From positions 22,113,597 through 22,177,596 of the forward strand of contig CM055901.1 of the NCBI GenBank assembly GCA_029582155.1: a stretch of DNA of 64,000 nt, given 5' to 3'. Shown in pieces: positions 1 to 64,000 of the stretch. Each line of letters opens with the position of its first letter. Position 1 is the stretch's first letter. The DNA is from Panopea generosa (Eukaryota > Mollusca > Bivalvia > Adapedonta > Hiatellidae). The notes beneath the pieces were generated by a model. The model searched no databases. It saw only the letters and a program-made list of their open reading frames with translations, and was not told where the DNA came from. The translations under genes and the position numbers were made by a program.

Positions 1-215
1 TAAAGCTATAGGTCTTGTGAAATATGGTTGAAGTGAAAAATAATTTATGTTCAAGTGAAATACAGCTTTGGTAGTTGGAAATATAACTTCTTCTGCACTT
101 ATGAAATGAAACTTTGGTTCCAGTGAAATAGAATTTGGTTCCAGTGAAAAAAGGTTGCAAAATATCTAGTGAAATATAAGTTCAGTTTAGTGAAATAAAA
201 CTTTGGTTATCATCA
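1..215. repeat. Degenerate tandem repeat at the left edge
   Basis: Variants of 'ccagtgaaatagaactttggtt' recur about every 22-25 bp. Confidence 0.5.
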
Positions 216-624
216 TTTTCGATGATCCAAGGTCTTATGGTTGCAGGTATATACATAATATTCAAGTCTGACATATTTTAATCATAAACAATATATTAAA
301 GTTTACCAAATCCATTAAGAAATAAAATAAGAATGATTCTATTTTACAAACACGATGAAAATTTAACGTACATCATTTCGTAAGTCCTTTTGACCTTTGA
401 TTATTTTTAGCTCAGTCAGTTATTCAGCCGTTTCTAGGCCAGACTTGAACTGTCGATATTTTGTTGACTGGAGAAATGAAATCTTTTTAAATGGAATAAA
501 AGGAAATAATCTAAAAATTGCCTTTTTCTTAGTTATAAAAAGGTTTCCCATTACTTAATAAATTGAGCAATGGCTGAAGACATATACATGTATGTAAATA
601 CACATACAGACAAGGAAAACTTAC

Positions 625-681
625 CTGCACAGGTACTGGTGCTGATACTGTATGTAGCAACTGGAAGTATTCTATAGTCAC
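625..681 (-). CDS. ARHGAP45: ARHGAP45-like exon L (end of F-BAR, 19 codons)
   Basis: Acceptor ATTTACAG, donor GTGCAG|GTAAGT, phase 0. It encodes VTIEYFQLLHTVSAPVPVQ, which aligns with 'ATISYYQMMHMQTAPLPVHFQ' of human ARHGAP45. No further exon of the gene is visible between base 1 and 624. Confidence 0.92.
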
Positions 682-3600
682 CTGTAAATATACATGTCTA
701 CTGTAGATGGTGACAGATATATCAACAAAGTAATAATGGATGCCCTGTTTGGTAGCCAGCTATCAAGCACGAATAGATAATTTAGTAACCAAAACCATAA
801 GGAAATTCTACTGGGTAAGTATTATTCAGCAATTAACTAACCGAATCAAGGTGTTAAAGTGAGAAGTATATCAGGAAAAAAACTTTAAATGTCTTGAAAA
901 ATAAAATTATTTCTAAAATGGATAAAAACATTTTATTATCATTAATAAATAAAATCTGAAATATTTGGTATGTCAAATTCACCAGAATGTGACAACTTTG
1001 ACATTAAAATTGTATCTGTAAACTTGGAACAAAATCCCCATTCTAAAAATAACACTCAATACTGCCGGACGATCTTCATATCGTCTTCTAAGCTGAAATG
1101 AATTTTACTACTTGTAAATCAAACTGAACTCAAACAATAATCATGTGACTCATTTAATATATCACATTATATATTGCAATTTTAAGCGGGAAATATATTT
1201 AAGTCTAACCTAGGGGCAAAGTCAGGAAATCCCTTTTTTATATATTATTTTGGCATGTTTAAATAGATATCATCTTTGGCAATACGGGGTTAGTGTGTAT
1301 ATATAGGTATGTTATACTGAGAAAAAAAAAAGTTTTGGGCCAATTTTAAAATTTTGAAAAATCCTGATATATTAGCTTTAAAATTAAAAGAAAACAAGAG
1401 ACCCAGATGTACCTTAAGTATGACTTGACATTTTGGCTAGTTTAGCCAGGGCAGCCATCTTGCTTAACACCACTATCACAATTTTGTTATATGCAATAAA
1501 ATTAGAAACAATATCACAATAGTTGAAAGAAAATAGGTCAATTATCAGGGAAGATAGTGTTTGAATTTTCTACAAAGAGCAAATCCCAGGCAGATGGATG
1601 GCAACACATGGCATTTGAATAGTTTCAAAGATTTTTTTTCTCTTTATTAGGCCTTATTAAAAATTTGGTTGACAAAAAGAACACACACCAAAATTCTGAA
1701 AAGGCATTGTGGTTAAGTTGTGTATAAATTCAGCCAGTGGTTTCAAAGTAGCATGACCATACCCTAATCAGCTTGACCATACCCTAATCAGCATGACCAT
1801 ACCCTAATCAGCATGACCATACCCTAATCAGCATGACCATACCCTAATCAGCTTGACCCAAATAGACTGACTGTGACCAAATCGGCTTGGCCATACCAAA
1901 ACAACCATGACCACAAATTTTTCAATGTTGTGACTACAGTAGTCATTTATACAGCTATTTGCACAATGCACTGGACATTTTTTTATTAAACAACAAAATT
2001 TATCTGGAAGATATTAAATCTACCAATCAGGCTTTAACATTAATTTTTTATTTCACTAGTCCAGTCGGACAAGCATTTCTAAAATCTACTTGTCCTGACC
2101 AAAAACAACTGGTCCTTACTTTAATCTAGAATTATGGTATTAGTCCTATGGATATGAAACTAAGAATAACTAAATAAACTGTTTTATTAAAGTTAAAAAA
2201 ACAGGAGACTTGCAAAAAAGAGATGCCATGTTTAATTTCTTGTCCAGTCAGGGCTAGCAGCTTTATATTTTACTTGTCCGTACCAATGATTCAGTTGTCC
2301 CAGACAGTAGGGTGACAATAACGTAAAGCCCTGCCAATAAGCATTATTTTAAAACTCACATAAAGAAGTTCTTAAACAGCAGTTTTATTACACATTCTGA
2401 CAATTTTGTTTCTTAAATCGAAGGTTTGAATTTCTATTCTGTAGTTTTTAAAGCAATTAACTAACAGAAAAGTTTATTTACATTAGCATAGAGCCTTACC
2501 GTTTTAATAATTGTATCAGATAGATATATTTGTTCTCTGATGGATGACAGTAGTTCACTTTTTACTTTCTGTAACTCTGTCTGTCTGTAGTTTGCTTCAG
2601 CCACACATGCCTTGTACGTTGTCTCTGTCTCTGCTGCCTGTGTACAGACAAACAATTTCTAATTGTGATTGTGGGATCAGTATCAGAAATCTGCTTTATA
2701 AAAGAATCAATGTTATCATTTGAATAGCATTTACACCTTTTCATTCAAATGTTAAATTCATTGTTTGATCTTTGTTTTACTTTCTCTTATTTCCAATGAA
2801 TTGTTATTTCCACCCCCCTCCAACTTTTCACTGAGCTTTACACAAATTTAAAGGTTTTATCTCTCAAACAGACTTTGCCTTGCATTTCAATTTCAATAGT
2901 CTTTCATGTTTATGTTGGTTGGTTGTGTTTAGCGTCGCTTTCAAACATTTAAAATTGTTATTTGACATACAAAGTGCAGTAACTTCATAATTATGTACAG
3001 TAAAACTTTACCTTATGACCACCCCAATATTAAGACTACCCTGCTATTATGGACATTTATTTCAGGGACAAATATTTTCCTTCTTTATTCAGTGATAGGT
3101 AACTCCGATAATATCGGCACCCTGCTTATCGGGTATTACAACCACCAAATACGTACCGATCATGGTCTGTTCTATTTTCACACCCTTCATTACGACCACT
3201 TGTAAAAGATGCCTTGAGGAAAAATTTACGACATAACCAACGAGCCGATTTGTGGCTGTAGTTAAAGGTGTGAAAACCGTCGGGTAAACAAAAACATTAA
3301 GGACACCAGAGAGCAAACTTAGTGGTCATTGAAAAATGCAACCTGTCAAAAAACAGGTGTCTATGGAGAATGGAACAGTAAGTTGGCATCTTTTAATTGC
3401 TTAATTGTTATTTAAGTGATATCAATGGTCTTCCATGATGTGGTGAATCACATTTCTAAATTTTACTGTAAAAGTAAAACACTTCTGTAAAAATGGAGAA
3501 GCGAAAACACATTGATAATCTTATTAATGACAGCAATTTTAAATGATGATTATGAATGAAACTGTTGTTTATAATATTTATAACTTCCCGACATCTTACT

Positions 3601-6600
3601 GTTTTATTTCAAAGGTCCTGACAATAATAGAATGAAAGTCCAAATACGTTCACGTTCATGTATAAGAATAGAATGCCAGAAGTGAAAGGAAACAAACTAC
3701 TAAGGATCCCACGAAACCAACTCCCAAACTAACTCTAGTATATTGTTGAAACATTTAATATGCTGTCTTTATTTGTTACTATTTTATGTATGTAAATAAA
3801 AGATAAACCAAATAACATATTTACTTTATCTCCTTATTACATGCGCATAAATTTAAAATAATGATAATAATAAGTAAAAATAGCAACAAAAAAAAAGGAT
3901 TTCTTTTTTATCATTATTATCATTGGTATAACAGTAAATGCACACATATGCACAATATAGTATACATCAATCTACTATTATGGTTACATAGGCCTTTACA
4001 TGTAGCTTTTTAAATGATTCTGAAATTCGGTAAAAGGTGGTCTTATTAGAGGGATTTTACTGTTATTCTAAATACTATTAATAATGAGAGAACTGTGTAC
4101 AATGTTTGTAAGGATGTCTTACCTTGTGCCAGGAATCTTCCTCCGCTTTTTTTCGTTTATCAATCTTAGCTGCAATGTTGGCTGCGTTACTGTGGGATAG
4201 TTCCGACTCTGTTTTCAGTGACAACTCTCGGGCCTTTTCAAACTCCTGTTGTCTTGTAATGTACATAGACTGAGCCTTACGAAAGTTACTCACTGCCTCT
4301 TGCTGGTAAAGTAGATAAATATACAATACTAAAATTCTTCTTGGATCGCATTTAGTTGATCAACAATTTGTCATAGATTATAATTATAATATATATTATT
4401 ACACAATATTATCATAAAGGTAGATATATGTAATATTTCAATGGAGTTATGTCATAAAATAACTATTGCAACATGATGAATGCCTGTCTTGGACAAAATA
4501 AATATATGAAGAAACTTAACAGCTATAGAAAGTTACTAAACCCATATCACTTTGTTTTCCACTGTAACAATTTTCAGAAATGTTATTAACAATTATAAAA
4601 TTAAAAATTCTATTAAACTCACGGGTGCTCATTTAAATTTCTATATCAATAAAAATATGGGAAGGATGTTTATGAAGAGAAAACTTTTAAAATAAACAAT
4701 GCAAACCATTTACAGCATTTTCAGTTCTCAGAAGATATTTTTACACATGCCCTAGTAATACAATATGTAAACCATTTGGCTTGTATGTCATGTGACTCAA
4801 TTAAAGCTTTTTATACCAGGCTTTGTTGCTCAGAAAGTTTTTCTTAATTTTGAATCACTTTGACTTAAATAATCATATATTGGAATTTACCTTGTATTTT
4901 TCTGATGAATTTCAATAAAAGACAATAATAGTTAACTTTTAAAACAAAGGAAACCACTTCATGCCTGCATTCAAACTGTTAGGCTATATCAAATTAATTG
5001 CTAGATTATCATCCCCACCTGCCCACTAATTTTCATGCCACCCAGACCCTTTTTATTTTCGTAAAAAAATATAAAAAAAATTATTATATAAAAAACATCA
5101 AGAATTTTAAAAATGAAAATAAAAAAATAAAACTCTCCCGCACTCACCGTTTTTAAGAAAAAAATTATATGATAATCATGCAATTAATTTTATATTAATG
5201 GCCTTATTGTTGTTGTTTTTTTCATTTTCAAGTAAGACTCAAATATTTATTGTTTAAAACAAATGTCTCTAGCAAATATATTTCTTTCTTTTACAATGGT
5301 ATCTCCCCTTGGACAGATAAATATTATACCAGCGTGAAGTATAAAATGTTACAAACCATTTTCTTGACCTCTTTGTTCCACAATTCCTTAAGAGCCTTTC
5401 TCACTTTATCATGTTCCCCTCTCCTGGCTGTTAGCGGCTAAAAGAACATACAGGAATGTGTAACATACATGTACGTATAACATATCAAATGTTGCTGCTT
5501 TCAAGTGTATATAAACATTGCATTATCACAGAATGAGAAACATACATCTCTATTTGAGAACATCAGGAAAGATTAGACTGAGCCTTCTCATCAATAATAA
5601 ATATTACTATTTAGAACTTATCACAAATATTAAAAGTTTGTTGTTGCTTTGCATCCCATTTGACACGTTAATGTAAGATTGTACTATAGCATTGTTATTG
5701 GGAGATAAAATGGAGTTGTGTTTAATTTGTACATGCTGTTGTGAGAAAGCAGTGTACCAACCAAAGTGCTACAAAGACCCTGAATCTCTCATCTTAGGTA
5801 TATAAGAGGCCATGCCAAATAAAGCAAGTTTCTATGATTCAAAGGCAATAACTTGGGACATTAATTATAAAATAGTTTCAGTAATTGTGTAAGAATGGGT
5901 CAAGATGCAATAATATTTTGTATATGCTTGTTCTAGAGTGCACACAAGGTCAATAAAGCATATTTTGGTGAGTCAAGACCCACAACTTAATCCATTCATT
6001 GTCTGAGGCCGGGCTTGATTAGCTCAGTCTGTTACGTGTCTGACTATCAATCCAGGGGTTGTGAGTTTGAATCCCTGCCCGGCAACAGTCTCCGTGATGA
6101 TTGATATATGACATTGTGTCTCATTTTCATTCGTCCCTCACTGCTGATTCAAGTGGGAATGTTATCAGTAACTTGCGGAGATGGGGTGTGCTTGAGTACT
6201 CTTAACCTTTTAGGATCCCAGGAATCTGTGGTAAGTTAACTGATTGTCTGTTAGCCATTGATGGCATAAAAATGACGCTAAATATTCAATCAATCATTGT
6301 CTGAGCTGGCCAATTTGAAACCTTGTACAAAACTATATACAACCATCACTATATAACTCTTTGCGACATCTATTGAAAATTGCATGTGCTATAGTGCACA
6401 TACGGCCAAATAATGCAGCACACAGGGTCAAATACTGAAAGTTTTTATTATTCAAAGGTCGTAACTCAGACATTCACAACAATTGATTGATTGATTGAAT
6501 ATTTAGTGTCATTTTTATGCCATCGAGGGCTAACAGATGATCAGTTAACCTAACCACAGTTTCCTAGGATTAATCAGTACTCGAGCACACCCCATCTCCA

Positions 6601-9600
6601 CAAGTAACTGATAACTTTCCCACTCGAATCAGTGGTGAGATACGAATAATAATGAGACACAATGTCGTATATCAATCATCACGGAGACTGTTGCCGGTCG
6701 GGGATTCAAACTCACGACCCCTGGATTAATAGTCAAACGCGTAACCGACTGAGCTAATCGGGCCTGGCATTTTCACAATAAAATATAAACAGTAAAACAA
6801 ACTTAGTAATAAACTTACTTCAACAAACTTGGTGGTCTGTAAGAGAGTGAAGGTGGCCTGACAATTCTTCGAGTACTCCACATCCTACAGAAACATATAA
6901 ACACATAATATAATATAAATATCACACTGATATATTTCTTTTTTCTTTATACTGTGACCATTCTATGACAGCAAAGTTTGGGAATTTTATGGACTTAGAA
7001 TTCAAACACACTTTTGTAGTAATTATTATAACTGACTAGTTTTAAATGGTCTTCCAAAACGATAAAAAAGCAAGACAATAAAACTGAACATCAGAACAAA
7101 AAATAAAAGGTGAAATTCGAAAAAAAATATAATAATTTTTATTTTACTTTTTTCTTATTATAACTTTCTTTATTTTATTAAATCCATTGTTGAGGAATGT
7201 GCCCTCCTTGCATGATATTACACACCATGGAATAAAGATATACTGGTACAGCAGCAAGCCATTTATAAATTAAACCTTGGCAGTGATATAATATAATAGT
7301 AAGTAAACCTTCTCCTCATGCTTTTACTGGATGTCTATACCAAGTGGGATGTCTTAACAAAGCAGGGCGGTAGTCTAATAGATAGAGTGTTGGCCGCTCA
7401 TGCCAGAGGTTGCGATTTCAATCCCAACCTCGACCTGAAGCTTCTCATAAAACAATACTCAGTACTGCTTCTACCCAGGAAATGGACTCAAAAGTGGTTC
7501 ATATAAACTTTTACTAGATGCCTTAACCAACACTGATATATTGATAACAGAACATTCACTGAAGAAAGGCAATAAAATCTCCTTTACAATATTACATTTC
7601 TCTATTTTCTCCACAGCATATACATCATATTCCTTGTATGTTTATGCACTATTAGTTTTTAATAATGTATGAATATATATATGTGTTTGTGTGTTAAATT
7701 TCACTACAAGCATGCAAGGCCAAATTAAAAGTTCTTGCTACACCAGCTTCTCAGATACATTTTTGTAGTTTCTTCAGAGATAATTGATATATATGCCAAA
7801 AATAGGGACAGCTGATTTCTTCTTCCTTGTTATATATTTATTATGTTTTTATGTGATAAAATGTTACAAGATGATAATGTCACATACCAAACTGTCATTT
7901 TATACATCACTCCTCTGAATAATTTTTGTTAACATGACAATTTTTTCCCTTCTGAGGTGTCAGTACTTTAACATGCAGTTTATATTTGTTTTATATACCC
8001 CCAAGGAACTTTCCTTTTACCACTTTATACCTTTAACTCCTAAAGCAGATCTGAAGTCATGCTTATGAACAAGGCCGAGCGCATATTTCCAGAATCTACC
8101 AGTACACGGTATACCTAATTCAATACACAGGCTTTTGATATTTTATGAATAATAAAATCACCGTATGCTAGGACATAATGAACCTTGATGATTTTAGATA
8201 TGTTGACCATTTGATAAAAAAAAGTAACACTAAAATTCATACACAATGTTTCCGGAATTTCTGATGTCAGGTGTTACTACCGACTAATCAAATGACTGAA
8301 CTTTGAAACTTAGCCAACAAACTTTTCCCATTTTACAATTTTTTTATTAATATATAAAACATCAAAAGCCTGTGCATTACACAGAGTAAGTATTCAAATA
8401 TAGATTGAATTATTCCTGGGTGGCAGTTGCAGACTTCCATACTTACAGCTAACAAACACTATAATGACAACATTTATAAAAGTCAACAAACAGTTTTGTA
8501 GATAGAAACAGAGGTGTTATAAAGTATGATAATTCTAATCTCATTATCATTAAATGTATTTAAAGCATTTTCATTGGACAACGTCAATTTTTTAAAGACT
8601 TTTATTTTTCGATAAAACCCTGGAGCCGGACTTCTTTTACCTTTCTCACGTAAACAAAGAAGCATCGATATTTTGATGGTCGGTTTAACAATGTACAAAC
8701 TTAAATGACGTTAAAAACGGTTCCACGCTTATTTTAATAATAAAGTACAACAAAAACAAATGTTAGATCTAGTCCTAGCTGTTTTCTTTGGTTTATTGTT
8801 TTAAAGATTTCTTTCAACGATTTAATCGGGCGTCACAATCAGACCATAAGTTGTTTGAGAAACAATGAAGTAGGTCGTAAAATGTTAATATTTGAGATGT
8901 ATAGTGTACCATTAAACCATTGTACCACTGGTTTACCAAACGTGAATGCTAGTCGTTGACAAACATTTCCACAGACCAATTTATTCGAAAGGAAAAATGA
9001 AATAAAAACATGAATATGTAGTTGAAGTTCAGGAGCAGACGATCGTGAGACAATGTAAATACACAAACCTTGCACATAAATGCTGTTTAAAATATTCCAA
9101 ATTCGGATTCTCCATGAATGAGCGTGGATTTATACGACCTTCGTAAATATTGACACATTTTTTAAAAACAAGCATGTAGACAAAAACTGAACAATGACGT
9201 CAGCATCTATACTGTGTGGGTATTTCCTGGAATTATTGACTTTTTATTCATCTAAATCGAGAGATAAAAGGCGGGTGTTTAATTTTTTAACCGCAAAATA
9301 TTTCGTCATTTTACAATAAACCAACTAATGTTACAGAGTACATCTGATAATGGAAACAATAGCTGTTACAATATTACTGGATATTAGATCTAGAGAATTT
9401 GATGGCAACCAGGACAGAGGTGATGTATTCTTACGTATTTACTTTGAGGCGTATAATTATTTTTGTTTTGTTTTTTTCATTCACTTGAGGAGTCTCAAAT
9501 TAAATATAATTATCAGGATTGGAGCTATAAGGATTAAATTCATTTTTTGTGGTTTTTATGCATGTGTAAAGAATGTCGAATCATGCACAAATCTGACATA

Positions 9601-12600
9601 AAGTCCTTTCTACTTCATTTGATTTGTGCGTGATTCGACATTCTTTACACATGCATAAAACCACAAAAAATGAATTTAATCCTAAAATAAAACCACAGCA
9701 ACATGGAAGGAACAAACCTAGAATGTATAGAGCAAACTTTGGAAGTAATGACCATCTTTATTCAAGTATAGCTTATAAAATCAATGGAGTTTATCTTCAA
9801 GAGAGGACAACACTATATGCATATAGTGAACAAACTCTGCAGTAAAAAGTGTCCTTTTAAATGAAATGCTTATGATGAAATGAGGTAAATGTACTTACAT
9901 ACAATTTTAAACAGTAAATATTTTAAATATTTTCTAAAATATGCCTGCAACAAATAACTACATTCTAGCAAAGCAAAAAATAGGCTACTGTTTACAAAAG
10001 CTCTATAGTTCTTTAACAGTGCAGTTATTTTTATATATGTTAATGGAGAGTTCCAGGTAAATTTGAATGGCATGCGGACCCAGTGCAAGAGGCTTGAAAA
10101 TGTACTTGCTTAGACTCAAAATCAATTGCTCTGATGGAAACATAGCTTGCCCTAAATATCTACTAACAGACAGCTTTTTTTTTGGTCCTATTTTGAGTAA
10201 TAAAAAATAAGCTGTTTACTAGCTTATCATTTTCTTTTGAATGACTGTAATATATGTTCCTGCACATCTCTTTAAATCTTGACTAAATCAAAGCTGAAAA
10301 CATTTTACCTAGAACTGTGACCTTGATCCTAAATCAACATAGGTGGGTTTTGCCTAAAATAGGTGCACATCTAACCCAAATCTCATGAAAATTCTTCAAG
10401 ACGTTAGGAAATACAGAGACACATGAAATCATGGCTAAATCAAAATTGAAAGTATCTAACGTTGAACTGTGACCTTGACCATGAGCCAACATGGTTGGAA
10501 TGTGGTACATAAATTATGGGGGTTTTTTTAAACAAAGGCTTTCACGAAGCTACAAGGCTTTCTAAATTACATTATTTTGATTTGAATATTTAGTGTCATT
10601 TTATTCCATCAAGGGCTAACAGATGATCAATTAACATGACCACTCCTTCCAGGGAAACTGGTAGGCTATTCAGTACTCGAGCACACTTATATTGGCAAAT
10701 AACTAAACTTTTTTCCATTTGAATCAGTGATTAAAGATGAATGAGGCGCAATGTTATTTATTAATCATCACAGAAACTGTGGCCGGCGTGGATTCAAACT
10801 AACGAAAGATTTTGTTTATAAAGTAAGACAACAATATTAGTACAGATATTTACACCACTGTACAAATCACTGAGGCATAACAATGTTGTGTACACGTGCA
10901 AGTTACTCACCTGGGATAACACTGTGCAGTACACAGACTGGAGAGGTAAGTAACCCTGAAACACCAGAATAATAGCAACATCTACAAATATCTACTAATG
11001 ATGAAAAGCATATAATATTGTCATAATGTTTGTAAGCAAAGAAGCAAATCCATGTTAATCCTATCGCACTGTGTTCAGTGCCACTTTCAACTAGTTGTCA
11101 TTATCCTGACTATTTCTGCTTAAGAGAGTATTGCTAGGGCTGCAACATGGAAGTATCATGTTACAGACACATGGCATGTTGCCCAGTCATGTCACAATAT
11201 ACTGACACAAGGTCAACTGAACCTAGAACTATACCTTAAATGTTAAGCACTTGGCCAGGAAGATTCTAGTACCATTTTTAAGCTTTTGGTATTACCCGGC
11301 TGGGACTGAGCCCACAACCTCCAGCACCAGTAGGTGTAGTGTTGTGACATGAATCATTTATAAAACTGATTTCCATAATATTTATGCAATTCTTAGAACT
11401 GAAGACTTCATTCCTTATTATATCAAGAAGTATAAACACATAAATATGTTTTTCAGTTTATTTCAGATTCCAGTAATTAATTGATCTTGATGTAAATTAC
11501 AGTGACTATGACATTAACATGTAATTGATCTTGATGTAAATTACAGTGAACATGGCATTAACATTAATTGATCTTGATGTAAATTACAGTGACCATGATA
11601 TTTACATGTAATTGATCTTGATGTAAATTACAGTCACCATGATATTAACATGTAATTAATCTTGATGTAAATTACAGTGAACTTGACATTTACATGTAAA
11701 TGATCTTGGTTTAAATTACAGTGACCATGACATTAACATGTAATTGAACTTATGTAAATTAGTGACCATGACATTGACATGTAATTGATATTGATGTAAA
11801 TTACAGTGATCATGACATAATCTTGTAATTGATCTTGATGTAAATTACAGTGACATTGACCTTAATGTGACTTTGTCATTTGAAAAACAGTTTTTAAAAA
11901 AGGGAAGAATAAATGTTTCATAACTTTGATGAAGTGGTTATTATATTACATAATGCCCATTGTACTCACCAGTGCTATAAATATTGTGGCAATCTATTAA
12001 AAGCTAATAAATTGTTTAAAACACCGCATCTACATTAAAGAACACATAAATCTAAATCCACAAAGCACACTTCATATTAAAACAACTAAAGAGCAAAAAC
12101 ACCCACTGCACTGTTCACAACCAGTAAAATGATGTTCAATTTACCGGCATCCGCTACATTAAAGGAAAACCAAAGCATTATATCAAATGTCAGTTCAGTT
12201 ACTAAAATCCCTTTTCCAGTAACTATAATTTTTAAACATTTTTTTTCCAAATACACATTTGGCCTTTAATTGCTAGATTATCATCCAAATTTTACTATTA
12301 AAGAACGGGGAGGGCGGGAGGATTTTATTTTTCATTTTTATTTTTAAAATCTTTGATGTTTTTTTTAATTTTTTTTTTTTTTTATGAAAATGATGGGGGG
12401 GGGGGGAGGAGATAATTTAGCAATTAATTTATTATGTCCTTAGCACTTGATTTTTTCAACATATATATCAGTCATTTCATAGATACAAATCTCCATTTTA
12501 AGGTGGTAAAACCAACAATAACCTTTATCTTAATTATTCATGTTTTGTATTTTATATCCACTGATTTGTTATTTGGTTGAGTTTAATATGCTGCTGTTTC

Positions 12601-15600
12601 CAAATATTATACAACATTCAAAATTTTCTATAAAACTCATTTTTCATGCATATATTTTACCCATTTGAAAATAGGGATATATACTTCGTTTAGAACAAAA
12701 TAAAGAATTCTGTGCAATTAATCTGCAAATATCATTTAACTTTTTGAAAATGTAAAAATCCCAACCACTCTGACCTAATGTGTATTTGGTTTCAATAAAA
12801 TTTCCTCAAAAAATTATATAAAACAATTGTGCTTCAGTTTTTAAATCACAACTTTACACAGTATTTACCCTCTTTAAAAAGTCAACCTGCAATTGATAAG
12901 TAAATTGTTTCATAAATTATATGAACTGCAACCATGTGTGCCAGACATGACATAAATGTCACCTTTGTTACGTTGACAAAGGAGAAAGGTGTCTATCAAT
13001 ACAATGTAGTGCGACATTAAAATAAGATATACATATTTAACTTTCTCCTGCAATCCTAGTTCTTGAATAATAATACATTGTGGACTTAATAAACATAAAG
13101 TTTATAATAGTAGATGAGATAACTTTCAAAGTAGGATATAGATGACCAGATACCAATGTACAAAAATAAAATGTATGATTTCGTCCTTTTGTCAATAATG
13201 GTCATCTAGAAATGTGTCTGTCAACACAAATGCTCCTGATGTTTAAAGTTGAAAAGGGGCCTTAACTCCTGTAAACATTTAATGTATGTTGACAAATAAA
13301 TTTTTTTTATAATTATACAGGTACACACGAAATATTGATAAAATTCATAGACCCCTTCAAAAGTTATTGACAGTAAAATGATTTTTACCTTGGACACACA
13401 AATTCACAGGTGGCGGGCATAAAATCACCATGAAAACACCAATTTATTTCTTCTCTCACTAAGACCTTGCGCATGCAAGGCCGATAACTTAATTACAGTT
13501 AAACCTGTGTAAACTTCTATTAAGCAGCCACTGGTCTTAAGCAGCCATATTTGCTGTTTCCCACTTCTATGCGCTCATAGCAAATTAATCTGTATTAAGC
13601 AACCTCTCTTTAAATACCACTTTTGTACCTTCCCTTGACTGGCTGCTTAAGACAGGTTTGACTATATACTAAAGAGGTTTTTTCCGTTGTGACTTACCTC
13701 ATCTGTAAGAGCAGGCTTGACAGAAGAAGCCAGTCTGGACAGGTTTTTAGAATACTCCAACTCTGTAAGGATAAACAACTTATATATATATATATATGAT
13801 ATTCCTTGTAAACCATGACTGATCCCCATTTAATACAAAATATGATATTGATTGGAAATCCAAGATTCATTTTTGTATTATTTCCAAAATTTTGTTACCT
13901 GAACTACTTTAATCGACCAAATTTTTTTTAATTAGATCACTCAATATCAAACATTACTGGTTGTGTATCCCATAATTATACGTCCATTTAAAAACAAACC
14001 CCTTTTAACTTGAAATGTTTACATTTTCTAGTTGTAATTGCCAAAATAATGACACAAAAGCAAGTATATGTATGAAACTAACTTTGAATTTTTACATTCT
14101 TTCTATTTGCAGGCAGTTTGTTATATACGCCTGTTATCTTTCAATTTTATTAAATTACAACTTTTCCTATACAAGTGACTTACAAACCAGGGGAATATCA
14201 CTCGTAACGAGCAATCTGAACACTTCCTGCACTGTTTTCCACTCTGTCAGTTAATATAAACATATTTCACCCATTGCTGATACGAGGTGAATTAATGCTT
14301 TCAATATTAGAGGTGTCCAAAGGCGTCTATATGAAGTAAAGGGTTAATACATATTCACAGTGCAATGTGACTATCTAAGTAAGGTTGAACATCTTTTATA
14401 AATAACTAACTCATACTACTGGCAGATGATCCCGCTTTGGAATCTGCCACTGTTGTCAGAGTTGGGCACCCCAGGTAGTGGGTTAAATCGCCATCAATAT
14501 GTCATAATATTCACTATGAAGCTGTAACTGACTCAGTTATATGATTGAAATAGAATTTGGCGATGAGAAACTTTTGGAAATTGAAAGGAGATTGAGAGTT
14601 AATAATATTTTTGAAAAGTCATACATTAGACATCATATCGTACAAACCTAACTGTGCCCGCCTCTCTATGTAGGACATGACATCCTTCAGGTACTTAGAC
14701 CAAGCCTTGGCTCTAGAGAAGGCCGTTTCTAGTCCAGACTGGAGGTTCATCAGCACAGAGTCAATCTGTTCTGCAGTTAGTAGTACCACTGTAATAATAA
14801 CATATAAACACCACTCAATCCATAGACTATTAAAATATCATGTTATGACAACTGTTTTAATTTCTTTTAATAATTTTGGTTTAAATACCAATTCTACTGT
14901 TTAGAGTAAGACATTTGCTGTTTATCAACCTGAAGATGCTGTATACAGACACTTACTCAATACATTTCACAAAAAAAACAAACCAAAAAACATTTACTAA
15001 ATAAAATAAGATTTTTCCAAATATCATCAGAACAATTGTATTTGAATAAATAAAATATGTTTAAACCAATATCACTACAAAAAAGTAGTGTATGTTTAAA
15101 ACAGTACATGTTGTGCAAAATATATATACATGTACATCAGTTTGGATCCTCCAAGATGTACCTGAAAATATGTGAAGATATCACACAATAAGCTACAAAT
15201 ACAAACATGTCATTACTATGGGGTTTCCACAGACATGATGATTGTGGCCTCACTACAGTACAGTAAGTAACTTGTTTATTAATGTGACATGTGTGCAACA
15301 ATACCATTTACATTAACAAATATATTAATGTTACACCCAGCCCAATGCGCCCGTTAGTCACCTGTGTATTCTTTTACAGTATCATATTCCATGCTAAATG
15401 TAGTATATTTACAAATATACATACTATTTATATAAATCTGTTCTTCTTATATTCAATTGTTCATGTATCATAACATAGCATGTAGATATTTACATGTCAT
15501 TTCAGAAATTAACATTATATCCACTTGGATTTTAAGCAAGAGGATTAACTAGCAACTTTGAACTAGAATTTGTTTCTGTTATTTTTAAAAAAAACTATGT

Positions 15601-18600
15601 TGTTACACAGTTACAACCATCGAACCTGAACACAAAGGAATATGCACAGCTGGTTTCATACTGACTGTAACTTTCATTGAAAGGCGAGTATTGGTTCAAT
15701 AAAAGAAGCACGTATAAATTTTTTATTTCCGACAATGCAAAAAGCCATAATTCAATCAATGATTATCCAACAGGTAAACAAAAGGGATATGTGCAACTAG
15801 ACCTCACCACTCTGATACTTCCCGGCAAAGTTTTGACTAAATCTAACCACAGATGTCGAAAGAGTTCCCTGAACAAGATTGTTAATTCCGAACATGCAAA
15901 CAACTGTATTCCAGTCAAAAATCACTAAACACAATGTAAAAGTGATATGTGCAACCAGAGTTCACTCTGATACTTCCCAGTAAGTTATGGCTGAAATTAA
16001 CCACAGATGTCAAAGAAGATCTCAAAACAAGATGTTTAATTCTAAAAATGCAAAGGGTACTTATCATTGAACAGGAATGTAAACAAAATATACATTTACA
16101 TGACCAGACCTCAAATTGAGCAAGCAAGTTTCAGCAAAATTTGACCAAATGGTCGCAGTTTTGAACATGAATTGTGACAGACGGAAAGCACAAAAACAAC
16201 ACGTCTCCCATAATATTTATTATGTTTTTCCAATTATTTATATAACTAATCATGTTATAAAATAGTTCACCCTTTGTTAAAAACAGGTTAAAGGGTCACA
16301 TATAAAACATAACAGTATTTTGTAAAAGAGTTGTTTGATTTGGTGCAGGTTTAAATGTAACTTGCAATTTTTTTTTTGTTATGGAAATATTTACATATTG
16401 CAATTTTTGTTTAAGTGCTTAGGAAATCCATTTAGTATTTTCTAAATTCCCCCTATCATTTTTAAGTGATAAATTTTACCCCAGCATGTAAATTCTTTTT
16501 CACAAGTGGTAAATTCTACCCCAGCTGATACGCACCTGGTTCTTCTTTCTCATCCTCTGTCTCATCCTTGTCTGTCGTGTCCTGGGAGACTGACAAAAGG
16601 TTGTCGTACGATTTTGTTTTCATCTCCTCAACAGCACCATGTTGTAGATCACCCATCAGATAATCAGACACACTGGATATGTAATAGACAACATATTAAA
16701 GTTAAATATTGACCAAGACGATCATATAAAACAAATCACATCAGTAAAGTCCTATAAGTTCTCATTAAAATTTAAAAAAAAAATGTCTTTGTTGAATGAA
16801 TGAATGAATGAATGAATGAATGAATGAATAGGGTTTTACGGTGTACCAACACATTATAGGTTATTTGACGCCAACAGGAAGGAAGATTCCAGGTTCACTC
16901 TACATGTACAAAAACAACAAACTAACATACAGATTTAAAAAAATACACCAACAAATGAATATGCAGAATGAACCTAGAACTCTGATACCTGCAGAACTGC
17001 AGGGTTTTAGCAAATTCTATCGCATTACTCAAATTATCGCTTCTTATGACATGCATGAGCCACAGTGGTCCTATTCTTGCCATTACTCATATGGCTCCCT
17101 GAAATCACAAAGGGGTTGATAATTTAACCATAATAGTGAACATGACAAAAAATGATAATATGAACATGACACCCATTCGGAGGATTCCTACCCCTCTGCA
17201 GAGATCAGCAGTGATTCTATTCTTAGCCGGAACCACACAGGCTTATCTTTTTTGAATCAACTTTCAATTATAGATATACAAATTATACATGTTGAATAAT
17301 AACCTATCAGACCTGATGCCAGTATGCCACATTCCTGTATTTTCTTGTATTTTCTTTAAAGTCATGTAGATAGAAGGAAAACACATAATTTGCATATTGC
17401 TAATTTTAGTCATCTTGCCAAAAACTATTAACAAAATGCTTTTTAACCTCTGTATAAAGTTGCACCTACAAGAACACTACTTTACAAAGAACATGCACTC
17501 ATACAGAAAGTTTCAAACAATAACTACTTGGAATAGTTCTACAAAAAAATCTAATGTCAGAGTTTGTTATAGTAATATTTGGTTAATTTATTATAGACTA
17601 TACTTATATATACACATTACCGTTGATACCATTATGTCACTTCAATATATATCAGATTTGCACCTTTTATATCCATTCCCCATTCTCAAAAGTAAAAACA
17701 GCTTGTATTTGTACAGACTACAGTTAAATGTAAGTGTGTATCCCAAATTACTTCTTAAGGGGTCATCTCTTATATAACTGCTTGCAACACTTAAGCCGCA
17801 CATTTCTGTTGTTAGTATTCAAGTCTGTCGGTACCTCATACAACTTGGAACTATTATTTTTTTCATGTTTGTAATAACCTGTTGGCGTCAAACAACAGAT
17901 GTCTTAAACTTTGTTTCATTTGATGCATTCAGTTGAAAGTTATAAAACTTCTCAAATCAAGCACATTTTAATGTAAAGGGAGGTAATTTGAAGAAAAAAA
18001 ATCTTTGACATTTGATATCCTCAAAATAAAATATAATTTTAAAGAATGAAATGTAGATTTTTATTGTTGAAATATGTCCCTGCATTCTCACAAATTTTAA
18101 TCTAGTACATATCAGTCAATCATGATTTAATTAGCAAAAAAGCTACATAACCCATGGGACCCATAATCTGGGTCATTGTCATAAAAATTAAAATGATGTT
18201 GAAATCAAAACATTAACCTATTTTGTTTTTCCATTTCAAACTAATACATAATTCAATTAAGCAGTATAAAAATATTTTGCAACTTTTGACGGTCAGTATT
18301 TAATGGACATACCTTTTACTGAACTCGAGGGCCAACTGATCTATGGCATCACTGAAGGCCACCTCCATACTCGCTGTACTGTGACCCTCGTAGTCATAGC
18401 CTGTAATGCACAAACCATGTTACGTTATATCAGGAAAACATCAAAGGAAGTGCAAATCACCAAATGTTTAAAACAATATTTGTATCTATACAAGCCTCAT
18501 CCCAAGTGCCAGTAAGTTCGCACTACCGTATATTCCCTTATTAACGCCCCCCGGGGCGTTACATTTTACAAGGTGGGGGTGTTTATTAAAGATAAAAAAA

Positions 18601-21600
18601 AGAAAATTTAACAACAGTGTATAGAACTAAAATGTATGTTAAGAGTTTAATTGGTATTACTAACATACAATTTTATGTGAGTTTGTGCTTTTTAAGTGCC
18701 TGGATTAAAGGAATTTTCTTTTAGAAAGATGCGTTTTATTTTGGTAGAACCAGTACCGAGTATTGCTTATATGAACTGCTCTTGAGTCCGCTTTCTAGGT
18801 AAAACCAGTGATGTGTGCTGCTTTTTTGAGATATCTGGTTGAGCAGGGAACCAAACCTGTAAGCCTTAGCATGAGTGAACAACACTTTATCCATGCCCCA
18901 CTATTTGGTTTGTTCCAGTTCTACTGCAGATATTGAAGTACTTATATACTGTTAGACACAGAAATATCACGATGAGCTTGTAAACAGGTCTTTTCATCAA
19001 TAATTAAATAGTTTTAATACCAAGTAGATATTATATAAAATGTCATTTTTTTAATACTGTAACATGTATGTAGCTGCTATCATATTCCATATGCATACAT
19101 CCCATAATGTTAAATTATTTTTTTCTCAACATACTTCAAAATAGGAATGATTCATTTTCAGTGATTCAGTTTGGATCTCTACGACTGCAATGTGGTAATA
19201 CACCTTCACATATTCACATCCACATTGTGATAAGTGTACAAAATAGTAACACATGCAATTAACTCAAGTAGTTAATAATTTGCCTGATTAATTTATCATT
19301 TATTACGCATGTTATTATTTTATCAAACATGCAACCTCTTTCTGGAATGTGACACACCCTACTTCCCTAGATGTACCTATAAACTTCATTATTGACTCTT
19401 CATGCAGCTGTCAGAGCGAGAGGATCGGTGCATTTGAGCTCCAGCCTTCTAAGTTGGTCAAATATGTAAGAAAGGTTTTGATCAGTGGAATTTCAATCCA
19501 AATTCTGAACAACAGTTGATTCCATCAGGTGAATGCCGGAGGATGTTTTTAAAATATCATTGGTTTATGAATTTAGAGTGGCCCTAGAAAGGATTGTTTT
19601 GATGTGGAACAACATTAGCAGCTCATTAACCAACCATGGTGACACATCGACACAGCACTTACAGTAGATGGTGGTATTCAACCTAGGTAATCAACAATTA
19701 CAAGTAATCATCAGTTCCAGCCAGTGGTGCAGCACCGGGAGAAGTAGCAACCCTGCCAGTACGTCCAGTGGCTACGTAATCATCTTTGTATTACTTGCCA
19801 AAATGCTATATGCAAAGTGGGAGGGTAAATAAAAACTTATGACCTGTAAACTGAATATGGTCATCCACGGCTTCATGGTATACATAGGAAATATGCTCTA
19901 GAAAAGGTTTTTCTTTTATGTCGGTCAGAGATTGGAAAATAGTATGTATGTGACACCCCATCTTCCCAAGATGTATCTATAAACCACATTTGATCATCAG
20001 TAAAGTTGATAAAGTCTACTTGTACTCACTTTTAATATTGCCAATGAGGGTTCCTGCAGCAGAGAAGAGTTCTGTGGTGTTGAGGGGTGGATATTTCTGC
20101 AGTACCGACTTCAGTGTACACAGAGCATCCCCCAGCCTCTCGTGAGCCAGCACGCGCATGTCCTCATCACACTCTGAAACATACAATCATGGCAATGTAT
20201 AAAAAAAATTTTTTTTTAATCAGTTAATTAAATTAATTCCCAAAATACAAAGGGTAGCAAATCATTGAACCGGAATGAAAAATGGATATGCCCAACTAGA
20301 CCTCTCACTGATTCTTCCTTTCAAGTTTGCACTAAATCTGACCACAGGTGTCAAAGGAGTTCTCCGAACAAGATTTTTTAATAAAAAAAATAAAAAAAAT
20401 GCTAAGGGCAGCAACTCAGTCAAAAATCATCTATCGCTTACTAAAAAGATAGTAGATGTAGACCTAACATTTATCCTTCTAAGCAAGTTTTAGCTTAATG
20501 CTTCCACAGATGTCGTCAGGGTTCCTCATACAACATTTTGTGACAAAAAGACAGACAGATGGAAAGCACAAAACAGAGAAAGAAAACATAACAAGATCAT
20601 CAGAGTACAAAATTGTTAAATCTAGCATTAAACAGTAAGGCAAATATGACAATTTATTAAATAATTATCATTATGAATGCTTCAATCTGATTGGTTGAAA
20701 ATCGAACTAAACAGGTTAAATAAAATGAACTATATACCACTTATTCCTTAAAAAATGATCTATTGGCCACTCATTCTGTTAAAACCTGTTTCAACTGGTC
20801 GAAACCATTTACCGAGTCAATAGTTCAAACCAAATGTTCTATCCCTTTGTGTAGGGATTATCAACTGTTCTTTTTCTGTTACTGAAAACAGCAATAACTG
20901 CTAAATAAATGTTTCATTAAATTTCGAAAAACTGGCACTGAAATATCATTTTTCAATGCAGAAATATATTTACACAATGAACCTTTTTCTACAATTATTG
21001 TTATGTGTCTAAATAATTACGTCCCATTGATTATCTATTGATGCTGATAACTTCCCGTTGTTTTATTCAAGATATGCAGGTAATTTATCATTAGTAACGC
21101 AACAATTGGAATAACTTGTGGAGAAAAGGCCCAAATTTCACTAAACATCTCAATCATTTTGCATGCTATCATTTTCTAATGAGTTAAGATGTGATCCAAC
21201 TTTAGTAATTTGTGGTCATTTTAACATAAAGTGAGTCCAAGAAATGATTTTGAGAAATTAAACATAACAAGTTGAGGAAAATCTCAACATGAGATGTTGA
21301 GTGAAATTGGCTCCAAGCATTAAAATGTTACAAATATCTAATATGCTCTTCAAACGTCTATTATGAAGCAGTGACTTCTAATAAATTTGCTACACTCTTT
21401 ATTGTAATTAAATATAACAAAACAACCATCTTCCTTTTACATGGCTAATTGTCCTCGGAAAATGTCTATAAGACCCCAAGAAGGAAACTATTAACCTTGA
21501 CTTTGTGTCAGTCAATAGTTTCCTGCTTTGGGTCAAAAGTTGTAAACTATAATAGTAATGACTCTAGAACAGGGATAAATTGTTTCTCTAATAAAGTTAG

Positions 21601-24600
21601 CTCTTTTTCTTAAAGCTCAAGAGTAAAATCTGCAAGTATAGATGGCCTGAAAAAGTTAATGCTAAATGTACCATTTTTTCTTGGTTATGTGATAAAAAAA
21701 GATTTCACATTCGTGCTCATTTATAATAATGAATTCATTGACAAAATTGATATAATGCTCAGTGGAACCTTACATAACATATTTTTGAGTCCATCAACAA
21801 AGTTACACATACAAGCATTATTCTATCTGACTTACCACAAGGTTTACTTTATTTAAAATACATTTTAACTATGCTCACTGCGTGTCCATTACCAAGTTCA
21901 AACACATACATGTATTATGTATATCTGACCACATGGTTCACTAAAGATACATTTTAACTATGCTCACTGCGTGTCCATTACCAAGTTCAAACACATACAT
22001 GTATTATGTATATCTGACCACATTGTTCACCAAAGATACATTATAACTATGCTCACTACGTGTCCATTACCAAGTTCAAACACATACATGTATTATGTAT
22101 ATCTGACCACATTGCTCACCAAAGATACATTATAACTATGCTCACTGCGTGTCCATTACCAGGTTCAAACACATACATGTATTATGTATATCTGACCACA
22201 TGGTTCACCAAAGATACATTATAACTATGCTCACTGCGTGTCCATTACCAAGTTCAAACACATACATGTATTATGTATATCTGACCACATGGTTCACCAA
22301 AGATACATTATAACTGTGCTCACTGCGTGTCCATTACCAAGTTCAAACACATACATGTATTATGTATATCTGACCACATGGTTCACTAAAGATACATTTT
22401 AACTATGCTCAATGCCTGTCCATTACCAAGTTCAAACACATACATGTATTATGTATATCTGACCACATGGTTCACTAAAGATACATTATAACTATGCTCC
22501 CTGCATGTCCATTACCAATTTCAAACACATACATGTATTATGTATATCTGACCACATGGTTAACTAAAGATACATTATAACTGTGCTCACTGCCTGTCCA
22601 TTACCAAGTTCAAACACATACATGTATTATGTATATCTGACCACATGGGTAACTAAAGATACATTATAATTGTGCTCACTGCGTGTCCATTACTAAGTTC
22701 AAACACATACATGTATTATGTATATCTGACCACATGGTTCACTAAAGATACATTATAACTATGCTCACTGCGTGTCCATTACCAAGTTCAAACACATACA
22801 TGTATTATGTATATCTGACCACATTGTTCACTAAAGATACATTATAACTATGCTCACTGCCTGTCCATTACCAAGTTCAAACACATACATGTATTATGTA
22901 TATCTGACCACATTGTTCACTAAAGATACATTATAACAATGCTCACTGCGTGTCCATTACCAAGTTCAAACACATACATGTATTATGTATATCTGACCAC
23001 ATGGTTCACTTAAGATATATATTAACTATGCTCACTGCCTGTCCATTACCAAGTTCAAACACATACATGTATTATGTATATCTGACCACATTGTTCACTA
23101 AAGATACATAATAACTATGCTCACTGCATGTCCATTACCAAGTTCAAACACATACATGTATTATGTATATCTGACCACATGGGTAACTAAAGATACATTA
23201 TAACTGTGCTCACTGCGTGTCCATTACCAAGTTCGAACACATACATGTATTATGTATATCTGACCACATTGTTCACCAAAGATACATTATAACTATGCTC
23301 ACTGTGTGTCCATTACCAAGTTCAAACACATACATGTATTATGTATATCTGACCACATGGGTAACTAAAGATACATTATAACTGTGCTCACTGCGTGTCC
23401 ATTACCAAGTTCAAACACATACATGTATTATGTATATCTGACCACATTGTTCACTAAAGATACATTATAACTGTGCTCACTGCATGTCCATTACCAAGTT
23501 GAAACACATACATGTATTATGTATATCTGACCACATGGTTCACTAAAGATACATTTTAACTGTGTTCACTGCCTGTCCATTACCAAGTTCAAACACATAC
23601 ATATATTATGTATATCTGACCACATGGTTCACTAAAAATACATTATAACTGTGCTCACTGCGTGTCCATTACCAAGTTCAAACACATACATGTATTATGT
23701 ATATCTGACCACATGGTTCACTAAAGATACATTTTAACTATGTTCACTGCCTGTCCATTACCAAGTTCAAACACATACATGTATTATGTATATCTGACCA
23801 CATGGTTCACTAAAGATACATTTTAACTGTGCTCACTGCCTGTCCATTACCAAGTTCAAACACATACATGTATTATGAATATCTGACCACATGGTTCACT
23901 AAAGATACATTATAACTGTGCTCACTGCCTGTCCATTACCAAGTTCAAAAACATACATGTATTATGTATATCTGACCACATGGTTCACTAAAGATACATT
24001 ATAACTGTGCTCACTGCCTGTCCATTACCAAGTTCAAAAACATACATGTATTATGTATATCTGACCACATGGTTTACTAAAGATACATTTTAACTATGCT
24101 CACTGCGTGTCCATTACCAAGTTCAAACACATACATGTATTATGTATATCTGACCACATGGTTCACTAAAGATACATTTTAACTGTGCTCACTGCCTGTC
24201 CATTACCAAGTTCAAACACATACATGTATTATGTATATCTGACCACATGGTTCACTAAAGATACATTATAACTGTGTTCACTGCCTGTCCATTACCAAGT
24301 TCAAACACATACATGTATTATGTATATCTGACCACATGGTTCACTCAAGATACATTATAACTGTGCTCACTGCCTGTCCATTACCAAGTTCAAACACATA
24401 CACATATTATGTATATCTGACCACATTGTTCACCAAATACATTTTAACTATGCTCACTGTGTGTCCATTACCAAGTTCAAACACATACATGTATTATGTA
24501 TATCTGACCACATGGTTCACTAAAGATACATTATAACTGTGCTCACTGCCTGTCCATTACCAAGTTCAAAAACATACATGTTTTATGTATATCTGACCAC

Positions 24601-26239
24601 ATGGTTCACTAAAGATACATTATAACTGTGCTCACTGCCTGTCCATTACCAAGTTCAAAAACATACATGTATTATGTATATCTGACCACATGGTTTACTA
24701 AAGATACATTTTAACTATGCTCACTGCGTGTCCATTACCAAGTTCAAACACATACATGTATTATGTATATCTGACCACATGGTTCACTAAAGATACATTT
24801 TAACTGTGCTCACTGCCTGTCCATTACCAAGTTCAAACACATACATGTATTATGTATATCTGACCACATGGTTCACTAAAGATACATTATAACTGTGTTC
24901 ACTGCCTGTCCATTACCAAGTTCAAACACATACATATATTATGTATATCTGACCACATGGTTCACTAAAAATACATTATAACTGTGCTCACTGCGTGTCC
25001 ATTACCAAGTTCAAACACATACATGTATTATGTATATCTGACCACATGGTTCACTAAAGATACATTTTAACTATGCTCACTGCGTGTCCATTACCAAGTT
25101 CAAACACATACATGTATTATGTATATCTGACCACATGGTTCACTAAAGATACATTATAACTGTGCTCACTGCCTGTCCATTACCAAGTTCAAAAACATAC
25201 ATGTTTTATGTATATCTGACCACATGGTTCACTAAAGATACATTATAACTGTGCTCACTGCCTGTCCATTACCAAGTTCAAAAACATACATGTATTATGT
25301 ATATCTGACCACATGGTTCACTAAAGATACATTTTAACTATGCTTACTGCGTGTCCATTACCAAGTTCAAACACATACATGTATTATGTATATCTGACCA
25401 CATGGTTCACTAAAGATACATTTTAACTGTGCTCACTGCCTGTCCATTACCAAGTTCAAACACATACATGTATTATGTATATCTGACCACATGGTTCACT
25501 AAAGATACATTATAACTGTGTTCACTGCCTGTCCATTACCAAGTCCAAACACATACATGTATTATGTATATCTGACCACATGGTTCACTAAAGATACATT
25601 ATAACTGTGCTCACTGCCTGTCCATTACCAAGTTCAAACACATACACATATTATGTATATCTGACCACATTGTTCACCAAATACATTTTAACTATGCTCA
25701 CTGCGTGTCCATTACCAAGTTCAAACACATACATGTATTATGTATATCTGACCACATGGTTCACTAAAGATACATTTTAACTGTGCTCACTGCCTGTCCA
25801 TTACCAAGTTCAAACACATACATGTATTATGTATATCTGACCACATTGTTCACTAAAGATACATTATAACTGTGCTCACTGCCTGTCCATTACCAAGTTC
25901 AAACACATACATGTATTATGTATATCTGACCACATTGTTCACTAAAGATACATTATAACTGTGCTCACTGCCTGTCCATTACCAAGTTCAAACACATACA
26001 TGTATTATGTATATCTTACCACATGGTTCACTAAAGATACATTTTAAACGTGCCAGTCCATCAGAGAAGTTCTTCACATCCAATGTGAGTCCAATGATAT
26101 CGTCTTGGTCAACAATGTGCATTTCTCCATCATGTTCTAGGATACTCAGTGAGGTACTCTTGGCCATTCGTGGACTAGACGAAGGAGTTAGGTGCATTCC
26201 TCGTCACTCAACGCACTCCTAGAGCCACCGCCACTTTGT
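625..26239 (-). CDS. ARHGAP45: ARHGAP45/ARHGAP29/GMIP-like F-BAR Rho GTPase-activating protein, N-terminal part (12 exons; 3' end outside window)
   Basis: Twelve minus-strand exons, all with GT-AG borders, join into about 430 residues. Phases agree at every junction except the first (see the 26,041 exon). In order they give a helical N-terminal block (DDIIGLTLDVKNFSDGL, then LNTTELFSAAGTLIGNIK), an acidic linker, and an F-BAR domain from 'LLTAEQIDSVL' through 'AWSKYLKDVMSYIERRAQLE', 'PLTARRGEHDKVRKALKELW', 'KIDKRKKAEEDSWHK' and 'TTYKACVAEANYRQTELQKV' to 'VTIEYFQLLHTVSAPVPVQ'. This order matches the vertebrate ARHGAP45 (HMHA1)/ARHGAP29/GMIP family, with ARHGAP45 the closest by eye. The family has N-terminal F-BAR, a C1 zinc finger, then RhoGAP, and it inactivates Rho-type GTPases at membranes. 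C1 and RhoGAP are not seen and should lie left of base 1. The family is confident; which paralogue is less sure, since molluscs may have one ancestral gene. Confidence 0.9.
682..2499. other. Intron between RhoGAP exons K and L
   Basis: AT-rich; holds the 20-bp repeat and two related phrases, 'acttgtcctgacc' (2,090) and 'acttgtccgtacc' (2,272). No exon seen. Confidence 0.6.
1751..1860. repeat. 20-bp tandem repeat, about 5-6 copies
   Basis: Unit GCATGACCATACCCTAATCA; degenerate relatives continue to about 1,915. Confidence 0.9.
2500..2637 (-). CDS. ARHGAP45: ARHGAP45-like exon K (F-BAR, 46 codons)
   Basis: Acceptor CTGTACACAG, donor AAAACG|GTAAGG, phase 0. It encodes AAETETTYKACVAEANYRQT through SSIREQIYLSDTIIKT. 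'TTYKACVAEAN' is the family signature (TYRTCVADA in vertebrates). Confidence 0.94.
2998..4063. mobile_element. Degenerate pogo/Tigger-like element of about 1.07 kb
   Basis: The left end CAGTAAAACTTTACCTTATG and the right end, inverse CAGTAAAATCCCTCTAATAA, share 'CAGTAAAA' and end in GACCACC. TA precedes the left end. No transposase frame survives. Boundaries are inferred from the ends only. Confidence 0.5.
4123..4302 (-). CDS. ARHGAP45: ARHGAP45-like exon J (F-BAR coiled helices, 60 codons)
   Basis: Acceptor TTTACCAG, donor CACAAG|GTAAGA, phase 0. It begins QEAVSNFRKAQSMYITRQQE, continues through FEKARELSLKTESELS, and ends KIDKRKKAEEDSWHK. It is strongly charged with heptad-like spacing. It aligns with the 'QEAESNLRKAKQGY' to 'LDKRRRLEEEAKNK' region of ARHGAP45. 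Confidence 0.93.
4988..5205. mobile_element. TIR MITE with AATTGCTAGATTATC ends, copy 1
   Basis: Starts ATTAATTGCTAGATTATCAT and ends with the inverse form ATGATAATCATGCAATTAAT. The interior is A/T-rich homopolymer sequence. It shares ends and layout with 12,266-12,432. Confidence 0.5.
5357..5437 (-). CDS. ARHGAP45: ARHGAP45-like exon I (F-BAR, 27 codons)
   Basis: Acceptor CTTTTAG, donor AAAATG|GTTTGT, phase 0. It encodes PLTARRGEHDKVRKALKELW then NKEVKKM, matching 'PLTLRRLEHEKRRKEIKEAW'. The donor is weaker than its neighbours, but position and phase fit exactly. Confidence 0.9.
6003..6298 (+). mobile_element. tRNA-derived SINE (family A), plus copy
   Basis: A tRNA-like head has an A box (TGATTAGCTCAGTCTG) and a B box (GTTGTGAGTTTGAATCCC), and GCCGGGC pairs with GCCCGGC. 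The body runs to a tail ATGACGCTAAATATTCAATC with AATC repeats. Confidence 0.8.
6482..6768 (-). mobile_element. tRNA-derived SINE (family A), inverted copy
   Basis: Reads tail to head on the plus strand: GATTGATTGAATATTTAGTG ... GGGGATTCAAACTCACGACC ... CCGACTGAGCTAATCGGGCC. With the copy at 6,003-6,298 it forms an inverted pair about 180 bp apart. Confidence 0.8.
6819..6884 (-). CDS. ARHGAP45: ARHGAP45-like exon H (F-BAR, 22 codons)
   Basis: Acceptor CTGTAG, donor GTTGAA|GTAAGT, phase 0 at both ends. It encodes DVEYSKNCQATFTLLQTTKF then VE, matching 'DLEFGHSMVQAVGTLQTQTFMQ'. It lies about 50 bp beyond an inverted pair of SINEs. Confidence 0.9.
7355..7505 (+). mobile_element. tRNA-derived SINE (family C)
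   Basis: Head GGCGGTAGTCTAATAGATAG and B-box-like GGTTGCGATTTCAATCCC, then ACAATACTCAGTACTGCTTC and CCCAGGAAATGGACTC. The tail phrase matches the unit of the 30-bp minisatellite at 51.65 kb. Confidence 0.7.
9530..9683. repeat. Near-perfect 62-bp inverted repeat (hairpin)
   Basis: Left arm 9,530-9,592 and right arm 9,622-9,683 are reverse complements, with one extra T in the left arm and one T/C difference; the spacer is 29 bp. Both arms contain TTTTTTGTGGTTTT and AAAGAATGTCGAATCA. Two overlapping open frames (9,350-9,601 and 9,624-9,845) are by-products. Confidence 0.9.
10573..10805 (-). mobile_element. tRNA-derived SINE (family A), degraded copy
   Basis: Matches the inverted copy from ATTTGAATATTTAGTGTCAT through GGCTAACAGATGATCA to GGATTCAAACTAACGA. 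The A-box end is lost. Confidence 0.7.
10911..10955 (-). CDS. ARHGAP45: ARHGAP45-like exon G (F-BAR, 15 codons)
   Basis: A 45-bp exon with acceptor GTTTCAG and donor CCCAG|GTGAGT, phase 0 at both ends. It encodes GYLPLQSVYCTVLSQ, equivalent to 'MPLLSIYSLALEQ' in ARHGAP45. Confidence 0.88.
11075..11345 (-). mobile_element. tRNA-derived SINE (family B), degraded copy
   Basis: Plus-strand order GTGTTCAGTGCCACTTTCAA ... GACACATGGCATGTTGCCCA ... TTCTAGTACCATTTTTAAGC ... TTGGTATTACCCGGC mirrors the 61.5-kb copy. Confidence 0.7.
11478..11860. repeat. 44-bp-unit tandem repeat, about 9 copies
   Basis: Units read AATTGATCTTGATGTAAATT and ACAGTGACCATGACATTAAC. It lies within the intron between exons F and G. 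Confidence 0.9.
12266..12432. mobile_element. TIR MITE with AATTGCTAGATTATC ends, copy 2
   Basis: Starts TTTAATTGCTAGATTATCAT and ends GATAATTTAGCAATTAAT. It holds a long T run and a G run (about 12,393-12,407). Confidence 0.5.
13200..13440. repeat. Dispersed repeat ('ggggccataactc' family), copy 2
   Basis: Shares TGTCTGTCAACACAAAT, AAAGGGGCCTTAACTCC-like sequence, ATAGACCCCTTCAAAAG and GTGGCGGGCATAAAA with 46.4 kb. Confidence 0.65.
13496..13664. mobile_element. pogo/Tigger-like MITE
   Basis: Inverted ends CAGTTAAACCTGTGTAAAC and the inverse of TTAAGACAGGTTTGACTA, flanked by TA. Inside are the repeated phrases 'taagcagcc', typical of this MITE type. It lies 34 bp past exon F on the intron side. 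Confidence 0.65.
13698..13762 (-). CDS. ARHGAP45: ARHGAP45-like exon F (F-BAR)
   Basis: Acceptor CCTTACAG, donor GATGAG|GTAAGT, 65 bp. With the previous split codon it reads ELEYSKNLSRLASSVKPAL then TDE, matching 'LEMEFAKGLQKIA...' of ARHGAP45. Confidence 0.9.
14196..14343. mobile_element. piggyBac-like MITE, truncated copy 3
   Basis: From the central CTCGTAACGAGCAATCTGAA onward it matches the other two copies and ends AGTAAAGGG-TTAA at 14,344-14,347. The first third is missing. Confidence 0.7.
14648..14788 (-). CDS. ARHGAP45: ARHGAP45-like exon E (F-BAR start)
   Basis: Acceptor TTATTACAG, donor TTAG|GTTTGT, 141 bp with split codons at both ends. It encodes VLLTAEQIDSVLMNLQSGLE then TAFSRAKAWSKYLKDVMSYI and ERRAQL. 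This is the first long helix of the F-BAR domain; the pattern 'AEQ(I/V)D...L...GL..A...AK.W.KY.KD...Y.E+R' is typical of the family. Confidence 0.93.
15670..16215. repeat. Dispersed repeat with 'accacagatgtc' units, copy 1
   Basis: Three diverged sub-units hold ATATGTGCAACTAGACCTC, CTGATACTTCCC, AACCACAGATGTC and AACAAGAT; it ends GTGACAGACGGAAAGCACAA. A related block is at 20,220-20,580. Confidence 0.65.
16536..16672 (-). CDS. ARHGAP45: ARHGAP45-like exon D (acidic linker)
   Basis: Acceptor CATATCCAG, donor CCAG|GTGCGT, 137 bp. It encodes VSDYLMGDLQHGAVEEMK followed by a Ser/Asp/Glu-rich linker ending DEKEEP. 'SDYLMGDL' aligns with 'SEFLMGEV' of ARHGAP45. The linker is likely disordered and leads into the F-BAR domain. 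Confidence 0.88.
16795..16829. repeat. (GAAT)n microsatellite
   Basis: Uninterrupted TGAA/GAAT tetranucleotide run. Confidence 0.95.
18313..18400 (-). CDS. ARHGAP45: ARHGAP45-like exon C
   Basis: Acceptor ATTACAG, donor AAAAG|GTATGT, 88 bp with two split-codon bases at each end. It encodes YDYEGHSTASMEVAFSDAID then QLALEFSK. It corresponds to the segment 'FHYES...FEKALETIAVAFSSTVSEF' between the N-terminal block and the acidic linker in human ARHGAP45. Confidence 0.88.
20030..20173 (-). CDS. ARHGAP45: ARHGAP45-like exon B
   Basis: Acceptor GTTTCAG, donor A|GTGAGT. The 144 bp begin with two bases of a split codon, encode CDEDMRVLAHERLGDALC...LNTTELFSAAGTLIGNIK, and end with one base. The stretch 'HERLGDAL' through 'AAGTLI' is the most conserved part of the N-terminal block in the family. 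A second AG directly follows the acceptor (CAGAG); only the first gives a usable phase. Confidence 0.92.
20220..20580. repeat. Dispersed repeat with 'accacagatgtc' units, copy 2
   Basis: Shares CAACTAGACCTCTCACTGAT, TCTGACCACAGGTGTCAAAG and AGACAGATGGAAAGCACAAA with 15.7 kb. Confidence 0.65.
21865..26040. repeat. 89-bp-unit satellite array, about 47 copies
   Basis: Units read AACTATGCTCACTGCGTGTC ... CATACATGTATTATGTATAT ... TTCACTAAAGATACATTATA. Variant copies recur 623 bp (7 units) apart, for example TTTTATG at 24,581 and 25,204. It fills most of the intron between exons B and A and stops at the exon A border. Confidence 0.95.
26041..26239 (-). CDS. ARHGAP45: ARHGAP45-like exon A (first coding exon seen)
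   Basis: A pyrimidine-rich acceptor ending TTTGTACAG precedes base 26,239. The frame opens at the ATG at 26,197-26,195 (MHLTPSSSPRMAKS...) and runs 52 codons to ...FSDGLARLK. The second half matches the conserved N-terminal block of ARHGAP45. Two oddities. First, upstream of the ATG a different frame reads QSGGGSRSALSDEE before hitting TAA, as if one base were missing next to the ATG; alternatively the ATG is the true start. Second, the exon ends AAA T|GTATCT, and joining it to the next exon (AG TGT GAT) would make TAG. The weaker donor at C|GTTTAA keeps the frame open (GLA-Q-CDED). The exon abuts satellite DNA on both sides. Confidence 0.75.
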
Positions 26240-26269
26240 CTGTACAAATATAAAACAAATATACATGAA

Positions 26270-28827
26270 ACTGATAATCAGAATACCTGGTAGCCCCAAG
26301 TCACACATCAAGTTAATATGAAAATGATAATCATACATGACCCAAGTCGCATATCAAGCAAACATGAAAACGATAATCATACATGACCCAAGTCACACAT
26401 CAAGTAAGCATGAAAACCATTATCATACATGACTCAAGTCACACATTAAGCAAACATGAAAATGATAATCATACATGACCCAAGTCACACATCATGTCAA
26501 CATGAAAATGGTAATCATTCTAGACCCGAGTCACACACCAAGTAAATATGAAAATGATAATAATACATGACCCGAGTCACACATCAAGTAAACATGAAAA
26601 TGATAATAATACATGACCCAGGTCACACATCAAGTAAACATGAAAATGATAATCATACATGACCCAAGTCACACGTCAAGTAAATATGAAAATGATAATT
26701 ATACATGACCCAAGTCACACACCAAGCAAACATGAAAATTATAATAATACATGACCCAAGTCACACATCAAGTAAACATGAAAATGATAATAATACATGA
26801 CCCAAGTCACACATCAAGTAAACATGAAAATGATAATCATACATGACCCAGGTCACACATCAAGTAAACATGAAAATGATAATCATACATGACCCAAGTC
26901 ACACATCAAGTAAACATGAAAATGATAATCATACATGACCCAAGTCACACATCAAGTAAACATGAAAATGATAATCATACAGGACCCAAGTCACACATCA
27001 AGTAAATATGAAAATGATAATAATACATTACCCAAGTCACACATCAGGTAAACATGAAAATGATAATCATACATGACCCAAGTCACACATCAAGTAAACA
27101 TGAAAATGATAATCATACATGACCCAAGTCACACACAAAGCAAACATGAAAATGATAATAATACATGACCCAAGTCATACATCAAGTAAACATGTAAATG
27201 ATAATCATACATGACCCAAGTCACACATCAAGTAAATATGAAAATGATAATCATACATGACCCAAGTCACACACCAAGCAAACATGAAAATGATAATAAT
27301 GCATGACCCAGGTCACACATCAAGTTAACATGAAAATGATAATCATACATGACCCAAGTCACACATCAAGTAAGCATGAAAATGATAATCAAACATGACC
27401 CAAGCCTAACATCGAGTAAATATGAAAATGATAACCATACATGACCCAGGTCACACATCAAGTAAACATGAAAATCATAATAATACATGACCCAAGTCAT
27501 ACATCAAGTAAACATGGAAATGAAAATCATACATGACCCAAGTCAAACATCAAGTAAATATGAAAATGATAATCATACATGACCCAAGTCACATATCAAG
27601 AAAATATGAAAATGATAATCATACATGACCCAAGTCACACATCAAGCAAACATGAAAATGATAATCATACATGACCCAAGTCACATATCAAGAAAATATG
27701 AAAATGATAATCATACATGACCCAAGTCACACACCAAGCAAACATGAAAATAATAATAATACATGACCCAGGTCACACATCAAGCAAACATGAAAATGAT
27801 AATCATACATGACCAAAGTCACACACCAAGCAAACATGAAAACAATAATCATACATGACCTAGGTCACACATCAAGTAAACATGAAAATGATAATTATAC
27901 ATGACCCAAGTCACACATCAAGTAAACATGAAAATGATAATCATACATGGCCCGGGTCACACATCAAGTAAACATGAAAATGATAATCACACATGACCCA
28001 AGTCACACACCAAGCAAACATGAAAACAATAATCATACATGACCTAGGTCACACATCAAGTAAACATGAAAATGATAATCATACATGACCCAAGTCACAC
28101 ATCAAGTAAAAATGAAAATGATAATCATACATGGCCCAGGTCACACATCAAGCAAACATGAAGATGATAATCATACATGACCCAAGTCACACATCAAGTT
28201 AACATGAAAATGATAATCATACATGACCCAAGTCATACATCAAGTAAGCATGAAAATGATAATCAAACATGACCCAAGCCTAACATCAAGTAAATATGAA
28301 AATGATAACCATACATGACCCAGGTCACACATCAAGTAAATATGAAAATCATAATAATTAAGGATGTCAACGAATATTCGGATATTCGAATATTCGGTCA
28401 TACGTCCGAATATTCGAATGTCATATTGATATTCGAATATTCGCAACAAAAAAAAAATATTAAAAAAATATAGTCAATTCAAGTTGTTTTCTTTTTTTAT
28501 TTTCAATTTCAATATTTTTGCCACAAATGGTTTCGAAAGGTGTTATATCAACCAGGTTAAGACACGGTAATTATCGATTTCCTCCAAAGACGGGTGTCAA
28601 TTGGACTTGTCAAGGTGATAAGGAGTCCTGATCGGTAATCCTTTAATTGTTTGCCTTCGGCAATTTTAATTATCGATCTGCCTTTACGGTCCGTTGTAAA
28701 TCACCCTGTTTTGAAAAGGTGAGAGCAAGTTTGTTTATTTATACCTAATTGAAGAGCACACTTCTTTGATTTGAAGGCCGTTTATGTACTTGTGAATAAT
28801 GAATGCGCTAAGTAGTAGACGAATTTA

Positions 28828-28869
<42 letters not shown>

Positions 28870-31085
28870 TTGTTGTTTTTTTTTGTTTTTCTATTTCATT
28901 TATAAATAGTTAATTACTTATAAACTATACAAACATACAAACATTTAACCTAGTAAAGCTAATATAACATAGCATTTATTAATTTATTATTATTAATTAT
29001 GTATCATCGAGTTCCACGTCATGTTGAATCTTGACGACAATGATATTCCAATTGTTTGCTTTTTACTTTTTTAGTATTTATACATCAGCACCGTTTCCGC
29101 TGAAAGAGAAAGTAACAAATATGGCGAGTAAAAACGTTCGAGATAGAAAGTTGATGATTATTTATTTTTAAGATCTTGACCGAATATATTCGAATATTCG
29201 TTCGAAAGAATGACCGAATATTCGAATATCAATATTGCCATTCGTTGCCATCCTTAATAATAATACATGACCCAAGTCATACATCAAGTAAACATGGAAA
29301 TGAAAATCATACATGACCCAAGTCACACATCAAGTAAATATGAAAATGATAATCATACATGACCCAAGTCACATATCAAGAAAATATGAAAATGATAATC
29401 ATACATGACCCAAGTCACACACCAAGCAAACATGAAAATGATAATAATACATGACCCAGGTCACACATCAAGCAAACATGAAAATGATAATCATACATGA
29501 CCAAAGTCACACACCAAGCAAACATGAAAACAATAATCATACATGACCCAAGTCACACATCAAGTAAACATGAAAATGATAATTATACATGACCCAAGTC
29601 ACACGTCAAGTAAACATGAAAATGATAATCATACATGGCCCAGGTCACACATCAAGTAAACATGAAAATGATAATCATACATGACCCAAGTCACACACCA
29701 AACTAACATGAAAACAATAATCATACATGACCTAGGTCACACATCAAGTAAACATGAAAATGATAATTATACATGACCCAAGTCACACATCAAGTAAACA
29801 TGAAAATGATAATCATACATGGCCCAGGTCACACATCAAGTAAACATGAAGATGATAATCATACATGACCCAAGTCACACATCAAGTAAACATGAAAATG
29901 ATAATCATACATGACCCAAGTCACACATCAAGTAAGCATGAAAATGATAATCGTACATAGCCCAAGTCACACACCAAGCAAACATGAAAATGATAATAAT
30001 ACATGACCCAAGTCATACATCAAGTTAACATGAAAATGATAATCATACATGACCCAAGTCACACATCAAGTAAGCATGAAAATGATAATCAAACATGACC
30101 CAAGCCTAACATCAAGTAAATATGAAAATGATAATCATACATGACCCAGGTCACACATCAAGTAAACATGAAAATCATAATAATACATGACCCAAGTCAC
30201 ACATCAAGTAAACATGGAAATGATAATCATACATGACCCAAGTCACACATCAAGTAAATATGAAAATGATAATCATACATGACCCAAGTCACATATCAAG
30301 AAAATATGAAAATGATAATCATACATGACCCAAGTCACACACCAAGCAAACATGAAAATGATAATAATACATGACCCAGGTCACACATCAAGCAAACATG
30401 AAAATGATAATCATACATGACCAAAGTCACACACCAAGCAAACATGAAAACAATAATCATACATGACCTAGGTCACACATCAAGTAAACATGAAAATGAT
30501 AATTATACATGACCCAAGTCACACATCAAGTAAACATGAAAATGATAATCATACATGGCCCGGGTCACACATCAAGTAAACATGAAAATGATAATCATAC
30601 ATGACCCAAGTCACACACCAAGCAAACATGAAAACAATAATCATACATGACCTAGGTCACACATCAAGTAAACATGAAAATGATAATCATACATGACTCA
30701 AGTCACACATCAAGTAAACATGAAAATGATAATCATACATGGCCCAGGTCACACATCAAGTAAACATGAAGATGATAATCTTACATGACCCAAGTCACAC
30801 ATCAAGTAAACATGAAAATGATAATCATACATGACCCAAGTCACACATCAAGTAAGCATGAAAATGATAATCATACATAGCCCAAGTCACACATCAAATA
30901 AACATGAAAAATATAATCAAACATGACCCAAGTCACACATCAAGTAAACATGAAAACTATAATCATTCATGACCTGAGTCACACATCAAGCAAACATTAA
31001 AACAATAATCACACATGACCCAAGTCACACATCAAGTAAACATGAAAATGATAATCATACATGACCTAAGTCACATATCAACATA
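26270..31085. repeat. 46-bp-unit satellite array, about 84 copies, interrupted by a hAT-like element
   Basis: Units read TCATACATGACCCAAGTCAC and ACATCAAGTAAACATGAAAA. The marker CAAGCCTAAC occurs at 27,401, 28,275 and 30,101; the spacings are 874 (19 units) and 920 (20 units, after removing the 906-bp insertion and duplicated target). It starts about 30 bp upstream of exon A's acceptor. Confidence 0.95.
28359..29256. mobile_element. hAT-like non-autonomous DNA transposon (898 bp) with 8-bp target duplication
   Basis: Ends are TAAGGATGTCAACGAAT... and the inverse ...ATTCGTTGCCATCCTTA, with several CGAATATTCG motifs in the termini. It is flanked by ATAATAAT at 28,351-28,358 and 29,257-29,264. 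The element has no coding capacity. Inside are A/T runs and a (TA)n tract near 28,830-28,866. It interrupts a copy of the 46-bp satellite; uninterrupted copies exist at 27,477 and 30,177. An 8-bp duplication is typical of hAT elements. Confidence 0.85.
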
Positions 31086-31989
31086 AATCGAGTTTATAAG
31101 TTATCATCTTAATAAATTGAACATAAAATGTTCAAATAATCAAATAATTTAATTGTTATTAATTATCTAAATAAATCAAACACCACCTAAATAAATCATC
31201 TAAATAAAGCACATAATTATTATCATGGTGAAATGAATCACAGTGAACACAACACCTAAATCAATCAATCATCAAAATTAATCATGCATCATTCACCTAA
31301 ATCAATCATCAATATAAATCTTACAAGCATCATCTAAAGCAATTAATTACCAGAATTAATTACTGAACACATCTCTTTAATCAATTAAAGTATGTTACTT
31401 GTTACTACTGGATTTAGTATGCTGCCAGATACAAACAGACACATAATTAGCCCAGTCACCATATTGTATTTCTAGGATTATTTAATGAATATAAATAATT
31501 GCTACCTTGCAAAAAAAACACAATTGTCCACTGTTACAAATTAATCCATTTGGACCAAAACAAAATGCTGCCAATTGTTATTGCTGACTCAGGATAAACC
31601 AGGAAGTGCATTACCAGTATGATAAATCAAAAACAACTCATTATTATTGCATTTACATTCCGAGATGAGATAATTCTGTACAAACTAATTACATCACTTT
31701 ACATACTGTAGTATACAAACACTTTACTAAATAACCCTCACAATTAATTTAATGTATGCTAATTACAAAGGTCATTAGTTGAAGGTTGTTTATAGTTCAT
31801 GCTAATGTTTGTTTATTCATTATGCCAATTCTAAGCATCAGACTCAGTGTTAGTTTCACCCTTTTTGAAAGACAACCCATACCCTTGGACATGGAATTTT
31901 AGCAGTGTTTTCATTAACATTGGGAAAACTGTTGCTTTAAATATATTTGTTCAACTTCATTAAAATGTGTATGCTTGCTTCTCTTGCCA

Positions 31990-33480
31990 TTTAATTAAGG
32001 AATCATTTCATACTCAATTCAGATCGGGGAAAACTTTGTTTATTTTATCAAGGCATTATGGCAAACTTCTATTTACAATTATTGAAGCTTTCAATTGGTA
32101 ATTTTTAAAAAAATATACTATTTGCAATTGGGAATATGACCCAATAACGACTATAAAAATGGATGAAAAAAAAACAACACTGAGACTATTTTAAATGTAG
32201 TGTTGGAGTAAGACAAGGAGAAAACGTTAATTTGGTTCATGGCATAAATTGCAATAAACATGAATTTGTTAATTCGGTTGTGGTCTTTGTCAAACTGTTC
32301 ATACTACTTTATGCTGATGACACTGTCATAGTGTCACGAGTACGCAGATGACCTTCAGAATGCTTTAAATACAAATGAAACATGTTGCAATATATGGAAA
32401 TTGACTAGCAATACTATGAAAACAAAAATAGTTATATTTAGCAGTGGTAGGCAAAGAAATTGTAACTTTGCATATAAAATCAAAAATATTGAAATTGTCA
32501 AAGATTACAAGTACCTTGGTATTTTGTCCAGCAGAAGTTGTTCTTTTCCAACAGCCAAAAAGCATATATCCGATAAAGAAAAAACAGCAATGTATTGCTT
32601 GATAAAAAGGTATTTTTATTTACCCCTTGACTTACAAATATTATTGTTTATCATAACTGTTCACGGATGTGAAATATGGGGTTATGGTAATATTGATATT
32701 ATTGAAAAGGTTCAATTGAAGTTTTTGAAATATATATTAAATCTGAAATCAAGAACATCAGACTGTATGGTATATGGAGAAACTGGTGTCAAACCCATCT
32801 CTGTTGACATAGAAACAGGAATGATTTCTTTTTGGTCTAAACTAGTTATCCCACAACAGCAAAAACTTACAAGTACGTTATAATGGTATATATCTTAGCC
32901 ATTTTAACTATATCAATCACATTCCTAGCACCCATTTTATGTGGATAAAAAATATGAAAAATATACTTATTAAACACGGTCTGAATAATGTTTGGGAATA
33001 TCTGGATTTTCCTTACCATAAGTGGCTTAATGCTACTATCAAACAGAAGTTGGCGCTGATCTATTTTTGAATGACTGGTATTCAGATGTACAAAATTCAA
33101 GCAAATGCAAAATCTAAAGACCATCTAAACATAATTTTGAAAAATATTTGATAACAACACCCACAAACATGTTATAAAGTTTAGAACACGTAATCACAGA
33201 TTGCCTGTTGAAACTGGCTGTTGGTTCGGTACCGAACTACATATGCCTAAATGTCCATTGTGCATTTCTAGTGTTTGTGATTAATATCGTTATTTATTTG
33301 AATGTCAATACTTCTGCTCCAGTAGAAAACGTCTTTTAAGAGAAATATACTAAATTCGACACAATATTAATAACTTTGATAAAGTAATGACAAAAAAACA
33401 AACATTATAGAATACAGAAAATTGTGCCAATTTATTAAAGAAATCCTTGCACAATTTAATTGATATTGGACTTATTATTG
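31990..33480 (+). pseudogene. Degraded non-LTR retrotransposon (LINE) reverse transcriptase
   Basis: Pieces of a reverse transcriptase appear in order on the plus strand: HYGKLLFTII, CSVGVRQGEN, LLYADDTVIV (YADD catalytic motif at 32,310-32,321), then after a one-base shift DDLQNALN...KTKIVIFSSG and a 160-codon open frame (32,401-32,883). That frame holds YKYLGIL, LFIITVHGCEIWGYGNIDII and CMVYGETGVKPISV. A C-terminal piece with CPLCISS and YLFECQYF follows near 33,200-33,330. Stops and frameshifts show it is dead. The style is jockey/RTE-like. A possible 3' end of the same element, with AATAAACTATTGAAACG, lies at 34,800-34,900 after an inserted repeat. Confidence 0.85.
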
Positions 33481-33679
33481 TTGTTTTTTTCGTTAAGAAA
33501 TAGATAAGAAAAAACCTGACAACTAGCCTATAGCAACATCATTGAGTTCTACTATTATGCCAGTTATATAACATAATGTTGTAATGTCTCGATTGTTTCA
33601 TTGTATATATAGTTTCAGTAAATGTAGAGTACTCTCCCATTGGCAAAACAAAACACAAACACCCAACAACAACACATTA

Positions 33680-34745
33680 CAACAAACAAGAAATGTCACT
33701 GGTAAGTGTCACATGTCCCCCAAATGGTCTGTGAAAATAACGATATATTTTATAATAGGTAGCGATGTATACCTGACATTTCAGACTACACATGCAATTT
33801 CAAGTTTTTTTACATTAAAGTGTTACCTTGACCTTTGTGTAACCATGACCTTGACATCAGATGTAAAGGTCTGGATATTTCTATAGGTAAATGCAGGTGA
33901 CACATCATCATGACATGTTCATCACTTGTGTCAAGCTATTTTAAAATCCCTCCATGTAAAACAAAGTTACAGACCAGACATGAAATAATAAACAAACTGA
34001 ACATGTGACCTTGACCTGTAATGCAAGAATTTTCCTGAGATGAATGGAAGTTAAGATAATTGAAAATGAGATATTGCAAGATTTTGTGTGAATATGCAAG
34101 CGTTCACAAAACCTCAACCAGTTGCCTTTCCTTCCCTATATAATTCCTTGCTAGTCATCCATTAAAAACACTTTAAATTTCTACATATTCATTTTATTGC
34201 AGCAATATTCTTAATAGATACACATACTTAAAAATGCACCATTCATAAGTGTCAAACTTAAAATTTTTAAACACATAAGGGGACACCCCTCATATTTTTC
34301 ACAACATGCCTTCAGAAATTTCTGGGGGAAATCCTGGGGTCTTGGTCTGATGGCGACACATCGTCGTGTCATCTTGATCAGTTGACAAAGTTACAGCCAG
34401 GATACAAATTATCAAACAAAAGTAAAAAAGTGAAAATATGACCTTGACCTTTGAAGTGAGAGTCAGAGTGTTACATAAGACACGTTGTCATGTTATGTTA
34501 ATCATTTGTAGCAGGTATTTATAACATCCATCAAAGCATGACAAAGTTACAGGCTAGACATGAAATCTCACACAGATTCAAAGTGTTGTCAAACAAACTC
34601 AAAGTGTGACCTTAACCTTTGAGGTACGGGTGTGGGTCTTACTCGCGACACGTCACCATGCTGTGTTGATCTTTTGCAGCAAGAATTAACAAAATCCATC
34701 TATGCATGGCAAAGTTACAGGCCGGACACAAAATACTGCAATTAC
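33680..34745. repeat. Tandem repeat with TGACCTTGACCTTTGA motifs
   Basis: Starts AACAAGAAATGTCACTGGTA. Repeating units hold GTGACCTTGACCTTTGA, GACACGTCACCATG and GACAAAGTTACAGGC. The same family is at 37,620-38,280. Confidence 0.8.
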
Positions 34746-34904
34746 TAGATGCCACCCAAAAAATGACTACAGTATTTTTGCAATATTCCAGTTCTGGTTA
34801 TATGTAATTAGCCTCAACTGTGCATTGTATGTAATTTTGTTATTACTCATACTGTCATGTATACCATGAATTGTGTAAATAAACTATTGAAACGAATTGA
34901 AAGT

Positions 34905-37620
34905 GTGCATACAAACTTGTGTTATACCACATGACCATCCACTACTGTTACCAGAGGTGTATGTGTCCGATTCTTAGGGAGCATTTTATTTTTACTTCAG
35001 CAGAGAAACTCAGCCTCACCCAAGGTAAAATTTTATATGAACACAGCGAATATTAATGAAAAATGTACATGACATTATGTTTATTACAGTTTATAATATA
35101 ACCACAGACATTAGAGTCTACATAATTATTTCATTCCGGTCTCACTTGTATATCACCAGGTTTGGGTTGTTTTGGTAAATTAATTGTCCCTATTGATAGT
35201 TTGCATCATTCTGTTCTGGCATCACTATATCAGGTGAGACTGCCTGCAATCATGGGTTTCTATCAAGGTGGGTCAGGTTAACTAACAACAATGGCCATTT
35301 TATGACAACAGAACAATAAAAGCCAAACTGCCCTAAACACAAATTGCTTTTGACATGCATACATGTTTTATACCACTGATTATGTCAGGAAACTGGTATG
35401 ACCTCAGTTATATGGTGGGTTTCAGTGTAAATGACAGCTCAATTTATTAATTCACACCTAGGAATGTCATCTTGCTTATAAACATCCTGCTAATATAGTA
35501 ATATAGGGATCTTTAAATGAAAAGTATGTAACAAAAATGTGACTGTCTGTTTCTCTCTCAAATTTGTTAAAGGGGACTAATCCTTTTATTAATTCAAAAT
35601 CATATATTCTCAGTTTGATGGTTTAAAGATTGTCAATTGCAATCCAGTATCACAGAAATACAATGAAAACTGCACAGATCACCAATTTTATTTCATTCAC
35701 ACAGAGATCCCACCAACTTTAATCCATTTTCACCTTTTTATTGGGTATTTTAGTATTAATTATCAATTCCACTTAGCTCAAGTATTGGTACAAATTTTAT
35801 ATTGGATCACTCAGCCTGCATAAAAGGTTCTTGTTAAGGTGTACAAAAAAATCATGATTGATAAATCAGACTTATTAAACAAATCATCAATTTATTATCG
35901 ATCAATTTTCTTGCTTTTTTACTTTTATGAAGAACAGAAACAAGCAGTATAATAAGCAAAGTCAGTAAAAATTCAAATAGACCTCAAAATGACTAGCACT
36001 GTGAGTGACTATTAAACAGAAAAGCATAAGCGAAAAACTCTGACAATGGTAAGAAGTGTTTATAAACAAATGCATTTAAAACAAAGAGTATGTTGGCTAG
36101 CACTGTGTATTGAAATGATAACCTGCAGGAGGTGCTCCAGGAGGTGCTCAAAATAAAATGTAGTGAGTGAAAAGAATATAATAATACCAGCATTGAAATC
36201 TTTACTATGTGTAGTATGTGATAAATAGAAACATCCAAATTATCAACTTTACGATGTACAGACAATGTTTTCCATGCATTTTTTGTGATTAAAACATATC
36301 AATATATCCTAAATTATCGGAGATAGAAAATAACAATGTACAAATTAAAAATTTATACGTGTCCCAAAACTTATGAGGGAAAAATTGTTATGTGTCCCAA
36401 TTCTTATTATCAAAAAAATAATTATTGTCCTGAAAAATTTATAAGGGTGTCCCAATATATCAGGTAAATACGGTATTTTGATTATACACTCATAAAAAAC
36501 ACACAAAATTTTCAGTGAAACTACTACCCGGTATCTGAACTGATTAATTCAGCATTTACACTGAAATAAGTATCCCTGTTGAAACCAATTGACCTGACTC
36601 AGAATGTCAATCAAACAAGTTGATAATCCAATTAGCAATCAATATTGTTTCCAGTTTACCATTTTCCTTAGACAAGCTAACTCTCTCTAAGTGAACACCA
36701 CAATGTATTACATTGTATTTACTTGAACAAACGCCTGGCGCCACATGGCCGTGCTTTCGCATCAGGTTAATTACTGGGGACATTCTCTGGACGACACTAA
36801 ATATTTTACTAAGATGGTAAACACTTCTTTTATGATCAGTGAATTAATTATCCCCTCCACTTACAACAATATTTAAAAACATTACAAAACTAATTTTCAT
36901 AGTCATTTTTAATATGTAGGTTGAGTCACAATATATTATTGATTTCATGTTCTTAATAGAGTAAAATATTACTCTTAATTTATCCCAATATCACACAAAG
37001 TGCGCAGCTGCAGCAGAAAAGTTTTCATGAAGTTTATCATAGTTTTCCATCAAAAGTATATATTTATTTGTGTATAAGACATTAATTATTATAATATATT
37101 CAGTTTAACCTAGTTTGTACAATGACTTAATGAATAAAATGTTTTTTCCTATAAAAATCGGACACTTTATTTCTGTTTTTTTGTTGACAAAGCTATGTCA
37201 GATATTAAGCGAGGAGAAATAAGAGCTTTTCATAGAGAATGACTATATCTTTACTTATAGATATGACATACTATTTGCCAATTTTGACACTTTCAATGAA
37301 CTGTGATCGGGTGATGGCTGAGACACTTTTGTCCCTACATTCACTCTACTTTAGTGTTTGGAATTATTTTTAGTCAAGTTAAATGTGTCTATAATGCTGA
37401 TTTACCAAAAATTATTTCAACCACTAAGTTGGTAAAAAACTACTCTGATACATTTATGAAATTTAATTGGTTGTGCTGCACCAAATTCATTTAATAAACT
37501 TATGTGAACAAAATAAAACAGATTAAAATACTTTTTCCACAAATTAATAGTCGAGTAGAAAACCTAAAGCTAAAGTCAAACAAGGCTGGCTAATTGCAAA
37601 TCGAGTATGACTTCACTTTC
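34905..37620. other. Stretch without recognised genes
   Basis: AT-rich sequence with no convincing exon. Near 36,355-36,470 'gtgtccca' phrases and CAGGTAAATACGGTA look like a transposon end. A 90-codon minus frame at 35,993-36,265 shows no domain. Confidence 0.5.
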
Positions 37621-38280
37621 AACAAGGAATGTCACTGTTAAGTGTCACGTGCCCCCCAAATGGTCTGTGAAAATAAAAATATATAATATGTTATGTTGAT
37701 CATTTGTAGCAAGTATCAACAAAATCCATCAATGCATGACAAAGTTACAGGCCGGAAACGAAATCTCACACAACCTCAAAGTGGTGTCAAACAAACTCAA
37801 ATTGTGACCTTGACCTTTGAGGTATGGGTGTGGGTCTTACTTGCGACACGTCGCCATGTTATGTTGATCATTTGTAGCAAGTATCAACAAAATCCATCTA
37901 TGCATGAGAAAGTTACAGGCCTGAAACGAAATCTCACACAAACTCAAAGTGTTGTCAAACAAACTCAAAGTGTGACTTTGACCTTTGATGTACGGGTGTG
38001 GGTCTTACTCGCGACATGTCGTTATACTATGTTGATCATTTGTAGCAAGTATCAACAAAATCCATCTATGCATGAGAAAGTTACAGGCCTGAAACGAAAT
38101 CTCACATAAACTCAAAGTGTTGTCAAACAAACTCAAAGTGTGACTTTGACCTTTGATGTACGGGTGTGGGTCTTACTCGCGACATGTCGTTATACTATGT
38201 TGATCATTTGTAGCAAGTATCAACAAAATCCATCTATGCATCGACAAAGTTACAGGCCGGAAACGAAATACCGGACGGAA
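37620..38280. repeat. Tandem repeat, same family as 33.7 kb, 168-bp units
   Basis: Starts CAACAAGGAATGTCACTG. Four close units hold ATGTTGATCATTTGTAGCAA, GTGACTTTGACCTTTGATGT and GGGTGTGGGTCTTACTCGCG. The 138- and 90-codon plus frames are by-products. It ends next to a 21-G run. Confidence 0.88.
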
Positions 38281-38300
38281 GGACAGAAGAAAAAAATTTT

Positions 38301-38321
38301 GGGGGGGGGGGGGGGGGGGGG
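38301..38321. repeat. Run of 21 guanines
   Basis: Uninterrupted G run following TTTT, at the 3' edge of the repeat block. Its length may be imprecise in the assembly. Confidence 0.9.
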
Positions 38322-38512
38322 CATAATAAAAACAAAACAAGTGGGTGGGGTAAGGCCTTTCAATTTTTACATCACCAAAGGCTCATTAAACTTCCGAAAT
38401 GGTCGTTTTTAGTTTTAATTTATGTCAGTTATACTCTTGCAAATGACAGAGTATATGTTTATTTGGTCACTGAGAAAGTTTGCAACAGAAAAAATAAATA
38501 TAAAGTACATTA

Positions 38513-38760
38513 TTAGTGCATGATTAAGAACTGGTTTTGTTTACAAATCAATGTCCGTCTCTTTCCGATAAACACCTTTGGCAGGAAACGGGGAGTCACG
38601 AAGCTTGTACGGAAACACACCAGTTTATAAGAACATCCTTTTATTCCCCTTAGTGTATTAATGAACTGGAACCAGGGCTCTTGCTTGCATTTTTGAGAAT
38701 GAGGTTGGGCCCTTGACTTTGGGAAAATCAGCGCCATATTGTTTGAAACTGGGAAAATAG
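38513..38760 (-). other. Second YY1-like start region with a 74-codon open frame
   Basis: The minus strand has CAATATGGCGCTG, the same start-like motif as at 40.55 kb, and the frame from that ATG (38,737) stays open for 74 codons to 38,513. The peptide (MALIFPKSRAQPHSQKCKQE...) has no domain I recognise. CCAAAG|GTGTTT inside it could act as a donor. It may be an alternative first exon, a small unrelated gene, or chance. Confidence 0.2.
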
Positions 38761-40383
38761 TAACAAATACCGGTAGGCTTGCATCACCATTTGTTTAATT
38801 AAACATGCTTTTATTTTTTTTTTAGTTCACAGTCCACTTTTTGTTTTATGAAACATGTTTTTTTTGTCTTCTGAAGTTCAATATTAAATTTTCTATCTTT
38901 CAATGAAATGAAAATATCAAAAGCACTCCGCAGTTGACTCTGTCTGAAGGGTTTTCCCTAGGACGTTCCATCTGTCATCCATTTATTCATGAACTCAACC
39001 CAGCAATGCTAGCACTGTGATCTATTTCTAGTTGCCTTGATCTGAGAAATGGTCGTCAAGCTTCGGTCGGGACTAAACATTTATTTAAGTGTTTCCTTCC
39101 ATGCTGACATACATGCTACACAGACTTGAAGCGTGATTGGGAGTTTAACAAATCAAGTGAGAGGTCATGTGCCAATTAATGGTAAACCTTTGTCAATAAT
39201 CGATTTTAAATCGCGTGAAAAACACACATCAAGAAATTTCTTTTGACAACATTCTATGTTGAGGCGAAGTAACCTTCAAATGCCTTGTTCTGATTGGCTT
39301 GCTTGTACATACACACCCTACTCTGAAAGGTTTGTTAAACAGTAACAGACAAAAGTTGGCAATAAAATGAACGAGGGAATCAATTAAAGGTAAAACAATC
39401 AAAACCATCAATAGTCCATGAATCCATCGTGTTAGTTATTGCTAATTAATAATGACTATTGATATAGTAGTAACATGTTACTATCGCAATGCATTGATAG
39501 TTCGATCTATCTTTACACTTCTATTTGTTTCTCTGTGCCTATATAATGTAATGCTGACTAAGCTCATGAAAATGATAGTTTTCTTGCAGACATCAATATT
39601 TATTTTTTAAAAAAAAAAAGAGAAATAAAAGAAAACTCAATAATAATGTATTATGTTAGTTAAACTATCACTTTCCTAGTCTTGTTTACTTGTTGGGAAA
39701 AATAATATAATGCTCGGCAGAGCCTCACATAATATAATTCAATACTAAACAAGCACTCATGTAAGATCCTCTTATATAATCAACGGTAACAGATACAAAC
39801 CATGCAGAAAGCTCTGATCTCGCTATTTGAGAGAAACTTTGAGTCACATTATCAACTGTATGAAAGCACTATTTTTTCGATCAGGTGAGGGTGGTAGCAC
39901 CTTCAGATTCGGGCATTAAATTGTGTTACTGTCTTAACAGAACGGTAGATGTCATAATTTGGGAATGGGCAAGAATGGGTGGGTGGGGTGGGAGACATGA
40001 ACCTGTAACTAACAGAAACAAATCATACATTGATCACCATCTTTATAAAAATAAAGTAACACAATCAAGTTCAATGCGGTTTCTAGAAACTGGGTTATTT
40101 AGCCTGTGACTTAATTACATGTTGATATGTCTGATTTAGCCAATCATATCCAATCCAAGCATTTTATGTCTTTTTAATATCTAAAACCCATTTCATCCAA
40201 ATAAGGATATATTCACTATCAACTGAATTCCAATCACTTTGAGCAATTTAAGTTATTTTGTTAGAGTTTTGCTTCACTTGCATTTCTATTTATTTAACAG
40301 GCAATAATAGTAAACCAACCTCTTGATAAACTTTCTGAAGAAATTTTTTTGACAGTTCCAGCAGCCTATTTGCTAAAGTTCAC

Positions 40384-40620
40384 CTTTAACAGCATCTCAG
40401 CGCAAGCGTATTTTCTAATGTCTCCATAACAGGCAGCGAATATACGGTTTCATCTAAACAGTTTTCTTGTTTTGAGAAACTTTTAAACGGCGAATATCAA
40501 ATAAAATCACTTTGTTTCCAAACTTTTCGAAGTTTTCAGAAATCGTTCGCCATATTGCACCGGATACTCGCTATCACGTGACTTAAACACAACCTTCGTT
40601 TCTTTCCGTCAGTTTCCGTA
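40384..40620 (-). promoter_or_regulatory. Candidate promoter and 5' non-coding exon for the minus-strand RhoGAP gene
   Basis: On the minus strand a cluster with more CpGs than its surroundings holds an E-box TCACGTGA (around 40,575) and a YY1-like CAATATGGCGAACG (around 40,550). YY1 motifs in this orientation usually sit at transcription starts. The transcript side ends at TTAAAG|GTGAAC, a usable donor (exon edge 40,384). ATGs in this stretch open only short frames, so a non-coding exon is likelier than a coding one. The link to the RhoGAP gene 14 kb downstream is inferred from strand and the absence of another minus-strand gene between them. Confidence 0.45.
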
Positions 40621-40624
40621 AATT

Positions 40625-41770
40625 TACGATACATGAGTCACTAAATGCTAAAGACTTGCTCATAACTTTTTACGTAAAAGTTTAGATTTATTTAAACATC
40701 CTGCATGCTGTTGATACAAGTTTGTGTATTCTGATATAATCGTGAATATAACAAAAGAGAACAAACATGTCAGCGAGTTAAATTAGTAAAATACTAATAA
40801 TTATGTTGATATTTAAATTTTCAATATAATTATAACAAGAGGACCAACATTGTCAAAAAATGCTAGCTAAAGAAGTCGTTTTTTTTTGATAATTCAATGA
40901 CCAAAATTCATACTTCTACTATCAAGGGCTTAAATTCATCAACAATCCGAGTCATGAGAAGACTCATATGTTACATTTCATTAAAACCCTGTAAACATAC
41001 AATTATGGTTAAGAAATGTGATTTTGTAACTGTTAATCACTCGTTAAAACTATGGTGCACAATTAGGGTCATCAATGAATATTTTGCATGTTTCAACAAC
41101 ACGCTTATTAGAATAAGCATGTTTGTAGAACACACTAATTCGAAATAGCATGTTCGAATATTCAGGTTGGGGGAGCCAGAATATTCTTTGGGTCCTGGAA
41201 GTATACATCTTCATATAATATATATATTTAGAAAATATGTTTTTACATTTGAATATTAGAAGATAAATTGAATAATAATATTCCTTAAAACAATTGAAAA
41301 GTATGTAAACGTTGAGTTAATGATGACATTTGTTGATTTTAATAGAATCATATCATTATTGATTAAGACAATATGTTCATTCTATTGAATTTGGATGAAA
41401 GATAAAGTAATACGATTCCAAGACAAACATGTAAAATATATTTACGTAGCATGATTATGGTTAGGCATGTAATTGTAATAATAATGTTTGTTTATTCAGA
41501 AAATTCCAATAGGCCATAAGACCCTTGAGGATACAAGGTGATACAGTTTATATAACAAATGATGCAATAATTACATGAAAATGTGTACAAATAAATAAAA
41601 CGCACATAAGCGCTAACATATACGTATACAAACCCACACACATACATGTACACGCATACACAAACACAATTATCATATCATTGTTTCAATGTCATATAAT
41701 CAGAACAATATTTCATGATTTTGTGTTATTTGTGCGGAGAAGGTGACATATATTTCAATCATAATTTAGT
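40625..41770. other. Stretch without recognised genes upstream of the candidate promoter
   Basis: AT-rich; the 83-codon plus frame at 40,897 has no domain. A short CA-rich piece (CATACACAAACACA) lies near 41,655. Confidence 0.5.
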
Positions 41771-41789
41771 GTTTATGAAATATTACCAA

Positions 41790-42965
41790 ATATATGCATA
41801 TACATCTTACCTGATAAAAAAAATTTAACCTGAAAAATTAAGTTAAAAAAGGGCCATAACTGTGCCAAAATGCAACCCAGAGTTATGGTTCTTGTCTCTG
41901 TGTATTCCATTGATGATGCTGAACATACATGTGAAGTTTCATTCATGTCTAATGATTGGTTGCATAGATATTTTACCTGATAAAAAACTTTAATCTGAAA
42001 AATTAAGTCCAAAAAGGACTGTAACTGTGCAACAATGCAACCCAGAGTTGTAGTTCTTGTCTCTGTGTGTTCCATCAATGATGCTGAACATACATGTAAA
42101 GTTTTATTCATGTTAAATGATTGGTTGCATAGACATCTTACCTGATAAAAAGCTTTAACATGAAACATTAAGTACAAAATGGACCGTAACTGTGCAACAA
42201 TGCAACCCAGTGTTATGGTTCTTATCTCTGTGTGTTCCCTTGATGATGCTGAACATACATGTAAAGTTTCATTCATGTCAAATGAGCGGTTGCATAGACA
42301 TCTTACCTGATTAAAAAATTTAACCTGAAAAATTAAGTCCAAAAAGGACCGTAACTGTGCAACAATGCAACCAGAGTTATGGTTCTTATCTCTGTGTGTT
42401 CCCTTGATGTTGCTGAACACACATGCAAAGTTTCATTCATGTCAAATGATTGGTTGCATAGACATCTTAACTGATAAAAACTTTAACCTGAAAAATTAAG
42501 TTAAAAAAGGGCTGTTACTGGGCCAAAATACAACCCATAGTTATGGTTCTTGTCTCTGTGTGTTCCATTGATGATTCTGGACATAAATGTGAAGTTTCAT
42601 TCATATCCAAAGAGTGGTTGCATAGATATCTTACCTGATAAAAAACTTTAACATGAAAAATTAAGTCTAAAAAGGGCTGTAACTGTGCCAAAATACAACC
42701 CATAGTTATGGTTCTTGTCTCTGTGTTCCACTGATGATGCTGAACACACATGTGAAGTTTCAATCATATCAAATGAGTGGTTGCATAGACATCTTAAGAT
42801 ACCTGATAAAAAACTTTAACATGAAAAATTAAGTAAAAAAAAGCCGTAACTGTGCCAAAATGCAACCCAGAGTTACGGTTTTTGTCTCTGTGATGCTGAA
42901 CATACATATGAAGTTTCATTCATGTTCAAAGAGTGGTTGCATAGACATCTTACCTGATAAAAAAC
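41790..42965. repeat. 186-bp-unit tandem array, about 6-7 copies
   Basis: Units hold GAAGTTTCATTCATGTC, GGTTGCATAGACATCTTACC, CTGATAAAAAACTTTAAC and ATGCAACCCAGAGTTATGGT. Minus-strand frames here (215, 82 and 97 codons) repeat the same peptide and are not genes. The array ends in GAGTGAGTACAATAGCC, the end motif of a dispersed element also seen at 44,240. Confidence 0.9.
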
Positions 42966-43539
42966 TTTAACTTGAAAAACCAACGTCAACACTGGAGTGA
43001 GTACAATAGCCCCCCTTATTCTAGAATATTTGAGCCAAAAAAAGGTGAAACAGAAGCTAGACCAGCTCAAAAAGATTGAGATACAATTGCTATTCTTACA
43101 GATCATTCTGATGGTACTACATGTACAGTGCACTTTTGATGTGATAAAGTTTCTATTAACTAACACATATATGTCTCCGTCATGCCCATCTGAGGTAAAG
43201 AGTGATTTGGGTCAACATTTAGTAACAATACCTTTTTGAATCATGGATGCGAAAAAAACATCTGAAAGAATACACTTCAAAGAAACATTTTTTCCTGTTC
43301 TTTCAAAATGATAAAAGTGGCCTGGATGGATTATTTCTTTGTATTCCAATATATTATAACTCAATATTCACCACCCTAAAGTCAACTATATTCTATCAAG
43401 AATGTTGGCAAATATCAAAATTACTTGTATTTGATAATTATACAAATACACACCAAAAGTTTGATCAATTTAGCTTGTTCAATGTCCCAAGATATTATGA
43501 TAATATAATTACTGTGTTGGTTTGGAGAGGATTGAACGA

Positions 43540-44515
43540 AAAATGCTGTAGCTAGAGTGCACACAGATCAGAGTGCACTTTTTGACCAACCAAGAGTCAT
43601 AACTCCTGCATTATCCGATTTGACCAGTATAAGTTCCAAGAACATGTCCGAGATATTGTGGTTATATAATCACTATGTTAAGCTTGGTGAGGATCAAATT
43701 AAAAAGGCAAGTGCTAGAGTGCACACAATGTCATATAGTGCAATAATTGATGTTTCATGGGACATAACTCCTGCATTGATTATCCAATTTCAACAGTTCA
43801 AGAACTTGTCTAAAAAAATGTGGTTATAAGACTACTGTGTAAGTTAGGGGAGAATAAAAACAAACAAGAGCTGTCGGAGGAACAGCATGCTCAACCATTC
43901 AAATGTTTGTCACAGAAGTACGAATTTGATTGAGATTGATGACAAATCAAAGCAAACAAGAGCTATCTAACTTACAAAATTGACAAAATTGAGTAGGTCT
44001 TATAACTGCAATATCTTGTATGAGTTTCAATCAAATACATGCAGTGACTGCCGAGTTATAAAAAGGCCCTTATTTGCAAAAAAATCTGGCATGAGTTATC
44101 CGACTTCATTAATTTAGTTGGTTTCATGACTACAAAGCCATATGTATAGTTTCAACCAAATACATTGAGTGGTTCGTGTAATATGGACTTGACGGTACTT
44201 GCACGCAAAACTTTAACCAAGGTGTGACGCCGACGCTTGGGTGAGTACAATAGCTCTCTTTATTCTCTGAATAGTCGAATTAAAATGCAGGGGTTAGAGT
44301 GTACACAAGGTCAAATACTGCACTTTGGGCCATAACTCTGACTTCAATTGTCTGATTTGGCAAGTTCAAGAACTTGTCCAAGATTTTGTTGTTATATAAT
44401 ACTATATAGCCAATGAGAAATGACTACACAACACAAAAAGTTTACAGATAGACGACAGACATCAGGCAATCAGAATAGCTCACCTTGAACTTTGCTAAGG
44501 TGAGCTAAAAACATG
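43540..44515. repeat. Dispersed bivalve-type repeats
   Basis: Repeated phrases GCTAGAGTGCACACA and CATAACTCCTGCATT. A block runs from ACAAGAGCTGTCGGAGGAAC to GAGTACAATAGCTC...GAATAGTCGAAT. A third piece ends GAATAGCTCACCTTGAACTT. Short plus frames here carry no domain. Confidence 0.7.
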
Positions 44516-44914
44516 AATTTGAAGTTTTACCAGCATCAAATCACGACTTTTAGCGATAATTCTCAAATTCTTCAATAGTTTTGCAATGGTAGAATACATT
44601 TCAGTGGAAACAAAAAAATACAACACAAGTCTGATAAGACAGCACTCAAAGAACATAAAGACAAAATATTTTATTAAATCTGTATAGCAGTTTGTGAAAA
44701 AGTAAAATCATGAAATAAAATGTAACAGACAATAGATGGTGACTGATGACTGGCTTACTGAACAGCTCAGATAAGCTAAAGGTATCAACAGGTCTATAAG
44801 GGCCTGTATGGCTCTGTTGAACAGACTGAGTGTATGTAATCAAAAAGATCAGATGTTATAGACACCATATTCTATGAAGTTATGAACGGCTATCTTTAAA
44901 AAAAAGTCTAATGA

Positions 44915-46170
44915 AAAGGAGGTATTTTATTGGAAACAAAAGGCCCATGGGCCTTAACAGTCACCTGATTAATCAATAAACATTCACATAAGTTTATTCA
45001 GTCTATCCAGGGACTTGAATTTCAAAAATTTTATAAAGGACTCATAGTTGTCAATAATCATGCTCACAATTTGTTTCTGACTGCTTCCTATAATATTAAG
45101 ATTCTTAAAGTTTACCATGAATTTGACTGATTTGGCCCTGCCCCGCCCCTAAGACCTCATGGGGGAGGGAACCATGAAATTCACATAGGTATTAATCGTC
45201 ATGTCAGCAATACAGCAACAATGAATCACACCAAAAAAAATTCACATAAGTCTATTCAGTCATAAGAAATAACTTTTTTTGTCATTTTCTCTTATATAGA
45301 TTAAATAAAGCAGGCCCGGGCCATCCCCAGGGCCAAACTTTGAGACTGAAGAGAATGAAATTCACAATTTTATAAAGGACCAATAGGCATCAATAATCAT
45401 GCTCACATTTTGTTTCTGAGTGCTTCCTATGATAATAATAATATTATTAATAAAGTTTACCTTAAATTTGACTGTTTTGGCCCTATCCCAAGGCCCCAGG
45501 GGTGTGGGGATCATGCATTTCATAATTCTGATTCACCCTTTGGTACCAAAACTGCATTCAACATTTCGTTACAATTGAGCTTACGGTTTTTGAGAAGAAG
45601 TCGAAAATGTGAATTGTTTACGGATGCACTAAATTTTTTTAGGCCCCACCCCCAGGGCCAAACCGTGAGACACAAGAACATGCAATTCACAATTTTTTAT
45701 AAAGGACCCATATGTGTCCATAATCATGATCACCATTTATTTCCCAGTGCTTCCTATACTAAGAATATTTTAAAGTTCACCTTAAATTTGACAGTTTTGG
45801 CCCCACCCCAAGGCCCCAGAGTGGTGGGAACCATGCAATTCACAATTTTGATTCACCCTTAGGTACCAAAGCTGCATACAACACTTCATTACAATTGAGC
45901 TTATGGTTTTTGAGAAGAAATGTGAACTGTTTACGGATGAACTAGCTTTTTTTTAAGCCCCACCCCTGGGGCCAAACCACGAGACCCAGGGACATTTTTT
46001 ATAAAGGACCCATATGTGACCATAATTATGTTCACCATTTGTTTCTCAATGCTTCCTATATTAAGAAGAAGATTTTTAAAGTTTATCTTAAATTTGACTG
46101 TTTAGGCCCCACCACCAAGGCCCCAGGGGGGTGGGGACCACGCAATACACAATTCTGATTGAGCTTGAAA
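44915..46170. repeat. Dispersed repeat with internal units of about 330 bp
   Basis: Begins GGAAACAAAAGGCCCATGGG and CCTTAACAGTCACCTGATTA. Four blocks follow with AATAATCATGCTCAC, GCTTCCTAT and TTGACTGTTTTGGCCC plus GGGGTGGGGACCA. The 150-codon plus frame (45,410-45,862) is incidental. Confidence 0.8.
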
Positions 46171-46369
46171 AACAGCCAGATATTTGTTATTCGCCTAATT
46201 GATTAACTCATTTATAAATCATGGGCATATATATCTGTGACAGCTGAAATGGACTGGTTTCTAAACTAGTCCAAACATATAGTGGTATACAACATGTCAA
46301 AGTTTGACTACAACGAAAAAAAAAAAAAACTTCTATTCTATAATGAAAGTTTATGGATGAATAATGGAA

Positions 46370-46640
46370 TTTCAAATGTGCCTGTCAACACAAATCCTGC
46401 TATTGACCAGAAACAAATATTTTTTTTACCAAAAATTAAATAAAAAGGGGCCATAACTCATGTAAAATTTGACAAACATTCTTAAATATCTCACTTAACC
46501 CATATTTTATCATACACATGTACACACAAAATAGTAATTACATAGACCCCTTTAGAAGTGATTGATTGGAAACAATTTTGAACCGATGAATGATTGGACA
46601 GGGCAACACTTTATGCCCCTTCACCATCGGTCAAATGGCG
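46370..46640. repeat. Dispersed repeat ('ggggccataactc' family), copy 1
   Basis: Shares GCCTGTCAACACAAAT, AAGGGGCCATAACTC, ATAGACCCCTT and ATGGCGGGGGCGTAAAA with the block at 13,200-13,440. Confidence 0.65.
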
Positions 46641-46825
46641 GGGGCGTAAAAAGGACCATCCCATATGTCATACTGGTCACTGACTTCAGAATGCATTAGT
46701 TTACACATATCCTAGAAACTTTTTTAAAGTTTCACGTTTCCATTCAGCTAATTTGCATTTTCAGTTAACTTCATTTAAACAATACAATTATACCAGTACA
46801 TTCAAACCAATCACAGAGAGATTGT

Positions 46826-46831
46826 TTTATT
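46826..46831 (-). terminator. Poly(A) signal AATAAA of the PEX39-like gene
   Basis: A minus-strand AATAAA lies about 70 bp downstream of the TGA at 46,900, a normal distance for a short 3' UTR. Confidence 0.6.
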
Positions 46832-46899
46832 TCTATTTGTGTTTCTGTTGAAATATCACAAAATATTTGTGTTTTTGTATTGTTGAATAAACACCGACA

Positions 46900-47165
46900 T
46901 CAGCTAACAACTTCCCAGGGTTTTCTTGGTCGCGGTAGTTGGCACGGAGATGGCTCTTCATTGGTTGGTTCTATATTTAAGTCTTCTGTGTCCGGAAGTT
47001 TAATACCATTTTGTATCATGTAAATAAGCTCGGCAAAGTTAGCTGGATGTTTACCAACATTGTCACTAGATTGATTATCTGTTTCTGTTGTTACACACTT
47101 CCTCACACTGGGGTCACTGTTTTCAGATGCAGCAGATAAATCCTGCTGCAAATCTTCATTTGTAT
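46900..47165 (-). CDS. PEX39: PEX39-like exon 3 (KPWE motif and stop)
   Basis: Acceptor TTTTTTCTTCAG|ATACAAATG with a strong pyrimidine tract. It encodes a Ser/Asp/Thr-rich linker, then FAELIYMIQNGIKLPDTEDL, then CQLPRPRKPWEVVS and TGA. KPWE is shared by PEX39 and PEX13-type proteins. A poly(A) signal follows 69 bp past the stop. Confidence 0.88.
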
Positions 47166-50100
47166 CTGAAGAAAAAAATATATCAAAGTCTGATAGAGAT
47201 TTATTATAAAAAAAACAACAACAACAACATGATCATTCAGAACATTAACATGGCTTCAAACATTATGGGACATACTTAACATCTCACACAACAATAATTT
47301 TGTGCTCTTCTACATATAGAGAAATGCTCTTCTGGATACACTGGACACATTACCAATGGTTCTAAAAGTGCTTGTTTCCAAAGACAGTCCTCTGTTTGAT
47401 CTAATTATGCAGAATTTTTTTTTTTAAACAATTCAGTCCATTTGTTGCAGTCTATCATTATGCATCTTTAACCCTTTACTTCATATTGACACCTTTGGAC
47501 ACCTCAAATATAGAAGGCTTTTGAATTATTGGGTGAATTATATTTATATTAACTGACAGAGTGGAAAACAGTGCAGGAAGTGTTCAGATTGCTCGTTACG
47601 AGCAATCTGAACTCTTTCTACACTGTTTTCAATGGCCTTTTTGATTGTTGCGGGAAAATGCATATCTATGGAGTAAAGGGTTAAACTGTTAAAGCTTCAT
47701 CAAACAGTTACCAATGTCATCCAAACTTGGCAGAAATCATGAAAATTGCCCAACCGCTTTACACAGCAATAATTTCTTGGGTGTAAGAATCTTGATACCA
47801 TTATGTAAGGGAGGTAATTCTTAAGTGAGACCTTAAAGGTATACATATTGTAGAAAACAGAATAAGTCATTTAAAATGTTGACCAAATTTTATTTGTTAT
47901 TTCCAGTATAAATAATTTTAACAATTATGTACCTTTGTTTTAGAGCCATAAATAGGGTAGTGTAAGAAATTAAAAATATGTCTCAAAATATAGTATTGTG
48001 CTATCACTATTTTTTCTAGATTCAATTCTATTTTTTTTAAACTTAGTTTTATATTGATTTGTTTAGGTATGAGCAATATTTTACCAACACAAGAAGGAAG
48101 TTCTGATAGCAACAGGTTGAAATTTGAAAAATTGGCAATTGTACAATGAATAGTTTTTGTTGAAAATATCAAAGAACAGAAAATATATATTACATGTTTA
48201 CCTGTATAGCTAACAACCTTATCATTGTTATTTAACCACTGCATGTACCCTGTCAGGTTAACATCTTCGATCTCCCTGTAAACAGATGTGTTTGACTGTA
48301 TTGGAGAACTATTTAAAGCAAAAACTCTCTGTAAACAGATGTGTATGATTGTACAGGAGACCTTTTTAATGCAAAATTTCTCTGCAAAAAACTCTCTGTA
48401 AACAGATGTGTATGATTGTATAGGAGAACTTTTTATTGCAAAAACTTTCCACAAAAACTCTCTGTAAACAGATGTCTGTGATTGCATAGGAGAACTATTT
48501 AAAGCAAAATCTCCCTGTAAACAGACGTGTGTGATTGTATAGGAGAACTATTTAAAGCAAAATCTCCTTGTAAACAAACGTGTATGATTAAATAGGAGAA
48601 CTATTTAAAGCAAAAACTCTCTGTTAACAGATGTGTGTGATTGTATAGGAGAACTTTTTAAAGCAAAAACTCTCTGTAAACAGATGTGTGTGATTGTATA
48701 GGAGAACTATTATAAGCAAAAACTCTCTGTAAACAGATGTGTGTGATTGTATAGGAGAACTATTTAAAGCAAAATCTCCCTGTAAACAGATGTGTGTGAT
48801 TGTATAGGAGAACTATTTAAAGCAAAGACTTCCTGTAAACAGATGTGTGTGATTGTATAGGAGAACTATTTAAAGCAAAAACTCCCTGTAAACAGATGTG
48901 TGTGATTGTACAGGGGAACTATTTAAAGCAAAATCTCCCTGTAGACAGATGTGTGTGACTGTATAGGAGAACTATTTAAAGCAAAAACTCTCTGTAAACA
49001 GATGTGTGTAGTTGTATTGGAGAACTATTTAAAGCAAAAGCTCTCTGTAAACAGATGTGTGTGATTGTATAGGAGAACTTTTTAAAGCAAAAACTCTCTG
49101 TAAACAGGTGTGTGTGATTGTATATGAGAACTATTTAAAGCAAAAGAGAACTATTTAAAACAAAATCTCCCTGTAGACAGATGTGTGTGATTGTAAAGGG
49201 AACTATTTAAAGCAAAAACTCCCTGTAAACAGATGTGTGTGATTGTATAGGAGAACTATTTAAAGCAAAATGTCTCTGTAAACAGATGTGTGTGATTGTA
49301 TAGGAGAACTTTTTAAAGCAAAAACTCTCTGTAAACAGATGTGTGTGATTGTATAGGAGACATGTGTGATTGTATAGGAGAACTATTTAAAGCAAAATCT
49401 CCCTGTAAACAGATGTGTGTGAATGTACTGAAGAACTATTTAAGCAAAATCTCCCTGTAAACAGATGTGTATGATTGTATAAGAGAACTATTTCAAGCAA
49501 AAACTCTCTGTAAAGCAAAAACTCTCTGTAAACAGATGTGTGTGATTGTATAGGAGAACTACTTAAAGCAAAAATTCTCTGAAAACAGATGTGTGTGATT
49601 GTATAGGAGAACTACTTAAAGCAAAAACTCTCTGTAAACAGGTGTGTGTGTGATTGTATACGAGAACTACTTAAAGCAAAAACTCTCTGTAAACAGATGT
49701 GTGTGATTGTATAGGAGAACAATTTAAAGCAAAAACTCTCTGTAAACAGATGTGTGTGATTGTATACGAGAACTACTTAAAGCAAAAACTCTCTGTAAAC
49801 AGGTGTGTGTGTGTGATTGTATACAAGAACTACTTAAAGCAAAAACTCTCTGTAAACAGATGTGTGTGATTGTATAGGAGAACTACTTAAAGCAAAATCT
49901 CCCTGTAAACAGATGTGTGTGATTGTATAGGAGAACTATTTAAAGCAAAGACTTCCTGTAAACAGATGTGTGTGATTGTATAGGAGAACTATTTAAAGCA
50001 AAAACTCCCTGTAAACAGATGTGTGTGATTGTACAGGGGAACTATTTAAAGCAAAATCTCCCTGTAGACAGATGTGTGTGACTGTATAGGAGAACTATTT

Positions 50101-51550
50101 AAAGCAAAAACTCTCTGTAAACAGATGTGTGTAGTTGTATTGGAGAACTATTTAAAGCAAAAGCTCTCTGTAAACAGATGTGTGTGATTGTATAGGAGAA
50201 CTTTTTAAAGCAAAAACTCTCTGTAAACAGGTGTGTGTGATTGTATATGAGAACTATTTAAAGCAAAAGAGAACTATTTAAAACAAAATCTCCCTGTAGA
50301 CAGATGTGTGTGATTGTAAAGGGAACTATTTAAAGCAAAAACTCCCTGTAAACAGATGTGTGTGATTGTATAGGAGAACTATTTAAAGCAAAATGTCTCT
50401 GTAAACAGATGTGTGTGATTGTATAGGAGAACTTTTTAAAGCAAAAACTCTCTGTAAACAGATGTGTGTGATTGTATAGGAGACATGTGTGATTGTATAG
50501 GAGAACTATTTAAAGCAAAATCTCCCTGTAAACAGATGTGTGTGAATGTACTGAAGAACTATTTAAGCAAAATCTCCCTGTAAACAGATGTGTATGATTG
50601 TATAAGAGAACTATTTCAAGCAAAAACTCTCTGTAAAGCAAAAACTCTCTGTAAACAGATGTGTGTGATTGTATAGGAGAACTACTTAAAGCAAAAATTC
50701 TCTGAAAACAGATGTGTGTGATTGTATAGGAGAACTACTTAAAGCAAAAACTCTCTGTAAACAGGTGTGTGTGTGATTGTATACGAGAACTACTTAAAGC
50801 AAAAACTCTCTGTAAACAGATGTGTGTGATTGTATAGGAGAACAATTTAAAGCAAAAACTCTCTGTAAACAGATGTGTGTGATTGTATACGAGAACTACT
50901 TAAAGCAAAAACTCTCTGTAAACAGGTGTGTGTGTGATTGTATACAAGAACTACTTAAAGCAAAAACTCTCTGTAAACAGATGTGTGTGATTGTATAGGA
51001 GAACTACTTAAAGCAAAAACTCTCTGTAAACAGATGTGTGTGATTGTATACGAGAACTACTTAAAGCAAAAACTCTCTGTAAACAGATGTGTGTGTGATT
51101 GTATACGAGAACTACTTAAAGCAAAAACTCTCTGTAAACAGATGTGTGTGATTGTATAGGGGAACTATTAAAAGCAAAAACTCTCTGTAAACAGATGTGT
51201 GTGATTGTATAGGAGAACTATTTAAAGCAAAAGCTCTCTGTAAACAGATGTGTATGATTGTATAGGAGATTTTTTTAATGCAAAAACTCCCTGTAAACAA
51301 ATGTGAATGATTGTATAGTGTGTGTAAAAAAATAACAATATAAATATATATATGTAAATTATAGGGTAACTAAACCATACCTTGAATAGAAGAAAACCTG
51401 AGCCTTTATCAATGATTCATAAATTTTATCTTGTGGAATAACATGCTGAACTTTCTTCCAGCCCTCCACAAATTTGGTGTTATCTTGAAACTTGTAGGCA
51501 AAAAGTCTGTCATACAATTCCATACTTGACCCACTGCCAGTTTCCTCCAC
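46900..51550 (-). CDS. PEX39: PEX39/C6orf226-like peroxisomal protein with PEX14-like helical domain and KPWE motif (three coding exons)
   Basis: Exons 51,381-51,550, 48,202-48,275 and 46,900-47,165 join in frame (splits TCA AG|G and ACA G|AT). They give about 160 residues from the first internal Met (MELYDRLFAYKFQDNTKF). The N-terminal half resembles the PEX14 N-terminal helix bundle seen in fungal KPWE proteins ('LYDRL..Y.F......F..GW', '..FYSR', 'LTGYMQWL'). The C-terminal half has FAELIYMIQNGIKLPDTEDL, a short acidic spacer, and PRPRKPWE three residues before the stop. This layout matches human C6orf226, recently named PEX39, which helps import PTS2-type cargo into peroxisomes. The human protein lacks the first domain, to my knowledge. 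The 5' end is unresolved: an upstream exon may add residues before VEETGSGSS. Confidence 0.8.
47472..47680. mobile_element. piggyBac-like MITE, copy 1
   Basis: A 209-bp element bounded by TTAA (47,468-47,471 and 47,681-47,684). Inverted ends are CCCTTTACTTCATA and the inverse of TATGGAGTAAAGGG. At the centre is a near-perfect palindrome, TTCAGATTGCTCGTTACGAGCAATCTGAA. TTAA targets and CCC-starting ends point to piggyBac. Confidence 0.8.
48202..48275 (-). CDS. PEX39: PEX39-like exon 2
   Basis: A 74-bp exon encoding EIEDVNLTGYMQWLNNNDKV then VSYT, with donor ATACAG|GTAAAC. Its acceptor CTGTTTACAG|GGAGAT lies at the very edge of the 61-bp satellite and is repeated in the satellite units. The split codon with exon 1 restores Arg (FFYSR-EIED). 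Confidence 0.85.
48276..51330. repeat. 61-bp-unit satellite array filling the PEX39-like intron
   Basis: Units read AACTCTCTGTAAACAGATGT ... GATTGTATAGGAGAACTATT. Two segments of about 1.12 kb (from about 48,770 and 49,890) repeat at an exact offset of 1,123 bp, shown by markers at 48,822/49,945, 49,361/50,484 and 49,581/50,704. The minus-strand frames at 47,918-48,487 and 51,112-51,300 arise from it. Confidence 0.95.
51381..51550 (-). CDS. PEX39: PEX39-like exon 1 (PEX14-like helical domain)
   Basis: Acceptor ATGTTACAG at 51,551, donor TCAAG|GTATGG. It encodes VEETGSGSSMELYDRLFAYK, then FQDNTKFVEGWKKVQHVI and ESLIKAQVFFYSR. It could be the first coding exon, with its own ATG before ELYDRLF, or be preceded by another. 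An unspliced start ATG TTA CAG also exists just upstream. Confidence 0.8.
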
Positions 51551-51650
51551 CTGTAACATAGTTATACCATTTATAACTTTTGCTTGGATTTATTATGACC
51601 GTACATATTTTTTGCTCACACTAGAGGTCATAGGCTCAACCTGATGGCCT

Positions 51651-52870
51651 CTCAAAAACAACTCTCAGTACTGTTTCTACCTAGGAAACAACTCTCATTA
51701 CTGTTTCTGCCTAGGAAACAACTTTCAGTACTGTTTCTACCTAGGAAACAACACTCAGTACTGGCTCTACCTAGGAAACAACACTCAGTACTGGCTTTAA
51801 CTAGGAAACAACACTCAGTACTGGCTCTACCTAGGATACAACACTCAGTACTGGCTCTACCTAGGAAACAACACTCAGTACTGTCTTTACCTAGGAAACA
51901 ACACTCAGTACTGGCTCTACCTAGGATACAACACTCAGTTCTGGCTCTACCTAGGATACAACACTCAGTACTGGCTCTACCTAGGAAACAACACTCAGTA
52001 CTGTTTCTACCTAGGAAACAACACTCAGTACTGGCTCTACTTAGGAAACAACACTCTGTACTGGCTCTTCCTATGAAACAACACTCAGTAATGGCTCTAC
52101 CTAAGAAACAACACTCAGTACTGACTCTACCTATGAAACAACACTCATTACTGGCTCTACCTAGTATACAACACACAGTATTGGCTCTACCTAGGAAACA
52201 ACACTCTGTACTGGCTCTTCCTATGAAACAACACTCAGTACTGGCTCTACCTAGGAAACAACACTCAGTACTGACTCTACCTATGAAACAACACTCATTA
52301 CTGGCTCTACCTAGTATACAACACACAGTATTGGCTCTACCTAGGAAACAACACTCAGTACTGACTCTACCTACGAAACAACACTCATTACTGGCTCTAC
52401 CTAGTATACAACACACAGTATTGGCTCTACCTAGGAAACAACTCTTAGTACTGGCTTTTTACCTAGGAAATGACACTCAGTTCTGGCTCTACCTAGGATA
52501 CAACACTCAGTCCTCGCTCTACTTAGGAAACAACACTCAGTACTTGCTCTGCCTAGGAAACAATACTCAGTACTGGCTCTACATATGAAACAACACTCAG
52601 TACTGGCTCAACCTAGGATACAACACTCAGTACTGGCTTTACCTAGGAAACAACACTCTGTACTGGCTCTACCTTGAAAACAACACTCAGTACAGGCTCT
52701 GCTTGGGAAACAACACTCATTACTGGCTCTGCATAGGAAACAATACTCAGTACTGGCTCTACATATGAAACAACACTCAGTACTGGCTATACCTAGGATA
52801 CAACACTCAGTACTGGCTCTAACTAGGTAATAACACTCAGTGCTGATCCTACCTTGGAAACAACACTCAG
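51651..52870. repeat. 30-bp minisatellite, about 40 copies
   Basis: Units read CTAGGAAACAACACTCAGTA and CTGGCTCTAC. Because 30 is a multiple of 3, long frames appear on both strands (314 codons plus, 254 codons minus) with repeating LPRKQHSVLA and STECCFLGRA. I do not consider them genes. It starts in a family-C SINE remnant at 51,610-51,650. Confidence 0.93.
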
Positions 52871-52874
52871 TCCC

Positions 52875-54012
52875 AAGAGCTTTCTTTGCAATTAAGCTAA
52901 ATTAGTATAAATAAATTCATAAAATAACCCATGCCCAAAATGGATATGACCTGAAGATGACAACATTTTGTAAGTATGTGTTTCAAAACACAAGTTCCCA
53001 TGTGAACTCTGCTATTGCATCTGGGCTCTTTACAAGATCAAATTCAAATGCTGGAATAACACCAGTAGCATGCATACTCAAGCTGGAGTAACACTTGCAG
53101 CATGCATACTCAACCTGGAATAACACTTGCAGCATACATACTAAAGCGTCCTTCACAAACATTTTTAAGCAATGTGTATAATTTACTGACATAATTTTAA
53201 TGTTTAGTTAATTAAATTACAATCACCTTCTATCTTCTGACATATTAAACTATGTGCATAATATCATAAAAAAATATGTGATGTATGGCACTTCTTGTTT
53301 CTACTGTAATATGATCTGAAGTAGTATGTATAATCTCTGTAATTAGTTTAAACTATTAATTACAGCAAACAACCTCTCACTAAAATAATTAAACGATGAT
53401 TAAACTACCGGGTATAAAAAGTTAAGGCATTGATGCTGAGTACAATATTAAACTGTTCAGTTCCCTGTTGGAACAAGCAGGTGAAGGGTGTTACTGTAAA
53501 AAAAACTGCCAGACTAGTGTGTGTCAAAGTGGGTCACCTCTGCTCTATGTCATTAATATAAAAGAGAAGAATATTCATCTCGAGTCTGCCAATACAGTAC
53601 ATAACCCAATCTGCAGCATCCTCATAATACTGCAAATATATGCAAGGGTGGTGTGAGGCATGAACATTTTGGGGTTTATTATGATAAAAACAAGAGCAAA
53701 GCAAGCATTTTTCCCTCTCTATTAAGTAGGTCAAAGTCAGTAATGTAAACTTTTTAAACATGATGATGATTTGTTTATAAAACCAATTGTATTACTGAAA
53801 AATAAAATAGATTTAAAAAATCAATCAAACCCAAGCTAAACAAAAAAACTTTAATCCAAGGATTTAGACCCCAAAGTATGGAAATTCAGATAAGTTAGCT
53901 ATATACATTGTTTCTATAACAGAATATGAATGTGCTTATGAAGTTTATTCACTATAACATAGGTAGTCTGTTCAGAAACTGAGAAAAAGTGAAGCCAAAT
54001 ATAAAACTTTAC
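52875..54012. other. Likely upstream intron of the PEX39-like gene
   Basis: Contains a short tandem phrase CACTTGCAGCATGCATACTC (53,040-53,140). A minus-strand segment, 53,538-53,629, has a good acceptor and an open frame (YYEDAADWVMYC...), but its phase does not fit the PEX39-like exons. Confidence 0.4.
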
Positions 54013-54056
54013 CTGACAAACGATGACAACAATGCCAGGGTCATGGCAGTAGCTCT
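54013..54056 (-). CDS. Possible upstream coding exon of the PEX39-like gene
   Basis: The minus strand reads CCAG|AG AGC TAC TGC CAT ... TGT CAG|GTAAAG. The 44-bp segment (SYCHDPGIVVIVCQ) ends in phase 0, as needed to join VEETGSGSS at 51,550. The polypyrimidine tract is weak and I know no homologue of this peptide. Confidence 0.25.
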
Positions 54057-54149
54057 CTGGTTTTTTTCAAAAAGACAATGTAACAACTTTGCTCAGATTA
54101 TGTTGCCATAGTCCCTTAAATACAAGCTTTCTGGAAGTTCTCTAGGGTA

Positions 54150-55175
54150 TCAGTCGAGGCTATGTGCTCTGATAGTAGGTTTCACAATTTAATTTCTGTG
54201 GGACAGATGGGGTACTGACAGATGGAAGCATTGAGGCTTGATGGTGAGAGAAGTTGTCTGTTGGTATACAGTAATGAGACCATGTGTGATGTGATCACTT
54301 GCTTGGTGTAAACTGCGTTCTTCGATTGTCTTTCATCATATGATTGGTGCTACTTGTAGTGTGATAGTCAGCCATGACAAACCTGAGAGGTAAGACAAAG
54401 CTGTATGATGTTGGAGTTTCATGATGAGGGTCTAGTAGCACTGTGTCATGATGTTCCGTGGGTAGCTCATCAGATTTCTTCTGAGAAATGCTAGCCTGTT
54501 ATTAGCATTCTTGGCAGTGGTGTCCATATGTGCATTCAAGAAGAGTTTCTCTCAAAAGGCAACTCCTATTGGACTAAGACACTTGCCAATCTTGAATACT
54601 CTCCATTTATGGTGTATGTAGTCTTAATGAGGTTTCTTTTCCTTGTGATTCGAATGACTTCACATTAATAAGGGTTAAAGTATATCTGCAAGTTACGCTC
54701 CCATCAATGTAGTCTGTCTATGTTTTCCTGTAGAGCTATAGCGTCTGCAAAGGATCATATCTTTTTATAGAGGAGAATGTCATCAGCCAATAGGCATGAG
54801 AAGAATATTACTCTCTGAAAGGTCAATGATATATTTGCCGAAAAGTGAAGGCCTGAGCACTGTGACTTGGGATACAACCAAGACCTGTTGACTTCTGCTA
54901 GACAAAGCTAGTGATCTAAGGGAGGATTTTACCTGGGATTCCATAGTGATGGAGCATAACTAGGTATTTGTGGGGGCCATTGCCAAATGTTTTACTAAAG
55001 TCAAGCATAATGACATCACTCTGTTTGTCGTCCTGTCAAAGTTCCCTGTACTGTAGCCCAGTTTCAAAGTTAAGGATAACAGCTTCTGCATCTGAATTTA
55101 TAAGGCGTAGGACCAATTATAGCATAACACTTTGGGAAGAGAGCGATTTAAACGTTTGACAAAGAGCTATCCTGA
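54150..55175 (-). pseudogene. Degraded jockey/CR1-type LINE reverse transcriptase
   Basis: Reading the minus strand, reverse-transcriptase blocks occur in the expected order: SDVIMLDFSKTFGNGPHKYL (about 55,030-54,970), ADDILLYKK (about 54,790), then DRLH*WERNLQIYFNPY*CE and VIRITRKRNLIKTTYTINGE, then NNRLAFLRRNLMSYPRN (about 54,500) and YHTTSSTNHMMKDN (about 54,340). Several in-frame stops and frame changes are present. A 63-codon plus-strand frame here (54,968-55,159) is its shadow. Confidence 0.82.
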
Positions 55176-55349
55176 AGCTCTCTTGTCTGCTTGTATGCTA
55201 TATGGAAGATAGAAAGATATATATGCAAGGATAATCATATTACAATGAATATGTTGATGTGGGGCTGTTACAAAGGTGATGTCAAGAGAGAGCTCTATAC
55301 ACAAGGACATACCAGGACTCCTTTTTACAAATAAGGGGGAGTGTGGTAA

Positions 55350-55390
55350 AATAAGTACATTGTGGGTAGTTAGAGATCTTCCCGTCAGAT
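55350..55390. promoter_or_regulatory. ZNF143/Staf-like motif upstream of the 55.39-kb exon
   Basis: The minus strand has ACTACCCACAATGTA just before the candidate start exon. It resembles the Staf/ZNF143 core (TACCCACAATGC), which is typical of promoters. Only one copy is seen and the match is imperfect. Confidence 0.25.
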
Positions 55391-55559
55391 ATGGGATTCA
55401 TGGAATTAACAGTGAGTGGAAACCAGAGTGACATACGGCAGTTTCAGGTTCAGCCAGCAAGAACAAGTCACATGTCATTTCGAACGGAGGGATATATATA
55501 TCCTGACATTGGTGGCCAGTACATAGACAAACAACTTGTGTGTTCCAGAATAGCTTATG
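55391..55559 (+). CDS. Candidate first coding exon of an unrecognised gene
   Basis: An ATG at 55,391 (G at -3 and at +4; in-frame TAG 24 bp upstream) opens 56 codons ending at TATG|GTGAGT, a consensus donor. The peptide begins MGFMELTVSGNQSDIRQFQV and includes RTEGYIYPDIGGQYIDK. It has no signal peptide or membrane segment, and I do not recognise the family. The exon ends in phase 1, so it cannot join the phase-0 acceptor of the SRD5A-like exon at 57,679 without an intermediate exon. It may belong to a separate plus-strand gene. Confidence 0.5.
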
Positions 55560-55914
55560 GTGAGTAACACTTCACTCCTTAAAAACATAGTTTGTATACG
55601 AAATTGTTTCGTGTAAACAAATACTGGATCTGTTAATAAGTATATCTTATTTTGAGTTTCCACCAATTTGCCACACTATTAATAAGCCTATTGAGGTCCA
55701 CTGAACAACGCTTGATTAGATAGCCCTCAGTGAATTTGTCCAAACAGTCGTAAAAACTAATGACAATTCGCAAAATAAATGAAAAAAAAAAGATATGCTA
55801 TTCTTCAATAATCTCATACCTGTGACAGTATTTATATTTGAAAGATAAAATAATCCCGGTGTATTTGGTACTTGTATATTCTATCACTGCAAATAAGCCG
55901 TTAAAAAAATCCAC

Positions 55915-56095
55915 AGGGGCCAAAGTTCCAACCGGATGTTTACATTTTGAGTTTGCTGATTTCCGCTTTCTAATATAACCAATCAAATTTAAGTTTACAA
56001 AATGATTAACCAATCAAATGCAACCTTTCATTGGTTAGAAAAGTAAATAAACGTGCTCCTTGTAAAACTTACGTAACAAGACAACCGTAGAACGG
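55915..56095. promoter_or_regulatory. CCAAT-rich likely promoter, possibly divergent
   Basis: Three CCAAT boxes lie within about 60 bp: ACCAATC near 55,978 and 56,009, and ATTGGTT near 56,030. There is also an ETS-like ACCGGATG (about 55,931) and a TTACGTAA-type bZIP site (about 56,070). The block lies between the minus-strand PEX39-like gene and the plus-strand SRD5A-like exons. On the minus side CACAG|GTATGA (about 55,818) could end a 5' non-coding exon. Serving both genes is an inference. Confidence 0.4.
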
Positions 56096-56831
56096 GTAGA
56101 TTTCGAAAAAACAGCAGAAATGACAGACTAAAACAGTTGTTTAAATATGTTTTTGGTTAATATTTCTATATTTTCGTCTATGTATTGTGTTTGTCTATGT
56201 ATTTTTTTCTTATTTTATTTATTATATAACTCGTGTATTTTGTACATGTATGCGCTTTTATAACACACAGATCACAAAGATCTTTTATTGTGTGTCTCCC
56301 GAGCCGTCGTTATAGATAGCTTTTAAGATTTCGAAATAATAAAAAAGATGTCCATTCACGCCTAATTGGATATTTCAATACAGAAATGCATATTCCCACT
56401 TCAGTCCCAATGGTGGGAGGCAAAGGAGTCAAAGTTTTAAAAATCTGTCTCTGAAAGTACAAGACTGTCATATTTGGTAGTTGGCATGTATTCTATTATT
56501 CTAACCATTTTCTTACAGGATTGTTTAAGCCATAATAAACCATAGCAGTTTTTATATAGAAACGCATATTCCCATTTTATTCCCAATGGTTAGGGTTGGA
56601 GGAAAGGAATCAACATTGGTCCTGGGGACTTATCTGTTTATAACATAGAAAAATCTCAAGAACCTGGCAAATTTGTTCATATATTGTAAAAATTAAATTA
56701 AAATTAATGATCTAAATGAATCTTTTTTTTTCAAATTAAGGAGCAAGAATGCATTTGAGGCCCATTGAATGGACTTTTATCTAACATAATTTACTATATA
56801 GGTCTGCTACTATGGTCCTCAATGGCTTTAA

Positions 56832-57039
56832 CCCTTTACTCCATAGATACGCATTTTCCCGCACCAATCACAGAAGGCTTTAGAAAACAGTGCAGGAAGA
56901 GTTCAGATTGCTTGTAATGAGCAATTTGAACACTTCCTGCACTGTTTTCCACTCTGTCAGTTAATATAAAGATAATTCACCCAATAATTCAAAAGCTTTC
57001 AATATTAGGTGTCCAAAGGTGTCGATATGAAGTAAAGGG
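56832..57039. mobile_element. piggyBac-like MITE, copy 2 (opposite orientation)
   Basis: A 208-bp relative of the 47.5-kb element, flanked by TTAA at 56,828-56,831 and 57,040-57,043, with the same CCCTTTACT ends and a slightly decayed central palindrome. It lies upstream of the SRD5A-like exons. Confidence 0.8.
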
Positions 57040-57678
57040 TTAAGACTTATTAAAAACAGTATAAATACTGGCTCAATAGAGTTATCTTTTGTGGTGATAG
57101 TAGTGGTGTATTTGTTTAACGCTAGAGTTTCTGGGTTCCAATCCTTACTGAGATTTTTCATTACAATATCTCTAGTTGTGTTACATTGATGGAGAAAAAA
57201 GGAAGGTATTGAAGGATGAGTAAGAGTGGGGCTGTTCAGTGAGCTTCAGTTAGAGAATGATATAAATATATAGATTAATAAGAATGTGACAAATCGTGCA
57301 TAATTGAGCTGTAGTGGCATTAGTCTAGTGTGACTAATTGCACATCTCTTAGGAGCCTTTTAAAGATGTTTTTATTTTGCATTACCAAGCCAGCGTTATT
57401 AGCAGCAGATTGTATATTCAAGTAATAAAAAAGCTGTCCATTCACGCCTTATTTAATCAGGCTAGCATTAGTCTAACAAAAGGAAGTTCTGGGTTTTACA
57501 TATTTGAACCATTTTTCTTCTTGTGGTAGTTTTAAGAGTTGTGATATAATAAAACTGTTCATGGTTAAGGCTTGAGAAGGATCAATCTATGTTTAAAGTT
57601 ATTGTGAGAATACTCTCGTAAATTATATGTTAATGAGATCAGTATAACAAGGAATCCTGTATGTTTTATCCCTTTCAG

Positions 57679-57822
57679 GCAATACCCTGGGAACTGTATG
57701 GAGATGACACTAGCAAGTTTTGGGTCCACTATGGGTTAATCATCCTTGGCTTTCTTCTTGCTATGATAACGTTTATTGTGCAGACTGTGAAACCAGCACC
57801 ATACGGAAAGCATGAATCAAAT
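57679..57822 (+). CDS. SRD5A: SRD5A-like exon with first membrane segment and YGKH motif
   Basis: Acceptor CCCTTTCAG|GCA, donor TCAAAT|GTAAGT; 48 codons, phase 0. An in-frame ATG at 57,661 sits inside the acceptor tract, so a mono-exonic start (MFYPFQAIPWELYG) is possible if transcription begins nearby. A SINE begins about 20 bp past the donor. Confidence 0.85.
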
Positions 57823-60800
57823 GTAAGTTTTTTTTGTTCACTTGACGGTTAACTCAATCAGTAGCACGCCTGATTATTAATTCATGGGTTGTGAGTTTGA
57901 ATCCCCATCCAGCCACTGTCTGATTGATGAACAACATTGTATGATCTCATTGCCGTTGTTATCTCACCGCTGATTTGTGGGAAAACTTTAAGTTACTTGT
58001 GAATATAGGTGTGCTTGAGTATTGGGTAACCTTCCAGGGTCCCAGAAAAGAGTGGTTAGGTTAACTGACCATATGTGTGTTGGTGGTGGCACAAATTGAC
58101 ACTTAATATTCAATTGCTTACATGAAATAAACAGTTAAAAATCTAATGATTTTCCTCTGAAAGTCATGAATCTTGTGGGATTTTAAATTTCTTGACCTTG
58201 TGAAAAAATACTTAATAATCAAATTGTGAAAATGAATTCAATTCAGATTACTTTGTAATGCTGTTTGTGAAAATTTTACCTTGTACATTATCCACATAGG
58301 ATGCCAACTGGGGACCCATGATACCACAGAGACTGGGGCATGTCATGTCTGATGCAGTTCCTGGTGTTCTGCTCTTTGTTTTAGTGAGTATGATTCAATT
58401 ACCAGACAGTTTCTAGTTTGTATATCTGTGAGTCTGGACTGCAGTGATTTCTCTTTTTGTTGTTGATTAAAATTGTTGGAAATTCTTCAGCTTGTATGTT
58501 TTGTCTGTTTTACAACACATTGTGATACATTCAACCATCAAATTGTAACAAGTTACATACACATTGTGACATATTCAACCACCAAATAGTAACAAGTTAC
58601 ATACACATTGTGACATATTCATCCACCACACAGTAACAAGTTACATACACATTGTGACATATTCATCCACCAAATAGTAACAAGTTACATACACATTGTG
58701 ACATATTCATCCACCAAACAGTAACAAGTTACATACACATTGTGACATATTCATCCACCAAACAGTAACAAGTTACATACACATTGTGACACATTCATCC
58801 ACCAAATTGTAACAAATTACACACACATTGCGACACATTCAACCACCAAATTGTAACAAGTTACATACACATTGTGACATATTCAACCACCAAACAGTAA
58901 CAAGTTACATACACATTGTGACACATTCATCCACCAAATCTTAACAAGTTACATACACATTGTGACATATTCATCCACCAAACAGTAACAAGTTACATAC
59001 ACATTGTGACACATTCATCCACCAAATCTTAACAAGTTACATACACATTGTGACACATTCATCCACCAAATTGTCACAAGTTACATACATATTGTGACAT
59101 ATTCAACCACCAAATAGTAACAAGTTACATACACATTGTGACACATTCATCCACCAAATAGTAACAAGTTACATACACACTGTGACGCATTCATCCACCA
59201 AATCTTAACAAGTTACATACACATTGTGACACATTCATCCACCAAATTGTAACAAGTTACATACACATTGTGACACATTCAACCACCAAACTGTAACAAG
59301 TTACATACACATTGTGACACATTCAACAACCAAACTGTAACAAGTTACATACACATCATGACACATTCAACCACCAAACTGTAACAAGTTACATACACAT
59401 TGTGACACATTCATCCACCAAATCTTAACAAGTTACATACACATCATGACACATTCATCCACCAAATTGTAACAAGTTACATACACATTGTGACACATTC
59501 AACCACCAAATTGTAACAAGTTACATACATATTGTGACACATTCAACAACCTAATTGTAACAAGTTACATACACATTGTGACACACCAAATTGCAACAAG
59601 TTACATACACATTATGATGTATTCAACCAGCAAATTGTAACAAGTTACATACACATTGTAATGTATTCAACCACCAAATTGTAACAAGTTACATACACAT
59701 TGTGACACACCAAATTGTAACAAGTTACATACACATTGTGACACATTCAACAACCAAACTGTAACAAGTTACATACACATTGTGACCATTCAATCACCAA
59801 ATTGTAACAAGTTACATACACATTGTGACACATTCAACCACCAAACTGTTACAAGTTACATACACATTGTGACACATTCATCTATCAAACTGTAACTTGT
59901 TACTTTCACATTGTGACAATTTCAACCACCAAATTGTAACAAGTAACATACACGTTGTGATGCATTCAACCACGAAATTGTAACAAGTTACATACACATT
60001 GTGACACATTCAACCACATAATTGTTACAAGTTACATACACATTGTGACACATTCAACCACCAAATTGTAACAAGTTACATACACATTGTGACACATACT
60101 ACCACCAAATTGTAACAAGTTACATACACATATTACACATTCAACCACCTAATTGTAACAAGTTACATACACATTGTGACACACCAAATTGTAACAAGTT
60201 ACATACACATTGTGACACATTCAACAACCAAACTGTAACAAGTTACATACACATTGTGACCATTCAATCACCAAATTGTAACAAGTTACATACACATTGT
60301 GACACATTCAACCACCAAACTGTTACAAGTTACATACACATTGTGACACATTCATCTATCAAACTGTAACATGTTACTTTCACATTGTGACAATTTCAAC
60401 CACCAAATTGTAACAAGTAACATACACGTTGTGATGCATTTAACCACGAAATTGTAACAAGTTACATACACATTGTGACACATTCAACCACATAATTGTT
60501 ACAAGTTACATACACATTGTGACACATTCAACCACCAAATTGTAACAAGTTACATACACATTGTGACACATACTACCACCAAATTGTAACAAGTTACATA
60601 CACATATTACACATTCAACCACCTAATTGTAACAAGTTACATACACATTGTGACACACCAAATTGTTACAAGTTACATACACATTGTGACATATTCAACC
60701 ACCAAATTGTAACAAGTTACATACACATTGTGACATATTCAACCACCAAATTGTAACAAGTTACATACACATTGTGACACACCAAATTGTAACAAGTTAC

Positions 60801-63655
60801 ATACACATGATGACACATTCATCCACCAAATTGTAACAAGTTACATACACATTGTGACATATTCAACCACCAAATTGTAACAAGTTACATACACATTGTG
60901 ACATATTCATCCACCAAACAGTAACAAGTTACATACACATTGTGACACATTCAACCACCAAATTGTAACAAGTTACATACACATTGTGACACATTCAACC
61001 ACCAAATTGTAACAAGTTACATACACATTGTGACATATTCAACCACCAAATTGTAACAAGTTACATACACATTGTGACATATTCAACCACCAAATTGTAA
61101 CAAGTTACATACACATTGTGACATATTCAAACACCAAATTGGAAGCTTTCCTCAAGTTTATATACAAAATGGAAAATGATGTGAATGTAAGTATTTATCA
61201 TACTCCCTAGTAAAAGCCTAATAGAACAGGAGCTTGCAGACAGCATTGGTGTGTTACATTAACAAATCAAAATAAAATGAATATATCGCCAACAAATTAT
61301 AAAGGATAAATTTATTCATTATATTTATTTTGTTACAGATATTTTTCCTGTATGGAGATGCCAGAGGATATGTTAATTATGTTTTCTTTGCCATGTGGTT
61401 GTTCCATTATTTACATAGGTAATATTTTACATCACTTTATATACTTATTGTTGTATGGTGTTTAGTGTCGCTTTCAACAATTTTTCATTCATATCGCGAC
61501 GGTGTCTACTTTAGACAGTATTCTGAGCACTGGCACACTGGAGTATCATGCTGAAGACACATGGTATGATATCCCACCCAGTCACATTGTACCAACAAAG
61601 GGTCGACCAGTCCTAGAACTTTCCTCTTAATGTTGAGCGTCAAACAAGGAAGTTTCTAGTACCATTTTTAAAGTCTTTGGTATGACCTGGGCGGGGATCG
61701 ATCTTACGACCTTCCGCATGTGAGGGGAACGCTCTACCACTAGACCATGCTGTGGTCTGATATACTTGTACATTTGGTGGTATGGGGTTTTGTGCCTTGT
61801 TTTGTTTATTAAATGGCGGTAAGCCTGCCTAAGCATTTTTCCTCCAGGTTCCATCAAGCAGTTACCTTTTAACTAGGAGACTTGTTATCCCCCGCCACCG
61901 CTCGGAGCAGGGGGATATAGAAATGGGCTCCGTCCCTGCGTCTGTCCGTGCGACATCCATGCATCCATTACATATCTCCTTCAGTTGTGATTGGAATTTT
62001 AAATAACTTGGCACAAATGTTTACTAGGACAAGACAATGTGTTATATGAATGACTTGGGTTTGTTTGGCAATGGTGTAGGTCATAGCTCAAGGTCAAGTG
62101 TTTGGAAATCCAATGTATACGCTGTGTTTCCTCTTATCCGGACTATATTTTTAGTTGTGATTGGAATTTTTTAAATAACTTGGCACAAATGTTCACTAGG
62201 ACAAGACAATGTGTTATATGAATGACTTGGGTCTGTTTGTCAATGGTCTAGGTCATAGCTCAAGGTCAAGTGTTTGGAAATCCAATGTATACACTGTGTT
62301 TCCCTTATCCGGACTATATTTTTAGTTGTGATTGGAATTTTAAATAACTTGGCACAAATGTTTTCTAGGACAAGACAATGTGTAATGCGAATGACTTGGT
62401 CTGTTCGTCAAAGGTCAAGGTCATAGCTCTGTCTATCTGCTGCTGTCCTGACCTTATTTTCTTTAGTTGTGATTGGAATTTTAAATTACTTAACACAAAC
62501 GTTCACTAGGACAAGACGATGTGTCATGCCAATGACTGGGGTTTATTAAAGGTCAAGGTCAAAGCTCAAGGTCAAATGTATACACTATGTTTTGTCCTGT
62601 CCGGACTGTATCTTCTTTAGTTGTGATTGCATTTTTAAAAACATGGCACAAATGTTCACTATGACAAGACGATGTGTCATGCGATTGACTTGGGTCTGTT
62701 CATCAAAGATCAAGGTCACAGTTCTGTCTGTCTGCTGCTGTCCGGACCTTATCTTCTTTCGTGTTATTGGATTTTTAAATAAATCTGCACAAATGTTTAA
62801 CTAGGACAAGATGATGTGTCATGCGAATGACTTGGATCTATTCTTCAAAGGTCTAGGTTACAGCTCCGTCCGTCCACTGCTGTTCGGACCGTATCTTCTA
62901 TAGTTGTGATTGGATTTTTAAATAAATTGGCACAAATGCTTACCAGCCCAAGACAATGTGTCATGCAAATGAGTTTGGTCTGTTTGTCAAAGATAAAGAT
63001 TAACTTACATATTTATGGTTCGACTTAGAACACCACACCAGTGCTCACTGGGACAAGTCAAAGTGTCATATAACAGTTGACTATGTATTTCAGTTTATGG
63101 CATTTACATGTGATTTTTGTGCTTGGAACTGTTTCATTTTGCACACTTCTCTGGAAATGCCTTTAAGGGTTAATGTTGTGGTTGGGGATATGAACACGTT
63201 AGTGGCAACCTCTTGTTCTCATAAGATGGGTGTGCATCTCCTGCTGTCATCAGACTCCCTCTCTGCTGGCTACATGGCCGCCCAAAGATGTACGTTGGAA
63301 TATTTTGATATGAGTTATCTTTCTTTTTAAAACACAAGTTAGCGTAATTATATTTTGTTTGAGAAATGACATTTAATATAAACATCAAATAAAATTATGA
63401 AAAAAAAGAATTGGATTTTTATTGAGGCATTCTTCACAGATATTGTCATCATGTTACATATAATACTAAAGTGTAAACTAAAATTTTGCAGTTTGGTTAC
63501 TTAGCAATAACAATTCATGAACGATCAGCAATCCGTCCCCCGGCCATTATGTTGATACTGATAGTGACATGATTGATTTATTTATTAGTTATATTTCAGA
63601 GGTATTCTACACCCCATGTTGATGAGGTACAGAAGCAGTCAGGTGGCACTTGGGT
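57679..63655 (+). CDS. SRD5A: Steroid 5-alpha-reductase (SRD5A1/2-like), 5' part; continues past the right edge
   Basis: Exons 57,679-57,822, 58,300-58,383, 61,339-61,418 and 63,600 to about 63,654 have consensus splice sites and matching phases. The product has three hydrophobic stretches (FWVHYGLIILGFLLAMITFI; VPGVLLFVLIFFLYG; YVNYVFFAMWLFHYLHR) and 'VKPAPYGKHESND', equivalent to the SGYGKHTES motif of SRD5A2. It ends with HYLHRGILHPMLMR, equivalent to HYFHRTFVY. The family is an ER membrane NADPH-dependent reductase of the 4-ene bond of 3-oxo steroids. Aligning from YGKH without gaps places Asp (MSDAVPG) where vertebrates have the catalytic Glu of QELPS. The C-terminal NADPH-binding half lies outside. 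The start is either the ATG at 57,661 or in an unseen upstream exon. Confidence 0.82.
57840..58115 (+). mobile_element. tRNA-derived SINE (family A) next to an SRD5A-like splice donor
   Basis: Head GGTTAACTCAATCAGTAG and B box GTTGTGAGTTTGAATCCC, then the family body ending GACACTTAATATTCAATTG. It begins about 17 bp after the exon's GT. Confidence 0.75.
58300..58383 (+). CDS. SRD5A: SRD5A-like exon with second membrane segment
   Basis: Acceptor CCACATAG, donor GTTTTA|GTGAGT; 28 codons (DANWGPMIPQRLGHVMSDAV then PGVLLFVL), phase 0. The Pro-x-Arg before the helix is conserved with 'LPAR' of SRD5A enzymes. Confidence 0.85.
58515..61140. repeat. 44-bp-unit satellite array in an SRD5A-like intron, about 60 copies
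   Basis: Units read CAAATTGTAACAAGTTACAT and ACACATTGTGACACATTCAA. Each holds the inverted repeat TGTAAC-AA-GTTACA. A 474-bp block is duplicated: TCTATC at 59,881/60,355 and CACATATTAC at 60,127/60,601. Confidence 0.95.
61339..61418 (+). CDS. SRD5A: SRD5A-like exon with third membrane segment
   Basis: Acceptor TTGTTACAG, donor CATAG|GTAATA; 80 bp encoding IFFLYGDARGYVNYVFFAMW then LFHYLH plus two bases of Arg. It lies beyond the 2.6-kb satellite in the intron. Confidence 0.88.
61455..61765 (-). mobile_element. tRNA-derived SINE (family B)
   Basis: On the minus strand the head has ATGGTCTAGTGGTAGAGCG (A box) and GGTCGTAAGATCGATCCCC (B box). The body has AAATGGTACTAGAAACTTCC and the tail AAGCGACACTAAACACC. 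The 76-codon minus frame here is not a gene. Confidence 0.8.
61900..63000. repeat. Bivalve-type tandem repeat, about 7 units of 140-170 bp
   Basis: Units hold TTAGTTGTGATTGGAATTTT, TTGGCACAAATGTTCACTAG and GACAAGACAATGTGT, with 'aaggtcaaggtca' between. The left end has CCCCCGCCACCGCTCGGAGC. It lies in the SRD5A-like intron; the 70-codon frame at 62,592 is incidental. Confidence 0.85.
63600..63655 (+). CDS. SRD5A: SRD5A-like exon after HYLHR
   Basis: Acceptor TATATTTCAG|A completes Arg, then GILHPMLMRYRSSQVAL. A donor is likely at CTTGG|GTCAGT (63,655); otherwise the frame runs into TGA at about 63,691. The exact 3' edge is uncertain. Confidence 0.7.
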
Positions 63656-63865
63656 CAGTGGAATTTTATTTCAATAACTATAGCCCACTTTGATAAAAAT
63701 GTTTTAAGGGATTTTAACTAAATTTTTAATAGGTTACAGATTATATGGCATATCCAGTTTTATTGTTGAAGGAAGACCTCAAAATGGATAAAACCATTGT
63801 CCTCTCCCGAGAATCTGGCAAACATTCTGACGCAAGTTTTATAACTTATCTGGGCTTTACCATAT

Positions 63866-64000
63866 AACCCACTAATGAGAGATAAGTGATCTTGAAACAG
63901 TGTGTTAGACCATGCAGACATACAGGTTCCGCTTCTTTAACATACAACCCACCAATGAGAGATAAGTGATCTTGAAACAGCGTGTTAGTCCATGCAGACA
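63866..64000. repeat. 80-bp direct repeat running off the right edge
   Basis: AACCCACTAATGAGAGATAA and GTGATCTTGAAACAG recur 80 bp apart (63,866 and 63,946); the array may continue outside. Confidence 0.7.

Follow-up and report, generated by a model that had tools for sequence, protein, structure and literature searches.

A minisatellite of splice-acceptor copies in a PEX39-like gene of Panopea generosa and its probable origin from the intron–exon junction

How does an intron come to consist almost entirely of copies of its own 3′ splice site, and what would these copies do to the mRNA if they were used? The question is raised by a PEX39-like gene on the minus strand of a 64,000-nt stretch of the Panopea generosa genome (the window), in which a preliminary description from the letters alone had noticed about 50 repeats of the acceptor of exon 2 and had proposed that they serve as a reservoir of poison acceptors.

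The PEX39-like gene and its intron

The frame of exon 2, whose start codes for Arg-Glu-Ile, links both neighbour exons (Table 1) into a single intact 160-aa ORF. The last coding exon matched PF17733 (KPWE_dom) with E = 1.8e-13 and 50.7 bits against a cut-off of 27, and the (R/K)PWE motif, which stands at the end of the conserved domain of PEX39, is present as KPWE. This domain is named DUF5572 in PMC12339391, and we assume it to be the same as PF17733. Judging from these similarities, the gene that bears the array appears to be a PEX39-like peroxisome-import gene, PEX7 binding and PTS2 import being putative here. No second PEX39-like copy was found in the assembly (the next matches had E values of 2.9 and 7.5), and a search up to E 1 yielded no relatives of the protein with a solved structure. 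The upstream coding exon, earlier called exon 1, is unlikely to be the first of the gene, because an acceptor-like sequence, TTACAG, lies directly before 51549 at its 5′ end.

Table 1. Positions in the window of the features discussed (ends in ascending order)
Feature	Position	Strand	Details
Upstream coding exon	51381..51549	-	ATG 51523-51521; donor AAG/GTATGG; in-frame ORF
Intron, nearly all tandem array	48276..51380	-	3,105 bp
53-bp minisatellite	48276..51318	-	54 decoy acceptors and the real one; consensus unit AGAGTTTTTGCTTTAAATAGTTCTCCTATACAATCACACACATCTGTTTACAG
Exact direct duplication inside the array	48764..50936	-	1,050 bp, shift 1,123 bp; 50936-49887 = 49813-48764
Decoys near enough for the donor of exon 2	48329..48462	-	48329, 48396, 48462
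Exon 2	48202..48275	-	74 nt; starts GGAGATC; donor CAG/GTAAAC at 48201
Last coding exon, KPWE domain	46900..47165	-	ends RKPWEVVS-stop
46-bp array upstream of the ARHGAP29/45-like exon	26295..31081	-	∼103 copies
ARHGAP29/45-like exon	26020..26203	-	span of the open frame in the exon, whose 3′ end seeds the 89-bp array
89-bp array, donor side	21854..26047	-	47 copies, real donor and 46 decoys; repeats ∼28 nt of exon end and the donor

The acceptor block is present in 55 copies, that is, 54 decoys and the real site at 48276, which bears out the number given before. Neighbouring copies lie 53 bp apart in 37 of the 54 intervals and 52–57 or 66–74 bp apart in the rest, and the 61-bp unit originally described has to be corrected to one of mostly 53 bp. 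As had been claimed, the array begins at the junction and fills nearly the whole intron, of which only ∼62 bp, at the 5′ end, lie outside it. Every unit had also been said to carry the real acceptor followed by AGAGTT or GGAGAT. This is true of many copies but not of all: 46 of the 55 have CTGTTTACAG as acceptor, the six bases after it are AGAGTT in 28, GGAGAT in 13 (12 decoys besides the real exon, so the exon start does recur in many units) and others in 14, and only six of the 54 decoys are identical to the real site at all bases from -13 to +6. YAG is kept in 53 of the decoys, the exception being 48568, which has CAA for CAG and is among the 12 with GGAGAT, yet has no AG. The unit spans the AG and six exon bases in register, intron and exon sequence both being repeated, and its terminal copy would be the authentic junction of the gene, to judge by the reading frame and the KPWE domain. 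Recursive (ratchet) sites, in which the AG is followed by GT, were not found among the 55 copies, where the next two letters were AG (35), GG (18) or GA (2). When the unit was searched against the 1.47-Gb genome, with very common words skipped, 27 of 27 matches fell in the array itself, and a dispersed repeat or transposon was rejected as its source.

Strength of the decoys and consequences of their use

Read in frame, most of the decoys would poison the mRNA if they were spliced to. Translation would stop after 5–6 codons from 48 of the 54 (a count that includes 48568, without AG) and after 24–46 codons from four, and decoys 48396 and 48462 are open and in frame into exon 2; the earlier statement that a stop follows within five codons in every unit was thus right for most units only. 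The decoys listed in Table 1 as near enough for the donor of exon 2 would form with it exons of 127 nt (48329, frameshift and stop), 194 nt (48396, in frame) and 260 nt (48462, in frame). As claimed, it is the last of the 55 sites that would have to be chosen for the 160-aa protein.

Splice sites were scored, as had been suggested as a check, with a small model made from sites of this genome identified by eye (17 acceptors and 16 donors). The acceptor of exon 2 scored lower than every one of the 17 others in the set, and the median decoy came out below even that. Eighteen of the 168 other AGs in the intron equalled or exceeded the score of the real acceptor, among them one at 48296, only 20 nt before it, and two of them (50631 and 49508) reached 12.1; these rivals count against the mirage reading given below. 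The donor of exon 2 scored 10.5 within the model and 9.5 when left out of it. The best of the 188 GTs inside the intron scored 3.9, lower than 15 of the 16 donors read (one donor, the least certain of the 16, scored 1.5, lower than several GTs of the array), so that under this model formation of a separate exon from a decoy is unlikely. Concealment of the decoys by RNA structure was considered and discarded: the segment 48480–48190 folds little better than shuffled sequences (z = -1.26; 25 of 200 shuffles equalled or bettered it).

Other arrays at splice junctions nearby

The 264 kb read contain 70 tandem arrays, two more of which span splice junctions. The donor-side 89-bp array grows from an ARHGAP29/45-like exon, whose match to PF24235 (E = 0.0023, 18.6 bits) lies under the curated cut-off of 27.7. 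Its real donor, GTAAGA, is at 26019, and 47 of 47 genome matches of its unit lie within its own locus. All 46 decoys read GTCAGA; with C at +3, they are damaged in this array, and those of the PEX39-like and RhoBTB-like arrays are intact. The 46-bp array just upstream of this exon includes a degenerate unit (26280–26245; 0 of 200 shuffles matched as well) that ends ∼5 nt short of the inferred acceptor AG (26241–26240) and excludes it. The other junction array in the 264 kb, of 20 copies, belongs to a RhoBTB-like gene, where it is likewise at a donor. The exon portion that it repeats is in an open frame, the following exon reads on as SDVTFIVEG-KDVYAHK, with the BTB domain recognised by eye, and all genome matches of the unit are at its own locus; no relatives of the exon with a solved structure were found up to E 0.1. 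We dropped a 71-bp array in the same gene (123955–125093 relative to the window), the supposed exon having no convincing acceptor; from the layout of the family, moreover, the neighbouring exons seem to be joined directly. Two arrays starting 18 and ∼30 nt after other donors do not span the junctions.

A boundary test in the three array genes gave scores of 58–138 at 3 of 15 boundaries, 58 being that of the PEX39-like acceptor, and of 14–26 at the other 12. As a control, 48 HMM match ends, which are not exact junctions, at 24 chaperonin (CCT) exons yielded 0 of 48 accepted junction-spanning arrays; one end scored 56, near the PEX39-like value, and on reading proved to be an intronic repeat starting ∼25 nt after the donor. 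We did not retain an enrichment of arrays at junctions as a finding: how surprising three among 70 are depends on the number of boundaries (P = 0.0014 given 15; P = 0.11 given 80). Because two more junction-spanning arrays occur nearby, the observations point to a process at the DNA level that is not peculiar to the PEX39-like gene.

Origin of the array and comparison with known systems

We consider the PEX39-like array to be probably a mirage, that is, a minisatellite that arose when the intron–exon junction was duplicated in tandem. This origin is supported by the acceptor and first exon bases standing in register in 55 copies, by the end of the array at the junction and by the same architecture, with exon parts in open frames, at the ARHGAP29/45-like and RhoBTB-like junctions. 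A segment of ∼53 bp (∼46 nt from the intron end and ∼7 nt from the start of exon 2) would have been duplicated in tandem, and unequal exchange would then have multiplied the copies and kept them alike. Since protein comes only from the copy next to the coding exon, every further copy would have become part of the intron, which may so have grown from perhaps ∼115 bp to 3.1 kb. The last acceptor would be used through recognition of exon 2 across the exon, together with its own donor, and the decoys would be weak acceptors that lack a good donor downstream within the intron. Presumably about three of them, the nearest, could compete with the real site, and therefore some leak would be expected, giving a frameshifted product or one with 40 or 62 additional residues. 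We do not expect a dedicated regulatory role for it.

The small exon share of the unit, only 6–7 nt, counts against this origin and leaves room for capture, in which an older intronic minisatellite reached the exon and its last AG displaced the ancestral acceptor. Against capture, the unit has no matches elsewhere in the genome, and in both sister arrays the repeated exon ends belong to open frames; we regard it as improbable. More doubtful still is an assembly artefact, with an array collapsed or duplicated and a true copy number very different from ours. The exact internal duplication is what such an artefact might leave, and from its sequence it could be either a recent exchange or an assembly duplication; as a hint of length instability between alleles, in this single assembly, it would suggest recent exchange. 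The 33 distinct 60-mers among the 54 decoys make invention of the whole array implausible, and arrays are common in the region read.

The proposal that the decoys form a poison reservoir, in which regulated use sends frameshifted mRNA to decay and array length tunes the dose of PEX39, gains from the early stops and the nearly universal YAG, and from an acceptor block with 13 of 121 mismatches (column permutation test, 0.017; the lowest 13-nt window, with 12, lies one nt upstream). The human ABCA7 junction array (PMC5954066) shows moreover that length can change splicing. However, variants confined to a single decoy did not bear out the column test (3 of 19 in the block, which makes up 10 of the 34 columns examined; no clear depletion), and we rejected selection on the decoy acceptors. 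The acceptors are weak, no GT in the intron scores above 3.9, which is less than 15 of the 16 donors, two decoys among the nearest three are open and in frame, and lancelet mirages are described in PMC3087553 and PMC3902484 as leaving splicing undisturbed. We therefore find the reservoir unsupported and unlikely.

We can tentatively envisage that splice junctions are recurrent birthplaces of minisatellites in this genome, that junction duplication is a main route of intron growth, that cross-exon pairing sets which decoys survive intact and that the arrays, with their tens of near-identical sites, are natural experiments on splice-site choice. Fifty-four near-copies before one used acceptor would offer a natural test of exon pairing versus site strength versus first-come scanning. 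Seen together with two donor-side arrays within 264 kb, the locus suggests that mirages are not confined to lancelets and that amplification of its own ends is one way in which an intron can lengthen. In favour of a cross-exon choice of the last acceptor, PMC9225289 sets out a cross-exon proximity rule; against it, the same paper reports that 3′ sites overall lean upstream, exon definition only lessening this lean for pairs of equal strength.

A literature search for such arrays in molluscs returned no papers, and among the papers listed by a further search (12 of 67) none was, judged by title or abstract, on a junction array in a bivalve. In lancelets, mirages are described in PMC3087553 and PMC3902484 as minisatellite-like tandem duplications over intron–exon boundaries with normal splicing, in Adh3, the globins BflGb6 and BflGb9, TnC and PGBD5. 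They share with the PEX39-like array boundary-spanning units with AG/GT signals in many of them, and BflGb6 is likewise of the 3′-splice-site type (3′ end of the intron and 5′ part of the exon), but with 6 or 3 units of 150–160 bp against 55 copies, mostly of 53 bp, with 6–7 nt of exon. Lancelet splicing is reported there to be undisturbed, whereas the PEX39-like array is known here from genome sequence. The lancelet genome is smaller than the one studied here. In human duplicated genes, internal tandem repeats at exon–intron boundaries (on average four 30-bp units) were found between paralogues, and an alternative transcript accompanies many of them (PMC2812944); common to both cases is minisatellite growth at exon edges that changes introns. 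The human ABCA7 intron-18 VNTR has, according to PMC5954066, ∼12 to 427 units of 25 bp that start with the donor GT; use of the splice site one unit further on causes a frameshift, and splicing can change with array length. Here too the repeat lies directly at the exon edge and its unit carries the splice site, but ABCA7 is a donor-side case with measured splicing effects and the PEX39-like array an acceptor-side one read from DNA. Repeats of splice junctions are thus already known from lancelets and human ABCA7, and the PEX39-like array is a large new example.

The PEX39-like gene and the array in its intron

A three-exon reading frame on the minus strand, whose exon joins were checked, encodes a 160-residue protein (MELYDRLF...RKPWEVVS) with a KPWE domain (PF17733, E = 1.8e-13). 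According to the available part of PMC12339391, PEX39 is most strongly conserved at its (R/K)PWE motif. We took the gene as single copy in the assembly, because the genome search found no second PEX39-like copy and the best matches beyond its own exons reached only E = 2.9 and 7.5. Exon 2 is flanked by introns of 3,105 and 1,036 bp, the first of which is covered by a tandem array in its entirety except ∼62 bp at the 5′ end. The acceptor block is present there in 55 copies, the real acceptor being the last, and 37 of the 54 spacings between consecutive copies measure 53 bp. The 35 distinct aligned units show 121 mismatches to their 53-nt consensus, and within the array a 1,050-bp block recurs exactly, offset by 1,123 bp. 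YAG is retained in 53 of the 54 upstream copies (decoys), six of which are identical to the real acceptor from -13 to +6.

Features at and around the repeated splice junctions (window coordinates unless stated)
Feature	Position	Strand	Description
Exon 2, PEX39-like	48275-48202	minus	74 nt
Intron preceding exon 2	51380-48276	minus	3,105 bp
30-bp array	51656-52871		40 copies, upstream of first PEX39-like coding exon
89-bp array	21854-26047		∼28 nt of exon end plus donor, 47 copies in all
46-bp array	26295-31081		∼103 copies, upstream of ARHGAP-like exon
70-bp array	G000:C8:22234314-22235725 (about 120718-122129 relative to window)		20 copies, spans donor of RhoBTB-like exon
Second RhoBTB-like gene, part (L044)	about 162480-162940 relative to window	minus	opposite orientation
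Repeat past chaperonin donor	L055, about 373-591		spaced ∼190 bp
Open frame	32332-32883	plus	183 aa

The unit is in register with the junction, and the exonic GGAGAT is present in 12/54 decoys. A genome search with a 106-nt two-unit query gave 27 matches, all inside the array. Because the unit matches nowhere else and shares both register and exonic bases with the junction, the array fits an origin in which the junction itself was duplicated in tandem. The unit includes too little exon sequence to prove the direction at this locus, but two other junction arrays within the 264 kb read make the course from junction to array likely.

In the 30-bp array many units read TTTCCTAG/GTAGAG, acceptor-like and donor-like at once; its flanks, compared with the unit, showed no similarity.

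Choice among the acceptors

Splice sites were scored with a model of 17 acceptors and 16 donors read by eye (14 and 13 from the genome's chaperonin exons, three of each from the window). The exon-2 acceptor scored -0.7, lower than all 17 model acceptors when each was left out in turn. The decoy median was -3.3. According to this model the real site is not picked out by strength alone, since 9/54 decoys and 18/168 other AGs of the intron score at least as high, the top ones being 50631 and 49508 (12.1). These two acceptor-like sites, the intron's highest, contain TTTGCTTTACAG, created by an 18-bp partial duplication.

On the donor side, exon 2 scores 10.5 (9.5 when left out of the model) and the best of the intron's 188 GTs 3.9; 15 of the 16 model donors reach 5.9 or more, and the sixteenth, AGG/GTATTC, which was read with the least certainty, has 1.5. 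In human data, as far as the available part of PMC9225289 goes, intron definition shifts the choice between equally strong 3′ sites towards the upstream one, a lean that is smaller where both introns are long, and exon definition favours the sites closest across the exon. Only decoys 48329, 48396 and 48462 would give exons of 260 nt or less with the exon 2 donor. We suggest that the last acceptor (48276) would be chosen through exon pairing with this donor.

The preliminary description had proposed either that the array is a reservoir of poison-type acceptors or that the spliceosome must select the last of about 50 equivalent sites. When the upstream exon is joined to each decoy position in turn, translation meets a stop after 5-6 codons at 48 of the 54 (including 48568, which lacks AG) and after 24-46 codons at four; 48396 and 48462 stay in frame through to exon 2 and would lengthen the protein by 40 and 62 residues. 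For a dedicated poison role one would expect decoys that can be used, or else traces of selection on them. The decoys appear weak in the model and a singleton test gave no clear selection, although few stretches of the unit vary as little as the acceptor block. Splicing could plausibly leak to the decoys nearest exon 2, as the retention of one unit at the human ABCA7 intron-18 repeat shows.

Donor arrays at two further genes

The exon ending in the 89-bp array is ARHGAP29/45-like (PF24235, E = 0.0023, below the cut-off). The real donor of this exon reads GTAAGA, and each of the 46 decoys has C instead of A at +3 (GTCAGA); among 38 decoys compared columnwise, +3 is the sole intron column up to +46 without any agreement with the real copy. 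The degenerate edge of the 46-bp array approaches this exon's inferred acceptor to ∼5 nt and is similar to the sequence immediately preceding that acceptor.

The 70-bp array, outside the window, repeats an exon end (SDVTFIVEG) plus donor. The following exon carries on with KDVYAHKCVLVAR, and therefore the repeated part is coding. By eye, the donor sits inside a BTB domain and the gene is RhoBTB-like, a name based also on an exon that matches Ras (PF00071, E = 6.1e-11) and lies on the same strand, 4 kb upstream; the Pfam BTB match (E = 1.1e-5) belongs to the second RhoBTB-like gene, on the opposite strand. A 31-bp array starts ∼18 nt past the donor of that second gene. Genome searches with the 89-bp and 70-bp units gave 47 and 20 matches, all at their own loci.

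One general rule requiring damage to the decoys is not supported, because the ARHGAP-like decoys are weakened (4.9 vs 9.5) whereas most RhoBTB-like ones keep the real donor's hexamer, GTTAGA (15/20 copies, real donor included), itself weak (6.5). The two donor arrays thus agree less neatly with the splicing view than the PEX39-like array.

Minisatellite load and known systems

Arrays of three or more copies with a period no shorter than 15, small overlaps kept in the sum, total 56.7 kb of the 264 kb read (5 kb of which is N), so the genome is minisatellite-rich at least there. Among 48 ends of chaperonin exon matches, none was accepted as carrying a junction-spanning array, and the excess of such arrays over the 264 kb would be significant only with a small number of boundaries. 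One repeat (L055) starts ∼25 nt past a chaperonin donor. The 183-aa open frame resembles by eye a piece of a reverse-transcriptase element; a Pfam search of it gave nothing better than E 0.07.

Within the literature searched, what is new is the scale (55 acceptors), the three junction arrays in 264 kb and their occurrence in a genome that we take to be larger than the lancelet's. In kind, the PEX39-like array is the same as the lancelet mirages, minisatellites born by tandem duplication of an intron-exon junction, as far as the available parts of PMC3087553 and PMC3902484 describe them; among these, BflGb6 is a 3′-splice-site mirage of 6 or 3 units. The ABCA7 repeat, whose one-unit retention is reported in the available part of PMC5954066, is its donor-side analogue.
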